Source: Bathymodiolus japonicus methanotrophic gill symbiont
GTDB lineage: Bacteria; Pseudomonadota; Gammaproteobacteria; Methylococcales; Methylomonadaceae
Direction: 5' to 3'
NCBI RefSeq assembly: GCF_019721995.1
Contig: NZ_BLYC01000011.1
Span: 1-64,000, forward strand
DNA length: 64,000 nucleotides
The notes below the pieces were generated by a model. That model was given only the letters and a program-made list of their open reading frames with translations, ran no database searches and was not told where the DNA came from. The position numbers were made by a program, and so were the translations under genes. The stretch's first letter is position 1. The number at the start of each line of letters is the position of its first letter. Below are positions 1 to 64,000 of this stretch, piece by piece.

Positions 1-747
1 ACAGTCACTGATAGCTGGTTTGGCAACAATGACCTATGGAAGCCTGTTTACAAAGCTATCGGAAGCCGGTTTAATATTCTCTCTAGGTTAAGGTGCAATA
101 ATGTACTGTACGATCGTCCAGAAAAAAGAAAACCCAAGCAGAGGGGGCGGAATAAAAAGTACGGGCAGCGTCTGGGGGCAGCCACAGACATGGCAAAAAA
201 AGTACAACAAAAGGCCCGATCGTATACCGTGAATCTCTATGGAAAACAGCGTGAAGTCAGGGCTTATAGTCGCGTTGTCATGCTGAAAACATTGAAACGA
301 CCCGTTCAGGTTGTCTGGGTGTTTCGTCGCACACAGTGGATTGCTTTGTTTACGACCGATCTAAGTTTATCCGTCACACAGATTATTGAGTATTATGGTG
401 CGCGATGGAAAATAGAATCCGGGTTCAAAGAGCTCAAGCAAGACATAGGGAGTCAGAAAAGTCAGTGTCGAAATGCGCAGGCAGTGACCAACCATTTGAA
501 CTTCTGTATGATGGCAACAACGCTGACGTGGATTTACGCGGATCGTTTAAAAACCGATCCGGAACGTCGGCACAAAGTGAAGGGGCGAGCCAGTTTCGCA
601 TTTTCAGATATCCGCCGCATCATTGCCGAAGCGGCTTTGGATCCGGATTTTGAAAGGGTTTGCCCCAAATACAGCAGCTCCCCTGTAAATTCGGTGGTAG
701 CCGTTTTATTGCGAATGGTTGCTTGATGAATTTCTAAGAAACTTCAG
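1..747 (+). mobile_element. ISa (IS4 family), right part, cut by window start
   Basis: Right half of an IS4-family element, named ISa here. The reading frame is open from base 1 to the stop at 724-726, giving the C-terminal ~240 residues of the transposase. It contains a TDSWFGNN motif (probable second catalytic Asp) and the IS4 signature Y-x2-R-x3-E-x6-K in YGARWKIESGFKELK. The element ends at the terminal CTTCAG (742-747). Other ISa copies lie at 24889, 33474, 40530 and, degenerate, 47266. The left part is outside the window, so I cannot say whether this copy carries the amber codon found in the two copies that retain the N-terminal half. Confidence 0.9.
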
Positions 748-1303
748 TGATTAAAAATTCAGCTCAATTAATTATCATCAGTCTATTTTCAGCTTTGTTA
801 CTCAGTGCCTGTGCGGATTTAAGCAACAAACCAGATACAGTTCCTGAGTCTGTGAAAACCGATGACTTTGTGACCATGAACTACCAGCAGCGTAGCTGGG
901 TTCCAGCAAGTGACATGCTCTTTGATCCCATCGCAGTAGGTACTAAGGCAGAAGTACTAGTTAACCATGCCAGTACAAAAATTATTGGTCCCTCGTATCA
1001 AGATGCGTTAAATTCCCTGGCAGCAGAAATCTGGATGATAGAAAATGCGCAATATACAGTTGACCTGGTTTATTATATTTTCAAGCGGGATACGGTTGGC
1101 TATGCAATCCTTGGCGCTTTATGTAATGCGGTAAAACGCGGCGTTGATGTACGTATTATGGTGGATTCTCTTGGCTCGATACACGCTACCCATAAGGAAT
1201 TAAAAGCACTGGAAACCTGTGCGGATGAAGCTGGTTATATGAAAGATCAGGCTGGTTTTGACACTGCTAATAAAGCTCGGGTTCAAGTTGTTATTATTAA
1301 CGC

Positions 1304-1583
1304 CAGGCGCGCCATGCTACCTCACGAAATTCCGGGACTCCTGTCGCCATAATTCGTTCACCTACGCAGCGGATGGGAGATGCCCTGAACGCCCTGCGTC
1401 CGCAACGACTACGCACAAAAGCCGCTTCGTCATTACTACCTCACTGGCTGGACGGCTATTCGGAATGCAATTCTTGCTCCTCTCGCGTGCTGCTAGCACA
1501 CGTCGAATCAGCGAATTGCCCTGTCGCCTATCAGGGACTAAAAATCACCACTTCGCTAAGCTCCGTTTCCATGATTTTCAGCG
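1304..1583 (-). mobile_element. SNE1 repeat, 280 bp
   Basis: One of five full 280-bp copies. Read on the minus strand it starts CGCTGAAAATC at 1583 and ends GGCGCGCCTG at 1304. It has no terminal inverted repeat. Deleting exactly these 280 bases joins the two halves of the phospholipase gene in frame, with no duplicated target. The base four positions before the 5' end is C (CAAA on the minus strand). Short open frames inside are by-products and are not annotated as genes. Confidence 0.9.
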
Positions 1584-2705
1584 TTTGTCCAAAGCATTTG
1601 TGCGCATGAATCGTCGCTCCCATGACAAGCTTATCGTGAGCGATGGTCATGCGCCAGATAAAGCGGTCATCATGACCGGTGGGTGTAATATATCGGTATC
1701 CTATTATGGTATTCATGAAGATGGTTCACCCGATCCAACGGCATATCAGAACCTGGAACTTATTCTCAGGCCTGATTTAGATGCTGAACAGGAGGCGATG
1801 ACTGTTGGAAGCCTAACCACGCATTACTATACTTTGCTGTCTCTGCATGCGGGTAATAAAAGACTACGCCCCAGTTGGTTCCAGTGGGGTTATCAAGAAG
1901 AGCGAGAAAAAGCTCAGGAAAAACTGTTGTTCGTTAAAAATATTCCGGCTATAAAAGCAAGCCTGGCGAAAATGCCTGACTTTTTGAACACAGGGTACAG
2001 CTCATCAAAGGTAAAACTGGTACACCAGCTAGATAATTTGACTAATGAGAATGTTGTGAGTGATGCACTAGAAAACCTGCACCATAATCTCAATTCAATT
2101 CATAATATTGGTCATGCGCTGGCTACGCACATGATTGAGCCCGTAAAAACATTACGCCAGACTTCTCCTTACTACTTTCTGGCCAGGTATGATAATAAGC
2201 AGGCGAAGTCTCCTTTGACTCGGTAAAAAATGCGTATCGATGGCTAGCGGAAAATCCGGATAGTAACATCGAGCTTATTACTAATTCGGTATTGACCAGT
2301 GATAACTTTAGTGCGCAGGCTGTCATTGATATGGAAACCGCACCACGTTTACTGTTATCGCCAGAGCTATTGGAACAATGGCTGGCAGGACTGGATGAGG
2401 GTGAGTTTAATCCTGAGCTAGTTGAAAGCGAGGCATGGAAAAAGAGTATAAATAACCCGCGCATAAAAATTTACCAGACCGGAAAACTGGATTCAGTGCT
2501 ACTGGGTGGTGACCAGCATTATGGCAAGTTACATGCAAAGTTTGTTGTTATGGGGGATGTTGGCTATGTTGGGACATCAAACTTTGATTATCGTTCCAGG
2601 CTGTTCAATAATGAATTTGGTTTTTATTTCAAAGGACATGAGCGGTGTTTTTCAAGATAGTTTTCGCCTAAATTATTTAAGCCGCTTCATCAGTCCTGTC
2701 AGGAT

Positions 2706-3733
2706 TTAATGAAACTGGCCCTGTAGCATCCCAGTTTCTGGTTGAGCCAGACCATCTGGAAGGTTTTTCTTTTTTTCTTTTTTCTTCTGGAGATATAATT
2801 TATCTCGCATTTCAAGAATATTTTTGTCTTTTCCTTCATGTCGTTCCGCAGGTGTGACGAATTTTATTTTGCTGTGCCGGTGCTCGTTGTTATACCATTC
2901 GACAAAGTTACCTACCCATTCCCGGGCTTCATCAAGACTATCAAAGCCACTGCCAGGCCAGTCAGGACAATACTTTACCGTTCTAAACAAAGCTTCAGAA
3001 TAAGGGTTGTCATTACTCACTCGTGGGCGGCTGTATGAGCTGGTTAAGTTTAAATCATACATTTTGCTGCGCAAGGTGAGTGATTTCATTGGTGCGCCAT
3101 TATCAGAATGGAGCACCAATGGGTTATACATCATTTTTTCCTTTAATAGGCTACGCTCAAGTAGTGTAGCGGCATCTTCGCCACTTTCTTGTTCATACAC
3201 TTCAGCCCCGACTATTTTTCGGCTATAAATGTCCTCTATCATATATAAATAGTAGAACTGACCCACGATGGGTGTTGGCATGTAGCTGATATCCCACGTC
3301 CATACCTGGTTCGCTTTTTCTGCGATATAACTCGTTGGTTTGGAGGTGTTTTTGCGCTCTTTAGCCCGCCCTCTATGTGTGACTTGTTCTGCTTTATGCA
3401 ACACTCGATAAAATGATGATTCGGAGGCAATGTAGATGCCTTTGTCTGCCAGGATAGGGACGATTTGACTCGGTGGTAAATTGGCATACTCGTCCTCATT
3501 ACAGGTCATTAAAATAGCAAGTTGCTCATATTCGCTTAATTTATTATTAGGAGATGGGCGTATGGCATCCGACCTTCTATCGGCCTCTACTCCTCCGTTA
3601 ACTTGCCAGTTTTGTAAGGTACGAATGCTGATACCAACAATATCACAGGCTTTGCCCTTTCTGGCACCTTGTCCAATGGCTTCATTGATCCATGTGACAT
3701 AATTTACGCGCTCTGAGTGAGGAATTAAGCGTC
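2706..3733 (-). CDS. IS3-family transposase OrfB (ISd copy 1)
   Basis: Catalytic part of the ISd transposase, expected as a -1 frameshift fusion with OrfA. The rve-type DDE residues are visible: D in WTWDISYM, D in LVLHSDNGAP and E in NDNPYSEALF. Without frameshifting the first in-frame ATG is at 3509. Compared with copy 2 the last ~25 residues are in another frame: a 7-nt gain in an A-rich tract replaces the usual RWSGSTRNW ending by NLPDGLAQ. Activity is doubtful. Confidence 0.85.
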
Positions 3734-4270
3734 CTCGTTTTCCTCCCAGAGCGCATCCAGCTTTTTTCTAAGCACCAATAAGGCCGCTGTTTCTGCAAGT
3801 ACTTTCTCTTTGCGATTAAGCTCTTTCTTTAATTTTTTGTTTTCACTACGTAATTGTTTTAATACGTTTTTATCTGTTTTTTCTTGCGTCACGTTTTGCT
3901 CTGATCCTTTAATAAAATGGGTCTTCCAGGACTCAAGTTCAGCTTTATAAAGCCCACGTGTACGACAATATTCATTACACTCTTGCTCGCTCAGGGTACT
4001 TGTTTCTATAATGGCTGATAATTTTCTCTCGGCTGTCCACTGTATAGGAGAATGGCTTGTGTTTTTAGTGTTTTTTCACTTCTTATCAACATAAGTTTGC
4101 TTCCACGTATACAGCGTTCCGTAAGGAATATTTTCGGCCTTAGCTAATTCAGGTACGCTCATATTTAAGGGGGGAAGCATTCTGTTAATGATGGCATCTT
4201 TTCTTTCTTTTGGGTATTGAGTTGTCATGGTTTTATTTTTCCGCCCCTTGTTTGAGTTATTATTTTTCAA
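3725..4270 (-). pseudogene. IS3-family OrfA (ISd copy 1), nonsense mutated
   Basis: OrfA with an N-terminal helix-turn-helix (MSVPELAKAENIPYGTLYTW). It stops after residue 64 because TGC, seen in copy 2, is TGA here (stop at 4076-4078). Beyond this the frame continues to the normal orfA end at 3725. The nonsense codon would block production of the OrfAB fusion. Confidence 0.85.
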
Positions 4271-4328
4271 ATAAGGCGAAAACTATCCTGACACGGGGGG
4301 TGAGCTTTCAGCGATTTAGATAAAGTTT

Positions 4329-5862
4329 CATCAGTGTTCCCCTATCAATTGATGCCGTGAGACTAACCTCGCCACAAGAGAGCTCATAAAGCACTGTAAA
4401 GACATTCCTGTTATTATTGCGTTTTGAACTGCCCGAATGGTATACGAGCTGATACGAGATATTCTTGCCTGGAAAAATAATGGATTCACAAAACGATCTC
4501 GTTTTTGAGCCTGTTGCTGCCTTATCTCCAGAGCCTCGCTATATTTTTTATCCGATGGATGAATCAATTCTGGCTGTTGTGTTTTTGAACTCTCTTCAAA
4601 CACGCGCATTAAATTATAGCTCATTGCAGTCAGGCGCATTTGATTTTCAAGTGAGCGGGTATTGGAAGACCAAGCTTTAGTTTCCTTGAAATTACTTTTA
4701 GTGTTATTGAATGTCTTTTCAATCGTCCATCGCTTGAAATACAGCATGGCAATGGTTCCAGGGTTAATAGTCATTGGCAAGGTTGTCACAAACCGGTGAA
4801 GTTTTCCGGTTTCTGGATCACGGTAATCCACCACGTTAAATTTGATGCCCTTGTTTTCGTACACACTGTATGCTTCAACCCCTGTATTGATCTCATGGCG
4901 GGAGTCAAAAGGGATAGACTCAACCAGAGTCGCAATTGAATTTTCTTTTAGCATTGAAATCATGTAATTAGCATGTCGTTTCTGCCGATCCCACCAGACA
5001 AAGTCGGTGACGGCTTTATCGTAGACATAGAGATGTTTCTGAGAGCTGTTATTTCCCTTGTTTTGCTTTTCAATATGATCTCGTAACACAGGTATTTCTT
5101 GATGCCTCTGAGTTCCGTTTGTCACCAGACAAAGAAATCTGAGCAACCCACTTCTGAGATTCAACGCGTAAATCCCCCCAGCCGCATAAACTTTCCCCTT
5201 GCTGTTTTTTTCAGTATGGCAGGCATGATCAATAAAATGTCCATCCGCTGCTTCTATGGTGTATTCGTCAAGTTCCGGGAATGCTTTAAGATAATCAATG
5301 CCTTGCGACAGCAGTGTTTCAGCGTGAAGATGATAGCTCTGCTGTTCAAATGCCTCAAGCATACTTGTTCGTCTATGCGACTTCAGTGATTTAAAATACG
5401 TTGAGTGGGGAAGCAGCTGGCCATAAATCTGTTCATTGGTTTGGAGGAAATGGCGACCACTATCGACTACACTGATACAGCGTAATAACCCAAGGCGAAT
5501 AAAGTCGATATCCTTCAACTCTGGGCATGAACGAGCCCACAAAGGATGACGCTCTGCTAACAGGGAACGTTCCATACTTTCATTGCAGTGTTGGTGAATA
5601 TGTTCAGAGAGTGGTAGGTCTTTAAGCATGGGTGATATCCGTTTATGAGGTGATTAAAACGGAAATTTTTAGAAAAATTTTTTCGGCAATTGCAAGCTTT
5701 ATTTGAAATTATTTGTTGTTTTTTTACGGTGCCTACAGAGTGTCTATTTTCTGTTATAAGTGATTAAAATCAAAAAGATGGAAATATTCGAGTGGTGCTA
5801 CCTTCAGGTAGGTTATAGGCTGCTTTGTTTAGGTACTTCTTCTTTCAATGGGAACACTGATG
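4329..5862 (-). mobile_element. ISb copy 1 (IS4 family), 1534 bp, apparently complete
   Basis: Complete element with terminal repeats CATCAGTGTTCCC and an exact 8-bp duplication TAAAGTTT (4321-4328 and 5863-5870). The transposase stop codon lies inside the terminal repeat. A small hairpin (CTACC-TTCA-GGTAG) sits near the promoter-side end at about 5798-5811 and reappears as the centre of the 116-bp palindrome at 44009-44124. With an intact gene and duplication this is one of two elements here that look able to move. Confidence 0.92.
4331..5629 (-). CDS. IS4-family transposase (ISb)
   Basis: Full-length 432-residue DDE transposase. Likely catalytic residues are D in EAADGHFID, D in YVYDKAVTD and E in the IS4 signature Y-x2-R-x3-E-x6-K (YFKRWTIEKTFNNTK, about residues 300-315). 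The ATG at 5629 opens the conserved MLKDLPLSEH start. No frameshift or stop is seen. Compared with this copy, the 25733-27213 copy lacks the N-terminal ~55 codons and has an internal stop, and the one at 44250 is only a C-terminal piece. Confidence 0.9.
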   Translation of the reverse strand: MLKDLPLSEHIHQHCNESMERSLLAERHPLWARSCPELKDIDFIRLGLLRCISVVDSGRHFLQTNEQIYGQLLPHSTYFKSLKSHRRTSMLEAFEQQSYHLHAETLLSQGIDYLKAFPELDEYTIEAADGHFIDHACHTEKNSKGKVYAAGGIYALNLRSGLLRFLCLVTNGTQRHQEIPVLRDHIEKQNKGNNSSQKHLYVYDKAVTDFVWWDRQKRHANYMISMLKENSIATLVESIPFDSRHEINTGVEAYSVYENKGIKFNVVDYRDPETGKLHRFVTTLPMTINPGTIAMLYFKRWTIEKTFNNTKSNFKETKAWSSNTRSLENQMRLTAMSYNLMRVFEESSKTQQPELIHPSDKKYSEALEIRQQQAQKRDRFVNPLFFQARISRISSYTIRAVQNAIITGMSLQCFMSSLVARLVSRHQLIGEH

Positions 5863-6045
5863 TAAAGTTTATGAAAACCTGGAAGCAAGATCCTATCTTT
5901 GGGGAAGTACTGAGTGGCTGGAAATGCGTAAACAGCTAATGGCTCAGGACAGCAGTAAAGCAAGCACAACGCGTAAGCAGCGCGGACTGTATAAAACTCT
6001 GAGTTTTACAGGATTGGAAAAGCTTTTCTAGTGAACCATAGAAAC

Positions 6046-6174
6046 CTATCTGCCGTTGCCAGAGAAATCTCCCATAGTCATTGTGGCGGAGGAATTAAGA
6101 TAGACGGCCACGCCTATGGCTAATACGAGCGCGATGACCTTGGCTATGTTCTTTACTTGTGGGGAGATTTTCAT
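6046..6174 (-). CDS. small membrane protein, 42 residues, unknown
   Basis: Short frame 55 nt downstream of pmbA on the same strand. The ATG at 6174 follows a GAGG about 9 nt upstream. The product has a basic start (MKISPQVKNIAK), one hydrophobic segment of ~14 residues (VIALVLAIGVAVYL) and a short polar tail ending DFSGNGR, which fits a single-pass membrane peptide or a secretion signal. I do not recognise the family. The ribosome-binding site, composition and position support a real gene, but coding is not proven. Confidence 0.5.
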   Translation of the reverse strand: MKISPQVKNIAKVIALVLAIGVAVYLNSSATMTMGDFSGNGR

Positions 6175-6229
6175 TACTAAAGCCTCGTTGTGATTTTAGG
6201 GCAAAAAAACATTCGGCATTGCTAGCATC

Positions 6230-7561
6230 TTACTCTCCGGCAATTGCCATTTCTTCAATTAAAATAGAGCCAGTACGAATATTACCACGTTCATCTATAT
6301 CATTGCCGACTGCCAGTATCTGCTGGTACATATCTTTTAGATTACCGGCAATGGTGATTTCCTGTACTGGATATTGAATCTCACCCTGCTCTACCCAGAA
6401 GCCGGAAGCCCCTCGGGAATAATCACCGGTAACCGGGTTTACACCCTGCCCCATTAATTCGGTCACTAGCAGCCCGGTATCCATTGTTTTTAGTAACTGG
6501 GCTAGGTCTTGATTGCCGCTATTAATGCATAAATTATGTACGCCAGCTGCATGCCCAGTAGACTTCATCGCTAACTTACGTGCGGAATAAGTGCTTAATA
6601 GATAAGTATTTAGTATGCCATCAGTGACAATTTTATTGGCTTTGGTGCTTATTCCTTCAGCATCATAACAAGCACTGCCTAATGCACCTGGCAAATGAGG
6701 TTGCTCGAAAATATTAATAAAATCAGGGAAAATTTGCGTATCCAGGCTGTCGAGTAAAAACGAGGACTTACGATACAGACTGCCACCACTAATAGCGCCA
6801 AGCAATGAGCTGAGTAGGCCACTGGCAATTTCGGCAGAGTATATTATCGGAGACTTTCGGGTGCTTAAACTGCGACCTCCCAGTCTCTGGATTGTTCTTT
6901 GCGCCGCTTTTTTGCCGATAAATTCAGCACTTTCCAGTGCATCTGCATTGCGCGCAACGCTGTACCAGTAATCGCGCTCCATATTACCATCGCGGTCACC
7001 TATGACAGAGCAACTGATGGAGTGGCGGGTAGATGCATAGCCGTTCAAGAATCCCAGGCTATTGCCAAAGATACGTATACCCTGGTATGTATCAACCGAT
7101 GCGCCTTCTGAATTGCTAATATCTGCATGATATTGACGCGCACTATCTTCGCAGCTTATCGCAAGTTCAATCGCATCTTTAGCACTAATATTCCAGGGAT
7201 GGTATAGACCCAGGTCTTTAAATTCTGTAGCAAGCATTTCTGATTCTGGTAAACCTGCATAAGGGTCTTCACTGGCATAACGCGCAATCGTGCATGCTGC
7301 AGTTACTGTTTCTTTAATGGATTGCGCTGATAAATCGGTACTACTGGCTGAGCCTTTTTGCTGGCCAAAGTAAACCGTTACTCCCAGACCTTGAGAGCAG
7401 TGATGTTCTACAGTTTCTACATCACCGAGACGGGCATTGACCGATAAGCCCGTGTCGATACTTAGACCCGCATCTGCAGCACTAGCGCCTTGTTTTTTTG
7501 CTTCTAGCAATAAGTCGTGAATGGTCATTTCCAGGCGACTGATTTCTTCTTGAGTTTGCAT
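6230..7561 (-). CDS. pmbA: PmbA/TldE metallopeptidase subunit
   Basis: 443 residues, inactive-partner subunit of the TldD-TldE (PmbA) heterodimer, which trims modified peptides in the cytoplasm (microcin B17 maturation, CcdA turnover in E. coli). The sequence matches the family end to end, with late motifs GVNPVTGDYSRGASGFW and the terminal ILIEEMAIAGE. As expected for this subunit it lacks the HExxxH zinc site. I chose ATG at 7561; the in-frame extension upstream to 7726 crosses a repeat and is not family-like. It lies behind tldD on the same strand, separated by 222 bp holding a REP-like repeat, so co-transcription may be weakened. Confidence 0.95.
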   Translation of the reverse strand: MQTQEEISRLEMTIHDLLLEAKKQGASAADAGLSIDTGLSVNARLGDVETVEHHCSQGLGVTVYFGQQKGSASSTDLSAQSIKETVTAACTIARYASEDPYAGLPESEMLATEFKDLGLYHPWNISAKDAIELAISCEDSARQYHADISNSEGASVDTYQGIRIFGNSLGFLNGYASTRHSISCSVIGDRDGNMERDYWYSVARNADALESAEFIGKKAAQRTIQRLGGRSLSTRKSPIIYSAEIASGLLSSLLGAISGGSLYRKSSFLLDSLDTQIFPDFINIFEQPHLPGALGSACYDAEGISTKANKIVTDGILNTYLLSTYSARKLAMKSTGHAAGVHNLCINSGNQDLAQLLKTMDTGLLVTELMGQGVNPVTGDYSRGASGFWVEQGEIQYPVQEITIAGNLKDMYQQILAVGNDIDERGNIRTGSILIEEMAIAGE

Positions 7562-7649
7562 AAATCTATTGAGTTTAAAATAAGGGACGGTGTCGGTGCT
7601 ATGAGGTAAAGAGACTATAAAAGTATTAGATATTGATTCGGAAAGTGGG

Positions 7650-7783
7650 CTTCTGTAGGCTGGGATAAAGCTTGTGTAGCGCAAGCGTAACCCCAGCTTT
7701 TCATGTTGCTGGGTTTCGTTCCTCAACCACAGCTTGCTTTGAAAGCTTTCACATCCAGATTTTCAATAAAAGCCTGCCTACGA
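7650..7783. repeat. REP-like repeat between tldD and pmbA
   Basis: Imperfect repeat beginning TGTAGGCTGGGAT and containing GGGTTTCGTTCCTCAAC. It is related to the shorter copy at 29650-29727. It has hairpin potential, occupies most of the tldD-pmbA gap and encodes nothing. Confidence 0.6.
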
Positions 7784-9229
7784 TTATACATTTGTACCGC
7801 CTACGGTTAAGGCATCAATTTTCAGCGTGGGCTGGCCGACACCCACAGGTACACTTTGGCCTTCTTTACCACAGGTACCGACGCCGCTGTCCAGAGCCAG
7901 GTCGTTGCCGACCATGCTGACGCGGGTTAGTACATCTGGGCCATTTCCGATCAGTGTCGCGCCTTTGACCGGCCGGGTGATCTTGCCATTTTCAATTAAA
8001 TAGGCTTCGCTGGCTGAAAAGACAAATTTACCGGAAGTGATATCCACCTGACCGCCGCCAAAATTCTTTGCATATAAGCCATTTTTAACTGATTGCAGGA
8101 TTTCCTCCGGGTAGCTTTCACCTGCCAGCATATAAGTATTAGTCATACGCGGCATCGGGGTGTGTGCATAGGATTCACGCCGACCATTGCCGGTAGGCTG
8201 AACGCCCATCAATCGGGCATTCAAGCGATCCTGCATATAGCCCTTAAGAATGCCATTTTCAATTAAGGTGGTGCATTGAGTCGGTGTGCCTTCATCATCT
8301 ATAGGCAGCGAGCCACGCCGGCCTTGCAAAGTGCCATCATCAACTACAGTACACAGTGGCGAGGCGACGCGTTCACCGACTCGGCCACTAAAGGCAGAAG
8401 TGCCTTTACGGTTGAAATCACCTTCTAGTCCATGACCGATGGCTTCATGTAATAAAATACCTGGCCAGCCGGAGCCTAGAACTACCGTCATGCTTCCTGC
8501 TGGAGCAGGGACTGCGTCCAGGTTAACCAGAGCCATTCTGACCGCTTCCCGGGCATAGCCTATTGCTCGATCCTGTTCTAGAAAATAAGTGTAATCAGCA
8601 CGCGCACCTCCGCCCATGCTGCCTTGTTCGCGGCGGTCTTTATCTGCAACAATTACGCTGACATTCATACGCACTAAGGGGCGTACATCACCGGCAAGTG
8701 AGTCGCCCTGATTAGCAATCAGAATATGATCCTGTACTCCTACCAGGCTGATAATCACTTGCTCGATGCGTGGGTCGAGTTTACGCGTCTCGGTATCAAT
8801 TCTGCGTAAGAAGTCTACTTTTTCCTGGTCGCTTAAGGATTTAAGTGGATTAGCCGGTGCATATAACTGTGGATAAGTATTATGCGTGGGCAGGGCGAGT
8901 CTGGCGGTCTGTCCCTGGCGGGCAATGGCCTGGACATTACTGACTGCAGCTAGCAATTCCGTCAGGTCGATTTTATCGCTGTAGGCAAAACCGGTTTTCT
9001 CACCGCATAAGGCACGTACTCCTGCACCTTGTTCTATATTATGACTACCTTCTTTGATAATGCCATCTTCCAGTACCCAGGATTCATAATGACTGGACTG
9101 AAAGTAAATATCGCCATTATCAACTGCACCATCGAGCAACTGATCCATAACCCGATAGATATTACTTTCCTGTAAGCCAGCAGGAACTAAAATAGCCTGT
9201 TTGGCTAACTTTAGAGCTGAGTTGTCCAT
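7784..9229 (-). CDS. tldD: TldD zinc metalloprotease
   Basis: 481 residues, catalytic subunit of TldD-TldE. The zinc motif [11 protein letters not shown] (HExxxH) lies at about residues 255-265. The C-terminal [14 protein letters not shown] stretch is typical of the family. ATG at 9229 is chosen because the homologous region starts at MDNSALKLA; the in-frame extension runs into MITE-D. MITE-D ends in the 5-bp duplication that overlaps this start codon, so the native leader with its ribosome-binding site, inside or after nit, is now 246 bp away. See findings. Confidence 0.96.
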
Positions 9230-9232
9230 TAT

Positions 9233-9473
9233 CCTAGAAACCGCAGTTGAGCACAGGTTTTGTGGAAAATCTGCGTGCGAAAGACAAGGCACAGCTCGCA
9301 GGCAATGGCCGTAGTCCTTGGCAAGAGCTGTAACGCAGTATTTCGTGCGCAGATTTATTCACAAAGCCGTGAATCGGGGTATATTCACCTAACAGGTGAT
9401 AAGTATTAATATTCATTTTATATTCTAATCAGTAGCTTATAGTGTTTGATAGGGATCAACTGCGGTTTCTAGG
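9233..9473. mobile_element. MITE-D copy 1, 241 bp, between nit and tldD
   Basis: Inverted-repeat element (CCTAGAAACCGCAGTTGA at both ends) flanked by an exact 5-bp duplication, ATTAT on the plus strand (9228-9232 and 9474-9478). Read in gene direction the target ATAAT overlaps the tldD ATG, and the other copy immediately precedes the nit stop codon region. Related copies: 13862-14100 and 57690-57833. It encodes nothing. Confidence 0.88.
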
Positions 9474-9478
9474 ATTAT

Positions 9479-10300
9479 TTACCCACAAATAATCTGGCGG
9501 TGCTGTAGCACAGGAAAGGATTCGCGTGTCTTATGCAGGCGTGCCAGATCTATATCTGCAGTCACAAAACCTGCATTGCTTTTATGACAATCCAGCACTG
9601 CACCCCAGGGATCTACGATCATGCTGTGACCATAGGTCTGCCGGCCGTTGACATGGAAGCCGCCCTGATTCGGAGCAATCACATAACATAGATTCTCGAC
9701 CGCGCGTGCTCGAAGCAATAGCTCCCAATGCGCTGCGCCAGTTTTATGTGTGAATGCGGAGGGCAAGATCAAGATTTCCATACCTTGCTGCTGCATGGTA
9801 CGAAATAGCTCGGGAAAACGCAGGTCATAACATACAGCAATGCCTAATTTACCAAAAGGACTGTCGATCACCAAAGGCTGGTTGCCCTGGGAAATAGTGT
9901 CAGATTCGCGATATACCTCGTCACTACCCGGGACGTGAACATCGAATAAGTGAATTTTGTCATATTTTGCAACCCGTTCGCCCAGCTCATTGTAGACCAG
10001 GCAGGCTGCCATGACTTTGTCGGCATTATCAGGGTCGGCAATAGGTATAGTACCTGCCACGATCCAGACGGCATAGCGTTTAGCTGTATTTGCCAGGAAG
10101 TCCTGAATTGGCCCCGAACCATCGTGTTCTTTCTGGCTGATCTTGTCTGATTCATGCTGCCCCATAAGGGCAAAGTTTTCAGGCAGGGCGACTAATTTTG
10201 CACCGGCATTGACGGCTTCGTTAATCAGCCGCTCGGCTTCAATCAGGTTGGAACTGATATTGGGGCTGGATGCCATTTGAATGGCGGCACATCTACTCAT
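9479..10300 (-). CDS. nitrilase-superfamily amidohydrolase (deaminated glutathione amidase-like)
   Basis: 273 residues, complete carbon-nitrogen hydrolase. The Glu-Lys-Cys triad is visible: E in ALPENF, K in KYDKIHLFD and C in GIAVCYDLRFPE. Members in this position next to tldD and yhdP resemble Nit1-type enzymes that remove deaminated glutathione; the substrate here is inferred. The ATG at 10300 gives the usual family start, MSRCAAIQM. The stop is followed within a few bases by MITE-D, which separates it from tldD. Confidence 0.9.
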   Translation of the reverse strand: MSRCAAIQMASSPNISSNLIEAERLINEAVNAGAKLVALPENFALMGQHESDKISQKEHDGSGPIQDFLANTAKRYAVWIVAGTIPIADPDNADKVMAACLVYNELGERVAKYDKIHLFDVHVPGSDEVYRESDTISQGNQPLVIDSPFGKLGIAVCYDLRFPELFRTMQQQGMEILILPSAFTHKTGAAHWELLLRARAVENLCYVIAPNQGGFHVNGRQTYGHSMIVDPWGAVLDCHKSNAGFVTADIDLARLHKTRESFPVLQHRQIICG

Positions 10301-10341
10301 ATATCTATCTCAAATAACGCTGTGTCTTAAATATGGCGTGG

Positions 10342-13300
10342 TTATGGGGTGTCAGTCAGGTCGGCATTAAACTGGCGATTGATTTTGAAATTCTCCCAGC
10401 TGCCTTTTATTTCATATAACAGGCTTACAATCAGGCCGCCCGCATGTTCATTACCAACAAAGGTTTTACTCACTGCATTGGCAACATTGCCGATAATTGT
10501 ACCAGCAATTGGGAACTTAGGTAGGACAGTTGCCTGCAGATCAATTTGCTCGGTGGTGAGGTTAGTGTTGCCAGAAATATACATTTTTGCCGGCATGGCG
10601 TTAATCATTAAATATTTAGTCGTGACTAAACCGTCATTAATACTGAAATGCCCGGTTGCTTCAGAAAAACTTAAGCCTGAGTCGGTAATATCAGAAAAAT
10701 CAAAGCGTAGGCGCTTGCCTATTTTCCATATGTCTAGCGCTCCTAGTACTCTTCCCAGACCTGGATCTACACCAAGAATTCGGCCATCAGACAGGTGGCT
10801 GTCTATGGAGCCAGAAAGAGCGCTCATCGATATATCATAAGGGGCTGATGGCCAGTTAAGTACAAATTGCAGATCGGCTGTTGTATTTAAAATATTATTA
10901 GAAAGCTGGTTTTGCTTTAGAAACATGCCAAAATCCTCACTGAGAAATACTCCCGAAATGGAGCTGGATTGTTGCTGATTATCCTGATGCCAGTAGCCTG
11001 ACAGCGATAGACTACTGTTCAGTGATTTAATCTCAAAGTGCTTGGTTTCCAGGCCCAGGTCAGTGGGTTGTGTCTGCAATTCCAGTTTCCCCAGGTTGAT
11101 ATTATTCCAGTACAATTCCTGACTTTTTAGTTTGATGCTCGGCAGGTTTTGTACTATCAGTGGTTCGCCATTAGTTTCCAGCTTAATCTTTTGTAATGCA
11201 CTAAGGTCTAGTTCTTTTAGTGCTAAACTGAGTTCAGTTTTATGGTTAAACTCTATCGGTATAAATACACTACCACTGGCGATCGGGGTATGAATCAGAC
11301 CTTGCCAGTGTGGTGTGATTTTTTTCAGCTTAATTTCTACCCGGTCCTGTAATGCCAGACGGTTTTCATAGGTAAGATTAAAGGCATCAATACCTGATGG
11401 CGCGATACCTAGTTTTATCGATAGGGGATGCTTCTGAATTTGAGGCTTGGAGAATGGCGCAAACAGAATAGCTGTGCCGACCAAGTCCGAGTTTAATTTA
11501 ATCGTGCATATTTGTTCACTATCTATGGGGAAGTCTAATGCGATCCGGTAAGTGCTGGTACCCTGAGCATGGGCCCATAAGGGATTAGGGAATTGCTTAG
11601 CTAGCTGTGCAATGGACATTTTTCCTGTGACTTTGGTTGAGATCGCCTGCTCGTCTGTGTTAAGTACGGCAGTCAAAGGGGACCCCATTGATATTGCAGT
11701 GATATTCTGGCTATAGACCCCGTTCTCGGTGAATAGGAAATCACCGCTAATATTGGAGATTTCCAGGTCTAAAGGCACAATGACGGCGTTTGCATCTTTG
11801 GTCTTTGCGCTTATATTTACGTGCAGAGCTTGGTCATACAGAGGTACTTTAAGGTCAATATTAATATCTGTTGCACCTTGGATACCAACAACTTCGTCAA
11901 TTGCTGTTACCAGGCCTTTGAATGGGGATTGCAATAAATACCGCACTGCATGGGCTAAGCTGCTTTTTACCTTGCCGGTAATGTCGATATATTGACTGGA
12001 GCTAAAAGAATCAATAGCAACATTTATATTTTGAATGCTGCTGTCATTGGCGTGCCCCTGCTGAATATTAATATCCATGCTATTTGAGAAAAAGCGTACT
12101 TCTGCCAATACTCCCTGGATATCATGCCAGTCAGGCGCATAGTGTAGCTCTACATCTTTGGCATCAAATAAGACCTCAAAAACACCTTTGCGTTGCGGGA
12201 ACGGATAACTGGGTAATGCCCCATGCAGCAATATTCCGCCTTGCTTAACATGGCCTTTAATAAAAGCCTGGTCTACCCAGGCCACAATTTGCTCGTCTAA
12301 AACACCCGCAGGGATAAGCTCTGGGGCATCAGCTGCATTACCTATATCAAAGGAGTTCTGCATACTCATAAAAGCTGGCTGGTCTGCATGCGCAAAAGTG
12401 AGGTCACATTTTGTGCGGGTTTTGAAGTAGGCCGAGTTTAACTCCAGTAATGGGGTGCTGAGTACCCATGCGCCATCATGTTGCCAATGTAAATTACCCA
12501 GGGCGTGGTTAAACTGTAATGGCTTTCTAAAGATTTTTGGCGCATTCAAATTAAACTGGGGTGAATCTATCTGAATCATGCCTTGCTGATCAGAGCCTTT
12601 TATATAGAGGTTCAGGTTTTTTACCCCTGGGGTTGCATCTATCGGTTGGCTGTTAATGGCTGATAACTGTCCATTAATCGCGAAGGTTTGTTGCGCAGGA
12701 TTGGCGAGTAGCAATAGCTCTTTGACCTCCCCCTGTAAAGCAAGTGTTTTTAATTGCTTATGCTGCTTTTTAGGCAGGAGCTTGCTTAGCAATATAAACT
12801 TGCTAATGGGCTCCAGCAGTAACTGTGGGGCGTTAAGTGCCAGATGGGTTAAATTTGATTCTGCATCCAGTTCCAGTGCCAAAGCAAATTGAGCCAGTGC
12901 AACAGTATTATTTTTTGAACTCAATAGCAGGTCTTTTATACCCAGTTGCCATTGTTGCTGGTGCTGTTGCAAGAGAAATTTCACTGCAAGCTGATTGATA
13001 GGAACCAAAGCATTATGCTTATCAGTTATCGCGGCATTGCTGAGATCTAAGTTGCCGCGCATCTGTGTCATTTGCTCTGCCTGCCATCTGCTCCAGATAC
13101 TGAAGTCAACTCTGCCTTGAGTAAATGCAAAACCAAAGGGCAAGTCGCCAGTAATGAACTTTTTCAGATGGATATCCTGTCCTTGAATAAACAAGCGCGC
13201 ATTAACACTCTTTGGGACAAAGATATTGCCGCGAAAATGCATCGCTAGGAATAGCGATTTTCCGAGGGACTCGGGGAGCTCGGTTTTAATATAGATCTGG

Positions 13301-13857
13301 TGCTGGTCGGCATCATTTTTCAGCGTGATATTGATATGCTTCAATAGCACTGGCAGAGCATTGCGTTTTTCATCATGCCAGAGTATTTCACTATCAATTA
13401 GCTTGTATTGCCTCCCGCGTAACAGCCAGGTAGGTTGCGGGTCATCATCCGCGCTAGGTAGACCCTTAATATTGATACCGCCAGATTGCAGTCGGGTTAC
13501 CGAAAGTTTTGCACGAAAAATAGATATTTGTATGGCTTCCAGCAATGGTTTGCGGATGGCTGTGAATATGCTGAAACCCAGGTGAATTTCCTGTAATTGC
13601 ACCGGGACGGCTTGATCTTGTCCAGAATGTACCTGAATATTTTTTAGCGCAAGCTCCGGTTTGAATCCATTCAGTACCCCTTGTATATTTGCAATAGTTA
13701 CTGGCGCGCCTAGTTGCTTACTGACAAGGGCTTCTATATCTGCTTTGTAAAAACCCAGTTCGGAAAGCGCATAACGCAGGCCGCTAATGCCGATAGCAAA
13801 AAGCAGTGTCGCCCAGAACAGAATATGCACTAAGCCCCATTTAATATGGTGTAACAT
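10342..13857 (-). CDS. yhdP: YhdP, AsmA-like envelope phospholipid transport protein
   Basis: About 1171 residues. One N-terminal transmembrane helix (around residues 5-25, WGLVHILFWATLLFAIG) precedes a long beta-rich periplasmic body. The C-terminal region carries GSIDSHLSDGRILGVDPGLGRVLG, a YhdP/DUF3971 hallmark. YhdP is one of the AsmA-like proteins that carry phospholipid to the outer membrane in gammaproteobacteria. I chose ATG at 13857, which gives the short cytoplasmic start expected; the extended frame to 13953 lies in MITE-D. MITE-D sits 4 bases before this ATG, so the leader is element-derived. Gene order rng-yhdP-nit-tldD is conserved. Confidence 0.94.
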   Translation of the reverse strand: MLHHIKWGLVHILFWATLLFAIGISGLRYALSELGFYKADIEALVSKQLGAPVTIANIQGVLNGFKPELALKNIQVHSGQDQAVPVQLQEIHLGFSIFTAIRKPLLEAIQISIFRAKLSVTRLQSGGINIKGLPSADDDPQPTWLLRGRQYKLIDSEILWHDEKRNALPVLLKHINITLKNDADQHQIYIKTELPESLGKSLFLAMHFRGNIFVPKSVNARLFIQGQDIHLKKFITGDLPFGFAFTQGRVDFSIWSRWQAEQMTQMRGNLDLSNAAITDKHNALVPINQLAVKFLLQQHQQQWQLGIKDLLLSSKNNTVALAQFALALELDAESNLTHLALNAPQLLLEPISKFILLSKLLPKKQHKQLKTLALQGEVKELLLLANPAQQTFAINGQLSAINSQPIDATPGVKNLNLYIKGSDQQGMIQIDSPQFNLNAPKIFRKPLQFNHALGNLHWQHDGAWVLSTPLLELNSAYFKTRTKCDLTFAHADQPAFMSMQNSFDIGNAADAPELIPAGVLDEQIVAWVDQAFIKGHVKQGGILLHGALPSYPFPQRKGVFEVLFDAKDVELHYAPDWHDIQGVLAEVRFFSNSMDINIQQGHANDSSIQNINVAIDSFSSSQYIDITGKVKSSLAHAVRYLLQSPFKGLVTAIDEVVGIQGATDINIDLKVPLYDQALHVNISAKTKDANAVIVPLDLEISNISGDFLFTENGVYSQNITAISMGSPLTAVLNTDEQAISTKVTGKMSIAQLAKQFPNPLWAHAQGTSTYRIALDFPIDSEQICTIKLNSDLVGTAILFAPFSKPQIQKHPLSIKLGIAPSGIDAFNLTYENRLALQDRVEIKLKKITPHWQGLIHTPIASGSVFIPIEFNHKTELSLALKELDLSALQKIKLETNGEPLIVQNLPSIKLKSQELYWNNINLGKLELQTQPTDLGLETKHFEIKSLNSSLSLSGYWHQDNQQQSSSISGVFLSEDFGMFLKQNQLSNNILNTTADLQFVLNWPSAPYDISMSALSGSIDSHLSDGRILGVDPGLGRVLGALDIWKIGKRLRFDFSDITDSGLSFSEATGHFSINDGLVTTKYLMINAMPAKMYISGNTNLTTEQIDLQATVLPKFPIAGTIIGNVANAVSKTFVGNEHAGGLIVSLLYEIKGSWENFKINRQFNADLTDTP

Positions 13858-13861
13858 TTGA

Positions 13862-14100
13862 CCTAGAAACTGCAGTTGAGCACGGATTTTGTGGAAAATC
13901 CGTGCATGAAAGTCAAGGCCCCGCTCGCAGGCAATGGCCGTAGCTCTACGCAAGAGCTGTAACTCAGGATTTCGTGCTTAGATTTATTCACAAAACCATG
14001 AAGCGGAGTACACTCACCCAGCAGGTGATTAGTTTTTACGATCATTTGTGTAATATTCAGGTGTTTAAGATTTTAATAACGATCAACTGCGGCTTCAAGG
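13862..14100. mobile_element. MITE-D copy 2, between rng and yhdP
   Basis: 239-bp relative of the element at 9233-9473, with ends CCTAGAAACTGCAGTTGA and TCAACTGCGGCTTCAAGG. The right end is decayed and no clean duplication remains, suggesting an older insertion. It fills the gap between the rng stop (14117) and the yhdP start (13857). Confidence 0.85.
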
Positions 14101-14116
14101 TTCATGCACAGTGCTG

Positions 14117-15571
14117 TTAGAGTAAAACAACATCATATTGTTCCTGGCTATATTCGGACTCGGATCTGAATTTAATGCGAATATTCAAAAAATCCTCTAG
14201 TTCTGATAGCACGTCAGCTTCTTCATCCAGCAATTTTTCTACCACTGGATGGGAGGCCAGAACCAGAATTTCTTTGACGTTGTATTGCTTGACTTCACGA
14301 ATGATTTCACGAAAAATTTCCAGGCAGATCGTTTCTGCGGTTTTTAGTTCACCTCTGCCCTCGCAGGATGGACATTGCTCACAGAGGATATGTGCCAGGC
14401 TTTCACGGGTACGCTTGCGCGTCATTTCTACCAGACCCAGCGCTGAAACTTCGGTAATTTTTGTTTTTGAATGACATTTTTCCAGGGTTTTTTCCAGCGC
14501 ACTTAGCACGAGTGACTTATGCTCCTCGCTTTGCATATCGATAAAATCAATAATGATAATGCCGCCTAGATTACGCAGTCTTAATTGCCGTGAAATGGCC
14601 TGTGCCGCTTCAAGATTGGTTTTAAAAATCGTCTCTTCCAGGCTCTTGCCGCCGACATAGCCCCCAGTATTAACATCAATTGTAGTCATCGCTTCCGTCT
14701 GGTCAAACACCAGATGACCTCCTGACTTTAAGACGACTTTACGCCCCAGGGCTTTTTGAATTTCGTCTTCGATATTATAAATTTCAAATAACGGCCGCTC
14801 GCGAGTGTAATGCTCGATGATAGGCACGATATCAGGCACAAATTCTTCAGCAAATCTAATCAGGCGCTGATGGGTTTTGCGCGAGTCCACTTTGACCTTT
14901 TCAATATTATCGGTATATAAATCGCGTAAAGTGCGCACACTCAAGGGCAAATCATTATGAATAAGCGCCCTGGGCTCAGCTGCTGGAATTTTTTCCTGAA
15001 TGGAATCCCATAGTTGCAGTAGAAAGAGCATGTCGGATTCCAAAATAGACTCATCTATACATTCCGCAGCAGTTCTTGCGATAAAGCCGCCTGATTGATG
15101 CTCTGCCTGAAAGGCATCCTGAAAGGAGCGTAGACGCGCGCGTTCTGGCTCATGCTCTATACGTTGGGACACGCCACCTTTGACAGCATAAGGCATATAT
15201 ACCTGATAACGGGATGGAATGGATAATTCGGTGGTTAAGCGTGCGCCTTTGCTGCCGATGGGGTCTTTGGTAACCTGTACGATGACGTGCTGATTTTCAA
15301 TCAGGTAATGCTCGATATTTTCCGAGCCCTTTTCATCCAGCTCTTTACTGGATAAGCCGGAGATATGTAAAAATGCGGCACGCTCCAGGCCGATTTCAAT
15401 AAAGGCGGCCTGCATACCTGGCAACACACGACAAACAACACCTTTATAGATATTACCAATTAAACCAAGTTGGCGAGTCCGCTCAATAATAACTTCCTGC
15501 ACAACACCATTTTCAACGATGGCAACGCGAGTTTCCGGCGGGGTAACATTAATCAGAATTTCTTCACTCAT
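14117..15571 (-). CDS. rng: ribonuclease G
   Basis: 484 residues, RNase E/G family endoribonuclease, length typical of RNase G (no long C-terminal scaffold). It has an N-terminal S1 domain (around residues 35-115), the catalytic Asp motifs TTIDVNTGGYVG and IIIDFIDM, and the zinc-link CPSCEGRG. It matures 16S rRNA 5' ends and takes part in mRNA decay. Its ATG overlaps the end of maf by 8 nt (ATGAGTGA), indicating translational coupling with that gene. Confidence 0.96.
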   Translation of the reverse strand: MSEEILINVTPPETRVAIVENGVVQEVIIERTRQLGLIGNIYKGVVCRVLPGMQAAFIEIGLERAAFLHISGLSSKELDEKGSENIEHYLIENQHVIVQVTKDPIGSKGARLTTELSIPSRYQVYMPYAVKGGVSQRIEHEPERARLRSFQDAFQAEHQSGGFIARTAAECIDESILESDMLFLLQLWDSIQEKIPAAEPRALIHNDLPLSVRTLRDLYTDNIEKVKVDSRKTHQRLIRFAEEFVPDIVPIIEHYTRERPLFEIYNIEDEIQKALGRKVVLKSGGHLVFDQTEAMTTIDVNTGGYVGGKSLEETIFKTNLEAAQAISRQLRLRNLGGIIIIDFIDMQSEEHKSLVLSALEKTLEKCHSKTKITEVSALGLVEMTRKRTRESLAHILCEQCPSCEGRGELKTAETICLEIFREIIREVKQYNVKEILVLASHPVVEKLLDEEADVLSELEDFLNIRIKFRSESEYSQEQYDVVLL

Positions 15572-16309
15572 GGAAAATATTTATTCCTTCATTACTTAAT
15601 AGTTGGGCTGTCACATACAGGGGCAAGCCCATAATACCTGAAAAACTGCCGCTAATGGATGCGACAAAAATACTGGCTAAACCCTGGATGGCGTATGCAC
15701 CTGCCTTATCAGTGGGCTCGCCTGTGTGCCAGTATTGTATAATTTCCTGCTCGGAAATGGCACGAAAAGTAACATCCGAGATGCTGACTATCTGCTGAAT
15801 TTGCTTGCCACCGCTGAAAATCATGGAAACGTAGCTTAGCGAAGTGGTGATTTTTAGTCCCTGATAGGCGACAGGGCAATTCGCTGATTCGACGTGTGCT
15901 AGCAGCACGCGAGAGGAGCAAGAATTGCATTCCGAATAGCCGTCCAGCCAGTGAGGTAGTAATGACGAAGCGGCTTTTGTGCGTAGTCGTTGCGGACGCA
16001 GGGCGTTCAGGGCATCTCCCATCCGCTGCGTAGGTGAACGAATTATGGCGACAGGAGTCCCGGAATTTCGTGAGGTAGCATGGCGCGCCTGGTACTGATA
16101 CCGCGCTGTATACCTGATGAGTGCTGGCCGATAGCAGACTTAACATCTCGATGGCATGGGGTAGGTTTTCCGGTTTGCCCATAATTGTATCATTCAGAAC
16201 CACTGAGGTATCTGCTGCCAGAATCACATTATTTTCTGCACATTGTTGCTGGATGGCAGATGACTTTTCATGTGCTACTCGCAGTACATAATCAGCGGGT
16301 GATTCATTA
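15564..16309 (-). pseudogene. maf: Maf-like nucleotide pyrophosphatase, doubly interrupted
   Basis: Maf/YhdE house-cleaning pyrophosphatase, normally ~195 residues. The remaining protein begins inside the family (NESPADYVLRVAHEK) because MITE-C starts at 16310, removing about the first 40 residues including the SxxR nucleotide-binding start. The active-site region is still readable (ILAADTSVVL), but SNE1 (15812-16091) splits the gene after THQVYSAVSV. Deleting SNE1 exactly rejoins the frame to GKQIQQIVSISDVTFR. The missing 5' end is not next to the other border of the island. Non-functional. Confidence 0.9.
15812..16091 (+). mobile_element. SNE1 repeat, 280 bp, inside maf
   Basis: Full 280-bp copy starting CGCTGAAAATC and ending GGCGCGCCTG. 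Its exact removal restores the maf frame; no target duplication. The upstream tetranucleotide is CCAC, with C at -4. Confidence 0.9.
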
Positions 16310-16443
16310 CTGAAGTTTCCCAATAATTATTTATGGTAAAATTGAAACTATGCTACAACTATATGAAAAAAATAGTCTTTTCATTCGTTTTGCTTGGGCT
16401 GGGATGCCCAAAACAAGCTTTCGCAAAAATAGCGACTCCCCGA
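16310..16443 (+). mobile_element. MITE-C left end fused to SNE2 tail
   Basis: 16310-16390 is the first ~80 bp of MITE-C (CTGAAGTTTCCCAATAATT start). 16391-16443 is the last ~53 bp of SNE2 (GGGATGCCC hairpin to CTCCCCGA). The junction lies in T-rich sequence common to both, so this is a recombination scar, not a simple insertion. It truncates maf on the left and the IS630 gene on the right. Confidence 0.8.
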
Positions 16444-16813
16444 TATCAAAAAGCTCGTTTTGTGACTGATCGCCAAGAAGAAGAAAAGTACGAGCTTGAA
16501 AGAAAAACGTGGCTGGAAGAAACATTGCCTGCCATTATGGAAAAGGCGGTAGAAGAAAAGAGTGTCGTTTTATTCGGTGATGAGGTGTCATTTGCTATGT
16601 GGGGTTCATTGGCACGAACCTGGGCTCCAATAGGAGAGCAACCCACAGTGAAAACATCAGGGATTCGAAAAGGGTTGAAAATGTTTGGTACGATCGAACT
16701 CGAAGGAGGGAGTTTTCAATACCGAGAATCATTGGCTTATGAGATAAAACCAAAGTCACTTAGACTTTTAAAAGAAGCTGGGCTGCCTCAAGAATTTTTA
16801 GCTATTCTTAAAA

Positions 16814-18343
16814 CTCGATGTTCAAGTTTTTGATATTGAGAAGGTAAAATCAGGTATTCTGAGGTTGTTGTAATTTTATCGGTGTAAGCCCATGTTAATG
16901 AATGCCCAGCCACCTTTATCCAAAGCTATATTGACGATTTAAATGATGCGCTCAATCAGCTAAAACCCGGAGCCGCTTTGACACGGATTCAAGCCGCTTG
17001 GTTGGGCACTTGTTTAACGGGCATACTGCTAATGAACTCTGTTTGCTGGGCTAAGTTTGAGCGAGCAAGCCTTGGAGATTGCAAAGTAGCCGCATTATCC
17101 TGGGTGTTTCGTAAAGCAAGTATACCCTGGGACTGGTTGCTACGGGTGAGTGTGGTCTTAATTTTAAAACGTTATGGCATTACTGAAGGTGTGTTGGCCT
17201 TTGATGAATCAGACCGAGCACGATCTAAGTCTACAAAACGTATTTATAAGGTTTACAAGCAGAAACACAAAGGCTCCGGCGGGTATGTTAATGGACAAAC
17301 GATAGTATTATTGCTGCTAGTTACCTCATCCATTACAGTGCCTGTCGGTTTTTTCTTTTATATGCCGGATCCAGCCTTAAAACAGTGGGATAAAGAAGAT
17401 AAACGGTTGAAAAAGAGCGGTATAGCAAAAAAATATCGGCCTATTAAGCCTGAACGTGACAGTGCCTACCCGACCAAAACAGAGATTGCATTAGGCTTAT
17501 TAAAAGAGTTTAAAGTTGCGCATAGCCTGATTAAAATTAAAGGCGTACTGGCTGATGCGCTGTATGGTGAAAAAGCCTTTATGGACGAAGCCGCTAAAGA
17601 ATCTGGAGGCTCGCAGGTGATTAGCCAATTACGTAAAAACCAAAATATTGAATATAGAGGTAGAATAAGGTCAGTCGAGAGCTACTTTAATTCGATTAAC
17701 AAAGGCATTGATCAGATAATACGTGTACGTGGCGGAAAAGAGATTAAAGTGACTGTCAGCAGTGCACGATTAAAGGTGAGTTCACACAGTAAAAAACGCT
17801 TTGTCATTGCCTTAAAATATGACGGTGAAAACGACTATCGCTATTTAGTGGCGACAGACCTGACTTGGCGCACACAAGATATTATTCAAGCCTATACGTT
17901 GAGATGGCTGATTGAGGTTTTCTTTGAGGACTGGAAGCTTTATGAAGGATGGGGGCGTGAGGCCAAACAATTAGATGAAGAGGGATCAAGCCGTGGCCTG
18001 ATTCTGAGTCTTTTGTTTGACCATTGCCTTCTCCTTCACCCAGAGCAAATAGCCCGCATTGAAAGCAAACTACCTGCGTATACCGTAGGAAGCTTACAGC
18101 GCAAGTCTCAAATGGATGTACTGCTTGAGTTCATCACGTCATTGCTAGAGTTTCCAGATCCTGGTGATAAGCTGAAAGAGTTAGGTGAATTAATAAAGGA
18201 TGTGTTTCAACTGATGCCATCAGGAAAACATATGATTGGCAGAGATTTAGGGCGCTTAGAGCCAACACCATCATTAAAGTATTGTTCTGCTGGGTGAAGG
18301 TAAGAGTTTGATGGCAATGGGATGGAAAAACTTGAACATCGAG
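16814..18343 (+). mobile_element. ISc copy A (IS4 family), 1530 bp
   Basis: Complete ISc element. Inverted ends CTCGATGTTCAAGTTTTT / AAAACTTGAACATCGAG are flanked by a 5-bp duplication TAAAA (16809-16813, 18344-18348). It is inserted into the IS630 transposase gene. A 5-bp duplication fits an ISH3-like branch of IS4. Confidence 0.9.
16892..18297 (+). pseudogene. IS4-family transposase (ISc copy A), 5' frameshift
   Basis: The transposase normally starts MLMNAPATFIQSYIDDLND at an ATG equivalent to 16892, as the copies at 24810 and 39406 show. Here a run of four C is reduced to three (near 16905), so that ATG is out of frame. The frame is open from a TTG at 16978 to 18297 (439 residues). Catalytic features: D in VLAFDESDRA, D in VLADALYGEK and the YREK signature in YTLRWLIEVFFEDWK. 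Use of the TTG is possible but would drop ~29 residues. Confidence 0.8.
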
Positions 18344-18886
18344 TAAAAGCTTAAAAAATGAGAAATATCCAACACAGAAGCTTTTTATGGAAGCGATATA
18401 TTCTATTGCCGACAACGTCTTAATCGAGAGTTATAAGCCAATGATATTACAACACGCTGAAACATCTGGGCGTTTTAATGGTGAAAGCTATGTTGAGTTT
18501 TTAACACAATTGCTGGCTTATTATAAAGGCAAGATTATTCTAATTGAAGATGGTGCCCCGTATCATGGAAGCGGTGTTATTAAGGAATTTAAGTTAGCTA
18601 ATGTAGATCGTTTGACAGTAGAACGTCTCCCTGCGTTCTCGCCGGATTTTAATCCGATTGAGAAATTATGGAAAAATACGAAACGCGATTCGACTCATAT
18701 GAAGTATTTTAAAACTTTTGAAGATCTTCATGATTCAGTTGTGCAAACTTTTAACACTTATATGCATGATGCCAGTAAAGTGATTTGTGTTATGCAAAAA
18801 TTGCGGGAAGATTTCGTTGTTACCGCCTAAGTTTAAGCGCTCCAAATTTGGAAATTATTTATCTGAGAAACTATAGTTACCTCATC

Positions 18887-19166
18887 CGCTGAAAATCATG
18901 GAAACGGAGCTTAGCTAAGTGGTGATTTTTAGTCCCTGATAGGCGACAGGGCAATTCGCTGATTCGACGTGTGCTAGCAGCACGCGAGAGGAGCAAGAAT
19001 TGGATTCCGAATAGCCGTCCAGCCAGTGAGGTAGTAATGACGAAGCGGCTTTTGTGCGTAGTCGTTGCGGACGCAGGGCGTTCAGGGCATCTCCCATCCG
19101 CTGCGTAGGTGAACGAATTATGGCGACAGGAGTCCCGGAATTTCGTGAGGTAGCATGGCGCGCCTG
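18887..19166 (+). mobile_element. SNE1 repeat with visible empty site
   Basis: 280 bp inserted between CCTCATC and CATTACAG. The uninterrupted string CTCATCCATTACAG is at 17327-17340 in ISc copy A, so the insertion added exactly the element and duplicated nothing. C at -4 (CATC). Confidence 0.95.
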
Positions 19167-19180
19167 CATTACAGTGCCTG

Positions 19181-19475
19181 CGCTGAAAATCAGGGAAACG
19201 GAGCCTAAGCGAAGTGATGATTTTTAGTCCGCGATAGCCGTAGGGCCGTTATTTTGTCGGAGTCTGAGCGTTAGCGAAGGTGGAGACAAAATAAAAGGCC
19301 ATCCGACACGGCGTCAAGTCATTTGGAGCCTATGTTCCGACCCCTTGTTGGGTCGGGACGAGGTGACGAGGACGAATCGGGGCCGCCGGAGGCATAAGTG
19401 GTCGCGTTAAGTTTTTGCTGCTTGCTTGGGCTGGGATGCCCAAAACAAGCTTTCGCAAAAATAGCGACTCCCCGA
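19181..19475 (+). mobile_element. SNE2 repeat with visible empty site
   Basis: 295 bp, starting CGCTGAAAATCAGGG and ending AGCGACTCCCCGA, inserted between GTGCCTG and TCGGTTTT. ISc copy A reads GTGCCTGTCGGTTTT without the element (17339-17353). No target duplication; C at -4 (CCTG). Confidence 0.95.
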
Positions 19476-20414
19476 TCGGTTTTTTCTTTTATATGCCGGA
19501 TCCAGCCTTAAAGCAGTGGGATAAAGAAGATAAACGGTTGAAAAAGAGCGGTATAGCAAAAAAAGATCGGCCTATTAAGCCTGAACGTGACAGTGCCTAC
19601 CCGACCAAAACAGAGATTGCATTAGGCTTATTAAAAGAGTTTAAAGTTGCGCATAGCCTGATTAAAATTAAAGGCGTACTGGCTGATGCGCTGTATGGTG
19701 AAAAGCCTTTATGGACGAAGCCGCTAAAGAATCTGGAGGCTCGCAGGTGATTAGCCAATTACGTAAAAACCAAAATATTGAATATAGAGGTAGAATAAGG
19801 TCAGTCGAGAGCTACTTTAATTCGATTAACAAAGGCATTGATCAGATAATACATGTACGTGGCGGCAAAGAGATTAAAGTGACTGTCAGCAGTGCACGAT
19901 TGAAGGTGAGTTCTCACAGTAAAAAACGCTTTGTCATTGCCTTAAAATATGACGGTGAAAACGACTATCGCTATTTAGTGGCGACAGACCTGACTTGGCG
20001 CACACAAGATATTATTCAAGCCTATACGTTGAGATGGCTGATTGAGGTTTTCTTTGAGGACTGGAAGCTTTATGAAGGATGGGGGCGTGAGGCCAAACAA
20101 TTAGATGAAGAGGGATCAAGCCGTGGCCTGATTCTGAGTCTTTTGTTTGACCATTGCCTTCTCCTTCACCCAGAGCAAATAGCCCGCATTGAAAGCAAAC
20201 TACCTGCGTATACCGTAGGAAGCTTACAGCGCAAGTCTCAAATGGATGTACTGCTTGAGTTCATCACGTCATTGCTAGAGTTTCCAGATCCTGGTGATAA
20301 GCTGAAAGAGTTAGGTGAATTAATAAAGGATGTGTTTCAACTGATGCCATCAGGAAAACATATGATTGGCAGAGATTTAGGGCGCTTAGAGCCAACACCA
20401 TCATTAAAGTATTG

Positions 20415-21268
20415 GGTAGTGGGTTAAACCTGTGTTTAGCATGAGAGCAATAGAATAAGAAAGTGATTTATTGCATAATTCCCTCATGAAATATTATCAA
20501 GAAATCACCTGCCCTAACTGTACTAATTCCAACCTGATGAAATCAGGTAGTAGCGATCGTGGTGTGCAGCGATATCGTTGCCAGACCACAGCTTGCTCAA
20601 CCAACACCTTCATGTTGGAATATTGTTATAAAGCATGTGAATTTGGAACCAAAGAACACGTTGTCGAAATGGCTATCAATAGTAGTGGCACTCGAGACAC
20701 GGCTAGGGTTCTTAAAATCAATAAAAATACGGTGACTCGTACTTTAAAAAACAAAGAAAACAGTCTTGTTCAAGTGAACCCTCTTTTTCAGACCTTTGAT
20801 CAAGGGAAACCATTGGAAGTCAGACTAGAACAGGTCTGCTGTGATGAAGCCGAAATGGATGAACAGTGGTCTTTTGTAGGAAATAAAAGCAATCAACGCT
20901 GGCTATGGCATGCTGTTGATCATAAAACCAACACGGTACTCGCTTATGTTTTTGGCAAGCGTAAGGACATTGTTTTCAAAGAATTAAAAGCGTTACTTTT
21001 GCCTTTAAATATCAGTCGTTATTACACCGATGACTGGGGCGCTTATGAACGTCATCTCGATGCTGAGAAACATGAAATAGGTAAGAAAAACACCCAAAAA
21101 ATTGAACGTAAAAACTTGAATTTTAGAGCATGGATAAAACGATTAACTCGTCGAACAATCTGCTTCTCTAAGTTAGAGAAAATGCATGATATTGTGATTG
21201 GTCTGTTAATAAATAAGGTGGAATTTGGCAGGGATATTCATGCAAAAACACAGATTTAACCCACTACC
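20415..21268 (+). mobile_element. IS1-family element, 854 bp, complete
   Basis: Perfect inverted ends GGTAGTGGGTTAAA / TTTAACCCACTACC with an 8-bp duplication AAGTATTG (20407-20414, 21269-21276). It is inserted near the 3' end of ISc copy B. It looks intact and recent. Confidence 0.94.
20471..21259 (+). CDS. IS1-family transposase, single frame
   Basis: 262 residues in one uninterrupted frame, unlike enteric IS1, which joins insA and insB by frameshifting. The N-terminal zinc-finger-like part (CPNCTNSN ... CQTTAC, residues 14-41) precedes a catalytic domain with D in EAEMDEQWSF, D in YTDDWGAYE and E in NTQKIERKNL. No defect is seen. The ATG at 20471 could be replaced by a second ATG five codons later. 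Confidence 0.9.
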   Translation: MHNSLMKYYQEITCPNCTNSNLMKSGSSDRGVQRYRCQTTACSTNTFMLEYCYKACEFGTKEHVVEMAINSSGTRDTARVLKINKNTVTRTLKNKENSLVQVNPLFQTFDQGKPLEVRLEQVCCDEAEMDEQWSFVGNKSNQRWLWHAVDHKTNTVLAYVFGKRKDIVFKELKALLLPLNISRYYTDDWGAYERHLDAEKHEIGKKNTQKIERKNLNFRAWIKRLTRRTICFSKLEKMHDIVIGLLINKVEFGRDIHAKTQI

Positions 21269-21336
21269 AAGTATTGTTCTGCTGGGTGAAGGTAAGAGTT
21301 TGATGGCAATGGGATGGAAAAACTTGAACATCGAGT

Positions 21337-21606
21337 TTAATCGTGCACTGCTGACAGTCACTTTAATCTCTTTGCCGCCACGTACACGTATTATCTGATC
21401 AATGCCTTTGTTAATCGAATTAAAGTAGCTCTCGACTGACCTTATTCTACCTCTATATTCAATATTTTGGTTTTTACGTAATTGGCTAATCACCTGCGAG
21501 CCTCCAGATTCTTTAGCGGCTTCGTCCATAAAGGCTTTTTCACCATACAGCGCATCAAGCCAGTACGCCTTTAATTTTAATCAGGCTATGCGCAACTTTA
21601 AACTCT
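21337..21606 (-). mobile_element. ISc copy C fragment
   Basis: Internal ISc transposase piece (minus strand), from the GVLADALYGEK region to SSARL. It has a 1-nt gain near 21559. It abuts the right end of copy B at 21335. With the pieces at 23901-24888 it probably once formed a single minus-strand ISc copy split by IS66- and IS30-type DNA; the two parts meet at the same point of the gene (TTAAAAGAG). Confidence 0.8.
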
Positions 21607-21963
21607 CCTGAATTCAAGTCATAAGTACATAACCCAATAAATTTTTCATATCTATCCCAGTCAGCTCTTCAAATACCTCATAAGGTGTTTTGTAATTGAG
21701 ACACTTTATTAGGGCGACTATTTAGCTTATCAACGGCTATAAAAACCTCTTTTATCGTAACATCAATCAACTCCATTACTTTAGGGAAATACTGTCTTAA
21801 TAAGCCATTAGCATTCTCATTTTGCCCTCTTTCCCAAGAGCTGTAGGGAGTCGAAAAATACGTATCACAACCTAGTGCTTCTGCTATTTTTTCATGCAGG
21901 GTAAACTCTTTCCCGTTATAAAAAGTAATTGTTTTAACAAAGCTTTTTATAGGATCAAGCATT
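21607..21963 (-). pseudogene. IS30-family transposase C-terminus
   Basis: Minus-strand fragment encoding the IS30 catalytic end: TFYNGKEFTLHEKIAE (second D replaced by N in YNGKEF) and FSTPYSSWERGQNENANGLLR with the catalytic E. A frameshift near 21708 separates it from the usual end YKTPYEVFEEL. The N-terminus is cut at 21963 by an SNE2 end. Dead fragment. Confidence 0.85.
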
Positions 21964-22305
21964 CGCTGAAAATCCTGGAAACGGAGCTTTAGCGAAGTGA
22001 AGATTTTTAGTCCGCCGCTGAAAATCAGGGAAACGGAGCCTAAGCGAAGTGATGATTTTTAGTCCGCGATAGCCGTAGGGCCGTTGTTTTGTCGGAGTCT
22101 GAGCGTTAGCGAAGGTGGAGACAAAATAAAAGGCCATCCGACACGGCGTCAAGTCATTTGGAGCCTATGTTCCGACCCCTTGTCGGGACGAGGTGACGAG
22201 GACGAATCGGGGCCGCCGGAGGCATAAGTGGTCGCGTTAAGTTTTTGCTGCTTGCTTGGGCTGGGATGCCCAAAACAAGCTTTCGCAAAAATAGCGACTC
22301 CCCGC
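21964..22305 (+). mobile_element. SNE2 5' fragment followed by 290-bp SNE2
   Basis: 21964-22015 is the first ~51 bp of an SNE2 variant (CGCTGAAAATCCTGG), cut at TTTTTAGTCCG. A second SNE2 of 290 bp starts at 22016; it lacks 5 bp in the central CCGACCC/GGGTCGG hairpin. Both 5' ends have C at -4 (CATT, CCGC). The head-to-tail arrangement suggests insertion into, or replacement of, an older copy. Confidence 0.85.
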
Positions 22306-23900
22306 CGCTATAGTCATCACAAAATGTCCCCTTAAACATCTACGACCTCGAAGAACTTTTTTATTCGCCTTACAATCGCTTAAAACAAGGAAAATTCGGG
22401 ATTTAAAACCCATGAGATAATAAGCCTGTCCTTAAAGCAATACAGGTTACCTTTTGAAAATAGACTTCATCGATGTTGATTCCGCAATCAGTCATGCCAA
22501 ACAGTTACTTGAAACTGAGCGTGATATATCGCCTGCGCTAAAATCAGCACTGGAAGTGATTCTATTATTAGTCACGGTATTACTCAATCGAGTGACACTG
22601 AACAGCAAAAATAGCAGTAAACCACCTGCAAGTGATCCCAACCGTAAAAAAGGGAATCGAAAAAAATCAGATAAGCCTTCTGGCGGACAAAAATCGCATG
22701 TCGGCACGACACTTCAAAAAATAGATGACTCGGATGAAATCGAGATCATTACCATTGATCGCCGTACCTTGCCAAAAGGGCGATACACGGCAGATGGCTT
22801 TGAAACACGCCAGGTATTCGATATTGATATCTCAAGGGTAGTGACAGAATACCAGGCGCAACGGTTGATAAATGGAAAAGGTCAGTGTTTTATCGCTCCT
22901 TTTCCAGATGAGGTTACTAAGGCTGCGCAATATGGTAATGGGATAAAAGCCCATGTGGTTTATCTTTCGCAATATCAGTTATTGCCCTACAACCGAATAC
23001 AGGAGTATTTCGCTGATCAATTAGGTATGCCGATTAGTGAAGGCTCTATCTATAATTTCAATGAACTGGCCTATGAGAAGTTGGCTGGGTTTGAAACTAT
23101 CAGTAAAGAACACTTAGTCGAATCAGCGTGCATTCATGCGGATGAAACAGGCATTAATATTAATGGTAAGCGCCATTGGCTACATGGGCCTCCAATGTTC
23201 AGTGGACACACTTCTTTCCCCATGCCAAACGTGGCACAGAGGCAATGAATGACATTGGTATTTTACCCCATTTTCATGGGATTTTATGTCATGATCATTG
23301 GAAGCCCTACTATAAATATGATTGTACTCATTCGCTTTGTAATGCACATCATTTGAGGGAATTAACGCGCGCCTGGGAGCAGGATAAACAGGAGTGGGCG
23401 CTTGAAATGAAACGACTACTTGAAAAAATGAATGATGCCGTCAATGAAGCAGGTGGCATGCTACTACATAAAGAAGCAGAAAAATGGAAGGTACAATACA
23501 GAGAATTACTTGGCAAAGCGGAGATCGAATGCCCACCACCCGATAAGCCTAAAGAAGTAAAACGGGAGCGAATAAAACGCAGTAAAGCTAGAAACTTACT
23601 GGAAAGGCTGATTAATTATGAAGAGGATGTCTTGCGCTTCATGACAAATACCTGGGTGCCATTTACCAATAATGCCGCAGAAAATTCGATTCGGATGACC
23701 AAGGTTCAACAGAAAATATCCGGCTGCTTTCGTAGTACCAAGGGTGCAGAGATATTTTGTCGTGTCAGAGGGTATTTATCAACGTGCCGTAAACAAGGTC
23801 TAAGTGCAACTCAGGCAATGACCTTGGTCTTTGAGGGAAAGTTACCTGAATTTGCTTTATAATTTCATTGAACTACTCAGCTTTGCTGAGTAGTTACCTT
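22306..23900 (+). mobile_element. IS66-family element
   Basis: IS66-type DNA between SNE2 and a minus-strand ISc copy. Only the transposase gene (tnpC type) is present; no tnpA/tnpB accessory genes. The terminal hairpin CTACTCAGC-TTT-GCTGAGTAG lies after the gene (23873-23893). No clean terminal repeat or duplication could be assigned. Confidence 0.75.
22454..23862 (+). pseudogene. IS66-family transposase, one frameshift
   Basis: N-terminal part with leucine-rich helix and SKNSSKPPASDPNRKK motif, and the catalytic region HADETGINI. At about 23186 a single T seems lost (CATGGGCC where CATGTGGCC is expected), moving HWLH and SNVQWTHFFPHAKRG to different frames. The second part (to 23862) has CHDHWKPY, LCNAHHLREL and TNNAAENSIR. 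One-base repair would restore a ~469-residue protein. Confidence 0.85.
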
Positions 23901-24888
23901 TTAATAAGCCTAATGCAATCTCTGTTTTGGTCGGGTAGGCACTGTCACGTTCAGGCTTAATAGGCCGATCTTTTTTTGCTATACCGCTCTTTTTCAACCG
24001 CTGAAAATCCTGGAAACGGAGCTTTAGCGAAGTGAAGATTTTTAGTCCGCGATAGCCGTAGGGCCGTTGTTTTGTCGGAGTCTGAGCGTTAGCGAAGGTG
24101 GAGACAAAATAAAAGGCCATCCGACACGGCGTCAAGTCATTTGGAGCCTATGTTCCGACCCCTTGTTGGGTCGGGACGAGGTGACGAGGACGAATCGGGG
24201 CCGCCGGAGGCATAAGTGGTCGCGTTAAGTTTTTGCTGCTTGCTTGGGCTGGGATGCCCAAAACAAGCTTTCGCAAAAATAGCGACTCCCCGACGTTTAT
24301 CTTCTTTATCCCACTGCTTTAAGGCTGGATCCGGCATATAAAAGAAAAAACCGACAGGCACTGTAATGGATGAGGTAACTAGCAGCAATAATACTATCGT
24401 TTGTCCATTAACATACCCGCCGGAGCCTTTGTGTTTCTGCTTGTAAACCTTATAAATACGTTTTGTAGACTTAGATCGTGCTCGGTCTGATTCATCAAAG
24501 GCCAACACACCTTCAGTGAAATGCCATAACGTTTTAGAATTAAGACCACACTCACCCGTAGCAACCAGTCCCAGGGTATACTTGCTTTACGAAACACCCA
24601 GGATAATGCGGCTACTTTGCAATCTCCAAGGCTTGCTCGCTCAAACTTGGCCCAGCAAACAGAGTTCATTAGCAGTATGCCCGTTAAACAAGTGCCCAAC
24701 CAAGCGGCTTGAATCCGTGTCAAAGCGGCTCCGGGTTTTAGCTGATTGAGCGCATCATTTAAATCGTCAATATAGCTTTGGATAAAGGTGGCTGGGGCAT
24801 TCATTAACATGGGCTTACACCGATAAAATTACAACAACCTCAGAATACCTGATTTTACCTTCTCAATATCAAAGACTTGAACATCGAG
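23901..24888 (-). mobile_element. ISc copy D, 5' part, interrupted by SNE2
   Basis: Minus-strand ISc with its outer end CTCGATGTTCAAG at 24888, the transposase start MLMNAPATFIQSY at 24810 and coding to the TTAAAAG point at ~23901. SNE2 (23999-24293) interrupts it, and a further frameshift lies near 24510 (GTGTGTTGG region). The 3' part is probably the 21337-21606 fragment. At 24889 it abuts ISa, so it inserted into that ISa copy. Confidence 0.85.
23999..24293 (+). mobile_element. SNE2 repeat, 295 bp, in ISc copy D
   Basis: Inserted between TTTTTCAAC and CGTTTATC. The intact ISc reads GATAAACGGTTGAAAAA on the other strand (17399-17415), so the join is exact and no base is duplicated. C at -4 (CAAC). 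Confidence 0.95.
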
Positions 24889-25626
24889 TGATAGCTGGTT
24901 TGGCAACAATGGCCTATGGAAGCCTGTTTACAAAGCTATCGGAAGCCGGTTTAATATTCTCTCTAGGTTAAGGTGCAATAATGTACTGTACGATCGTCCA
25001 GAAAAAAGAAAACCCAAGCAGAGGGGCGGAATAAAAAGTACGGGCAGCGTCTGGGGTCAGCCACAGACATGGCAAAAACAGTACAACAAAAGGCCCGATC
25101 GTATACCGTGAATCTCTATGAAAAACAGCGTGAAGTCAGGGCTTATAGTCGCGTTGTCATGCTGAAAACATTGAAACGACCCGTTCAGGTTGTCTGGGTG
25201 TTTCGTCGCACACAGTGGATTGCTTTGTTTACGACCGATCTAAGTTTATCCGTCACACAGATTATTGAGTATTATGGTGCGCGATGGAAAATCGAATCCG
25301 GGTTCAAAGAGCTCAAGCAAGACATAGGGAGCCATAAAAGTCAGTGTCGAAATGCGCAGGCAGTGACCAACCATTTGAACTTCTGTATGATGGCAACAGC
25401 GCTGACGTGGATTTACGCGGATCGTTTAAAAACCGATCCGGAACGTCGGCACAAAGTGAAGGGGCGAGCCAGTTTCGCCTTTTCAGATATCCGCCGCATC
25501 ATTGACGAAGCGGCTTTGGATCCGGATTTTGAAAGGGTTTGCCCCAAATACAGCAGCTCCCCTGTAAATTCGGTGGTAGCCGTTTTATTGCGAATGGTTG
25601 CTTGATGAATTTCTAAGAAACTTCAG
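24889..25626 (+). mobile_element. ISa right part, frameshifted
   Basis: ISa starting inside the gene at TGATAGCTGG, cut by ISc copy D. A run of five G in other copies is four here (GCAGAGGGGCGG, ~25025), breaking the transposase; the rest stays open to 25605 with the YREK signature (YGARWKIESGFKELK). Right end CTTCAG at 25626. Confidence 0.88.
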
Positions 25627-25732
25627 CTCAGTAAGACCACTTTCTTTAAGCTTAAGCGGCTTGCTTTTTTTCTTCGGCCAATTGTTGCCGTTCCATGCCC
25701 CGTTTGATGGCACCTATTTTTTGTATATTTCT
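25627..25732 (-). other. gap fragment: short coding tail, unknown
   Basis: Between ISa and ISb. On the minus strand a tail of about 25 codons (ending EEKKQAA, stop near 25653) reads like the end of an interrupted protein, cut by ISb. Too short to identify. Confidence 0.25.
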
Positions 25733-27213
25733 CATCAGTGTTCCCATTGAAAGAAGAAGCACCTAAACAAAGCAGCCTATAACCTACCTGAAGGTAGCAC
25801 CACTCGAATATTTCCATCGCTGAAAATCCTGGAAACGGAGCTTTAGCGAAGTGAAGATTTTTAGTCCGCGATAGCCGTAGGGCCGTTGTTTTGTCGGAGT
25901 CTGAGCGTTAGCGAAGGTGGAGACAAAATAAAAGGCCATCCGACACGGCGTCAAGTCATTTGGAGCCTATGTTCCGACCCCTTGTTGGGTCGGGACGAGG
26001 TGACGAGGACGAATCGGGGCCGCCGGAGGCATAAGTGGTCGCGTTAAGTTTTTGCTGCTTGCTTGGGCTGGGATGCCCAAAACAAGCTTTCGCAAAAATA
26101 GCGACTCCCCGAGTAGTCGATAGTGGTCGCCATTTCCTCCAAACCAATGAACAGATTTATGGCCAGCTGCTTCCCCACTCAACGTATTTTAAATCACTGA
26201 AGTCGCATAGACGAACAAGTATGCTTGAGGCATTTGAACAGCAGAGCTATCATCTTCACGCTGAAACACTGCTATCGCAAGGCATTGATTATCTTAAAGC
26301 ATTCCCGGAACTTGACGAATACACCATAGAAGCAGCGGATGGACATTTTATTGATCATGCCTGCCATACTGAAAAAAACAGCAAGGGGAAAGTTTATGCG
26401 TCCGGGGGGATTTACGCGTTGAATCTCAGAAGTGGGTTGCTCAGATTTCTTTGTCTGGTGACAAACGGAACTCAGAGACATCAAGAAATACCTGTGTTAC
26501 GAGATCATATTGAAAAGCAAAACAAGGGAAATAACAGCTCTCAGAAACATCTCTATGTCTACGATAAAGCCGTCACCGACTTTGTCTGGTGGGATCGGCA
26601 GAAGCGACATGCTAATTACATGATTTCAATGCTAAAAGAAAATTCAATTGCGACTCTGGTTGAGTCTATCCCTTTTGACTCCCGCCATGAGATCAATACA
26701 GGGGTTGAAGCATACAGTGTGTACGAAAACAAGGGCATCAAATTTAACGTGGTGGATTACCGTGATCCAGAAACCGGAAAACTTCACCGGTTTGTGACAA
26801 CCTTGCCAATGACTATTAACCCTGGAACCATTGCCATGCTGTATTTCAAGCGATGGACGATTGAAAAGACATTCAATAACACTAAAAGTAATTTCAAGGA
26901 AACTAAAGCTTGGTCTTCCAATACCCGCTCACTTGAAAATCAAATGCGCCTGACTGCAATGAGCTATAATTTAATGCGCGTGTTTGAATAGATTTCAAAA
27001 ACACAACAGCCAGAATTGATTCATCCATCGGATAAAAAATATAGCGAGGCTCTGGAGATTAGGCAGCAACAGGCCCAAAAACGAGATCGTTTTGTGAATC
27101 GATTATTTTTCCAGGCAAGAATATCTCGTATCAGCTCGTATACCATTCGAGCAGTTCAAAACGCAATAATAACAGGAATGTCTTTACAGTGCTTTATGAG
27201 CTCTCTTGTGGCG
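25733..27213 (+). mobile_element. ISb copy 2, deleted and interrupted
   Basis: Starts at the ISb end CATCAGTG (25733), runs 85 bp, meets SNE2 (25818-26112), then resumes in the transposase at VVDSGRHFLQ. Compared with ISb copy 1, the 309 bp equivalent to 5469-5777 are missing at the SNE2 site. The frame has a nonsense codon at about 26989 (GAG to TAG in VFEEIS) and the 3' end is lost at 27213. Inactive. Confidence 0.88.
25818..26112 (+). mobile_element. SNE2 repeat, 295 bp, at an ISb deletion
   Basis: Full length, with C at -4 (CCAT). Unlike the other copies its flanks are not contiguous in the parent: 309 bp of ISb are absent. Either insertion deleted DNA or two events overlapped. Confidence 0.9.
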
Positions 27214-28040
27214 AAGTATAATATGGCTAATGCGGTATATCGCTCAAAACCATCAATTCCATGGTCGCGACATTGACTCAACCCATGACCCTGCAATGCA
27301 TTTATGGCCGATTCTACTGCCGCTGTCAGCCCCGGACGGGCTGATAGTCTCCAGAAGGCGCAGGGAAATTTGCCAATCCGAAGTGCGCGATAGCGCGCGA
27401 GGGAGGCTAAAATTTTATCCCGAATAGCCGTAGAGCCATTTGTGGTAGCCATGACTGAGCTGCTTTGTGCTCAGTCTGTGGCGGACGCAGGGCGGCTGGA
27501 GCATCTCCTATTCGCTGCGTAGGTGAACGAATTACGGCGACAGGAGTCCCGGAATTTCGTGAGGTAGCATGGCGCGCCTGTTCAAGGGCTATTTTGTCAT
27601 CGGTTTCTTTTTGTATGACCTTATGGTGCAGTATGAATCCATGGTAGTCTTCCATGATGCAGACGCGTATGCCTGGTTCAACGGGTACCCTGCTTTGCCT
27701 TTACTGATCCATTCGGTAGGCGGTTGAAATAATGAAAATACTTTTTCATCGTGCGGGATAGTTTCTCCCTCAATGATACGTCGTCTTATCTGATCGACTT
27801 GTCGACCGCCATGCTGAAGAAACGTTTGCCAATCAATAATTCATAACTTTGAGTGACTCGATTCAGGTATTTTTGAGCCAGGTCAATATAAGTCTGGTGT
27901 GCTTTGCAAATCAAAGTTGTATAGATGTGTTGTAAACCCAGCAGGATAAGTGGGATATCATCGCGCGATGTGACATCAATGACGATATTGGTAATATCGA
28001 TTTGCCCGATTTCCAGTTGTGACGATATGATGTTTCTCAT
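27214..28040 (-). pseudogene. ISNCY-type transposase remnant, split by SNE3
   Basis: Minus-strand fragments of a DDE transposase. 28040-27581 carries, across two frames, a region ending HDEKVFSLFQPPTEWISKGKAG and KETDDKIALE. After SNE3, 27320-~27215 gives AVESAINALQGHGLSQCRDHGIDGFERYTALA, which matches the C-terminal end of ISNCY/IS1202-like transposases. Exact removal of SNE3 leaves the frame open (IALE-AVESAIN). Frameshifts and a missing N-terminus mark it as dead. Family named from memory of motifs. Confidence 0.65.
27321..27580 (+). mobile_element. SNE3 repeat, 260 bp
   Basis: Starts CGCTG followed by a hairpin (CTGTCAGCCC-CGGAC-GGGCTGATAG). It shares its last ~100 bp with SNE1 (GCGTAGGTGAACGAATTA... 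to GGCGCGCCTG), but its middle is different. C at -4 (CTGC). Only copy in the window. Confidence 0.8.
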
Positions 28041-28355
28041 GGATCTGATACAAAGTTTTGGTAAAATTGGGTTGTTATTGATGGCTCAGTATTTGCCAGT
28101 TCGATTTGTAAGAATAAATACTTGTTCAATAACAGTGGTATAACTATTTTTTATGAAAATACCAAAAAGGGATACTCAGAATCTTCAGTAGTGGTTTTGG
28201 GTGTTATTATACTATAATATATTGTTTTAAAAGGGTATTATTTATTTCTCGCAAGCACTAAATATAAAGCGCACATAAATGATTTGGACAAACTCGACTG
28301 GAAATTTAATAAGTTTAAAAAATTATTTCCAATTTATCGGGATTGTAAGTTGTAA
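28041..28355. other. no gene recognised
   Basis: AT-rich stretch with stops in all frames and no recognisable repeat or RNA. Probably decayed intergenic DNA at the island border. Confidence 0.5.
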
Positions 28356-28512
28356 GGTAACACGCAATAAATAACCTACCAATATTGCGCAGTATTTTTG
28401 TTCGCCTTCAAGGCGTAGACACGGCGCATAGCAGGCTACGTAACTATTTCTACAACGCAGAAGACGGACAAAAAGACAAGCAAGGTGGGTGGGTTATTTG
28501 TTGCGAGTTACC
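28356..28512. mobile_element. MITE-F copy 1, 157 bp
   Basis: Inverted ends GGTAACACGCAATAAATAACC / GGTTATTTGTTGCGAGTTACC flanked by a 3-bp duplication TAA (28353-28355, 28513-28515). A second, near-identical copy is at 49881-50038. Confidence 0.88.
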
Positions 28513-28536
28513 TAAGGTGCTTTAGCGGCTTTGCAT

Positions 28537-28644
28537 ATGAATGATGATGCTAAAGAAGAGGCATTAAAGCGTGGCTATTTTGCTTTACAAAGAGAGGGTG
28601 ATTTGACGTGCAGTGAAAACAGTGACTATCTAATAGTTGCTTAA
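28537..28644 (+). other. possible gene end, 35 codons
   Basis: ATG at 28537 to TAA at 28642-28644 encodes a short acidic peptide (ending SDYLIVA). The frame is also open a few codons upstream to the MITE-F border, so it may be the tail of a gene displaced by the element. Family not recognised. Between it and 28750 I see nothing. Confidence 0.25.
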
Positions 28645-28750
28645 TTTTATTTTTCTCGTCGAATATTTAAAGAAGAGCATGTTTCTCAAAGAAGGATAAA
28701 ACGTAGTAGCTGATGATTGCTATTTATTCCACATACCCACACAATCCTGT

Positions 28751-29233
28751 TCAGAGAGATTTAAATTCCCCTATCGGCCTGTCTTTTCTGACTTTATCCC
28801 AATCAAATACCTTAGCATTCATGGTGATATAAATACCAGGTGGTAGTAACTGCACTGCTGTTATCGCACTACCCAGGTTAAACAACGCATCGGATTGTTT
28901 TATTGTATAGGGAATCATGGCTCCGACCAGCACAATGATTTTATCCTGTATCGCCATAGCCAGGTGTTTTGCAGTATCGACCATGGTGTCGGTACCGTGA
29001 GTAATGATGATTTGTTGTGCATTGCTGTTTATGCAACTTTGCTTTATTGCATCTCGGTCGCTTATCGTCATTTCCAGGCTGTCTTTTAACATTAACTGTT
29101 GCAAGCTTATTTCTACTGTACAACGAGCTTGTTGTAGCATTGCGGGGATATGAGTTTCAGGGAAAGACAATTCACCATTTAGCTCATTGTAGTGTTTATC
29201 GATAGTGCCGCCAGTTATGATTAACTTTATCAT
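28751..29233 (-). CDS. single-domain asparaginase-like protein
   Basis: 160 residues, equal to the N-terminal half of an L-asparaginase. Both catalytic threonine motifs are present: GGTID (residues 8-12) and THGTDT (around 79-84). The C-terminal domain of classical ~330-residue enzymes is absent, but the protein ends cleanly, so it belongs to the short asparaginase-domain group. Activity on asparagine is not assured. Its ATG overlaps the stop of the upstream gene (TAATG), indicating coupling. Confidence 0.85.
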   Translation of the reverse strand: MIKLIITGGTIDKHYNELNGELSFPETHIPAMLQQARCTVEISLQQLMLKDSLEMTISDRDAIKQSCINSNAQQIIITHGTDTMVDTAKHLAMAIQDKIIVLVGAMIPYTIKQSDALFNLGSAITAVQLLPPGIYITMNAKVFDWDKVRKDRPIGEFKSL

Positions 29234-29553
29234 TATTGCAGCTTTTGTAACTGAGAGTTTGCTGCTATACCAATCCCTGACTCAGGTTCTTTATCGACGA
29301 TACGTTGCAAAATGGATAGGCTAGATTGTTCTAGCAGGGCTATTGCTGCCAGGCGAACTGATGGGTAATGTGCTCGTAATGCAGCCAATTCTCTAAGGTA
29401 GGTATTTGCATCACGCAACTCATGCAGCATGAGTTTTTCGGGATCACCAGTAAACAGCTCTCTGAGCAAATCACCATGTCGGGTTTGTTCGCGCACTAAT
29501 TCTCTAGGGTCTAATTTTGGTATTTCTGTTGGGTCATTGCAACAATTGCTCAT
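29233..29553 (-). CDS. conserved hypothetical, HEAT-like, 106 residues
   Basis: Small soluble protein starting MSNCCNDPTEIP with a Cys pair at residues 4-5, then mostly helical (RAHYPSVRLAAIALLEQ), which may be a HEAT-like repeat. I chose ATG at 29553 (a second ATG lies 3 codons upstream). Stop and next start overlap (TAATG), so it is co-translated with the asparaginase-like gene. Function unknown. Confidence 0.7.
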   Translation of the reverse strand: MSNCCNDPTEIPKLDPRELVREQTRHGDLLRELFTGDPEKLMLHELRDANTYLRELAALRAHYPSVRLAAIALLEQSSLSILQRIVDKEPESGIGIAANSQLQKLQ

Positions 29554-29649
29554 AATTATCACTCCTGTTTAAAAATTCAAGGGAAATAACTCAGTGAAGC
29601 GCAGGTCTTTAGGGCATGAAAGTATTTGTTATTTATCTAGGTAATGGGG

Positions 29650-29727
29650 TTCTGTAGGCTGGGATGAAGCTTGCGTAATCCCAGCTTTTTACTTTGCCGG
29701 GTTTCGTTCCTCAACCTCAGCCTACAT
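29650..29727. repeat. REP-like repeat
   Basis: Begins TGTAGGCTGGGAT and ends CAGCCTACA, pairing into a hairpin; middle GGGTTTCGTTCCTCAAC. Related to 7650-7783. Confidence 0.65.
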
Positions 29728-29760
29728 GAATACTTTCACTCTCAATAAAGGAAGCTTCCT

Positions 29761-30324
29761 TTATTTTTCCTCCGCTCCACCTTGACACTGACTACATTGA
29801 TCATTCCAGATCGGGTTATCCAGGTCATCTTTATCCAGCTTTTTAATGTCTTCTGGATAGATATGCCAGAACGACTGGTCTATTTTGGCATTATCATAGC
29901 CTTGTTTTCTACCGTGGTTAAACGGACACCACCAGTTTTCAATCAACTTTACCAGGTAGGCATGCCATTCAAACAAGCCTACGCTGACCGGACAATACCA
30001 GGTACAGTTTAGTATCCAGTACAGCTTGGTTTGTGCCAGACTTAGGCCAAAACTGGCATCCATGGTAATCTGGTTCTTTAAGTTATAACGATGAGTTTTC
30101 CGCTCAGGCAGAAAATCAAATAAGGTTTTCAGGTTTTCAGCACCGACCATTTTTAAGTGATAATACGATAACAGTGCACTGGTAATGACAAAGGGCCAGG
30201 TAAGGATGGGCAAATAGACTAAAACTAGTCCTACTCCACGGCGCCATGCGGGTATGCTTTTATGATTGCGGCCAATATTGACACGGTGTTCTTCCTGGGT
30301 TGTAGATGATTCACAGGCTTTCAT
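29761..30324 (-). CDS. Cys/Trp-rich membrane-associated protein, unknown
   Basis: 187 residues. ATG at 30324 is preceded by AAGGAG at good spacing. One clear hydrophobic segment (GVGLVLVYLPILTWPFVITSALL, ~residues 30-52) and a possible second (~105-125) flank a soluble part with paired WYCPV and WWCPF motifs and a C-terminal CSQCQ. The Cys/Trp pattern suggests metal binding or a redox partner, which is inference only. I do not recognise the family. It stands alone behind pgl, separated by a REP hairpin. Confidence 0.75.
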   Translation of the reverse strand: MKACESSTTQEEHRVNIGRNHKSIPAWRRGVGLVLVYLPILTWPFVITSALLSYYHLKMVGAENLKTLFDFLPERKTHRYNLKNQITMDASFGLSLAQTKLYWILNCTWYCPVSVGLFEWHAYLVKLIENWWCPFNHGRKQGYDNAKIDQSFWHIYPEDIKKLDKDDLDNPIWNDQCSQCQGGAEEK

Positions 30325-30427
30325 TTGTTGTCTCCTTTGTTCAGAGTTATTATTATTTTGATTTATTTTAAAAATACTGCCATAAGAAAAATATGGGCAA
30401 TAGTATGAATAGAAAATCAAACGAATT

Positions 30428-30485
30428 GTAGGGCGGCGCTTTAGCCCGCCAGGTGTATAATCTGCGGGCTAAAGCGCCGCCCTAC
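30428..30485. repeat. REP palindrome, GTAGGGCG type
   Basis: Near-perfect palindrome: GTAGGGCGGCGCTTTAGCCC pairs with its inverted copy ending GCCGCCCTAC. It lies just after pgl and could act as a terminator-like RNA hairpin. Relatives at 55406 and 61307; a short one at 34843. Confidence 0.8.
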
Positions 30486-30499
30486 ATTAAATTTATTAA

Positions 30500-31165
30500 T
30501 TAAACGCTTAATAACACATCGACACCAGAAGCTGGGCATAGATGCGTTACAGGCAAGTCTTGATGATTTTTCCATGCGGCTATGGCATCTTGCTTATCAC
30601 CAGAAACAATAAAAATCAGCTCATGGGTATTACTCAATGCTTTCGCACTGATAGTTACCCGATCCGATGGCGGTTTAGGCGAATTATGCACCGCATGTGT
30701 CAACTCATCCGCATTATGTACATGGCCTGGAAATAAACTGGCCGTATGACCGTCTTCTCCCATACCTAATAATACCAGGTCAAAAACACCTGCCGCGGCA
30801 ACCTCTTTAGCATATTGCTCAGCACCTGCTTCAGCACCTAATTCTGCAGCAATAGGATGAATCTGTGCTTTCGGAATGGCAACTTTATCCAGCCATTTCT
30901 GCTCGGCAACCAGGCTATTACGCTCGCTGTCTTCCACCGGCAAACAGCGCTCATCACCATAGTAAATATGCCACTTGCTCCAGTCTGCCGGTTTAGTTGC
31001 TAATAGCTGATAGGCTTTAACCGGCGCTGTGCCGCCGGCTAAAACCAGCTTAAAATAGCCATGGGCAGCAATTGCCTTGTCCGCCGCATCCAGCACGCGA
31101 TGACAAGCAGCCTCGGCTAGTAATTCGATTGAATCATAGGGTTTCCAGCTTACTTTTTGGCTCAT
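30500..31165 (-). CDS. pgl: 6-phosphogluconolactonase
   Basis: 221 residues, DevB/SOL type. It hydrolyses 6-phosphogluconolactone to 6-phosphogluconate. Motifs: LAGGTAPVKAYQLL, YYGDERCLPVED and LLGMGEDGHTASLFPGH. ATG at 31165 overlaps the zwf stop by 4 nt (ATGA); the longer frame to 31192 starts inside zwf and lacks support. Second step of the oxidative pentose phosphate branch encoded here by zwf-pgl and gnd. Confidence 0.95.
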   Translation of the reverse strand: MSQKVSWKPYDSIELLAEAACHRVLDAADKAIAAHGYFKLVLAGGTAPVKAYQLLATKPADWSKWHIYYGDERCLPVEDSERNSLVAEQKWLDKVAIPKAQIHPIAAELGAEAGAEQYAKEVAAAGVFDLVLLGMGEDGHTASLFPGHVHNADELTHAVHNSPKPPSDRVTISAKALSNTHELIFIVSGDKQDAIAAWKNHQDLPVTHLCPASGVDVLLSV

Positions 31166-32643
31166 TTTTCCGCCTTCAATGTATTGCGCCAATGCTGACT
31201 TTCTTTGTCAAACAAGCGGCGCTCATTCGGTCCCCACGAACCTGCCGGGTAGGTTTCGATATAATCGCGCTCAACCGCCCATTTATTCAAAATCGGATCA
31301 ACGATTTTCCACGCATATTCCACTTCATCATAGCGTAAGAATAATGACCGATCGCCTTCGATAACATCCAGCAATAAATCCTCGTAAGCATCAGAAGGAT
31401 GCTCGTCTTCATTACGAAAACTGGCATTTAGGTTACTGACGCGCGTTTTCATTTCCAGACCAGGTTCTTTCACCGTCATTTCCATACGGATACATTCCTC
31501 AGGCTGTATACCTAAAAGCAGCCAGTTCTGATTAATTCTCTCAGCTTTGGTGTTTTTAAACAGCTGGGATGGTGCATGCCTAAAGCAGATGGAAATACTG
31601 GATTGCGTTTTTTCCATACGCTTGCCAGTACGCAAATAGATTGGCACCCCACGCCAGCGCCAGTTATCTATATACAGCTTCATGGCAGCGTAGGTCTCTG
31701 TCACGCTATTTTGCGGAATACCTTCCTCTTGCAAGTAACCATTCACATCTTCCCCGTCCATACTTCCCGCAGCATATTGTGCGCGAAATGACTGCGCGTG
31801 CACCGCTTCTTCTGGAATAGGACGAATGGACTTTAGAACTTTTACTTTTTCATCGCGTAAATCTTCCGCATTCATTGATACAGGCGGTTCCATAGCGACT
31901 AAAGTCAATAACTGCAATAAATGACTTTGTAACATATCACGCATCGCGCCAGTATGATCATAATACTGGCCGCGACTACCAATGCCTAGTTGCTCGGAAT
32001 GAGTAATCTGAATGTGATCTATATAATTCCGGTTCCATAAAGGCTCAAGCATGGAATTAGAAAAGCGAAACACTAGCACGTTTTGCACCATGCCTTTACC
32101 CAGGTAATGATCGATCCGGTAGATCTGCTCTTCGCGCAGGTGCTTGCTAATTCTACTTTGCAATGAACGTGAACTTTCCAGGTCGGTGCCAAAGGGTTTT
32201 TCAATGACAACTCTGCGCCAGCAATGCTTTTCTTCCAGCAAATTCGGCCCGCTTAAGCGCTCAATAACCGGACTAAAATCTTCCGGATTAATTGCCAGAT
32301 AAAAAGCAATATTCTGTGGATAATATTCTTTATCATCGAGTAAAGTTGACAAACTGCTATAACATTCAGCTTGCTTTAAATCGCCTTTATGATAGTGCAA
32401 TCGGCCGACAAAACGCTTAAATACTTCTTCATCAACTCCACCGCGTGCTTTTTCTTCCAGCATAATGCGCACTTCGGAGATCCATTTGTCGTTATCCCAG
32501 GGCCGTCGACCGATGGCGATAATCTTGGTATTCTTATCCAGACGATTCTCAATATCCAGATGATATAGCGCCGGCATTAATTTGATGCGCGATAAATTTC
32601 CCGTTGCGCCAAAAATAACATAAGTACAGGGATCAGTTTTCAC
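31162..32643 (-). CDS. zwf: glucose-6-phosphate 1-dehydrogenase
   Basis: 493 residues. NADP-binding start IFGATGNLSRIKLMPAL (GxxGxL variant), the substrate motif RIDHYLGKGMVQN and the EKPFG motif are present. I prefer GTG at 32643: AAGGA lies 6 nt upstream and the product then begins MKTDPCTYVIFG, as in relatives; an ATG five codons earlier (32658) is possible. It forms an overlapping pair with pgl. Confidence 0.95.
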   Translation of the reverse strand: MKTDPCTYVIFGATGNLSRIKLMPALYHLDIENRLDKNTKIIAIGRRPWDNDKWISEVRIMLEEKARGGVDEEVFKRFVGRLHYHKGDLKQAECYSSLSTLLDDKEYYPQNIAFYLAINPEDFSPVIERLSGPNLLEEKHCWRRVVIEKPFGTDLESSRSLQSRISKHLREEQIYRIDHYLGKGMVQNVLVFRFSNSMLEPLWNRNYIDHIQITHSEQLGIGSRGQYYDHTGAMRDMLQSHLLQLLTLVAMEPPVSMNAEDLRDEKVKVLKSIRPIPEEAVHAQSFRAQYAAGSMDGEDVNGYLQEEGIPQNSVTETYAAMKLYIDNWRWRGVPIYLRTGKRMEKTQSSISICFRHAPSQLFKNTKAERINQNWLLLGIQPEECIRMEMTVKEPGLEMKTRVSNLNASFRNEDEHPSDAYEDLLLDVIEGDRSLFLRYDEVEYAWKIVDPILNKWAVERDYIETYPAGSWGPNERRLFDKESQHWRNTLKAEK

Positions 32644-32682
32644 TGTTGTTCCTTTCATTGTTGCTAAAATAAATAGGTCTGG

Positions 32683-33468
32683 TTATTGTTGATGATCAAC
32701 AATAACCTCAAAAATTTCTTGCATCTCAATTGAGACATCCAGGCTGACAAAATCACACACGCCTGTATTAGTGTATACATGCAATAGCCAGTCATTATCT
32801 GCGGTACGCCGAAAGCACTCGACACTACGCGCTTTAATATCCACCAGCACATATTCTTCAAGACTCGTTAACTGCCGGTAAGCGGTAAACTTTGCCCCCC
32901 GGTCATACGCTTCTGTAGAATCCGATAACACTTCTACAATTAGCTTAGGATACGATAAGTATTGCTCTGCCTGATGGTCATTTTTATTGCATGAAACGAT
33001 GACATCAGGGTAATAAAAAGCATCCATGGTTTTAACTTGCAGCTTCATATCTGACATATAAGCCCGACAATCTGTTCCGCGTAAACGCTGTTTTAGGCTC
33101 GCAGCGATATTCAAGCTTACAAGTACATGCTCGCGCAGTGTACCACCCATAGCAAAAATTTCAGCATGAACATATTCATGCTTCTCTTCTTGCAGCTGAA
33201 GTTTCCCAATAATTATTTATGGTAAAATTGAAACTATGCTACAACTATATGAAAAAAACAGTCTTTTCATTCGTTTCAAATGCTATTGCCTAAGGGGAAT
33301 TAAGTAGGGGTTTGCTATAAACATGGCAAAACCACCTAAAATAAACCTCGATACACCAGCATTGTGTATTTCAGCTACTCAATAATTGGGAAACTTCAGT
33401 TCTTGCAGTTCTTCCTAGGCAAGATATTCTTTGACTGACATCGAATTGACTTTACTCGCTTGACTCAT
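32683..33468 (-). pseudogene. Uma2-family (DUF820) endonuclease-like, dead
   Basis: Restored length 190 residues after removing MITE-C (33196-33399) and one 9-bp duplication. Features: EKHEYVHAEIFAMGG, PDVIVSC and PKLIVEVLSDST, typical of the PD-(D/E)xK-like Uma2 fold. Three lesions: ISa inserted at the start codon (33474), MITE-C after residue ~23, and an in-frame TAG at codon 18 (LA-stop-EELQE) where relatives have Trp. The original AGGAG ribosome-binding site survives beyond ISa at 34793-34797. Confidence 0.88.
33196..33399 (+). mobile_element. MITE-C, 204 bp, with 9-bp duplication
   Basis: Inverted ends CTGAAGTTTCCCAAT and an exact 9-bp duplication TTCTTGCAG (33187-33195, 33400-33408). 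The outer CTGAAGTTTCC equals the ISa end, and ISa also makes a 9-bp duplication at 33474, so ISa transposase is the probable mobiliser. Other 204-bp copies: 36429 and 38905. Confidence 0.92.
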
Positions 33469-33473
33469 AAGAA

Positions 33474-34783
33474 CTGAAGTTTCCTAGTTTTTAAAGCATA
33501 AGAATATCAGCTAATGCTTATTTTTCTGAACTATTAGGTAATACTAATATTAATGGCATTCCGTTGGCTAAAAGCCTTGAATTCTTTTTAAAAACAACAG
33601 GTTAATCGTGAATGAGGCCTGGTTTTACTGTATAATGAAAGTTTATAACACATTGATTATACAAATAAAACGACCTCATTCATGTTCATTTTACGCGATA
33701 TTTTACTCCCGCTTCAAGATCATTTTTCCGAAACCACTTTAGGCCGCGAACGAGCCTCTCTGTTCGTTTACACGATCCTGTCTATTATCGTTCCTTTTAC
33801 GTCATCAATGACATCTAATCTTTGGCGTTGCCTTGATACGTTGTTTGGGTTTGAGATCAAGAATAAGCGCTTTTACACTTTCATGGCTTCTTCAACTTTG
33901 CCGTGGGCTGGGCTGTGGAAAACTATCTGGGAGCTGATTCCGTCTCCTGAAACAGATGGGCGCATATTGGTTGCACTGGATGACTCCATTATCACTAAAG
34001 TAGGCAAAAATATCTTCGGCTGTGAAGCCATTTTTGACCACGCGGCCAAATCGAATCAAAGCAAATATCCATGGGCACAAAACATTGTATCGGTAGGGTT
34101 GATGAAATAGGTCAAAGGTCGCTGGGCGTGCTTATTTTTAGATTTCCGATTTTATCTACCCTTAAAAACAATTCAGGCAAAAAAAGAAACCGCCACGATA
34201 AGAGGTGATGTCGTTCCTTTCCAGACCAAGATGGCTCAGGCGGCTCAAATGCTGATTGCAATTGCAGAACATTTTTCCACCGCTCCGATATTGACAGTCA
34301 CTGATAGCTGGTTTGGCAACAATGGCCTATGGAAGCCTGTTTACAAAGCTATCGGAAGCCGGTTTAATATTCTCTCTAGGTTAAGGTGCAATAATGTACT
34401 GTACGATCGTCCAGAAAAAAGAAAACCCAAATGGTGCGCGATGGAAAATCGAATCCGGGTTCAAAGAGCTCAAGCAAGACATAGGGAGTCAGAAAAGTCA
34501 GTGTCGAAATGCGCAGGCAGTGACCAACCATTTGAACTTCTGTATGATGGCAACAACGCTGACGTGGATTTACGCGGATCGTTTAAAAACCGATCCGGAA
34601 CGTCGGCACAAAGTGAAGGGGCGAGCCAGTTTCGCATTTTCAGATATCCGCCGCATCATTGCCGAAGCGGCTTTGGATCCGGATTTTGAAAGGGTTTGCC
34701 CCAAATACAGCAGCTCCCCTGTAAATCCGGTGGTAGCCGTTTTATTGCGAATGGTTGCTTGATGAATTTCTAAGAAACTTCAG
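33474..34783 (+). mobile_element. ISa copy with 257-bp deletion
   Basis: Ends CTGAAGTTTCCTAG / CTAAGAAACTTCAG with an exact 9-bp duplication TCATAAGAA (33465-33473, 34784-34792). The transposase (start 33682) meets TAG at 34108, in phase with the downstream reading frame that resumes at once (VKGRWACLFLDF). A 257-bp deletion after AAACCCAA (~34431) also shifts the frame. Inserted at the start codon of the Uma2 gene. Confidence 0.92.
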
Positions 34784-34792
34784 TCATAAGAA

Positions 34793-34797
34793 CTCCT
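34793..34797 (-). promoter_or_regulatory. stranded ribosome-binding site of Uma2 gene
   Basis: AGGAG on the minus strand, 5 nt before ATG if ISa and one duplication are removed. It shows where the gene began before the insertion. Confidence 0.7.
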
Positions 34798-34842
34798 GAT
34801 CATTAATTACCAGTATGATTACTCTGTTTCAATTAGCGAATC

Positions 34843-34870
34843 GTAGGGAGTGGCTAAAGCCACTCCCTAC
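34843..34870. terminator. GTAGGGAGTGGC hairpin after gnd
   Basis: Perfect short palindrome (GTAGGGAGTGGCTTTAGCCA type stem) 18 bp beyond the gnd stop. It has the REP core but no T-run, so it is a possible terminator or mRNA stabiliser. Confidence 0.5.
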
Positions 34871-34887
34871 ATCTACGATGCCTAAAG

Positions 34888-36333
34888 CTATACGTTATAC
34901 GTCGTTGATGACATCTTACCGCCGGTACCTGTCCAGTCAGTATGGAAAAACTCACCACGAGGCTTATCCAGGCGCTCATAAGTATGTGCACCAAAGTAGT
35001 CACGCTGCGCCTGTAAAAGATTCGCAGGTAATCGCGCGCTACGGTAACTATCGTAATACGCCAGTGCAGATGAAAATGCAGGTGTCGGTACACCGAGTTG
35101 CACGCCTAATATAACCGCTTCACGCCAGCCTTGATCAGCCGCCGTCACCGCATCTTTAAAATAATCAGCCAGTAATAAATTATCCAGCTCAGGATCAGCT
35201 TCATAGGCCTGTTTAATATCACCCAGAAACTGGCTACGAATAATACATCCACCACGCCACATTAACGCGATACCACCGTAGTTTAATTTCCAGCCATATT
35301 CCTTTTCTGCTGCACGTAGTAGACCGAACCCTTGCGCATAAGACACAATTTTTGCAGCATAAACCGCTTCAGCAATCGCTTTGATCATCGCTTGCTTGTC
35401 GCCAGAAAAAGTCGCTGTAGACTGCGGCAAGATTTTTGACGCCCTAACTCTCTCTTCTTTTTGTGCAGAAACACAGCGTGCAAAAACGGACTCTGCAATC
35501 AAGGTTAGTGGCGCGCCTAAATCCAGGGCATTAATTCCTGTCCACTTACCTGTACCTTTTTGCCCGGCAGTATCAAGGATTTTATCGACTAACGGCTCGC
35601 CATCTTCATCTTTAAAGCCAAGAATATTAGTGGTGATTTCAATTAAATAAGAGTCTAAAACGCCCTTATTCCATTCTGCAAAAACGCCTTGAATTTCATT
35701 AGCACTTAAGCCCAGACCCTCGGAAAGCAATTGATAGGCTTCACAGATAATCTGCATATCACCATATTCAATTCCGTTATGCACCATTTTTACATAATGA
35801 CCAGCACCATTCTCACCCACCCACTGACAACATGGCTCGCCATCTACTTTTGCTGAAATAGCCTGTAATATCGGCCGTACGGTTTCCCAGGCGGCTTTAT
35901 TTCCACCTGGCATAATTGAAGGCCCATGACGCGCGCCTTCTTCGCCACCAGAAACGCCTGTACCTATAAAGCGAATATTTTTTTCTTTTAATGACTCGGT
36001 ACGGCGATTAGAATCTGTAAACAAAGAATTACCGCCATCGATGATAATATCACCGTCTGATAATAAAGGCGTCAGCTTATCTATATAACTATCGACCACA
36101 TCACCAGCTTTCACCATCAGCATGATGATACGCGGGCTTTTTAGGTTATCAACAAGTTCTTCTAACGAATAAGTTCCTACAACTTGCGTGCCCTTTGCCG
36201 GCCCACTTAGAAAATCATCTGTTTTACCTCTTGAACGGTTATTCACGGCAACTTTAAAACCATGATCATCCATATTCAAAACCAAATTCTGCCCCATGAC
36301 CGCAAGGCCAATTAAACCAATATCCGCTTTCAT
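34888..36333 (-). CDS. gnd: 6-phosphogluconate dehydrogenase, decarboxylating
   Basis: 481 residues, complete and of the long homodimeric class. Motifs: [14 protein letters not shown] (NADP fold), [21 protein letters not shown] (active site) and [14 protein letters not shown]. It converts 6-phosphogluconate to ribulose-5-phosphate, CO2 and NADPH, completing the branch begun by zwf-pgl downstream on the same strand. MITE-C at 36429 and the ISa-disrupted Uma2 gene now bracket it. Confidence 0.96.
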
Positions 36334-36428
36334 TCTTTGCTCACTTAAATTTTAAAAAAACAGTGTATGACTGCTTAAGTCGTGGATAATATACAGCAAA
36401 ATGATTTTTTCAGCCTGATTCTTTTTAC

Positions 36429-36632
36429 CTGAAGTTTCCCAATAATTATTTATGGTAAAATTGAAACTATGCTACAACTATATGAAAAAAATAGTCTTTT
36501 CATTCGTTTCAAATGCTATTGCCTAAGGGGAATTAAGTAGGGGTTTGCTATAAACATGGCAAAACCACCTAAAATGAACCTCGATACACCAGCATTGTGT
36601 ATTTCAGCTACTCAATAATTGGGAAACTTCAG
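36429..36632 (+). mobile_element. MITE-C, 204 bp
   Basis: Full length with CTGAAGTTTCCCAAT ends. The expected right-hand duplication is missing because an SNE1 fragment starts two bases later. Confidence 0.9.
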
Positions 36633-36633
36633 C

Positions 36634-37069
36634 CGCTGAAAATCATGGAAACGGAGCTTAGCGAAGTGGTGATTTTTAGTCCCTGATAGGCGACAGGGCA
36701 ATTCGCTGATTCGACGTGTGCTAGCAGCACGCGAGAGGAGCAAGAATTGCATTCCGAATAGCCGTCCAGCCAGTTTGGGGAGTCGCTATTTTTGCGAAAG
36801 CTTGTTTTGGGCATCCCAGCCCAAGCAAGCAGCAAAAACTTAACGCGACCACTTATGCCTCCGGCGGCCCCGATTCGTCCTCGTCACCTCGTCCCGACCC
36901 AACAAGGGGTCGGAACATAGGCTCCAAATGACTTGACGCCGTGTCGGATGGCCTTTTATTTTGTCTCCACCTTCGCTAACGCTCAGACTCCGACAAAATA
37001 ACGGCCCTACGGCTATCGCGGACTAAAAATCATCACTTCGCTTAGGCTCCGTTTCCCTGATTTTCAGCG
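36634..37069. mobile_element. SNE1 5' half fused to full reversed SNE2
   Basis: 36634-36774 is the first 141 bp of SNE1 (plus strand), ending CCGTCCAGCCAG. It is followed directly by a complete 295-bp SNE2 on the minus strand (36775-37069). Both 5' ends have C at -4 (CAGC; CCAC on the minus strand). The 3' half of SNE1 is absent. Confidence 0.88.
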
Positions 37070-37147
37070 GTGGTAAGAAATTTAAGCGCTGCTGTGGAAA
37101 GGCATAAATGGCGATAGCATTCCACAAACTCCATACGAGCCATGATA

Positions 37148-37435
37148 TTACTTAACTAGAAAACCATCAGGCTCATCAATAACAGGATTGATTAATCGGC
37201 CAATTTTTTCAATTTCGATTGTAACCACCTGCCCGGCCTTCATATAACCACGCGGCTTCATCTTAACACCAACGCCACTAGGCGTTCCGGTAGAGATGAC
37301 ATCCCCAGGCTCCAGCGTCATAGACTGGCTTAAATAGGCGATCATCTGGTAAATATTGAAAATCATATGCTTTGTATTGGAAGACTGACGCAAATCGTCA
37401 TCCACCCAGGTTTTTAACCTATCTTCGTGACATAT
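37148..37435 (-). pseudogene. fumarylacetoacetate hydrolase-family C-terminal fragment
   Basis: Last ~85-95 residues of an FAH-domain protein (YcgM/UGL-like): WVDDDLRQ, MIAYLSQSMTLEPGDVISTGTPSGVG and the end EPDGFLVK. The N-terminal two-thirds, with most metal ligands, is lost where the IS1634-type element begins. A fragment, not a gene. Confidence 0.8.
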
Positions 37436-37472
37436 GCAGTCAATTTCCCATTATTTCAATGAGTTAAATTTT

Positions 37473-38904
37473 TCAATCGGCCCCAGTTGGCACTACAGGT
37501 TTCATATCAACGATCGTTTTAACTTTTCCAATCGGGTCGGGGTTAATATTCAACGCAGTGTATATTTGTTTTTGTCTGGTTTCTGCTTTGCTTGTGGTTC
37601 GCAGGTGAATGATTGTATCGTTATCCGTGGGTAAAGTAATGGTCATGCGTTGCTGGGTCGACATCCTGTTGCGAATGCTTTCCCAGCTTAGATGGATGTC
37701 CTGCAATCTAAGTTGATAACGCAGTACATGTACCAGGTGGTAAGCTAATAATGTGATGAATAGGTGTCCGGTAACCCGCTCTTCTTTTTTGTGATAGACA
37801 GGGCGCAAGCCTAGCTCGGTTTTCAGGCTTCTAAAGGTCGCTTCAATCTCAGTCAGCATGGTATAGGTTAGCCATAACTGTTCTTCCGACCAGTCAGGGA
37901 TATTCGTTCTTAGGCAGTAAACACCACAGTGCTTATCTTTTTGGTCACTTTCAGGTTTACGTTGCCATTCTATACCGATGGCTTTGTTTTTTTTGTCATC
38001 CGCGATAACGTTAATGGTGTAATCTGCAGCAACACGGCTATGTTTTTCACGTAGTCGTCCGATACGTTCCAGTATTTTGTCGTATTTTTTAAGGGTGCCT
38101 TTTTTGCTCAGACCTGTGTGCAGTTTTTCCAGGGCCTCTTCCAGACGAGCATGGAAGCGATTACGGATACCTTGTTCTTTTTTTGCTTTTTGTTCTGAAT
38201 GACAATAGAGTCGGGTTTCCTCGGTTTCTTGATCAACTTCACGATAAACAACAACATTGCTGTCCCGGGTATCCCTGACCGCTACCGGAGTTCTCTGATC
38301 TCTTGGGTTTTTTACATGTTGTTCTCGACTGACAACGAGATAATGATAATCTTGTTCGATTAACCAGGCAATATTGTCAGCGCTGGCAATGCCGGCATCC
38401 ATGATAACCACCGGCTTTATTTGATGAAAGGGATCCTTGTCTCGCAGTTCGTCAAGCATCAGTTTCAAGGTCGCGGGCTCACTGGCGTTGCTGGGAAAAA
38501 CCTGACTACTCAATGGAAAGCCGTCACCATCCAGAACCAGCCCCAGAGTAACCAACGGGCAATCAGTGCGTTTCTCTTTAGAGCGACCGAATTTCGCTTT
38601 CGGGTTTCGGGCGCACTGGCCTTCAAAATAAGTATTGGTCAGATCGTACAATACAATCTTGCGGTTTAAATTGAACAACGTCTGCTCTCGGTCAGCCAGA
38701 AAATGTTCAAGATTTGCCTGATGTTTGAGTAGCTTGTCACTGACTGTATATAATCGCGTCAGGCTGGTGTTACCGTAGTCATGACCCAGTAATTCGCCCA
38801 GGCCTGTTTGATTTTGCAACCAGTCATGTGTTTGCAGTTCACTGCCGGGTGAAACCATACGTCCTATGATAGTGCCCAGGGCCGTCGCCGTATCTACTTT
38901 ATTA
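37473..38904 (-). pseudogene. IS1634-family transposase, N-terminus lost
   Basis: About 477 residues of a transposase whose family is usually ~550-600 residues. Motifs: IVLYDLTNTYFEG (first D), VVIMDAGIAS (second D) and TEIEATFRSLKTELGLRPVYHK (Glu). MITE-C at 38905 removes the N-terminal part. The frame is otherwise open to 37473. The element's outer ends could not be fixed, although TGTAGTGCCAACTGG, found at its 3' end, recurs at 40066-40080. Confidence 0.85.
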
Positions 38905-39108
38905 CTGAAGTTTCCCAATTATTGAGTAGCTGAAATACACAATGCTGGTGTATCGAGGTTTATTTTAGGTGGTTTTGCCATGTTTATAGCAAACCCCTAC
39001 TTAATTCCCCTTAGGCAATAGCATTTGAAACGAATGAAAAGACTGCTTTTTTCATATAGTTGTAGCATAGTTTCAATTTTACCATAAATAATTATTGGGG
39101 AACTTCAG
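38905..39108 (-). mobile_element. MITE-C, 204 bp, reversed
   Basis: Full length. It separates the IS1634-type gene from an ISc fragment; flanks do not match, so recombination followed insertion. Confidence 0.88.
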
Positions 39109-39533
39109 CTTCAGTAATGCCATAACGTTTTAAAATTAAGACCACACTCACCCGTAGCAACCAGTCCCAGGGTATACTTGCTTTACGAAACACCCAGGAT
39201 AATGCGGCTACTTTGCAATCTCCAAGGCTTGCTCGCTCAAACTTAGCCCAGCAAACAGAGTCCATTAGCAATATGCCCGTTAAACAAGTGCCCAACCAAG
39301 CGGCTTGAATCCGTGTCAAAGCGGCTCCGGGTTTTAGCTGATTGAGCGCATCATTTAAATCGTCAATATAGCTTTGGATAAAGGTGGCTGGGGCATTCAT
39401 TAACATGGGCTTACACCGATAAAATTACAACAACCTCAGAATACCTGATTTTAGCTTCTCAATATCAAAAACTTGAACATCGAGTTATAGGCTGCTTTGT
39501 TTAGGTACTTCTTCTTTCAATGGGAACACTGAT
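39109..39533 (-). mobile_element. ISc 5' fragment joined to ISb end
   Basis: 39109-39483 is the first ~375 bp of ISc on the minus strand (start MLMNAPATFIQSY at 39406, terminal CTCGATG at 39483). 39484-39533 is the last ~50 bp of ISb (to CACTGATG). Both are remnants. Confidence 0.85.
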
Positions 39534-40113
39534 GGTGTTTAGCGATAGGTTAGGCTACGCAGGTAGCCAATCCACGGGGTGTTCAGTTAGATAAAAAGAA
39601 GTGCTGATTAATAATCGGTTTGAGCAATACTGTAAAGTTATTTATGCTTGCTTAAGCTATTCAGTAAGTCTTCCAGCGGTACCAGGCACAGGCGGGTTCT
39701 GAATAATACCTTGGCATCTTCCAGCAGGCCGAAACATTCATACACGCGTAACATGATATTAGTGTTATTCAAGGTGCGTGATTTTGATTCGTGCCGCTGT
39801 TTGACCAGTATATGCAGCTTATCCCATCTTCGTCACTTTCATCTTTCTAAGCCATTGATTCATCGGTTTAAGCGATTTTTTGTCGAAAAATTCTCTTTAA
39901 AATCAATGGTGTTTTTTTTGAAAGTTTTGTAGTGCCATTTATATTATTTTTGTCGATAAATTCATTGACTTTTGTCAAAAAAATCATCATTATTTGAGTG
40001 TAATTTACATGCGACAAAAATACTCTAAAAAATCCAACGTTTTATACAAAAACACAAAATCTGTAGTGCCAACTGGCTACTTTTTAAAATTTCAACCAAT
40101 TGATTTATAACAA
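39534..40113 (-). other. gap with a transposase-like C-terminal tail
   Basis: Minus-strand tail of ~60 codons ending at 39638 (LRVYECFGLLEDAKVLFRT ... NSLSKHK), preceded after a frameshift by MNQWLRKMKV. It reads like the end of a transposase or other repeat-borne protein, but I cannot name the family. The rest is AT-rich with TGTAGTGCCA motifs at 39937 and 40067. Confidence 0.35.
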
Positions 40114-42318
40114 CTACATCATCAATAGTAACGAAGATGGGTTATGGTTGTTTTTCAGCAGGCGCAAATGTTCGCGGTTTACTGAAATACTGTGGGAAGT
40201 ATAAACCATCGGATTACGCTTAAAATCATGCTGGTCTTCTACCTGTGCTTTTTCTAGCAATGCCCCCGAGGTTAAACTGCAGGGGAAAATTTCTGGGTAC
40301 TCCACCCGTCCATCGAGTTCATCAAAGTAATCGGATTGTTCCGCCAGGGAGCCAGACAAGAAGTTCTTGGCATTGCCGTTATTGACATATTTGCGTTTCA
40401 AAAGAAACTCGCTGTCTGGAACTGTCGAACAGTCAGGGAGCGTATTTAGGTCAGGTAGATTTGATAAATCAGTGTCGGCGAGAAATAAAGGTGAGGCCGT
40501 TTCTTTTTTAGACCCCAGTAATACGGTTTCTGAAGTTTCCTAGTTTTTAAAGCATAAGAATATAAGCTAATGCTTATTTTTCTGAAATATTAGATATTAC
40601 TAATATTAATGGCATTCCGTTGACTAAAGCCTTGAATTCTTTTTAAAAAACAACAGGTTAATCTTGAATGAGGCCTAGTTTTACTGTATAATGAAAGTTT
40701 ATAACACATTGATTATACAGTAAAACTAGGCCTCATTCATGTTCATTTTACGCGATATTTTACTCCCGCTTCAAGATCATTTTTCCGAAACCACTTTAGG
40801 CCGCGAACGAGCCTCTCTGTTTGTTTACACGATCCTGTCTATTATCGTTCCCTTTACGTCGTCGATGACATCTAATCTTTGGAGTTGCCTTGATACGTTG
40901 TTTGGGTTTGAGATCAAGAATAAGCGCTTTTACACTTTCATGGCTTCTTCAACTTTGCCGTGGGCTGGGCTGTGGAAAACTATCTGGGAGCTGATTCCGT
41001 CTCCTGAAACAGATGGGCGCATATTGGTTGCACTGGATGACTCCATTATCACTAAAGTAGGCAAAAATATCTTCGGCTGTGAAGCCATTTTTGACCACGC
41101 GGCCAAATCGAATCAAAGCAAATATCCATGGGCACAAAACATTGTATCGGTAGGGTTGATGAAATAGGTCAAAGGTCGCTGGGCGTGCTTATTTTTAGAT
41201 TTCCGATTTTATCTACCCTTAAAAACAATTCAGGCAAAAAAAGAAACCGCCACGATAAGAGGTGATGTCGTTCCTTTCCAGACCAAGATGGCTCAGGCGG
41301 CTCAAATGCTGATTGCAATTGCAGAACATTTTTCCACCGCTCCGATATTGACAGTCACTGATAGCTGGTTTGGCAACAATGGCCTATGGAAGCCTGTTTA
41401 CAAAGCTATCGGAAGCCGGTTTAATATTCTCTCTAGGTTAAGGTGCAATAATGTACTGTACGATCGTCCAGAAAAAAGAAAACCCAAGCAGAGGGGGCGG
41501 AATAAAAAGTACGGGCAGCGTCTGGGGTCAGCCACAGACATGGCAAAAACAGTACAACAAAAGGCCCGATCGTATACCGTGAATCTCTATGGAAAACAGC
41601 GTGAAGTCAGGGCTTATAGTCGCGTTGTCATGCTGAAAACATTGAAACGACCCGTTCAGGTTGTCTGGGTGTTTCGTCGCACACAGTGACCAACCATTTG
41701 AACTTCTGTATGATGGCAACAACGCTGACGTGGATTTACGCGGATCGTTTAAAAACCGATCCGGAACGTCGGCACAAAGTGAAGGGGCGAGCCAGTTTCG
41801 CCTTTTCAGATATCCGCCGCATCATTGCCGAAGCGGCTTTGGATCCGGATTTTGAAAGGGTTTGCCCCAAATACAGTAGCTCCCCTGTAAATTCGGTGGT
41901 AGCCGTTTTATTGCGAATGGTTGCTTGATGAATTTCTAAGAAACTTCAGTACGGTTTTATTATTGGACTTAATTGCAATTCGGTTCGACAAGATCAGTTC
42001 TGGAATTGTTTTAATTAAGGTTTTTTTAATATCCAGCTCCCGGTCTGGTCGAACGGCATTAACAAAGGTGATCTGATAGTTACTGTAGCGCAGGCCATTT
42101 TCAGAAATTATGCGGTTTTTATGATTAGTCTCCCGATACAGGTGGAATTGATATTCAATCATTGCATTTAACTGAAAGCCTAGAACAATTGGTCCCTTAA
42201 AGGGGGTATGCGTAATTTGCAGCCACTTATGTTTATCATGAAACAAATTGAAATCATCCGAGGCATTGCGTGCTGCTTCAATATGGATTTGATTAAATAT
42301 AAATGATTGTGTGAACAT
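40114..42318 (-). pseudogene. hotdog-like protein gene split by ISa
   Basis: Two halves, 42318-41950 and 40521-40114, join exactly in frame when ISa (40530-41949) and one 8-bp duplication are removed, giving 258 residues. The N-terminal part (ARNASDDFNLFHDKHKW ... PFKGPIVLGFQ) recalls the substrate loop of MaoC/hotdog dehydratases; the C-terminal part has RNPMVYTSHSISVN. Function unknown; an acyl-thioester role is inference. ATG at 42318 is preferred over the TTG 7 codons upstream. Confidence 0.7.
40530..41949 (+). mobile_element. ISa copy with 148-bp deletion
   Basis: CTGAAGTTTCCTAG / CTAAGAAACTTCAG ends with duplication TACGGTTT (40522-40529, 41950-41957). The transposase has the same TAG (41165-41167) as the 33474 copy, then reads on from 41288. 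A 148-bp deletion between two CAGTG repeats (near 41685) removes the YREK region and shifts the frame. Inactive. Confidence 0.92.
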
Positions 42319-42441
42319 TGTTTTTATTGGTCGGTTCAACTCTGAAATGCCATGAAATACCGTTTTTTTCTAGGTCGAGTATGAATAATAGGCAATTACA
42401 ACTCAACGAAATACTAGCTATATTAAACGAGCTATTTCATT

Positions 42442-42721
42442 CGCTGAAAATCATGGAAACGGAGCTTAGCGAAGTGGTGATTTTTAGTCCCTGATAGGCG
42501 ACAGGGCAATTCGTTGATTCGACGTGTGCTAGCAGCACGCGAGAGGAGCAAGAATTGCATTCCGAATAGCCGTCCAGCCAGTGAGGTAGTAATGACGAAG
42601 CGGCTTTTGTGCGTAGTCGTTGCGGACGCAGGGCGTTCAGGGCATCTCCCATCCGCTGCGTAGGTGAACGAATTATGGCGACAGGAGTCCCGGACTTTCG
42701 TGAGGTAGCATGGCGCGCCTG
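42442..42721 (+). mobile_element. SNE1 repeat, 280 bp, upstream of argC
   Basis: Full copy; C at -4 (CATT). It ends 214 bp before argC. The 42722-42935 gap holds a trace of MITE-F (GTAGGTTATTTATTG, 42846-42860) and possible argC promoter DNA; I see no gene in it. Confidence 0.9.
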
Positions 42722-42935
42722 GAAACAAGGCAAGAATAAGTTGTTTTGCAGGAATGCTAGTGTAGCATCCATTAAATAATACCTGCGGAACCATCATTGC
42801 CTTCTTTGCGCCTTGACGCCGAATAAAAAATCCAGCGCAATCCAAGGTAGGTTATTTATTGGGCGTTAGCTTAATTCCCCAAATTTTTATCTTTCTTAAG
42901 GTAAAATAGAATTTTTATTTTATGATGAGTTTTAT

Positions 42936-43970
42936 ATGATTCGCGCGGGTATTGTTGGAGGGACTGGTTATACAGGGGTTGAGCTATTACGAATATTGGC
43001 ATTGCATGACCAGGTTGAGGTTGCCGTAGTGACCTCTCGTTCTGATGATGGCATGCGCGTAGATGCATTGTATCCGAGCCTGCGTGGAAGCATAGAGATT
43101 TGTTTTACCAAGCCGGATGTAGAGTCTTTAGCGAGTTGTGATGTGGTTTTTTTTGCAACACCTAATGGCACGGCGATGTTAATGGCTGAGCAACTTCTGG
43201 CGCGTAATGTAAAAGTGATCGATTTATCTGCTGATTTCAGGATTAAAGATGCGGCTGAGTGGGCAAAATGGTATGGCATGGAACACGCTTGCCCTGATTT
43301 AATTGCAGAGGCTGTGTATGGTTTACCAGAAATTAATCGCGCACAAATTAGCGAGGCAAATCTATTGGCCTGTCCTGGCTGTTATCCTACGGCTGTGCAA
43401 TTAGGTTTTCTACCTTTAATTGAGCAAGGCTTGATCGAAAGCAGTCATTTGATCGCTGATGTAAAGTCAGGGGTGAGTGGCGCAGGGCGCAAAGCCAGCG
43501 TTGCCACACTAATGAGCGAGACTGGCGAGAGCTTTAAGGCATATGCTTCCGCAGGCCATCGACATTTTCCCGAGATAGTTCAGGGCTTGTCTTTAGCTGC
43601 AGGAAAGCAAGTAGGCTTAACTTTTGTACCACATTTAGTGCCTATGATTCGGGGTATCCATGCCACTTTATATGCACAATTAAAAGGTGATTTAGCATCT
43701 CAGTTACAATCCATCTATGAGCAGCGTTATGCAGATGAACGCTTTGTTGATGTTTTACCTGCCGGCGTACATCCTGATACACGCAATGTGAGGGGGAGTA
43801 ATAACTGTCAGATTTCAGTCGTTGTTCCACAGGGCGGTAATACTGTGGTGGTCTTGTCGGTGATTGATAATTTAGTGAAAGGGGCGGCAGGGCAAGCGAT
43901 ACAGAATATGAACTTAATGTTTGGGTTTAATGAAAAACACGGCTTGCAAACTATGGCTTTGTATCCATAG
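42936..43970 (+). CDS. argC: N-acetyl-gamma-glutamyl-phosphate reductase
   Basis: 344 residues, NADPH-dependent third step of arginine synthesis. Motifs: [15 protein letters not shown] (nucleotide fold), [15 protein letters not shown] with the catalytic Cys, [10 protein letters not shown] with the catalytic His, and [14 protein letters not shown]. Complete and apparently intact. No arginine genes are next to it; the sequence downstream is IS debris, so it is likely transcribed alone. Confidence 0.96.
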
Positions 43971-44008
43971 TTCAGATTGAAAAAGCTGTGAAAGTATACT
44001 ATGTAGGC

Positions 44009-44124
44009 CATCAGTGTTCCCATTGAAAGAAGAAGTACCTAAACAAAGCAGCCTATAACCTACCTGAAGGTAGGTTATAGGCTGCTTTGTTTAGGTACTT
44101 CTTCTTTCAATGGGAACACTGATG
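44009..44124. repeat. 116-bp near-perfect palindrome of ISb ends
   Basis: Two inverted copies of the last ~57 bp of ISb meet at a 2-nt centre (CCTACCT-GA-AGGTAGG); both outer ends read CATCAGTGTTCCC. It would extrude a long hairpin. The centre coincides with a natural small hairpin in ISb. Confidence 0.92.
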
Positions 44125-44619
44125 ATGTTTATAGCAAACCCCTACTTAATTCCCCTTAGGCAATAGCATTTGAAACGAATGGAAAGACTGTTTTTTTCAT
44201 ATAGTTGTAGCATAGTTTCAATTTTACCATAAATAATTATTGGGAAACTTCGAAGATTTCAAGGAAACTAAAGCTGGGTCTTCCAATACCCGCTCACTTG
44301 GAAATCAAATGCGCCTGACTGCAATGAGCTATAATTTAATGCGCGTGTTTGAAGAGATTTCAAAAACACAACAGCCAGAATTGATTCATCCATCGGATAA
44401 AAAATATAGCGAGGCTCTGGAGATAAGGCAGCAACAGGCTCAAAAACGAGATCGTTTTGTGAATCCATTGTTTTTCCAGGCAAGAATATCTCGTATCAGC
44501 TCGTATACCATTCGGGCAGTTCAGAACGCAATAATAACAGGAATGTCTTTACAGTGCTTTATGAGCTCTCTTGTGGCGATGTTAGTTTCACGGCCTCAAT
44601 TGATAGGGGAACACTGATG
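44125..44619 (+). mobile_element. MITE-C remnant joined to ISb 3' fragment
   Basis: 44125-44249 is a reversed, truncated MITE-C; 44250-44619 is the ISb 3' end with the transposase C-terminus (EEISKTQQPELIHPSDKK to LIGEH) and terminal CACTGATG. Here the codon that is TAG in copy 2 is still GAG. Confidence 0.85.
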
Positions 44620-44667
44620 AAATGGATACAACCCTAAGTGTATTGCATCATCTATAAAGGGTAAGTC

Positions 44668-44887
44668 ATGCAAACCTCAAGTATTACCTCGAAAGGGCAA
44701 GTTACGTTCCCTGTACAATTACGTAAATCTCTAGCACTTACTGAGGTGCAAAAAGTAAGGTTCAGCTATATTGGAAATGTGATTACCATTACTCCAAATT
44801 GAAGAGGAAATTAGTGCTGTATTTGGCTTGCTTAAAGCAAAAAAGCAGTTTCCCTTTGAGAGTGTAGTTGTAGATAAAGTGTCTTAA
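44668..44887 (+). pseudogene. AbrB/SpoVT-type antitoxin, frameshifted
   Basis: ATG at 44668 opens MQTSSITSKGQVTFPVQLRKSL, the swapped-hairpin AbrB domain of MazE/VapB-like antitoxins. An extra A at ~44800 (CCAAATTG for CCAATTG) causes a stop. Removing it gives a ~72-residue protein with the usual tail EEISAVFGLLKAKK ... VDKVS. No VapC/PIN or other toxin follows. Confidence 0.8.
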
Positions 44888-45174
44888 AAAGTGTCTTAAA
44901 AAGTGTTCGGTTTTTGTTGACCATTACACTTTTTTTGATTGGCCAGATTGATTCATCGAACCTCTGTTTTTACATGTCTAACTGAACGTTGAGAGTTGTC
45001 CATTACAGTTCCTTTGGGCTATTTAGCTGGGGAGGGCTAGAGAGAGCCAAGCCCTCCGCCGATTCTAATAATTCCTGTATTAAAATATCACTAGCTTGAT
45101 TAGCAATTTATTCGCCCAGCATGGGTTGCAAATTGATAATTTGATTGCCTCACTCTGGGCTAAAATGCATATAG
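44888..45174. other. no gene recognised
   Basis: Contains a GAGGGCT-type inverted repeat (GGAGGGCTAGAGAGAGCCAAGCCCTCC, reported by its ends GGAGGGCT and AGCCCTCC, 45030-45057), which may be a terminator-like hairpin. No open frame resembles a gene. Confidence 0.4.
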
Positions 45175-45204
45175 CCCCCCGTGTCAGGATAGTTTTCGCC
45201 TTAT

Positions 45205-45750
45205 TTGAAAAATAATAACTCAAACAAGGGGCGGAAAAATAAAACCATGACAACTCAATACCCAAAAGAAAGAAAAGATGCCATCATTAACAAAATGCTT
45301 CCCCCCTTAAATATGAGCGTACCTGAATTAGCTAAGGCCGAAAATATTCCTTACGGAACGCTGTATACGTGGAAGCAAACTTATGTTGATAAGAAGTGCA
45401 AAAACACTAAAAACACAAGCCATTCTCCTATACAGTGGACATCCGAGAAAAAATTATCAGCCATTATAGAAACAAGTACCCTGAGCGAGCAAGAGTGTAA
45501 TGAATATTGTCGTACACATGGGCTTTATAAAGCTGAGCTTGAGTCCTGGAAGACCCATTTTATTAAAGGATCAGAGCAAAACGTGACGCAAGAAAAAACA
45601 GATAAAAACGTATTAAAACAATTACGTAGTGAAAACAAAAAATTAAAGAAAGAGCTTAATCGCAAAGAGAAAGCACTTGCAGAAACAGCGGCCTTATTGG
45701 TGCTTAGAAAAAAGCTGGATGCGCTCTGGGAGGAAAACGAGGACGCTTAA
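45205..45750 (+). CDS. IS3-family OrfA (ISd copy 2)
   Basis: 181 residues: helix-turn-helix (MSVPELAKAENIPYGTLYTW), a second DNA-binding region (LSEQECNEYCRTHGLYKAELESW) and a leucine-zipper coiled coil (LKQLRSENKKLKKELNRKEK). An internal ATG at 45247 (MTTQYPKERK) is a likely alternative start. The frame is undamaged, unlike copy 1. Confidence 0.88.
   Translation: MKNNNSNKGRKNKTMTTQYPKERKDAIINKMLPPLNMSVPELAKAENIPYGTLYTWKQTYVDKKCKNTKNTSHSPIQWTSEKKLSAIIETSTLSEQECNEYCRTHGLYKAELESWKTHFIKGSEQNVTQEKTDKNVLKQLRSENKKLKKELNRKEKALAETAALLVLRKKLDALWEENEDA
45708..45714 (+). other. A6G slippery heptamer for -1 frameshift
   Basis: AAAAAAG read as A-AAA-AAG in the orfA frame, 36 nt before the orfA stop. A -1 slip joins OrfA to the OrfB frame (KKAGCALGG ... 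SERVNYVTW), the usual way IS3 elements make OrfAB. Present in both ISd copies. Confidence 0.8.
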
Positions 45751-46947
45751 TTCCTCACTCAGAGCGCGTAAATTATGTCACATGGATCAATGAAGCTATT
45801 GAACAAGGTGCCAGAAAGGGCAAAGTCTGTAATATTGTTGGTATCAGCATTCGTACCTTACAAAACTGGCAAGTTAACGGAGGAGTAGAGGCCGATAGAA
45901 GGTCGGATGCCATACGCCCATCTCCTAATAATAAATTAAGCGAATATGAGCAACTTGCTATTTTAATGACCTGTAATGAGGACGAGTATGCCAATTTACC
46001 ACCGAGTCAAATCGTCCCTATCCTGGCAGACAAAGGCATCTACATTGCCTCCGAATCATCATTTTATCGAGTGTTGCATAAAGCAGAACAAGTCACACAT
46101 AGAGGGCGGGCTAAAGAGCGAAAAAACACCTCCAAACCAACGAGTTATATCGCAGAAAAAGCGAACCAGGTATGGACGTGGGATATCAGCTACATGCCAA
46201 CACCCATCGTGGGTCAGTTCTACTATTTATATATGATAGAGGACATTTATAGCCGAAAAATAGTCGGGGCTGAAGTGTATGAACAAGAAAGTGGCGAAGA
46301 TGCCGCTACACTACTTGAGCGTAGCCTATTAAAGGAAAAAATGATGTATAACTCGATGTTCAAGTTTTCAGCTATAACTGGGCTAAGAAAAGTAAATTTT
46401 TCCGGCTTTGTTTCATAAGTGATTGATTTACAATGATGTTGATGCTTTCTTTGTCAGTAAAATTATCAATAAAATAAACCAGTTAAAAAACTTGAACATC
46501 GAGTATAACCCATTGGTGCTCCATTCTGATAATGGCGCACCAATGAAATCACTCACCTTGCGCAGCAAAATGTATGATTTAAACTTAACCAGCTCATACA
46601 GCCGCCCAGGAGTGAGTAATGACAACCCTTATTCTGAAGCTTTGTTTAGAACGGTAAAGTATTGTCCTGACTGGCCTGGCAGTGGCTTTGATAGTCTTGA
46701 TGAAGCCCGGGAATGGGTAGGTAACTTTGTCGAATGGTATAACAACGAGCACCGGCACAGCAAAATAGAATTCGTCACACCTGCGGAACGACATGAAGGA
46801 AAAGACAAAAATATTCTTGAAATGCGAGATAAATTATATCTCCAGAAGAAAAAAGAAAAACCTTCCAGATGGTCTGGCTCAACCAGAAACTGGGATGCTA
46901 CAGGGCCAGTTTCATTAAATCCTGACAGGACTGATGAAGCGGCTTAA
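45742..46947 (+). pseudogene. IS3-family OrfB (ISd copy 2), split
   Basis: Catalytic domain interrupted after KEKMMYN by the 154-bp element at 46351. Downstream: LVLHSDNGAP, NDNPYSEALF and the normal IS3 ending RWSGSTRNW. One deletion would restore it. Confidence 0.88.
46351..46504. mobile_element. 154-bp MITE with ISc ends
   Basis: Ends ACTCGATGTTCAAGTTTT / AAAACTTGAACATCGAGT, as in ISc, with 5-bp duplication TATAA (46347-46351, 46504-46508). Core unrelated to the ISc gene. The empty site is at 3120-3140 in ISd copy 1. Confidence 0.9.
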
Positions 46948-46981
46948 ATAATTTAGGCGAAAACTATCTTGAAAAACACCG

Positions 46982-47261
46982 CAGGCGCGCCATGCTACCT
47001 CACGAAATTCCGGGACTCCTGTCGCCATAATTCGTTCACCTACGCAGCGGATGGGAGATGCCCTGAACGCCCTGCGTCCGCAACGACTACGCACAAAAGC
47101 CGCTTCGTCATTACTACCTCACTGGCTGGACGGCTATTCGGAATGCAATTCTTGCTCCTCTCGCGTGCTGCTAGCACACGTCGAATCAGCGAATTGCACT
47201 GTCGCCTATCAGGGGCTAAAAATCACCACTTCGCTAAGCTCCGTTTCCATGATTTTCAGCG
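46982..47261 (-). mobile_element. SNE1 repeat, 280 bp, at ISd border
   Basis: Inserted precisely between the last base of ISd and the ATAG duplication, adding no duplicated base. C at -4 on the minus strand (CTAT). Confidence 0.93.
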
Positions 47262-47265
47262 ATAG

Positions 47266-47935
47266 TTACATCCGGCTAGCTTCTATAAGCGATCAGGCGT
47301 AATGGCAAACCGAACATGGTTGCAAAAAGATCAAGCAAAACATTGGCGGCGAGAAAAGCTAGTGTTGAAATGCATAGGCAGTGACCAATCACTTGAACTT
47401 ATGTATGATGGCAATAACGTTGACGTAGATTTACGCAGATCGCTGTAAAGCCAATCCGTAGCGTTGACAAATAATGGGTGAAGCAGTTTTGCCTTTTTGG
47501 GTATCTGGCAGATCATTGTCGAAGCTACTTTGACCCCCGCTGAAAATCAGGGAAACGTAGCCTAAGCGAAGTGAAGATTTTTAGTCCGCGATAGCCGTAG
47601 GGCCGTTGTTTTTTCGGAGTCTGAGCGTTAGCGAAGGTGGAGACAAAATAAAAGGCCATCCGACACGGCGTCAAGTCATTTGGAGCCTATGTTCCGACCC
47701 CTTGTTGGGTCGGGACGAGGTGACGAGGACGAATCGGGGCCGCCGGAGGCATAAGTGGTCGCGTTAAGTTTTTGCTGCTTGCTTGGGCTGGGATGCCCAA
47801 AACAAGCTTTCGCAAAAATAGCGACTCCCCGATGATTTTGATAAGCTTTGCCTCAAATGCAGCAGCTCCCCCTGTAAATTCAGTGGTAACCGTTTTGCTA
47901 CGCATGGTGGCTTGATGAATTTCTAAGAAACTTCA
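47266..47935 (+). mobile_element. degenerate ISa copy with SNE2
   Basis: Diverged ISa 3' part with many substitutions, ending TAAGAAACTTCAG at 47935. SNE2 (47538-47832) interrupts it between GACCCC and TGATTTTG, matching GATCC-GGATTTTG in intact ISa. Oldest ISa trace in the window. Confidence 0.82.
47538..47832 (+). mobile_element. SNE2 repeat, 295 bp, in old ISa
   Basis: Full length with C at -4 (CCCC). The SNE2 sequence is nearly identical to the others while its ISa host is heavily mutated, so the insertion is younger than the host. Confidence 0.92.
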
Positions 47936-47960
47936 GCTAAATACACTATTAGACTAGCGT

Positions 47961-48863
47961 ATGGATAAACTTACAGGAATGAAGGTGTTTGTCAGTGTTG
48001 CAAAGGCAGGCAGCTTTGTCAGTGGCGCGCGTGAAATGTCAATTTCCAGAGCGATGGCAACTAAACATATAAGTCAGCTGGAAAGTTACCTAGGTGCACG
48101 CTTACTTAATCGGACTACCCGCAGCTTAAGCCTGACTGACGTAGGTGCGGCTTACTTAAAGCGCTGTCGTACAGTTTTGTCTGAGATTGAAGAAATGGAG
48201 GGTGCGGTTACGCAACTACATACGGAAGCACGAGGAAAGTTGAAAATAAGCTCTCCACCGGTTATTGGTGCTTTATATATTGCTCCTGCGGTTGCAGAGT
48301 TTCTTCAGCGACACAATAAACTGTCGGTTAATCTGGTTATGAGTAGCCATATCGGCGATCTGGTGGGTGAGGGGATAGATATAGCGATTACCTTTGGTGG
48401 ACTGGACGATACCAATCATATTGCTAAAAAAGTGGCTAGCTCCTCCCTGTTAGTGTGTGGTTCGCCAAGCTATTTTAAAGAGCATGGTAAGCCACTAGTG
48501 CCAGAAGACCTGGAAAATCACAGCTGTCTGGTTAACTGGGCGATTCCGCCGCGTAATAAATGGAGTTTTAAAGGGCTAGAGGGGGAGAAGGAAATCAAGG
48601 TAGACGGGCGTATGGAAGCCAATGCGGCTGACCCTATTCGAATTGCGGCGAAGAAGGGTCTAGGGCTGGTGATGTTGCCAGAATATATTGTGAGTAGAGA
48701 TATAGAAAAAGGTCATTTGCAGGTTGTACTCGATGATTATGCGATGGCACCTGTGGATATTCATGCGGTTTACCCACATCGTAAATATCTTTCGGCCAAG
48801 GTGCGGGCATTTTTGACATTTCTTGAAGAATGGTTAAGAACACAAACGGCCGCACGTGAATAG
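47961..48863 (+). CDS. LysR-family transcriptional regulator
   Basis: 300 residues. Winged helix-turn-helix at the N-terminus (MKVFVSVAKAGSFVSGAREMSISRAMATKHISQLE) and a periplasmic-binding-like effector domain. The ISa remnant ends 25 bp upstream, so the native promoter is probably lost. Start overlap with the next gene (8 nt) suggests joint expression with the methyltransferase, which may be coincidental. Target unknown. Confidence 0.92.
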   Translation: MDKLTGMKVFVSVAKAGSFVSGAREMSISRAMATKHISQLESYLGARLLNRTTRSLSLTDVGAAYLKRCRTVLSEIEEMEGAVTQLHTEARGKLKISSPPVIGALYIAPAVAEFLQRHNKLSVNLVMSSHIGDLVGEGIDIAITFGGLDDTNHIAKKVASSSLLVCGSPSYFKEHGKPLVPEDLENHSCLVNWAIPPRNKWSFKGLEGEKEIKVDGRMEANAADPIRIAAKKGLGLVMLPEYIVSRDIEKGHLQVVLDDYAMAPVDIHAVYPHRKYLSAKVRAFLTFLEEWLRTQTAARE

Positions 48864-49443
48864 TCCGCTGGCTGGCAAGTGGAATCAACGCTACCTTATT
48901 ACTCCAGATTATACAACTTTAGCTCCTGCAGCAATTCTAGCTGAAAACCAATTTTTATTACCACCTACAGGGACTGCTCTGGACTTAGCCAGTGGCTTTG
49001 GTGCAAATGCCCTGTTATTAGCTAAGCAGGGCTTGACCACGCAAGCCTGGGATATATCCTCTATTGCGATGCGGCATTTACAGCAGCAAGTAGATGCTCA
49101 CGCCTTAGCCATAAAGACATACACCCGGGAAATTAGCCCGCAGAGTTTTTCTGCAAATACTTTTGATGTCATTGTTGTCAGCCGATTTCTTGACCGTTCG
49201 ATTTGTGATGCGATAATGGAGAGTTTAAAAATTGGTGGACTGCTGTTTTACCAAACCTATACACAGCTTAAAACTTGTGAACAAGGGCCTAATAATCCGC
49301 GCTTTCTATTGGCAGAAAATGAGTTATTAGCATTGTTTTCTTCGTTGAAGCCGGTCTATTATCGGGAAAATGGAGTGCTAGGCGAGGTTCGGCAAGGTTT
49401 AAGGAATGAAGCGCAGTTTATTGGGCAAAAGATTGAGCTATAG
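48856..49443 (+). CDS. class I SAM-dependent methyltransferase (TehB-like)
   Basis: 195 residues. GTG start at 48856 overlaps the LysR gene. SAM-binding motif ALDLASGFGANALLLAKQG (residues 41-59) and acidic WDIS; later FDVIVVSRFLDR. Small-molecule methyltransferase; the resemblance to TehB/tellurite-type proteins is weak evidence of substrate. Confidence 0.85.
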   Translation: MNSPLAGKWNQRYLITPDYTTLAPAAILAENQFLLPPTGTALDLASGFGANALLLAKQGLTTQAWDISSIAMRHLQQQVDAHALAIKTYTREISPQSFSANTFDVIVVSRFLDRSICDAIMESLKIGGLLFYQTYTQLKTCEQGPNNPRFLLAENELLALFSSLKPVYYRENGVLGEVRQGLRNEAQFIGQKIEL

Positions 49444-49455
49444 GGTAATACGCAA

Positions 49456-49848
49456 ATGATAGAAAATTTAACACCGCAACAATCATGGGAATTAATGCAG
49501 GCTAATCCAGATGCTGTATTGATTGATGTTAGAACGAAGGTAGAGCATGATTTTGTTGGTCGCCCACTCAATGCAGTGCATGTGCCCTGGAAAGAAGCCC
49601 CTGAATGGCAGTTAAATCCTGATTTTATTGCTCAGGTCAGGCAGGCTGTAAATGATACTGGCAGTCCGGTTTTGCTCTTGTGTCGCAGTGGTGCGCGCTC
49701 ACTGTCTGCCGCAGAGGCTTTGCAACAGGCAGGCTTTACGCATCTGGTAAATATTCTGCAAGGCTTTGAAGGGGATCTGGATGATAATAAGCATCGAGGC
49801 AATCTAAGTGGCTGGCGTTATGCTCAGTTGCCCTGGGAGCAGTCTTAG
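49456..49848 (+). CDS. rhodanese-like sulfurtransferase
   Basis: 130 residues, single rhodanese domain with the active-site loop LLCRSGARS (Cys ~75) and the N-terminal VLIDVRTKVEHDFVG. Starts 12 nt after the methyltransferase, so probably in one transcript. Cytoplasmic; the physiological sulfur acceptor is unknown. Confidence 0.9.
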   Translation: MIENLTPQQSWELMQANPDAVLIDVRTKVEHDFVGRPLNAVHVPWKEAPEWQLNPDFIAQVRQAVNDTGSPVLLLCRSGARSLSAAEALQQAGFTHLVNILQGFEGDLDDNKHRGNLSGWRYAQLPWEQS

Positions 49849-49880
49849 GTACTCTTTTCGTAGCGAAAAAAGGCTATTTA

Positions 49881-50038
49881 GGTAACACGCAATAAATAAC
49901 CTACCAATATTGCGCAGGATTTTTGTTCGCCTTCAAGGCGTAGAAATAGGCGCATAGCAGGCTACGTAACTATTTCTACAACACAGAAGATGGACAAAAA
50001 GACAAGCAAGGTGGGTGGGTTATTTGTTGCGAGTTACC
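49881..50038. mobile_element. MITE-F copy 2, 158 bp
   Basis: Same ends as 28356-28512, duplication TTA (49878-49880, 50039-50041). It lies between the rhodanese and typA; the remaining 120 bp before typA show no gene. Confidence 0.88.
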
Positions 50039-50160
50039 TTAGTACGTATAACACTGAACCTGGATGTCGCGCTATGTCTTAGCCATAATCAAAGTAGTAA
50101 AAAACACTGATGTTTTCGGTGTCCGAAAACATAACACTCATTAAAAATAGTACAAATAAA

Positions 50161-51966
50161 GTGATAGAAAAATTAAGAAATATAGCCATTATTGCGCACG
50201 TCGATCATGGTAAAACAACGCTGGTTGATAAGTTATTAGAACAGTCGGGTACCTTTGCCGAGCATGAGCAAGCTACCGAAAGAATGATGGATTCTAATGA
50301 CCTGGAAAAAGAGCGAGGTATTACCATTCTGGCAAAAAATACGGCTATCGACTGGAATGGCTATCATATTAATATTGTTGACACACCAGGGCACGCCGAC
50401 TTCGGTGGTGAAGTCGAGCGTGTTTTATCTATGGTGGACAGCGTACTATTGTTAGTTGATGCTGTGGATGGACCTATGCCGCAAACGCGCTTTGTTACGC
50501 AAAAAGCTTTTGCGTTGGGTTTAAAGCCGATTGTGGTCATTAATAAAGTAGATCGTCCTGGCGCGCGACCTGACGGGGTGGTTGATCAGACCTTTGATTT
50601 ATTTGATAATCTGGGGGCGACCGATGAGCAGTTAGACTTTCCGATTGTTTATGCATCGGCCATCAATGGATATGCTGGTCTGGAAGATGATGTTTCCGGC
50701 GGTGATATGACCCCGCTATTTGAAACAATTGTGGACAAAGTAGTGCCTCCAGCTGTTGATGCAGATGGTCCTTTCCAAATGCAGGTGATTAGCCTGGATT
50801 ACAACTCCTATGTCGGGATTATTGGTGTGGGGCGTATTCAGCGTGGTACGGTTAAGCGCAATATGCCGTTAACACTGGTCGATATTGAAGGTAAAACTCG
50901 TAACGGCCGGATGCTAAAGCTATATGGTTTTGATGGGCTGGAGCGTGTAGAAGTAGAATCTGCAAGTGCAGGTGAGATTATCGCTTTCTGTGGTATAGAA
51001 AAACTGCAAATTTCAGAAACGCTATGTGCGCCTGATAATGTAGATCCCTTGCCTGCCTTGTCAATTGATGAACCCACGGTGAGTATGACTTTTCAGGTGA
51101 ATAACTCACCATTTGCCGGTAAAGAAGGTAAATTTATTACCACACGTCAAATCAGTGATCGCCTGGACAAAGAATTACAGCACAATGTTGCCTTACGCGT
51201 TGCGCCTACTGATGATCCGGATAAATTTAAAGTGTCAGGGCGTGGTGAATTACACTTATCGGTATTAATCGAAAATATGCGCCGTGAAGGCTTTGAGATG
51301 GGAGTTTCTCGTCCTGAAGTGATTATCAAGGAAATTGATGGTGTTAAATCCGAGCCGTATGAATATGTAACCATTGAGGTCGAAGAAGAGCATCAGGGTA
51401 CGATTATGGAAAAACTAGGTGACCGTAAAGGTGACCTGAAAGATATGGTACCCGACGGTAAAGGGCGTATTCGTCTGGAATATATCGTGCCCTCGCGTGG
51501 TTTATTAGGTTTTCAAACAGAGTTCCTAACATCAACCTCTGGATCTGGTCTGTTTTATCATGTGTTTGATCATTATGGTCCTGTAAAAGAGGGCGCGGTG
51601 GGTAACCGGGTTCGTGGTGTACTGGTCTCCATGGCCAAGGGTAAGGCGGTTGATTACTCTTTATATCCACTGCAGGCACGTGGTGAGTTATTAGTAGTGA
51701 ATGGTGATGAAATATACGAAGGTATGCTGGTCGGCATTCATTCTCGTACTAACGATTTAGTGGTTAACCCTACCAAGCCTAAGCCATTAACCAACGTGCG
51801 TGCTTCAGGAACCGATGAAAGTCTGACCTGTGCCAAGATACAAAAAATGACTTTGGAGCAGGCTTTAGAATTTATCAGTGATGATGAACTGGTTGAAGTT
51901 ACGCCAAAATCGATACGCTTGCGTAAAATTTTATTAACTGAAATTGAGCGTAAGCGCGCAAAATAA
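50161..51966 (+). CDS. typA: translational GTPase TypA/BipA
   Basis: 601 residues, ribosome-associated GTPase for large-subunit assembly and stress or cold response. G1 AHVDHGKTT, switch [10 protein letters not shown]3 [11 protein letters not shown]4 NKVD and the C-terminal end [17 protein letters not shown] chose GTG at 50161 ([17 protein letters not shown], matching the family's [11 protein letters not shown] start); an in-frame ATG 17 codons upstream adds non-conserved residues. Confidence 0.96.
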
Positions 51967-51969
51967 CCT

Positions 51970-52082
51970 AATCGTTCCCAAGTTCCGCGAGGGAACGCAG
52001 TTAGCGATGCTCCTGCGTCGTGTATATTGGGCGCGGGAGCATCAACGGAGGCATTCTCACGCTGAGCGTGGGAACGATAATA
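51970..52082. repeat. GTTCCCAC-type inverted repeats
   Basis: Two hairpins (CGTTCCC...GGGAACG; CTCACGC-TGAGCGTGGGAACG) filling the typA-hisB gap. Common non-coding repeat style in gammaproteobacteria. Confidence 0.7.
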
Positions 52083-52085
52083 CAT

Positions 52086-52679
52086 ATGACAAATAGAACT
52101 GCGAGTGTTGAGCGCAACACACTAGAAACAAAGATAAGTGTAAGCATAGACCTGGATGGCACAGGCAAGGCTGAATTTGATACTGGCGTGCCTTTTTTAG
52201 AGCATATGCTGGATCAGATTGCGCGTCATGGCCTGATCGATATGGATATCGTCTGCAAAGGGGATCTGCAAATTGATGATCATCATACTGTAGAAGATAT
52301 TGGTATTACTTTGGGCAAGACATTTGCTAAGGCCTTAGGTGACAAAAAAGGCCTGTTTCGCTATGGTCATGCCTATGTGCCACTGGATGAAGCTTTATCG
52401 CGTGTCGTGATCGATTTTTCAGGTCGCCCGGGATTGCATTATGAGGTCGAGTTTAAGCGCGCCATGATAGGCAGTTTTGATGTGGATTTATTTCGTGAGT
52501 TCTTTCAGGGCTTTGTGAATCATGCGGGTGTTTCTTTGCATATCGATAATCTGAAAGGGGTGAATGCGCATCATGTTGCGGAAACAGTGTTTAAGGCAAT
52601 GGGGCGTGCGGTGCGTATGGCGGTGACTGAAGATCCGCGTATGGCTGGGATAATGCCATCTACAAAAGGTGTATTGTAG
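52086..52679 (+). CDS. hisB: imidazoleglycerol-phosphate dehydratase
   Basis: 197 residues, monofunctional (no HAD phosphatase domain). Mn-binding motifs [11 protein letters not shown] and [19 protein letters not shown] at 52086 gives [12 protein letters not shown]; the extension upstream lies in a repeat. First of a his run hisB-hisH-hisA-hisF-hisI-hisE; hisG, hisD and hisC are not in the window. Confidence 0.96.
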
Positions 52680-52735
52680 GTTGGGTTAGCTTAGCTTATC
52701 TAGCGTAGCGCAGATAACGTAACCCGACATTTTGT
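52676..52735. repeat. inverted repeat between hisB and hisH
   Basis: GTAGGTTGGGTTA ... TAACCCGAC hairpin-forming repeat directly after the hisB stop. It may attenuate or stabilise the his transcript. Confidence 0.55.
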
Positions 52736-52800
52736 GATAACTACGATTTGTTATCTTGCATTATGTTTTATATTTTTAATCGATTTACTTTCTAATTCTA

Positions 52801-53442
52801 ATGTCTTCAGTAGCAGTCATAGATTATGGCATGGGTAATTTACACTCCATCGCCAAAGCTTTACAGCACGCATCACCTGATGTCGATGTGCGGGTTGTTT
52901 CCGATAAACAGGCCATTTTAGCTGCAGATCGCGTGGTCTTTCCCGGGGTAGGCGCAATTCGTGATTGCATGCATGCACTTGAGGCGACCGAGCTTGTCGA
53001 AGTTATTACTCAGGTTGCGCAAACTCGGCCCTTGCTAGGCGTTTGTCTGGGTATGCAGGCGATGCTTGGCCATAGTGAAGAAAATGGTGGGACCGATTGC
53101 TTAAATCTTATTCCAGGGGAAGTTGTGCATTTCGCAAAAGATTTGCAGGGCGCTCAAGGGAAAAAGCTAAAAATTCCGCATATGGGCTGGAATAAAGTAC
53201 AACAAGTAGCGCATCCCCTGTGGCAAAATATAGCGCAGGACAGTCGCTTTTATTTTGTACATAGTTACTATGCCCAGCCTGATGAGTCACATAGAGTTGC
53301 AGCGACTACCGAGTATCCTGATGCTTTTGCCTGTGCATTGGCTAAGGATAATGTCTTTGCAGTGCAATTTCATCCAGAAAAAAGTCAGGCAGTTGGCTTG
53401 CAATTGCTACAGAACTTCTTGCACTGGGATGGCCAGTGTTGA
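52801..53442 (+). CDS. hisH: imidazole glycerol phosphate synthase, glutaminase subunit
   Basis: 213 residues, class I amidotransferase. Nucleophile Cys in LLGVCLGMQAM and His/Glu in VQFHPEKS. Supplies ammonia to HisF. Confidence 0.95.
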   Translation: MSSVAVIDYGMGNLHSIAKALQHASPDVDVRVVSDKQAILAADRVVFPGVGAIRDCMHALEATELVEVITQVAQTRPLLGVCLGMQAMLGHSEENGGTDCLNLIPGEVVHFAKDLQGAQGKKLKIPHMGWNKVQQVAHPLWQNIAQDSRFYFVHSYYAQPDESHRVAATTEYPDAFACALAKDNVFAVQFHPEKSQAVGLQLLQNFLHWDGQC

Positions 53443-53486
53443 ATTTGAGTTCATTATATTTATATTACCTTATTGAGGCTTGAAAA

Positions 53487-54221
53487 ATGTTGTTAATCCC
53501 CGCTATCGACCTGAAAGATGGTAAATGTGTGCGTTTGCGTCAAGGTCGCATGGAAGATGATACGGTCTTTTCAGATAACCCGGTAGAGGTTGCCGGACGC
53601 TGGGTTGATGCTGGTGCCAGGCGAATTCATCTGGTCGATTTAGACGGCGCGTTTGCAGGTAAGCCGCGCAATGCAGAAATTATTCACCAAATCGTCGAGG
53701 CTTATCCAGATGTGCCGGTGCAAATCGGCGGAGGAATACGCGATGAAGATACGATACAAGGCTATTTAGAAGCTGGCGTACAATATGTCATTATTGGCAC
53801 CAAGGCGGTTAGTGAACCGCATTTTGTGCGCGATGTGGCGGTTGAATTTCCTGGCCATATTATTGTTGGCCTAGATGCAAAAGACGGTAAAGTTGCCATA
53901 GATGGCTGGTCAAAATTATCGCATCATGATGTGATAGACTTGGCGCAGAAGTTTGAGGAGCATGGCGTAGAAGCGATTATTTATACTGATATTGCACGTG
54001 ATGGCATGATGCAGGGTGTGAATGTCGAAGCGACTGCGAAACTGGCGCGGTCTATCAAAATTCCGGTAATTGCTTCAGGCGGTATTACCAATATGGATGA
54101 TATTCATGCGCTAGGTGCTGTTGCAGGTGATGGCATTATGGGCGCGATTACCGGTCGGGCAATTTATGAGGGTACGCTGGATTTTGTCGCGGCAGAAAAG
54201 CTTGCCAAGTCATTTGCCTAA
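53487..54221 (+). CDS. hisA: phosphoribosylformimino-5-aminoimidazole carboxamide ribotide isomerase
   Basis: 244 residues, TIM barrel. Catalytic Asp in [13 protein letters not shown] and Asp in [12 protein letters not shown]; phosphate loops QIGGGIRD and ASGGITN. Followed by hisF after 9 nt. Confidence 0.96.
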
Positions 54222-54230
54222 AGAGTTATT

Positions 54231-55004
54231 ATGAGTTTAGCTAAACGAATTATCCCCTGTCTTGATGTCGATAATGGAAGGGTAGTTAAAGGAGTACAGT
54301 TTGTAGATATCCGTGATGCAGGTGATCCAGTTGAAGTTGCCCGTCGTTATGATAGAGAAGGCGCGGATGAAATTACCTTTCTGGATATTACTGCGACACA
54401 TGATAACCGCGATACGATAGTGCATGTGGTTGAACAGGTGGCTAGTGAAGTCTTTATTCCACTCACCGTAGGCGGTGGTATTCGTAAATTGGAGGATATA
54501 CGCTGCATGCTGAATGCAGGAGCTGATAAGGTCGGTATTAATAGTGCGGCTGTGTTCAATCCTGAATTTGTTAAACAGGCAGCGGAAAAATTTGGTTCAC
54601 AATGTATTGTTGTGGCCATCGATGCCAAAAAAGTTAGTGCGCCGGGTGAGTCTGATCGCTGGGAGATCTTTACCCATGGTGGGCGTAAGGAAACAGGAAT
54701 AGACGCGATCGAGTGGGCTATAAAAATGGTTGATTATGGCGCAGGAGAAATTCTGTTGACCAGCATGGATCGCGATGGCACGAAAATTGGGTTTGACCTG
54801 GAATTAACCCGGGCAGTTAGCGAAGCGGTAGCTGTACCGGTGATTGCCTCGGGTGGCGTGGGTAATCTGGAGCATTTAGCAGCAGGAGTACTTAAGGGCA
54901 AAGCAGATGCGGTATTGGCGGCAAGTATTTTTCATTTTGCTGAGTACAGCGTTGAAGAAGCTAAACAATATATGCGTGATCAAGGCATCGAGGTGCGGCT
55001 TTAA
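54231..55004 (+). CDS. hisF: imidazole glycerol phosphate synthase, cyclase subunit
   Basis: 257 residues, TIM barrel paralogous to HisA. Catalytic Asp in [14 protein letters not shown] and in [21 protein letters not shown] and ASGGVGN. Directly followed by the hisI ATG. Confidence 0.97.
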
Positions 55005-55391
55005 ATGAATAATGCATGGCTAGATGAAATTCGCTGGACAGAGGATGGTTTAGTACCTGTTATTGCTCAACAGACGGGTACAGGCCGAGTAGTGATGTTT
55101 GCTTGGATGAACCGTGAAGCTTTGGCATTAACTGCTGAAAATGGTTATGCAGTCTATTGGTCACGTTCGCGCAATAGATTATGGCGCAAAGGTGAAGAGT
55201 CAGGTAATCAGCAAAAAATCATTAGTATTCAGCTGGATTGTGATGAAGATGTACTGTTACTGGAAATTGAACAGCACGGTGGTATTGCTTGTCATACGGG
55301 ACGGGAAAGTTGCTTTTATCGGACTCTGGAAAATAATGTCTGGAAAGAAAATTTGCCGGTCTTAAAAGACCCGGCAGAGATGTATAAATAA
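55005..55391 (+). CDS. hisI: phosphoribosyl-AMP cyclohydrolase
   Basis: 128 residues, separate from HisE. Metal-binding motif [30 protein letters not shown]. Starts at the base after the hisF stop. Confidence 0.96.
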
Positions 55392-55405
55392 GCATTACAA
55401 TGGAT

Positions 55406-55468
55406 GTAGGGCACGGCTTTAGCCCGCCATATTCTGCTTGTATAAGGCGGGCTAAAGCCGCGCCCTAC
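55406..55468. repeat. REP palindrome between hisI and hisE
   Basis: GTAGGGCACGGCTTTAGCCC pairing with an inverted arm ending GCGCCCTAC. Same family as 30428 and 61307. Confidence 0.8.
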
Positions 55469-55491
55469 AGAGTTAATAGTGAGAAAATTGA

Positions 55492-55809
55492 ATGAGTGAA
55501 GTATTAACAGAATTAGCTGCAGTTCTAGAGCAACGCAAGCAGGAGTCAGCTGATTCTTCATATGTTGCGAGCTTATATGCAAAAGGTCTGGACACCATAT
55601 TAAAAAAAATTGGTGAAGAAGCGACCGAAACGGTGATTGCGGCAAAAGATGGCAATAAACAGCAAATCATTTATGAAACAGCGGATTTATGGTTTCATAG
55701 TTTGGTGTTACTTGCTCAACAGGGCTTACATCCCGATGATGTCTTAAATGAATTACAGCGACGTTTTGGATTGTCAGGTCTGGAAGAAAAAGCGCAACGT
55801 CAGAAATAA
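55492..55809 (+). CDS. hisE: phosphoribosyl-ATP pyrophosphatase
   Basis: 105 residues, all-helical MazG-like fold with [17 protein letters not shown] and [13 protein letters not shown]. Removes pyrophosphate from phosphoribosyl-ATP, the step before HisI. Separated from hisI by a REP hairpin and from tatA by 17 nt. Confidence 0.96.
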
Positions 55810-55826
55810 CCTAAAGAGGAATTATT

Positions 55827-56048
55827 ATGGGAATTAGCGTAACTCAATTATTAATTGTATTAGTCATCGTGATTGTTTTATTCGGCACCAAGCGCCTGCG
55901 CAATATGGGCGGTGATTTAGGTGGGGCAATAAGAGGCTTTCGTTCGGCAATGAAAGGTGGTGAGCAAGACACAAAAATTGAGGAAAACGAAGCTGATATT
56001 CTTGAAGGCGAAGTAACAAAAAAGCAATCTGAAGAAGATAAAGTCTAA
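55827..56048 (+). CDS. tatA: Sec-independent translocase TatA
   Basis: 73 residues. N-terminal membrane helix ([22 protein letters not shown]), amphipathic helix with [14 protein letters not shown], acidic tail. Good ribosome-binding site (GAGGAATT). Operon hisE-tatABC. Confidence 0.95.
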
Positions 56049-56051
56049 GCC

Positions 56052-56360
56052 ATGTTTGATATCGGCTTTTGGGAGATTTGCATGATTGGCCTGGTAAGCT
56101 TGCTTGTTATTGGTCCAGAAAAATTACCTAAAGTTGCACGAATTGCAGGCTTCTGGGTGGGTAAAACGCGGCATATGGTTGCCTCGGTTAAAGAAGAGAT
56201 AAAAGAAGAATTTAAGGAAGAAGAACTAAGGCAGTTATTAAAAGAGCAGCAAGATAAAATAGATGCGATGACCAAAGATCTGAGCTTGAATGGCCGGGCA
56301 GAGCATTTTTTAGATTCAAAGCAGCAACAAATGGATAAAGACAAACATGGCGGAGAGTGA
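56052..56360 (+). CDS. tatB: Sec-independent translocase TatB
   Basis: 102 residues: MFDIGFWEICMIGLVSLLVIGPEKLPKVAR start typical of TatB, then a long charged coiled helix (KEEIKEEFKEEELRQLLKEQ). Overlaps tatC by 14 nt. Confidence 0.95.
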   Translation: MFDIGFWEICMIGLVSLLVIGPEKLPKVARIAGFWVGKTRHMVASVKEEIKEEFKEEELRQLLKEQQDKIDAMTKDLSLNGRAEHFLDSKQQQMDKDKHGGE

Positions 56361-57099
56361 AGAGCAGGAGCAGCCATTTATTTCTCACCTTGTCGAGTTA
56401 CGTAATCGATTATTAAAGGTGGTGTTAAGTGTGTTGCTGGTTTTTCTGGCGATGGCTCCTTTTGCTAATGAGATCTATAGTTTTTTAGCCCAGCCTTTGA
56501 TGCAGTTTTTACCAGAAAATACGTCGATGGTAGCCATCGATGTGGTCTCGCCTTTTTTAACGCCGTTTAAGCTAGTATTAGTCGCAGCAATATTTATAGC
56601 CGTTCCGGTTATTTTGTATCAATTCTGGGCATTTGTTGCGCCAGGCCTGTATGCACATGAAAGGCGCATGATTGCGCCCTTATTAATTGCTAGTACCTTG
56701 TTGTTCGTACTGGGTATGGTATTTGCTTATTACGTGGTTTTCCCGCTGGTGTTTGGATTTCTTACTGCGGCAGCGCCTGAAGGCGTGTCGGTGATGACCG
56801 ATATTGCCAAGTACCTGGACTTTGTGCTGACCATGTTTTTTGCATTTGGTATGGCGTTTGAAGTTCCCATTGTCACAATTGTGTTAGTCTGGGTCGGTGT
56901 TTTTACACCCCGGCAGCTGGCAGAAAAACGACCTTATATTATTGTCAGTGCTTTTATTATCGGCATGTTTTTAACGCCGCCCGATGTTATTTCACAGACC
57001 TTGCTGGCAGTCCCTATCTGGCTGTTATTTGAAACCGGCTTGTTATTTTCACGATTATTTGTCAGAAAAGATAAGCAGCGACAAATAGGTACAGACTAG
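56347..57099 (+). CDS. tatC: Sec-independent translocase TatC
   Basis: 250 residues, six membrane helices. Conserved SHLVELRNRLLK near the N-terminus (signal-peptide docking), APGLYAHERR and FEVPIVTIVLVWVGVF. Completes the twin-arginine export system. Confidence 0.96.
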   Translation: MAESEEQEQPFISHLVELRNRLLKVVLSVLLVFLAMAPFANEIYSFLAQPLMQFLPENTSMVAIDVVSPFLTPFKLVLVAAIFIAVPVILYQFWAFVAPGLYAHERRMIAPLLIASTLLFVLGMVFAYYVVFPLVFGFLTAAAPEGVSVMTDIAKYLDFVLTMFFAFGMAFEVPIVTIVLVWVGVFTPRQLAEKRPYIIVSAFIIGMFLTPPDVISQTLLAVPIWLLFETGLLFSRLFVRKDKQRQIGTD

Positions 57100-57235
57100 T
57101 GCAGCACCAGGGGTTAAATACCGTTAAGAACTTTATTCCACTATACCCGACATAGCGAAAGCGATTGCACTCCTTTGCCATTGCAGGAAAAGTAATCAAT
57201 ATAATGATAGGCAAGTACCTGGCCGGACTACGAAT

Positions 57236-57688
57236 ATGAAAAAAACCCTTATTTTATTAGTCACTGTTGCGCTAATTATCTTCGAGAGCTATCAGGAGCA
57301 AGGAAATTTCCTGATCGCCGACGATTTATTGCAAACTTTTACACTTGAAAATAGCGAAAACAACAGTCTGCAGCGTGCTTTCAATAATAAGCAAAGTGAT
57401 CTGCAGATTCAGGGGGCTGGTGTGGTTGTAAAAGTATTACGTGATGACACTAAGGGCTCAAAACACCAGAAATTTATTCTGCGCAATAATACCGGGCAAA
57501 GCGTGTTGGTGGCTCATAATATAGACCTGGCACCCAGGCTTTCTGGGCTGAAAAAAGGGGATACCGTTGAGTTTTATGGCGAGTATGAATGGAATGCAAA
57601 GGGCGGTGTTATCCACTGGACGCATAAAGCCCCCGGCAGTCGTCATATTTCTGGCTGGCTAAAATATCAGGGCAGAACTTACCAATAA
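57236..57688 (+). CDS. DUF3465-family exported protein
   Basis: 150 residues with an N-terminal signal or anchor (KKTLILLVTVALIIF) and the DUF3465 core: HQKFILRNNTGQSVLVAHNIDLAPR, FYGEYEWNAKGGVIHWTHKAP. Probably a periplasmic OB-like domain; role unknown. Its TAA overlapped the folM ATG before MITE-D entered. Confidence 0.88.
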   Translation: MKKTLILLVTVALIIFESYQEQGNFLIADDLLQTFTLENSENNSLQRAFNNKQSDLQIQGAGVVVKVLRDDTKGSKHQKFILRNNTGQSVLVAHNIDLAPRLSGLKKGDTVEFYGEYEWNAKGGVIHWTHKAPGSRHISGWLKYQGRTYQ

Positions 57689-57689
57689 T

Positions 57690-57833
57690 CCTAGAAAAAT
57701 CAATTGAGCACGGATTTTCCACAAAACCGTGAAGCGTTTTTAATTCGCCCGATGGGTAAAACTAACAAGTCGACATCATAATGTATATTCAACAGCTTGC
57801 AAGCAACTTAAGCGGTCAAATGATTTTTCTAGG
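57690..57833. mobile_element. MITE-D copy 3, 144 bp, before folM
   Basis: Ends CCTAGAAAAATCAATTGA / TGATTTTTCTAGG with exact duplication ATAAT (57685-57689, 57834-57838). The right ATAAT plus the next G forms the folM start codon; the left ATAAT contains the stop of the upstream gene. Confidence 0.9.
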
Positions 57834-57836
57834 ATA

Positions 57837-58574
57837 ATGTTAGCGAATAAGAATATTTTAATTACCGGCGGAGCAAAAAGAGTCGGTGCGTATTGTGTGC
57901 GTTATCTGCATGCGCAGGGCGCTAATATTATTTTGCATTATCGGAATTCAAAAAATGAGGCGCAGGCCTTGGCAGGTGAGCTTAATGAGCTGCGTGCTGA
58001 TTCGGTGCGTATTTATCAGGCGCAACTGCAGGATATTAACGCACTGCAAGAGCTGGCAGAAATGGCTGAGCAGGCATGGGGAGGGGTTGATGTATTAATT
58101 AATAATGCATCCGCTTTTTATGCCACTGGCATAGCTGAGGTGACAGAATCGCAATGGGATGATTTACTGGCGAGCAATTTAAAGTCGCCATTTTTTTTGA
58201 TTCAGGCGCTCGCCCCTGGCTTAAGCAAGCGACAGGGCTGTGTGGTGAATATCGTAGATATTCATGCCGAGCGGGGTTTGCCTGGGTTCCCTGTGTATAG
58301 CATTGCTAAAGCAGGCCTCACGGCGCTGACCAAAATACTCGCTAAAGAACTGGCGCCACAAATAAGAGTGAATGCCGTGGCGCCAGGCGCAATTCTATGG
58401 CCGGAATATGAGTCTGATGAACAGCAAAAGCAGGAGATTCGGGCTAAAGTTGCTTTGCAACGCACGGGCAGCCCCGAAGATATTGCCAAGGCAATTGCTT
58501 ATTTAATTAATGATGCCGAGTATATGACAGGTCAGGTATTGACGGTAGACGGTGGACGAACTTTATTCAGCTAG
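57837..58574 (+). CDS. folM: FolM-like pteridine reductase (SDR family)
   Basis: 245 residues, short-chain dehydrogenase. ILITGGAKRVG (NADPH), NNASAFY and YSIAKAG (catalytic Tyr-x3-Lys). The GGAKR start and the neighbouring folK and folB suggest dihydromonapterin/dihydrofolate reduction; a generic SDR is the alternative. Its 3' end overlaps convergent folK by 12 bp. Confidence 0.85.
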   Translation: MLANKNILITGGAKRVGAYCVRYLHAQGANIILHYRNSKNEAQALAGELNELRADSVRIYQAQLQDINALQELAEMAEQAWGGVDVLINNASAFYATGIAEVTESQWDDLLASNLKSPFFLIQALAPGLSKRQGCVVNIVDIHAERGLPGFPVYSIAKAGLTALTKILAKELAPQIRVNAVAPGAILWPEYESDEQQKQEIRAKVALQRTGSPEDIAKAIAYLINDAEYMTGQVLTVDGGRTLFS

Positions 58575-59072
58575 ACTTATTTTGCCAGATAAATGTTCAA
58601 TTTTTTGTTGAGCAGCCTTGCTTTTATCGAATTCCTGCCAGAGTTTATCGAAGCACACATCTTTAACTGGATGATGTCGTTCTGGCGCTATTTCAGCTAA
58701 AGGTTCAAGTACAAAGGCGTAATCAAGAATGTCCTTATGCGGGATAGTTAATGCTTCGGTAGTGATAATTTCCTGATCATACAAGAGCAAGTCCAGGTCT
58801 AGCGTGCGTGAAGAGAATTTTTTCTCAGTCCGCACCCGGTCGTGCTCTGCTTCTATGTTCTTTAGCTGTAGCGAGATGTGCACAGGGTCATGCTCGCTGT
58901 AAAAAGAAATGACTAGATTTAGAAATGCGTCACCGGCAAAGCCAACTGCAGCAGATTCATAAACACTGGAATAAGTCAGGCTGCCAAATTTGCACTGTAA
59001 TATCTCAAGAGCAGAAGGAATATTATGCTCTGGATTGATATTGCTACCTATGCTGATAAAACACAGAGGCAT
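58563..59072 (-). CDS. folK: 2-amino-4-hydroxy-6-hydroxymethyldihydropteridine pyrophosphokinase
   Basis: 169 residues. Start ISIGSNINPEHNI, ATP/Mg motif RTLDLDLLLYD, LTIPHKDILDYAFVLEPL. Lies 2 nt behind folB on the same strand. Confidence 0.96.
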   Translation of the reverse strand: MPLCFISIGSNINPEHNIPSALEILQCKFGSLTYSSVYESAAVGFAGDAFLNLVISFYSEHDPVHISLQLKNIEAEHDRVRTEKKFSSRTLDLDLLLYDQEIITTEALTIPHKDILDYAFVLEPLAEIAPERHHPVKDVCFDKLWQEFDKSKAAQQKIEHLSGKISLAE

Positions 59073-59074
59073 GT

Positions 59075-59428
59075 TTACTTTGTACCGCGCTCAATAATAA
59101 TGCCGACATCGCTAGCGCCGCTGATCGCACCCTTTTTATTGAGTGTCAGCTTGACCCAGGGGACATTAAATGTGCTACGAATGGTATGGTTGATTTCTTC
59201 GGCAAGCTTTTCTACCAGGAAAAACTCGCTTTGCTCGACAAAGTTTATAACATGTTGCGAGACGGCTTTGTAGTCTAATGTGTCTTCAATATCATCCGTT
59301 GCAGCAGCTTTTTTGATATCGTGAGCCATTTCAATATCCAGGATAACTGTTTGTTTGATTTCGCGCTCCCAGTCGTAAATACCGATGACTGTATCAATTT
59401 TCAAACCGCCTAAAAAAATAATGTCCAT
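59075..59428 (-). CDS. folB: dihydroneopterin aldolase
   Basis: 117 residues. GIYDWEREIKQTVILDIEM, TLDYKAVSQHV, FFLVEKLAEEI and a C-terminal VGIIIERG. ATG at 59428 is chosen over an upstream extension that crosses an ISa end. Pair folB-folK on the minus strand, facing folM. Confidence 0.95.
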   Translation of the reverse strand: MDIIFLGGLKIDTVIGIYDWEREIKQTVILDIEMAHDIKKAAATDDIEDTLDYKAVSQHVINFVEQSEFFLVEKLAEEINHTIRSTFNVPWVKLTLNKKGAISGASDVGIIIERGTK

Positions 59429-59465
59429 TAAGACTCCAGTTATTATTATAATTATACTTATTGTA

Positions 59466-59560
59466 CTGAAGTTTCCGAGTTTTTGAAACATAAGAGCATT
59501 AGCGAATACTTATTAAACTTAATATTAATAGTGTTCCGTTTGCTAAAAACCTTAAACTAC
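59466..59560 (+). mobile_element. solitary ISa left end, decayed
   Basis: CTGAAGTTTCCGAG followed by ~80 bp similar to the ISa left end (CATTCCGTT-like block), 38 bp upstream of the folB start. No gene or right end. 59561-59653 shows nothing. Confidence 0.65.
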
Positions 59561-59653
59561 AAAACGTCCTGGGAAGTTTTTTGCGAAATGCCCATAATGA
59601 ATTAAATATATCACAGGGTACTGCATTTATAGCTTGAACCCGGTAAACGTATT

Positions 59654-60409
59654 CTACACAAGTAATACAACCTGCTTATCTATAAACTGCTGTATTGCCT
59701 CTAGGGCAGATTTTTTTAACAATTCGCTGGGATTATCGGGCAGAACGGTTGTTAAACAGAGATCGATACTTATGGGCTGCTGGTTTTGAATTGTCTGCAA
59801 TAGACAAAAGCTCAACGGCGCTAGTTCAATAAATTTCACCTCATCTTTTGTATCACGGTAGGCCACAAGATAGCTGGGTTGCTTTGGTGTTTGTTGGTGC
59901 AAGTAGTCAGGGGAGATTTTATGTACCGGGAACTGGTAGGCTAAAGGCCAGGCTAGGGGTGATAAATTAATTGATTGGGTTAAGTCGGTGATTTGATGTA
60001 TTTCAGTCGCAGGGCTCTCTTCGGTGGAAATAGTTAAAGCCATTTCCACCCACTCATAATGCGCAAGTTCCAGCATAAAGGGGTAATCATCTGCACTGAT
60101 TTTTCTTTGGTTTTGCAAATACGCGATAAATTCTTCTGGGATCTCGGAAAAATACGGCGTTGTACTTGGGTGATTGGCAAAAAAATCCTGCGTAAGTTGT
60201 TGCCAGTAGTCGTTGTTACAGATTTTCCGTAACACCGGGAAGTTACTGGATAGGAAGCTTTCTACATTATTAAAGCACAGCTCGCGATACATTTGCATGC
60301 GGTTTTCCCGCACGCCTTCTGGGCAAGGGTTGCTGGAGGGGTTGCGGATATAGGAGGTAAATTCCGCTTGTTTAGCTTTAAAGTCTACTTTATGCAGAGA
60401 GTTGTTCAT
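59654..60409 (-). CDS. HvfC/BufC-like DUF2063 protein
   Basis: 251 residues. N-terminal DUF2063 domain (YRELCFNNVESFLSSNFPVLRKI, FFANHPSTTPYFSEIPEEF), then a second domain with YLVAYRDTKDEVKF. These proteins partner MNIO enzymes in making modified metal-binding peptides. ATG at 60409 lies within the end of the MNIO gene (20-nt overlap). Confidence 0.9.
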   Translation of the reverse strand: MNNSLHKVDFKAKQAEFTSYIRNPSSNPCPEGVRENRMQMYRELCFNNVESFLSSNFPVLRKICNNDYWQQLTQDFFANHPSTTPYFSEIPEEFIAYLQNQRKISADDYPFMLELAHYEWVEMALTISTEESPATEIHQITDLTQSINLSPLAWPLAYQFPVHKISPDYLHQQTPKQPSYLVAYRDTKDEVKFIELAPLSFCLLQTIQNQQPISIDLCLTTVLPDNPSELLKKSALEAIQQFIDKQVVLLV

Positions 60410-61241
60410 TATGCGTGCTCCATGCGTTTTGTATCGAATGAATAATGGCCACTTCACGCTCAAGCTCGGCAACGCTGGGAATATTGAAGTCTCTTTCTAA
60501 AAGCGTTGGGAAAACGCCATGATATTCGTAGGCTTTGCCGAGTAATTGCCAAACCGGGTCAACGACTTCGGCGCCATGCGTGTCAACTAGAAAATCCTCT
60601 GCTTCTACATAGTGTCCGGCAATATGTGCATAGCTGATGCGCTGGGCAGGAATAGCCTGTAAAAACTGCTCTGCATGATAGCCATGATTAACGCTGTTGA
60701 CGTAAATATTATTGATGTCTAAAAGCACATCACAATCTGCCTCTGCAACTACCGCATTGAAAAAAGCAATTTCAGTCATTTCCTGGCCAGGTGCTGCGTA
60801 GTAGGATGCATTTTCAATGGCTATTTTTTGTTCCAGAATATCTTGTACCCGCTGGATGCGTTTAGCGACATGATGTACTGCTTCTTCGGTGAACGGAATG
60901 GGCAGTAAGTCATAGAGATGTCCTTCGTGGCTACAGTAGCTTAGATGCTCGCTATAAAATTTGATTTTATGCTGCTGTATAAAGTCTTTTATCTGGTTAA
61001 TGAATTCTTCATCGAGTGGGTCTGTGCTACCGATTGATAACGATAAGCCATGACAGATGATCGGGTAGCGCTCAGCTATTGCAGTAAATTGCTTACCATA
61101 TTTTCCGCCCATTTGCATCCAGTTCTCAGGTGCTACTTCAAAAAAACTGACATTCTTAATGGGTGCGCTCAGTGCTTGCTCGATAAAAGAACGGCGTAAA
61201 CCAAGTCCGGTATCATGTACCAGGTTTTGTGTATGCTGCAT
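60390..61241 (-). CDS. MNIO (DUF692) multinuclear iron enzyme
   Basis: 283 residues, TIM-barrel iron enzyme. Metal-ligand regions: FFEVAPENW, CHGLSLSIGS, YSEHLSYC, IENASYY, LLDINNIYVNSVNHG, YAHIAGH, DTHGAEV. Relatives convert cysteines of precursor peptides (bufferins, methanobactin). The usual DUF2282-type precursor gene is not found upstream (61242-61505) or nearby. Confidence 0.92.
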   Translation of the reverse strand: MQHTQNLVHDTGLGLRRSFIEQALSAPIKNVSFFEVAPENWMQMGGKYGKQFTAIAERYPIICHGLSLSIGSTDPLDEEFINQIKDFIQQHKIKFYSEHLSYCSHEGHLYDLLPIPFTEEAVHHVAKRIQRVQDILEQKIAIENASYYAAPGQEMTEIAFFNAVVAEADCDVLLDINNIYVNSVNHGYHAEQFLQAIPAQRISYAHIAGHYVEAEDFLVDTHGAEVVDPVWQLLGKAYEYHGVFPTLLERDFNIPSVAELEREVAIIHSIQNAWSTHNEQLSA

Positions 61242-61306
61242 GATTGATCCTTGGTTGCTGAAAATGTGTGTCTGAAACAGTTCAAAACAATGTTACGGAT
61301 ACGCTT

Positions 61307-61373
61307 GTAGGGCGTGGCTCTAGCCCGCGTGTTTAGAAGCTTCGAATATTGGCTAGCTAAAGACACGCCCTAC
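61307..61373. repeat. REP palindrome, GTAGGGCG type
   Basis: GTAGGGCGTGGCTCTAGCCC with inverted arm ending ACGCCCTAC, between the MNIO gene and the divergent DAHP synthase gene. Confidence 0.75.
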
Positions 61374-61505
61374 ATCTCACCCTATTTAATGGATATAAAA
61401 TTATAGCCTTTCCTGTTTTAAAAAGGCAGGCTTATTTACCACTATTTATGTGTTAAAATGCGCGGTCAATTAATTAATCGGTGATAATCGTGTTTCGGAT
61501 AGCTC

Positions 61506-62585
61506 ATGCAAAGTCAATTTAATACAGATAATTTAAGAATTCGAGAGACCAAAGAGGTGATGGCGCCTGTGCAAACTCATGAAGAGTTACCATTGACCGA
61601 AGTGACCGCCAAGACGACCATAGAAGCACGCGCTGCAGTGCATGATATTTTAGTCGGACAAGATGATCGTCTGGTCGTGGTTGTAGGGCCATGTTCTATA
61701 CACGATACCAAAGCAGCCCTGGATTATGCGCAAAAGCTAAAAGTTGTTAAAGACGAGTTAAAGCAAGACCTGCATATTATTATGCGCGTATATTTTGAAA
61801 AGCCCCGCACGACAGTGGGCTGGAAAGGACTGATTAATGACCCTGATTTAGATGATAGCTTTAATATTAATAAAGGCCTGCGTGTTGCCAGGAAATTATT
61901 ATTAGACTTGAATACACTCGGTGTACCTGCAGCAACAGAATATCTGGATTTAATTACCCCGCAGTATATTTCTGACTTGATCGCCTGGGGCGCGATTGGT
62001 GCGCGAACAACTGAAAGTCAGTGTCACAGAGAGCTGGCTTCTGGCCTATCTTGTCCTGTTGGTTTTAAAAATGCAACCGATGGCACAACTGCAATTGCTA
62101 ACGATGCTATTAAAGCGGCGATGCGACCACATCATTTCTTGTCGGTGACCAGTGCAGGGCATTCTGCTATTTTTTCCACCACGGGTAATGAAGATGCACA
62201 TATTATCCTGCGTGGCGGTAGTGATGGCCCTAATTATGATGCCGTGAGCGTCGATCAGGTCGCACACAGCATGCAGCAGGCAGATTTAAAAGCAAGTATT
62301 ATGATTGACTTGAGCCATGCGAATAGTTTAAAGCAATGCCAGCGCCAGTTACTGGTTGCTGAAGATGTGGCAGAGCAAGTAGCCGGTGGTGATCAGCGCA
62401 TTATGGGCGTTATGATTGAAAGCCATTTAAAATCGGGTCGGCAGGATGTCAGTGTTGGACAATCCTTAGATGATCTGGTCTATGGACAAAGCATTACCGA
62501 CGGCTGTATAGACTGGGCTGATACCGAGGTGTTGCTAAAGAGTTTAGCTAGTGCGGTACAAAAAAGACGAACTGTAAAAAACTAA
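61506..62585 (+). CDS. 3-deoxy-7-phosphoheptulonate synthase, class I
   Basis: 359 residues, AroF/G/H type, first step of aromatic amino acid synthesis. [10 protein letters not shown] (metal Cys), [43 protein letters not shown]. Full length with the N-terminal regulatory segment, so feedback inhibition is likely but the effector cannot be told. Paralog assignment uncertain. Confidence 0.95.
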
Positions 62586-62598
62586 CAGGAACAAAAGA

Positions 62599-63576
62599 AT
62601 GAATGTTTATGTAAATGGCGAATCCAGACAGTATGCAGAAAATATTACCGTGGCAGATATTGTTAGTGATTTAGGTTTAGCCAATAAACGTATTGCTGTT
62701 GAATTAAATAAAGAAATCCTGCCTTTTAATCAATACACTGAAACCGGTATTAAAGCAGAAGACAAACTGGAAGTGGTACAGGCAATTGGTGGTGGACAGG
62801 ACGATAATTTTAGCGTTGCCGGACAACAATATAAATCGCGCTTATTAGTGGGTACGGGTAAATATAAAGATATGCAGGGAACCCGCCTGGCAATTGAAGC
62901 AAGTGGCGCGGAAATCGTGACCGTGGCAATCAGGCGCACGAATATTGGCCAGAATCCGGACGAGCCTAATTTATTAGATGTTATTTCGCCTGATAAATAT
63001 ACTATCTTGCCTAATACCGCTGGCTGCTTTACAGCCGATGATGCAGTTAGAACCTGTCGTCTGGCGCGTGAGTTGCTGGGTGGGCATAAGCTGGTCAAGC
63101 TGGAAGTTCTGGCAGACCAAAAAACCTTGCTGCCTGAAATAGTTGAAACTCTAGCTGCAGCTGAGTTACTGGTTAAAGATGGTTTTGATGTCATGGTCTA
63201 TACCAATGACGACCCGATTACTGCCAGGCGCCTGGAAGAAATAGGGTGTGTGGCAGTAATGCCACTTGCTGCTCCTATCGGCTCTGGCCTGGGTGTGCAA
63301 AACCCATATAATATTCTGACCATTGTGGAAAATGCCAATGTCCCGATTCTGGTTGATGCAGGTGTTGGTACGGCATCGGATGCGGCAGTTGCAATGGAGT
63401 TAGGTTGTGATGGGGTGTTAATGAATACTGCGATTGCGGCAGCGCAGCATCCGGTATTAATGGCATCGGCCATGAAGAAAGGTATTCAGGCGGGTCGAGA
63501 AGCCTATCTGGCGGGTCGTATGCCAAGAAAACGCTTTGCTTCTGCATCGTCACCTGTTGATGGCTTGATCGGATAA
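62599..63576 (+). CDS. thiSG: fused ThiS-ThiG thiazole synthase
   Basis: 325 residues. 1-~66 is ThiS ([11 protein letters not shown] ... VVQAIGGGQ); ~70-325 is ThiG, with the Schiff-base Lys in [11 protein letters not shown] and phosphate motifs APIGSGLG and [10 protein letters not shown]. In free ThiS the C-terminal Gly-Gly is thiocarboxylated; here GGG is internal, so either the fusion is processed or sulfur transfer works differently. Starts 13 nt after the DAHP synthase gene. Confidence 0.93.
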
Positions 63577-63579
63577 GTC

Positions 63580-64000
63580 GTGCAAGTGGACGGACAGGAT
63601 GCGCCAAGAATAAAGAGCTTTATCCGTCGTATCGGACGTATGACGGCAGCGCAAAAACAGGCGCTGGATACACTCTGGGATAAATACTGTCTGGAGCATG
63701 AACGCGTGTGTGATTTTTCCGAAGAATTTGGGCGTACAGCGCCTATCATTCTGGAAATAGGGTTTGGTAATGGCGAGAGCCTGGCAAAAACCGCTATACA
63801 AAATCCTGATAAAGACTATGTCGGCATTGAGGTGCATAAGCCCGGCGTCGGAAATTTATTGGCACAACTGGAAAGACAAGAAATAAGGAATGTTAGGGTC
63901 TTCTATCATGATGCCATAGAAGTTTTAGAAAACTGTATACCAGCGCATAGCTTGTCTGCTGTGCATTTATTTTTCCCTGACCCCTGGCATAAAAGAAAGC
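63580..64000 (+). CDS. trmB: tRNA (guanine-N7)-methyltransferase, partial
   Basis: First 140 codons; continues past the window. Start IKSFIRRIGRMTAAQ, SAM motif LEIGFGNGESL and FFPDPWHKRK typical of TrmB. GTG at 63580 follows the thiSG stop by 3 nt. It methylates G46 of tRNA. Confidence 0.93.
   Translation, partial: MQVDGQDAPRIKSFIRRIGRMTAAQKQALDTLWDKYCLEHERVCDFSEEFGRTAPIILEIGFGNGESLAKTAIQNPDKDYVGIEVHKPGVGNLLAQLERQEIRNVRVFYHDAIEVLENCIPAHSLSAVHLFFPDPWHKRK

What the first reader, a model, noticed from the sequence alone, without database searches (positions are those of the whole stretch)
18887..19166. SNE1: 280-bp mobile repeat that inserts without duplicating its target
Five full copies (1304, 15812, 18887, 42442, 46982) are each exactly 280 bp. 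For 18887 the empty site is in this window (ISc copy A, 17327-17340). For 1304 and 15812 exact removal restores a protein frame. At 46982 the element sits precisely between ISd and its ATAG duplication. There are no terminal inverted repeats and no coding frame in common with a transposase. This differs from DDE-type MITEs.
Basis: seen in the sequence. Interest (0 to 1): 0.88.

Follow-up and report, generated by a model that had tools for sequence, protein, structure and literature searches.

The report
Folded jumping DNA, 280 bp, noncoding
A 280-base noncoding DNA repeat that inserts itself exactly, without duplicating its target, belongs to a large, apparently uncatalogued family of mobile elements in methane-eating and other gamma-proteobacteria; each element is one long folded single strand and probably jumps as single-stranded DNA at replication forks.

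Summary
Five exact 280-bp copies lie in the window, at least 40 in the genome; 48 insertions have distinct flanks. Of 19 junctions with a comparable empty site, 13 are base-exact over 100 nt. One (L039) carries an extra CTCAAT.

New here:
- Target rule: C four bases before the left end in 47 of 48, 153 of 156 over all subfamilies then held, 133 of 139 in a distant genome. The right ends I could fix usually carry C at -4 too.
- The whole element is one conserved fold: 43 pairs, 29 with double changes, covariation score 0.480 against 0.204 shuffled.
- A covariance model finds it in 75 of 101 genomes of the family and 34 of 274 of the class. No Rfam match on an element.
- In G170, with about 450 copies (extrapolated), orientation follows replication, 91 to 13.

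Best explanation: non-autonomous single-strand transposition into the lagging-strand template, as for IS200/IS605, by an unidentified enzyme. An RNA intermediate is the main rival. Outside G170 and G100 the strand bias is weak, and one of two loop tests does not separate DNA from RNA.

The parts
18887..19166 (+). SNE1, full 280-bp element (the finding)
1304..1583 (-). SNE1, full
15812..16091 (+). SNE1, full, inside a maf-like gene
42442..42721 (+). SNE1, full
46982..47261 (-). SNE1, full
36634..36774 (+). SNE1, left 141 bp only, joined to an inverted SNE2 piece
18883..18886 (+). CNNN target flank of the 18887 copy (CATC): C at -4
18888..18933 (+). left hairpin of SNE1 (GCTG...TAGT foot with conserved G.T pairs)
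   Evidence: fold; covariation
19163..19166 (+). right terminal tetranucleotide CCTG (C at -4 from the right end)
19181..19475 (+). SNE2, sister family, same left end, other right module; exact in ISc
22016..22305 (+). SNE2, inserted after the left part of another SNE2 (21964-22015); right end uncertain by a base or two
23999..24293 (+). SNE2
   Evidence: end by alignment to 19475
25818..26112 (+). SNE2
   Evidence: end by alignment to 19475
47538..47832 (+). SNE2
   Evidence: end by alignment to 19475
27321..27580 (+). SNE3, left hairpin with fully compensated stem (CTGTCAGCCC/GGGCTGATAG), right end as SNE1

Best explanation
SNE elements are non-autonomous mobile DNA moved in trans as single-stranded DNA. 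When the + strand is exposed as lagging-strand template, it folds (left hairpin, central multi-arm domain, right hairpin). A strand-transferring enzyme nicks three bases after a C on the target side (CNNN|) and again after the terminal CNNN of the element. The excised single strand is joined into another exposed CNNN| site without duplicating anything, and replication makes it double-stranded. Shown: exact insertion, C at -4 on the left and on most right ends that could be fixed, a one-strand fold with covariation, small size without room for a transposase, and replication-linked orientation in G170 and G100. Inferred: single-stranded intermediate, HUH-type chemistry, action in trans. Unknown: the enzyme.
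For: Exact empty sites: 13 of 19 comparable junctions over 100 nt, 3 more gap-free in a shorter hit. C at -4: 47/48, 153/156, 133/139 (131/135 after dropping four chance pattern matches), and 36/39 of model hits whose left end starts CGCT or TGCT. Right ends: CCTG or CCTA (SNE1 type), CTTG (SNE4, 4 of 5 full copies read), CCGA (SNE2, set by the ISc empty site). Whole-element covariation. Left stems replaced with pairing kept (AAAATC, TCAGCCC, CCAGCC, and TTAATCC in one copy). Motifs of loops that suit DNA (recalled) on the + strand: C-GAA-G 110 against 2 on the - strand (Markov 36); GC(GNYA)GC 20 against 8 (5.0); GC(GNRA)GC 16 against 10 (9.4); GC(UUCG)GC none. Orientation in G170 91:13, Fisher p 3e-15, switching where GC skew changes sign; G100 9:0. 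IS608 and ISDra2 insert into the lagging-strand template; cleavage is set at a target tetranucleotide flanking LE and at the final tetranucleotide of RE (PMC6006769, passages).
Against: No transposase is linked to the elements: none of the four Y1 loci of G027 (M. buryatense) holds an SNE (one 23-nt match, E 0.002). A motif scan of 1.04 Mb (30%) of G170 shows no Y1 gene. A trans-mobilised ssDNA element should need only its ends, yet the centre is conserved as structure too. Strand bias is weak in G027 (18:10) and G008 (10:5), and falls to 12:9 and 7:5 without elements within 100 kb of ori/ter. A stricter loop test with 4-bp stems shows GNA 7 (Markov 2.0), GNYA 4 (0.7) and GNRA 5 (1.4) on the + strand, so it does not separate DNA from RNA; neither test removes shared descent. 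At the left only one base lies outside the hairpin, so there is no IS608-like guide tetranucleotide. L039 has an extra 6 bp; one SNE4 copy ends TTTG; of 12 model hits with another left start only 2 obey the C rule.
Confidence: 0.58

Rival explanations
1. RNA intermediate: the element is a structured RNA that is reverse-spliced or reverse-transcribed into exposed DNA by a group II-like or other reverse transcriptase acting in trans.
For: The full length is conserved as a fold with G.U pairs on one strand. Insertion is exact, as in retrohoming. The stricter loop test enriches GNRA as well. Endonuclease-free group II introns also use replication forks (recalled). A group II intron sits inside SNE4 in M. 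buryatense.
Against: Starts CGCUG, not GUGYG; no Rfam intron match on an element. No reverse transcriptase belongs to an element in what I read: the two RT hits are one gene lying between two SNEs, not inside one. Loop motifs favour DNA in one of two tests. Copies lie in both orientations to genes (15812 antisense in maf; L010 sense in ISc).
Confidence: 0.18
2. Single-strand site-specific recombination by a tyrosine recombinase, in the manner of integron attC insertion at secondary sites.
For: Exact insertion of a unit with a folded strand and no inverted ends; class C group II introns are known to use attC hairpins (recalled).
Against: The left junction shows C at -4, not the GTT core of attC (recalled; no attC search was run). 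No integrase family is among the 25 commonest of 103 families in 102 ORFs at distant loci (the other 78 were not shown).
Confidence: 0.08
3. RNA-guided recombination: the element carries its own guide RNA (IS110 bridge RNA-like or omega RNA-like) for a nuclease or recombinase in trans.
For: Full-length structured element, exact insertion.
Against: Only one target base is fixed, so no target is programmed. No HEARO match in the own genome (its controls did not ring) and RRXRR (IscB) in 1 of 16 genomes searched. IS110 and TnpB were not searched.
Confidence: 0.06
4. An ordinary DDE-type MITE whose duplications have been missed.
For: Small, high copy number; one junction (L039) has an extra 6 bp.
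Against: No inverted ends; no right-flank position above 0.21 bit; exact empty sites in 13 of 19.
Confidence: 0.02

Closest known systems
IS200/IS605 family and its non-autonomous derivatives (PATEs)
   Same: No target duplication, no inverted ends, hairpins on one strand at both ends, a site left of the element and a similar one as its last four bases, replication-linked orientation (family features from PMC6006769, passages).
   Different: One-base specificity (C at -4); no guide tetranucleotide at the left hairpin foot; the whole 260-310 bp is a conserved fold; too short for tnpA or tnpB and none linked in what I read.
REP/BIME/REPIN with RAYT (TnpAREP)
   Same: High-copy palindromic elements with a supposed Y1 enzyme in trans; C-containing cleavage site (C|T in E. 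coli, PMC8266576, passages).
   Different: REPs are 21-65 nt with a tetranucleotide foot (GTAG or GTGG in most subclasses) and lie near their RAYT gene (PMC6006769, passages); SNEs are about 280 bp, lack that foot and do not flank a Y1 gene in G027.
CGTC-tagged REPs
   Same: Palindromic repeats without a dedicated transposase (PMC3733652, passages).
   Different: Small repeats with a CGTC tag; the passages I saw give no 280-bp fold or target rule.
HEARO / IscB omega RNA elements
   Same: Mobile structured non-coding elements that insert exactly (recalled).
   Different: No HEARO model match in the own genome, and IscB (RRXRR) in only 1 of 16 genomes.

Membership tests
IS200/IS605 (non-autonomous derivative) | insertion without target duplication | tested here: met
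   13 of 19 comparable junctions exact over 100 nt, 3 more gap-free in a shorter hit; L039 is the exception
IS200/IS605 (non-autonomous derivative) | subterminal hairpins on one strand at both ends | tested here: met
   left helix 99.5% and right helix 90% of cells paired, both with double changes
IS200/IS605 (non-autonomous derivative) | conserved tetranucleotide flanking LE, and equivalent last four bases of RE | tested here: inconclusive
   only the first base (C) is fixed (left; right ends)
IS200/IS605 (non-autonomous derivative) | guide tetranucleotide 5' to each hairpin foot | tested here: not met
   left: the first base pair of the fold is base 2 of the element; right foot not settled
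IS200/IS605 (non-autonomous derivative) | orientation bias to the lagging-strand template | tested here: met
   G170 91:13 and G100 9:0; weak in G027 18:10 and G008 10:5
IS200/IS605 (non-autonomous derivative) | a Y1 TnpA element with the same ends in the genome | tested here: inconclusive
   Y1 genes in all 6 genomes searched; in the loci read no Y1 gene is bounded by SNE ends, though SNEs lie near some in G000 and G008; genomes not read whole
REP / RAYT | GTAG (or GTGG) at the hairpin foot | tested here: not met
   left foot is CGCTG; right foot CGCTG or GTCGC in the types I looked at
REP / RAYT | copies flank the RAYT gene | tested here: not met
   no SNE in any of the 4 Y1 loci of G027
IS91 / ISCR (Y2) | Y2 transposase in the genome | tested here: not met
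   no match in G000, G008, G027 and G035, that is 4 of 8 genomes
DDE-type MITE | terminal inverted repeats and target duplication | tested here: not met
group II intron | 5' GUGYG, domain V, curated family match | tested here: not met
   starts CGCUG; no Rfam intron match on an element; domain V not sought by itself
HEARO / IscB | HEARO covariance match; IscB in genome | tested here: inconclusive
   no match in G000, controls silent; RRXRR in 1 of 16 genomes
IS110 bridge-RNA element | DEDD recombinase with the same ends | not tested
   no genome search was left for it

The most novel reading that the evidence does not exclude
SNEs are a class of mobile element of their own, spread over the Gammaproteobacteria, in which the element is nothing but one long conserved nucleic-acid fold. 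The fold itself, centre included, is what the moving enzyme handles. That enzyme may be one of the Y1 proteins of subclasses 2.1/2.3, for which no REP-like hairpin was found in print (PMC6006769, passages): three of the four Y1 proteins of M. buryatense look like subclass 2.1 by motif.
Probability: 0.3. Interest if true: 0.9.

Novelty: new variant of a known kind. Interest (0 to 1): 0.75.

Why it matters
A 260-310 bp element family with roughly 450 copies in one genome (extrapolated) and members in 75 of 101 sampled genomes of the methanotroph family has no Rfam match and turned up in none of my paper searches. It is a naturally replicated experiment on single-strand transposition: exact insertion, a one-base target rule and replication-linked orientation, with no known enzyme. 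Methylotuvimicrobium buryatense carries more than 20 near-identical copies, so the mover can be hunted directly. It may also supply the missing substrate of orphan Y1 enzymes.

Tried and rejected
IscB/HEARO and IS91: not supported. Y1 neighbours in G027: by eye they carry GGGGTCAG-type flanks or their own REPs, not SNE ends. Curated RNA families: no match on an element at gathering score over the window and 20 distant loci (one tRNA beside an element in L258); two chance-level hits at relaxed score. Minimum free energy against shuffles is uninformative for a single copy (z 0.07, 0.05, 1.00); only covariation shows the fold. Recurrent neighbours at distant loci: 102 of the 238 non-overlapping frames found were scanned, and no transposase is among the 25 commonest of 103 families. 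The RT in G034 lies between two SNEs, not inside one. Long SNEs in G170: of ten left ends without a right end at the usual distance, I examined six. Four are chance pattern matches, one is a full element with a divergent right end, one is interrupted; the other four are cut by the stretch edge. A chimeric 278-bp copy with an IS-like interior (L082:3643-3920) was dropped from the alignment, as one copy cannot show mobility. Phage records: no match.

Prior art: searches listed no paper that I recognised as describing these elements. I saw listings with abstract beginnings only, plus passages of PMC8266576 and PMC3733652, and passages with section 17 (Table 1) of PMC6006769.

The copy estimate for G170 goes from about 460 to about 450.

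Full report
WHAT IS THERE. The own genome (G000, 4.97 Mb) lists 40 such copies, and the tool scored only 40 candidates. I fetched 34 stretches around them. With the window they hold 50 full copies with enough flank, 48 of them distinct by flanks. The genome is probably a Methyloprofundus: genus-mate G008 has an SNE at the same coordinates of its second contig as plasmid record AP023241.1, Methyloprofundus sp..

INSERTION. I joined 50+50 flanking bases of the 48 insertions and searched the stretches held. Nineteen gave a hit that spans the junction. Thirteen are gap-free over all 100 bases. Three are gap-free in a shorter hit: L036 over 94 bases, L038 over 79 (a longer hit of L038 has 2 gaps), L032_572 over 68 at 82%. 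L039 has an extra CTCAAT beside the element. Two are uninformative: L017, where similarity is low, and 18887, where SNE2 is nested. L010 and L032_2727 share one ISc position and may be one event. Several empty sites are sister copies of insertion sequences or other SNEs. The 18887 site is exact by inspection: ISc reads ACCTCATC-CATTACAGTGCCTG-TCGG, with SNE1 at the first dash and SNE2 at the second. Removing the 15812 copy joins a maf-like frame.

TARGET RULE. Left flanks carry C at -4 in 47 of 48 SNE1 insertions; C at -5 is rare (1 of 48) and G at -1 absent. No right-flank position exceeds 0.21 bit. Over all subfamilies then held the rule holds in 153 of 156 non-redundant flanks. In the distant genome G170 it holds for 133 of 139 pattern matches, where G at -1 does occur, 22 of 139; without four chance matches found later it is 131 of 135. 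Of 52 model hits in relatives, 51 have flank: 36 of 39 that start CGCT/TGCT obey, but only 2 of 12 that start otherwise, whose left edge is not settled. The right ends I could fix mostly have C fourth from the end: CCTG or CCTA (SNE1 type; CCTA in L009 and L076), CTTG in 4 of 5 full SNE4 copies read and TTTG in the fifth, CCGA for SNE2 from the ISc empty site.

ANATOMY. The window holds two sister families. SNE2 (19181, 22016, 23999, 25818, 47538) shares the left end and has a different right module. SNE3 (27321-27580) shares the right end and has a left stem replaced entirely with pairing kept. A scan of 842 kb held at the time found left stems AAAATC, TCAGCCC and CCAGCC, and TTAATCC in one copy, all as CGCTG-stem-loop-stem-TAGTC. 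An alignment of 22 diverse elements gives 43 pairs in 11 helices that span the element: left hairpin, a closed central domain with two arms, right hairpin. Of the cells, 93.7% are paired (shuffled 77.9, slid at most 44.8); 29 pairs have double changes; the covariation score is 0.480 (shuffled 0.204, slid at most 0.113). One measure, further pair types, was not above shuffles (122 of 500). Single sequences fold no better than shuffles.

DNA OR RNA FOLD. In 52 non-redundant elements the + strand has C-GAA-G 110 times (Markov expectation 36, - strand 2), GC(GNA)GC 43 (14.6; 2) and GC(GNYA)GC 20 (5.0; 8). The loop that RNA favours, GC(GNRA)GC, is 16 (9.4; 10), and GC(UUCG)GC is absent (0.46 expected). 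A stricter count that asks for four paired bases gives GNA 7 (2.0; - strand 0), GNYA 4 (0.7; 0) and GNRA 5 (1.4; 1), which does not separate DNA from RNA. That GNA and GNNA loops suit DNA is recalled; papers naming GCGAAGC as an extraordinarily stable DNA hairpin were seen only as a search listing. Shared descent is not removed. This is weak support, not proof.

DISTRIBUTION. By DNA similarity 22 of 61 genomes match, the own included. The covariance model R1 finds members in 75 of 101 genomes and 28 of 29 genera of the family, and in 34 of 274 genomes and 30 of 222 genera drawn from the class, the own genome, G027 and G039 of the same order included. The members I saw are about 155-310 bp. Rfam 15 has no family that matches an element.

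REPLICATION. G170, a complete 3.45-Mb chromosome, had 150 matches, the number scored; 104 of its rows were listed. Orientation is + for 43 of 49 between 0.553 and 2.26 Mb and - for 48 of 55 elsewhere, so 91 agree and 13 do not (Fisher p 3e-15). I set these borders from the orientations, but GC skew, from 20 sampled stretches, changes sign between 0.516 and 0.688 and between 2.236 and 2.408 Mb. In 1.04 Mb of G170, 139 left-end matches occur (113 agree, 26 do not; this set overlaps the first and holds the four chance matches); 135 real ones extrapolate to about 450 copies. Three further genomes: G100 9:0 (9 of its 13 matches were listed), G027 18:10 (28 of 36 matches; shorter fragments dropped), G008 10:5 (its second contig left out); together 37:15, p 0.003. 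Without elements within 100 kb of the borders they are 8:0, 12:9 and 7:5. The strand that folds lies on the lagging-strand template, where IS608 and ISDra2 insert (PMC6006769, passages).

SEARCH FOR THE ENZYME. Y1 genes exist in all six genomes searched. In G027 all four lack SNEs in their 3.3-kb loci. By motif three of them (NHVH/YIELNP, NHYH/YVVLNP, NHVH/YIEMNP) resemble subclass 2.1, for which no REP-like hairpin was found in print, though inverted repeats of GGGGWSAS type flank many of them (PMC6006769); the fourth I did not classify. No clear long SNE and no Y1-like frame were seen in the 1.04 Mb of G170. IscB was found in 1 of 16 genomes; Y2 had no match in G000, G008, G027 and G035. The enzyme is unknown.

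READING. Exact insertion, one-strand hairpin ends, C at -4 and replication-linked orientation together match the logic of IS200/IS605 better than any other known kind I considered. The missing guide tetranucleotide, the one-base specificity and the conserved centre keep me from filing it there. The conserved centre is the best argument for an RNA intermediate, which an intron-marked element would settle.

Noticed in passing
L167, L174, L175, L166 (M. buryatense 5G, G027 C1 near 0.72-0.74, 2.53 and 3.17 Mb): A 1.9-kb group II intron with a reverse transcriptase sits after nucleotide 16 of SNE4, in the left hairpin (read whole in L167, by its 3' end in L174 and L175, by its 5' end in L166); at least three loci with different flanks carry it. 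It may home into SNEs or move with them.
   Followed up: partly
window 36634-37069: The left half of SNE1 is joined directly to an inverted SNE2 piece, a chimera of two elements.
   Followed up: no
L164 and L165 (G027) against other SNE4 copies: The same left and centre occur with two different right modules, which suggests module exchange between subfamilies.
   Followed up: no
L039, element at 1001: An extra CTCAAT follows the element, while the near-identical L038 insertion lacks it: the one junction with a duplication-like extra among the 19 compared.
   Followed up: no
L104 (record NZ_FQTP01000104.1): An SNE lies in a contig assigned to a thiotrophic gill symbiont; transfer between co-symbionts or mis-binning.
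   Followed up: no
L360-L366 (IMG/VR contigs): Seven stretches of four contigs called viral hold SNE left ends; one contig (2781126804, 55,775 b) has the same length as symbiont contig NZ_BDMN01000021.1, so the viral label may be wrong.
   Followed up: no
window 1-48000: The window is dense in broken insertion sequences, several interrupted by SNEs; they served as empty sites.
   Followed up: partly
L082:3643-3920: A 278-bp copy keeps about 56 bp of the left and about 51 bp of the right end of SNE1 around an IS-like interior.
   Followed up: no
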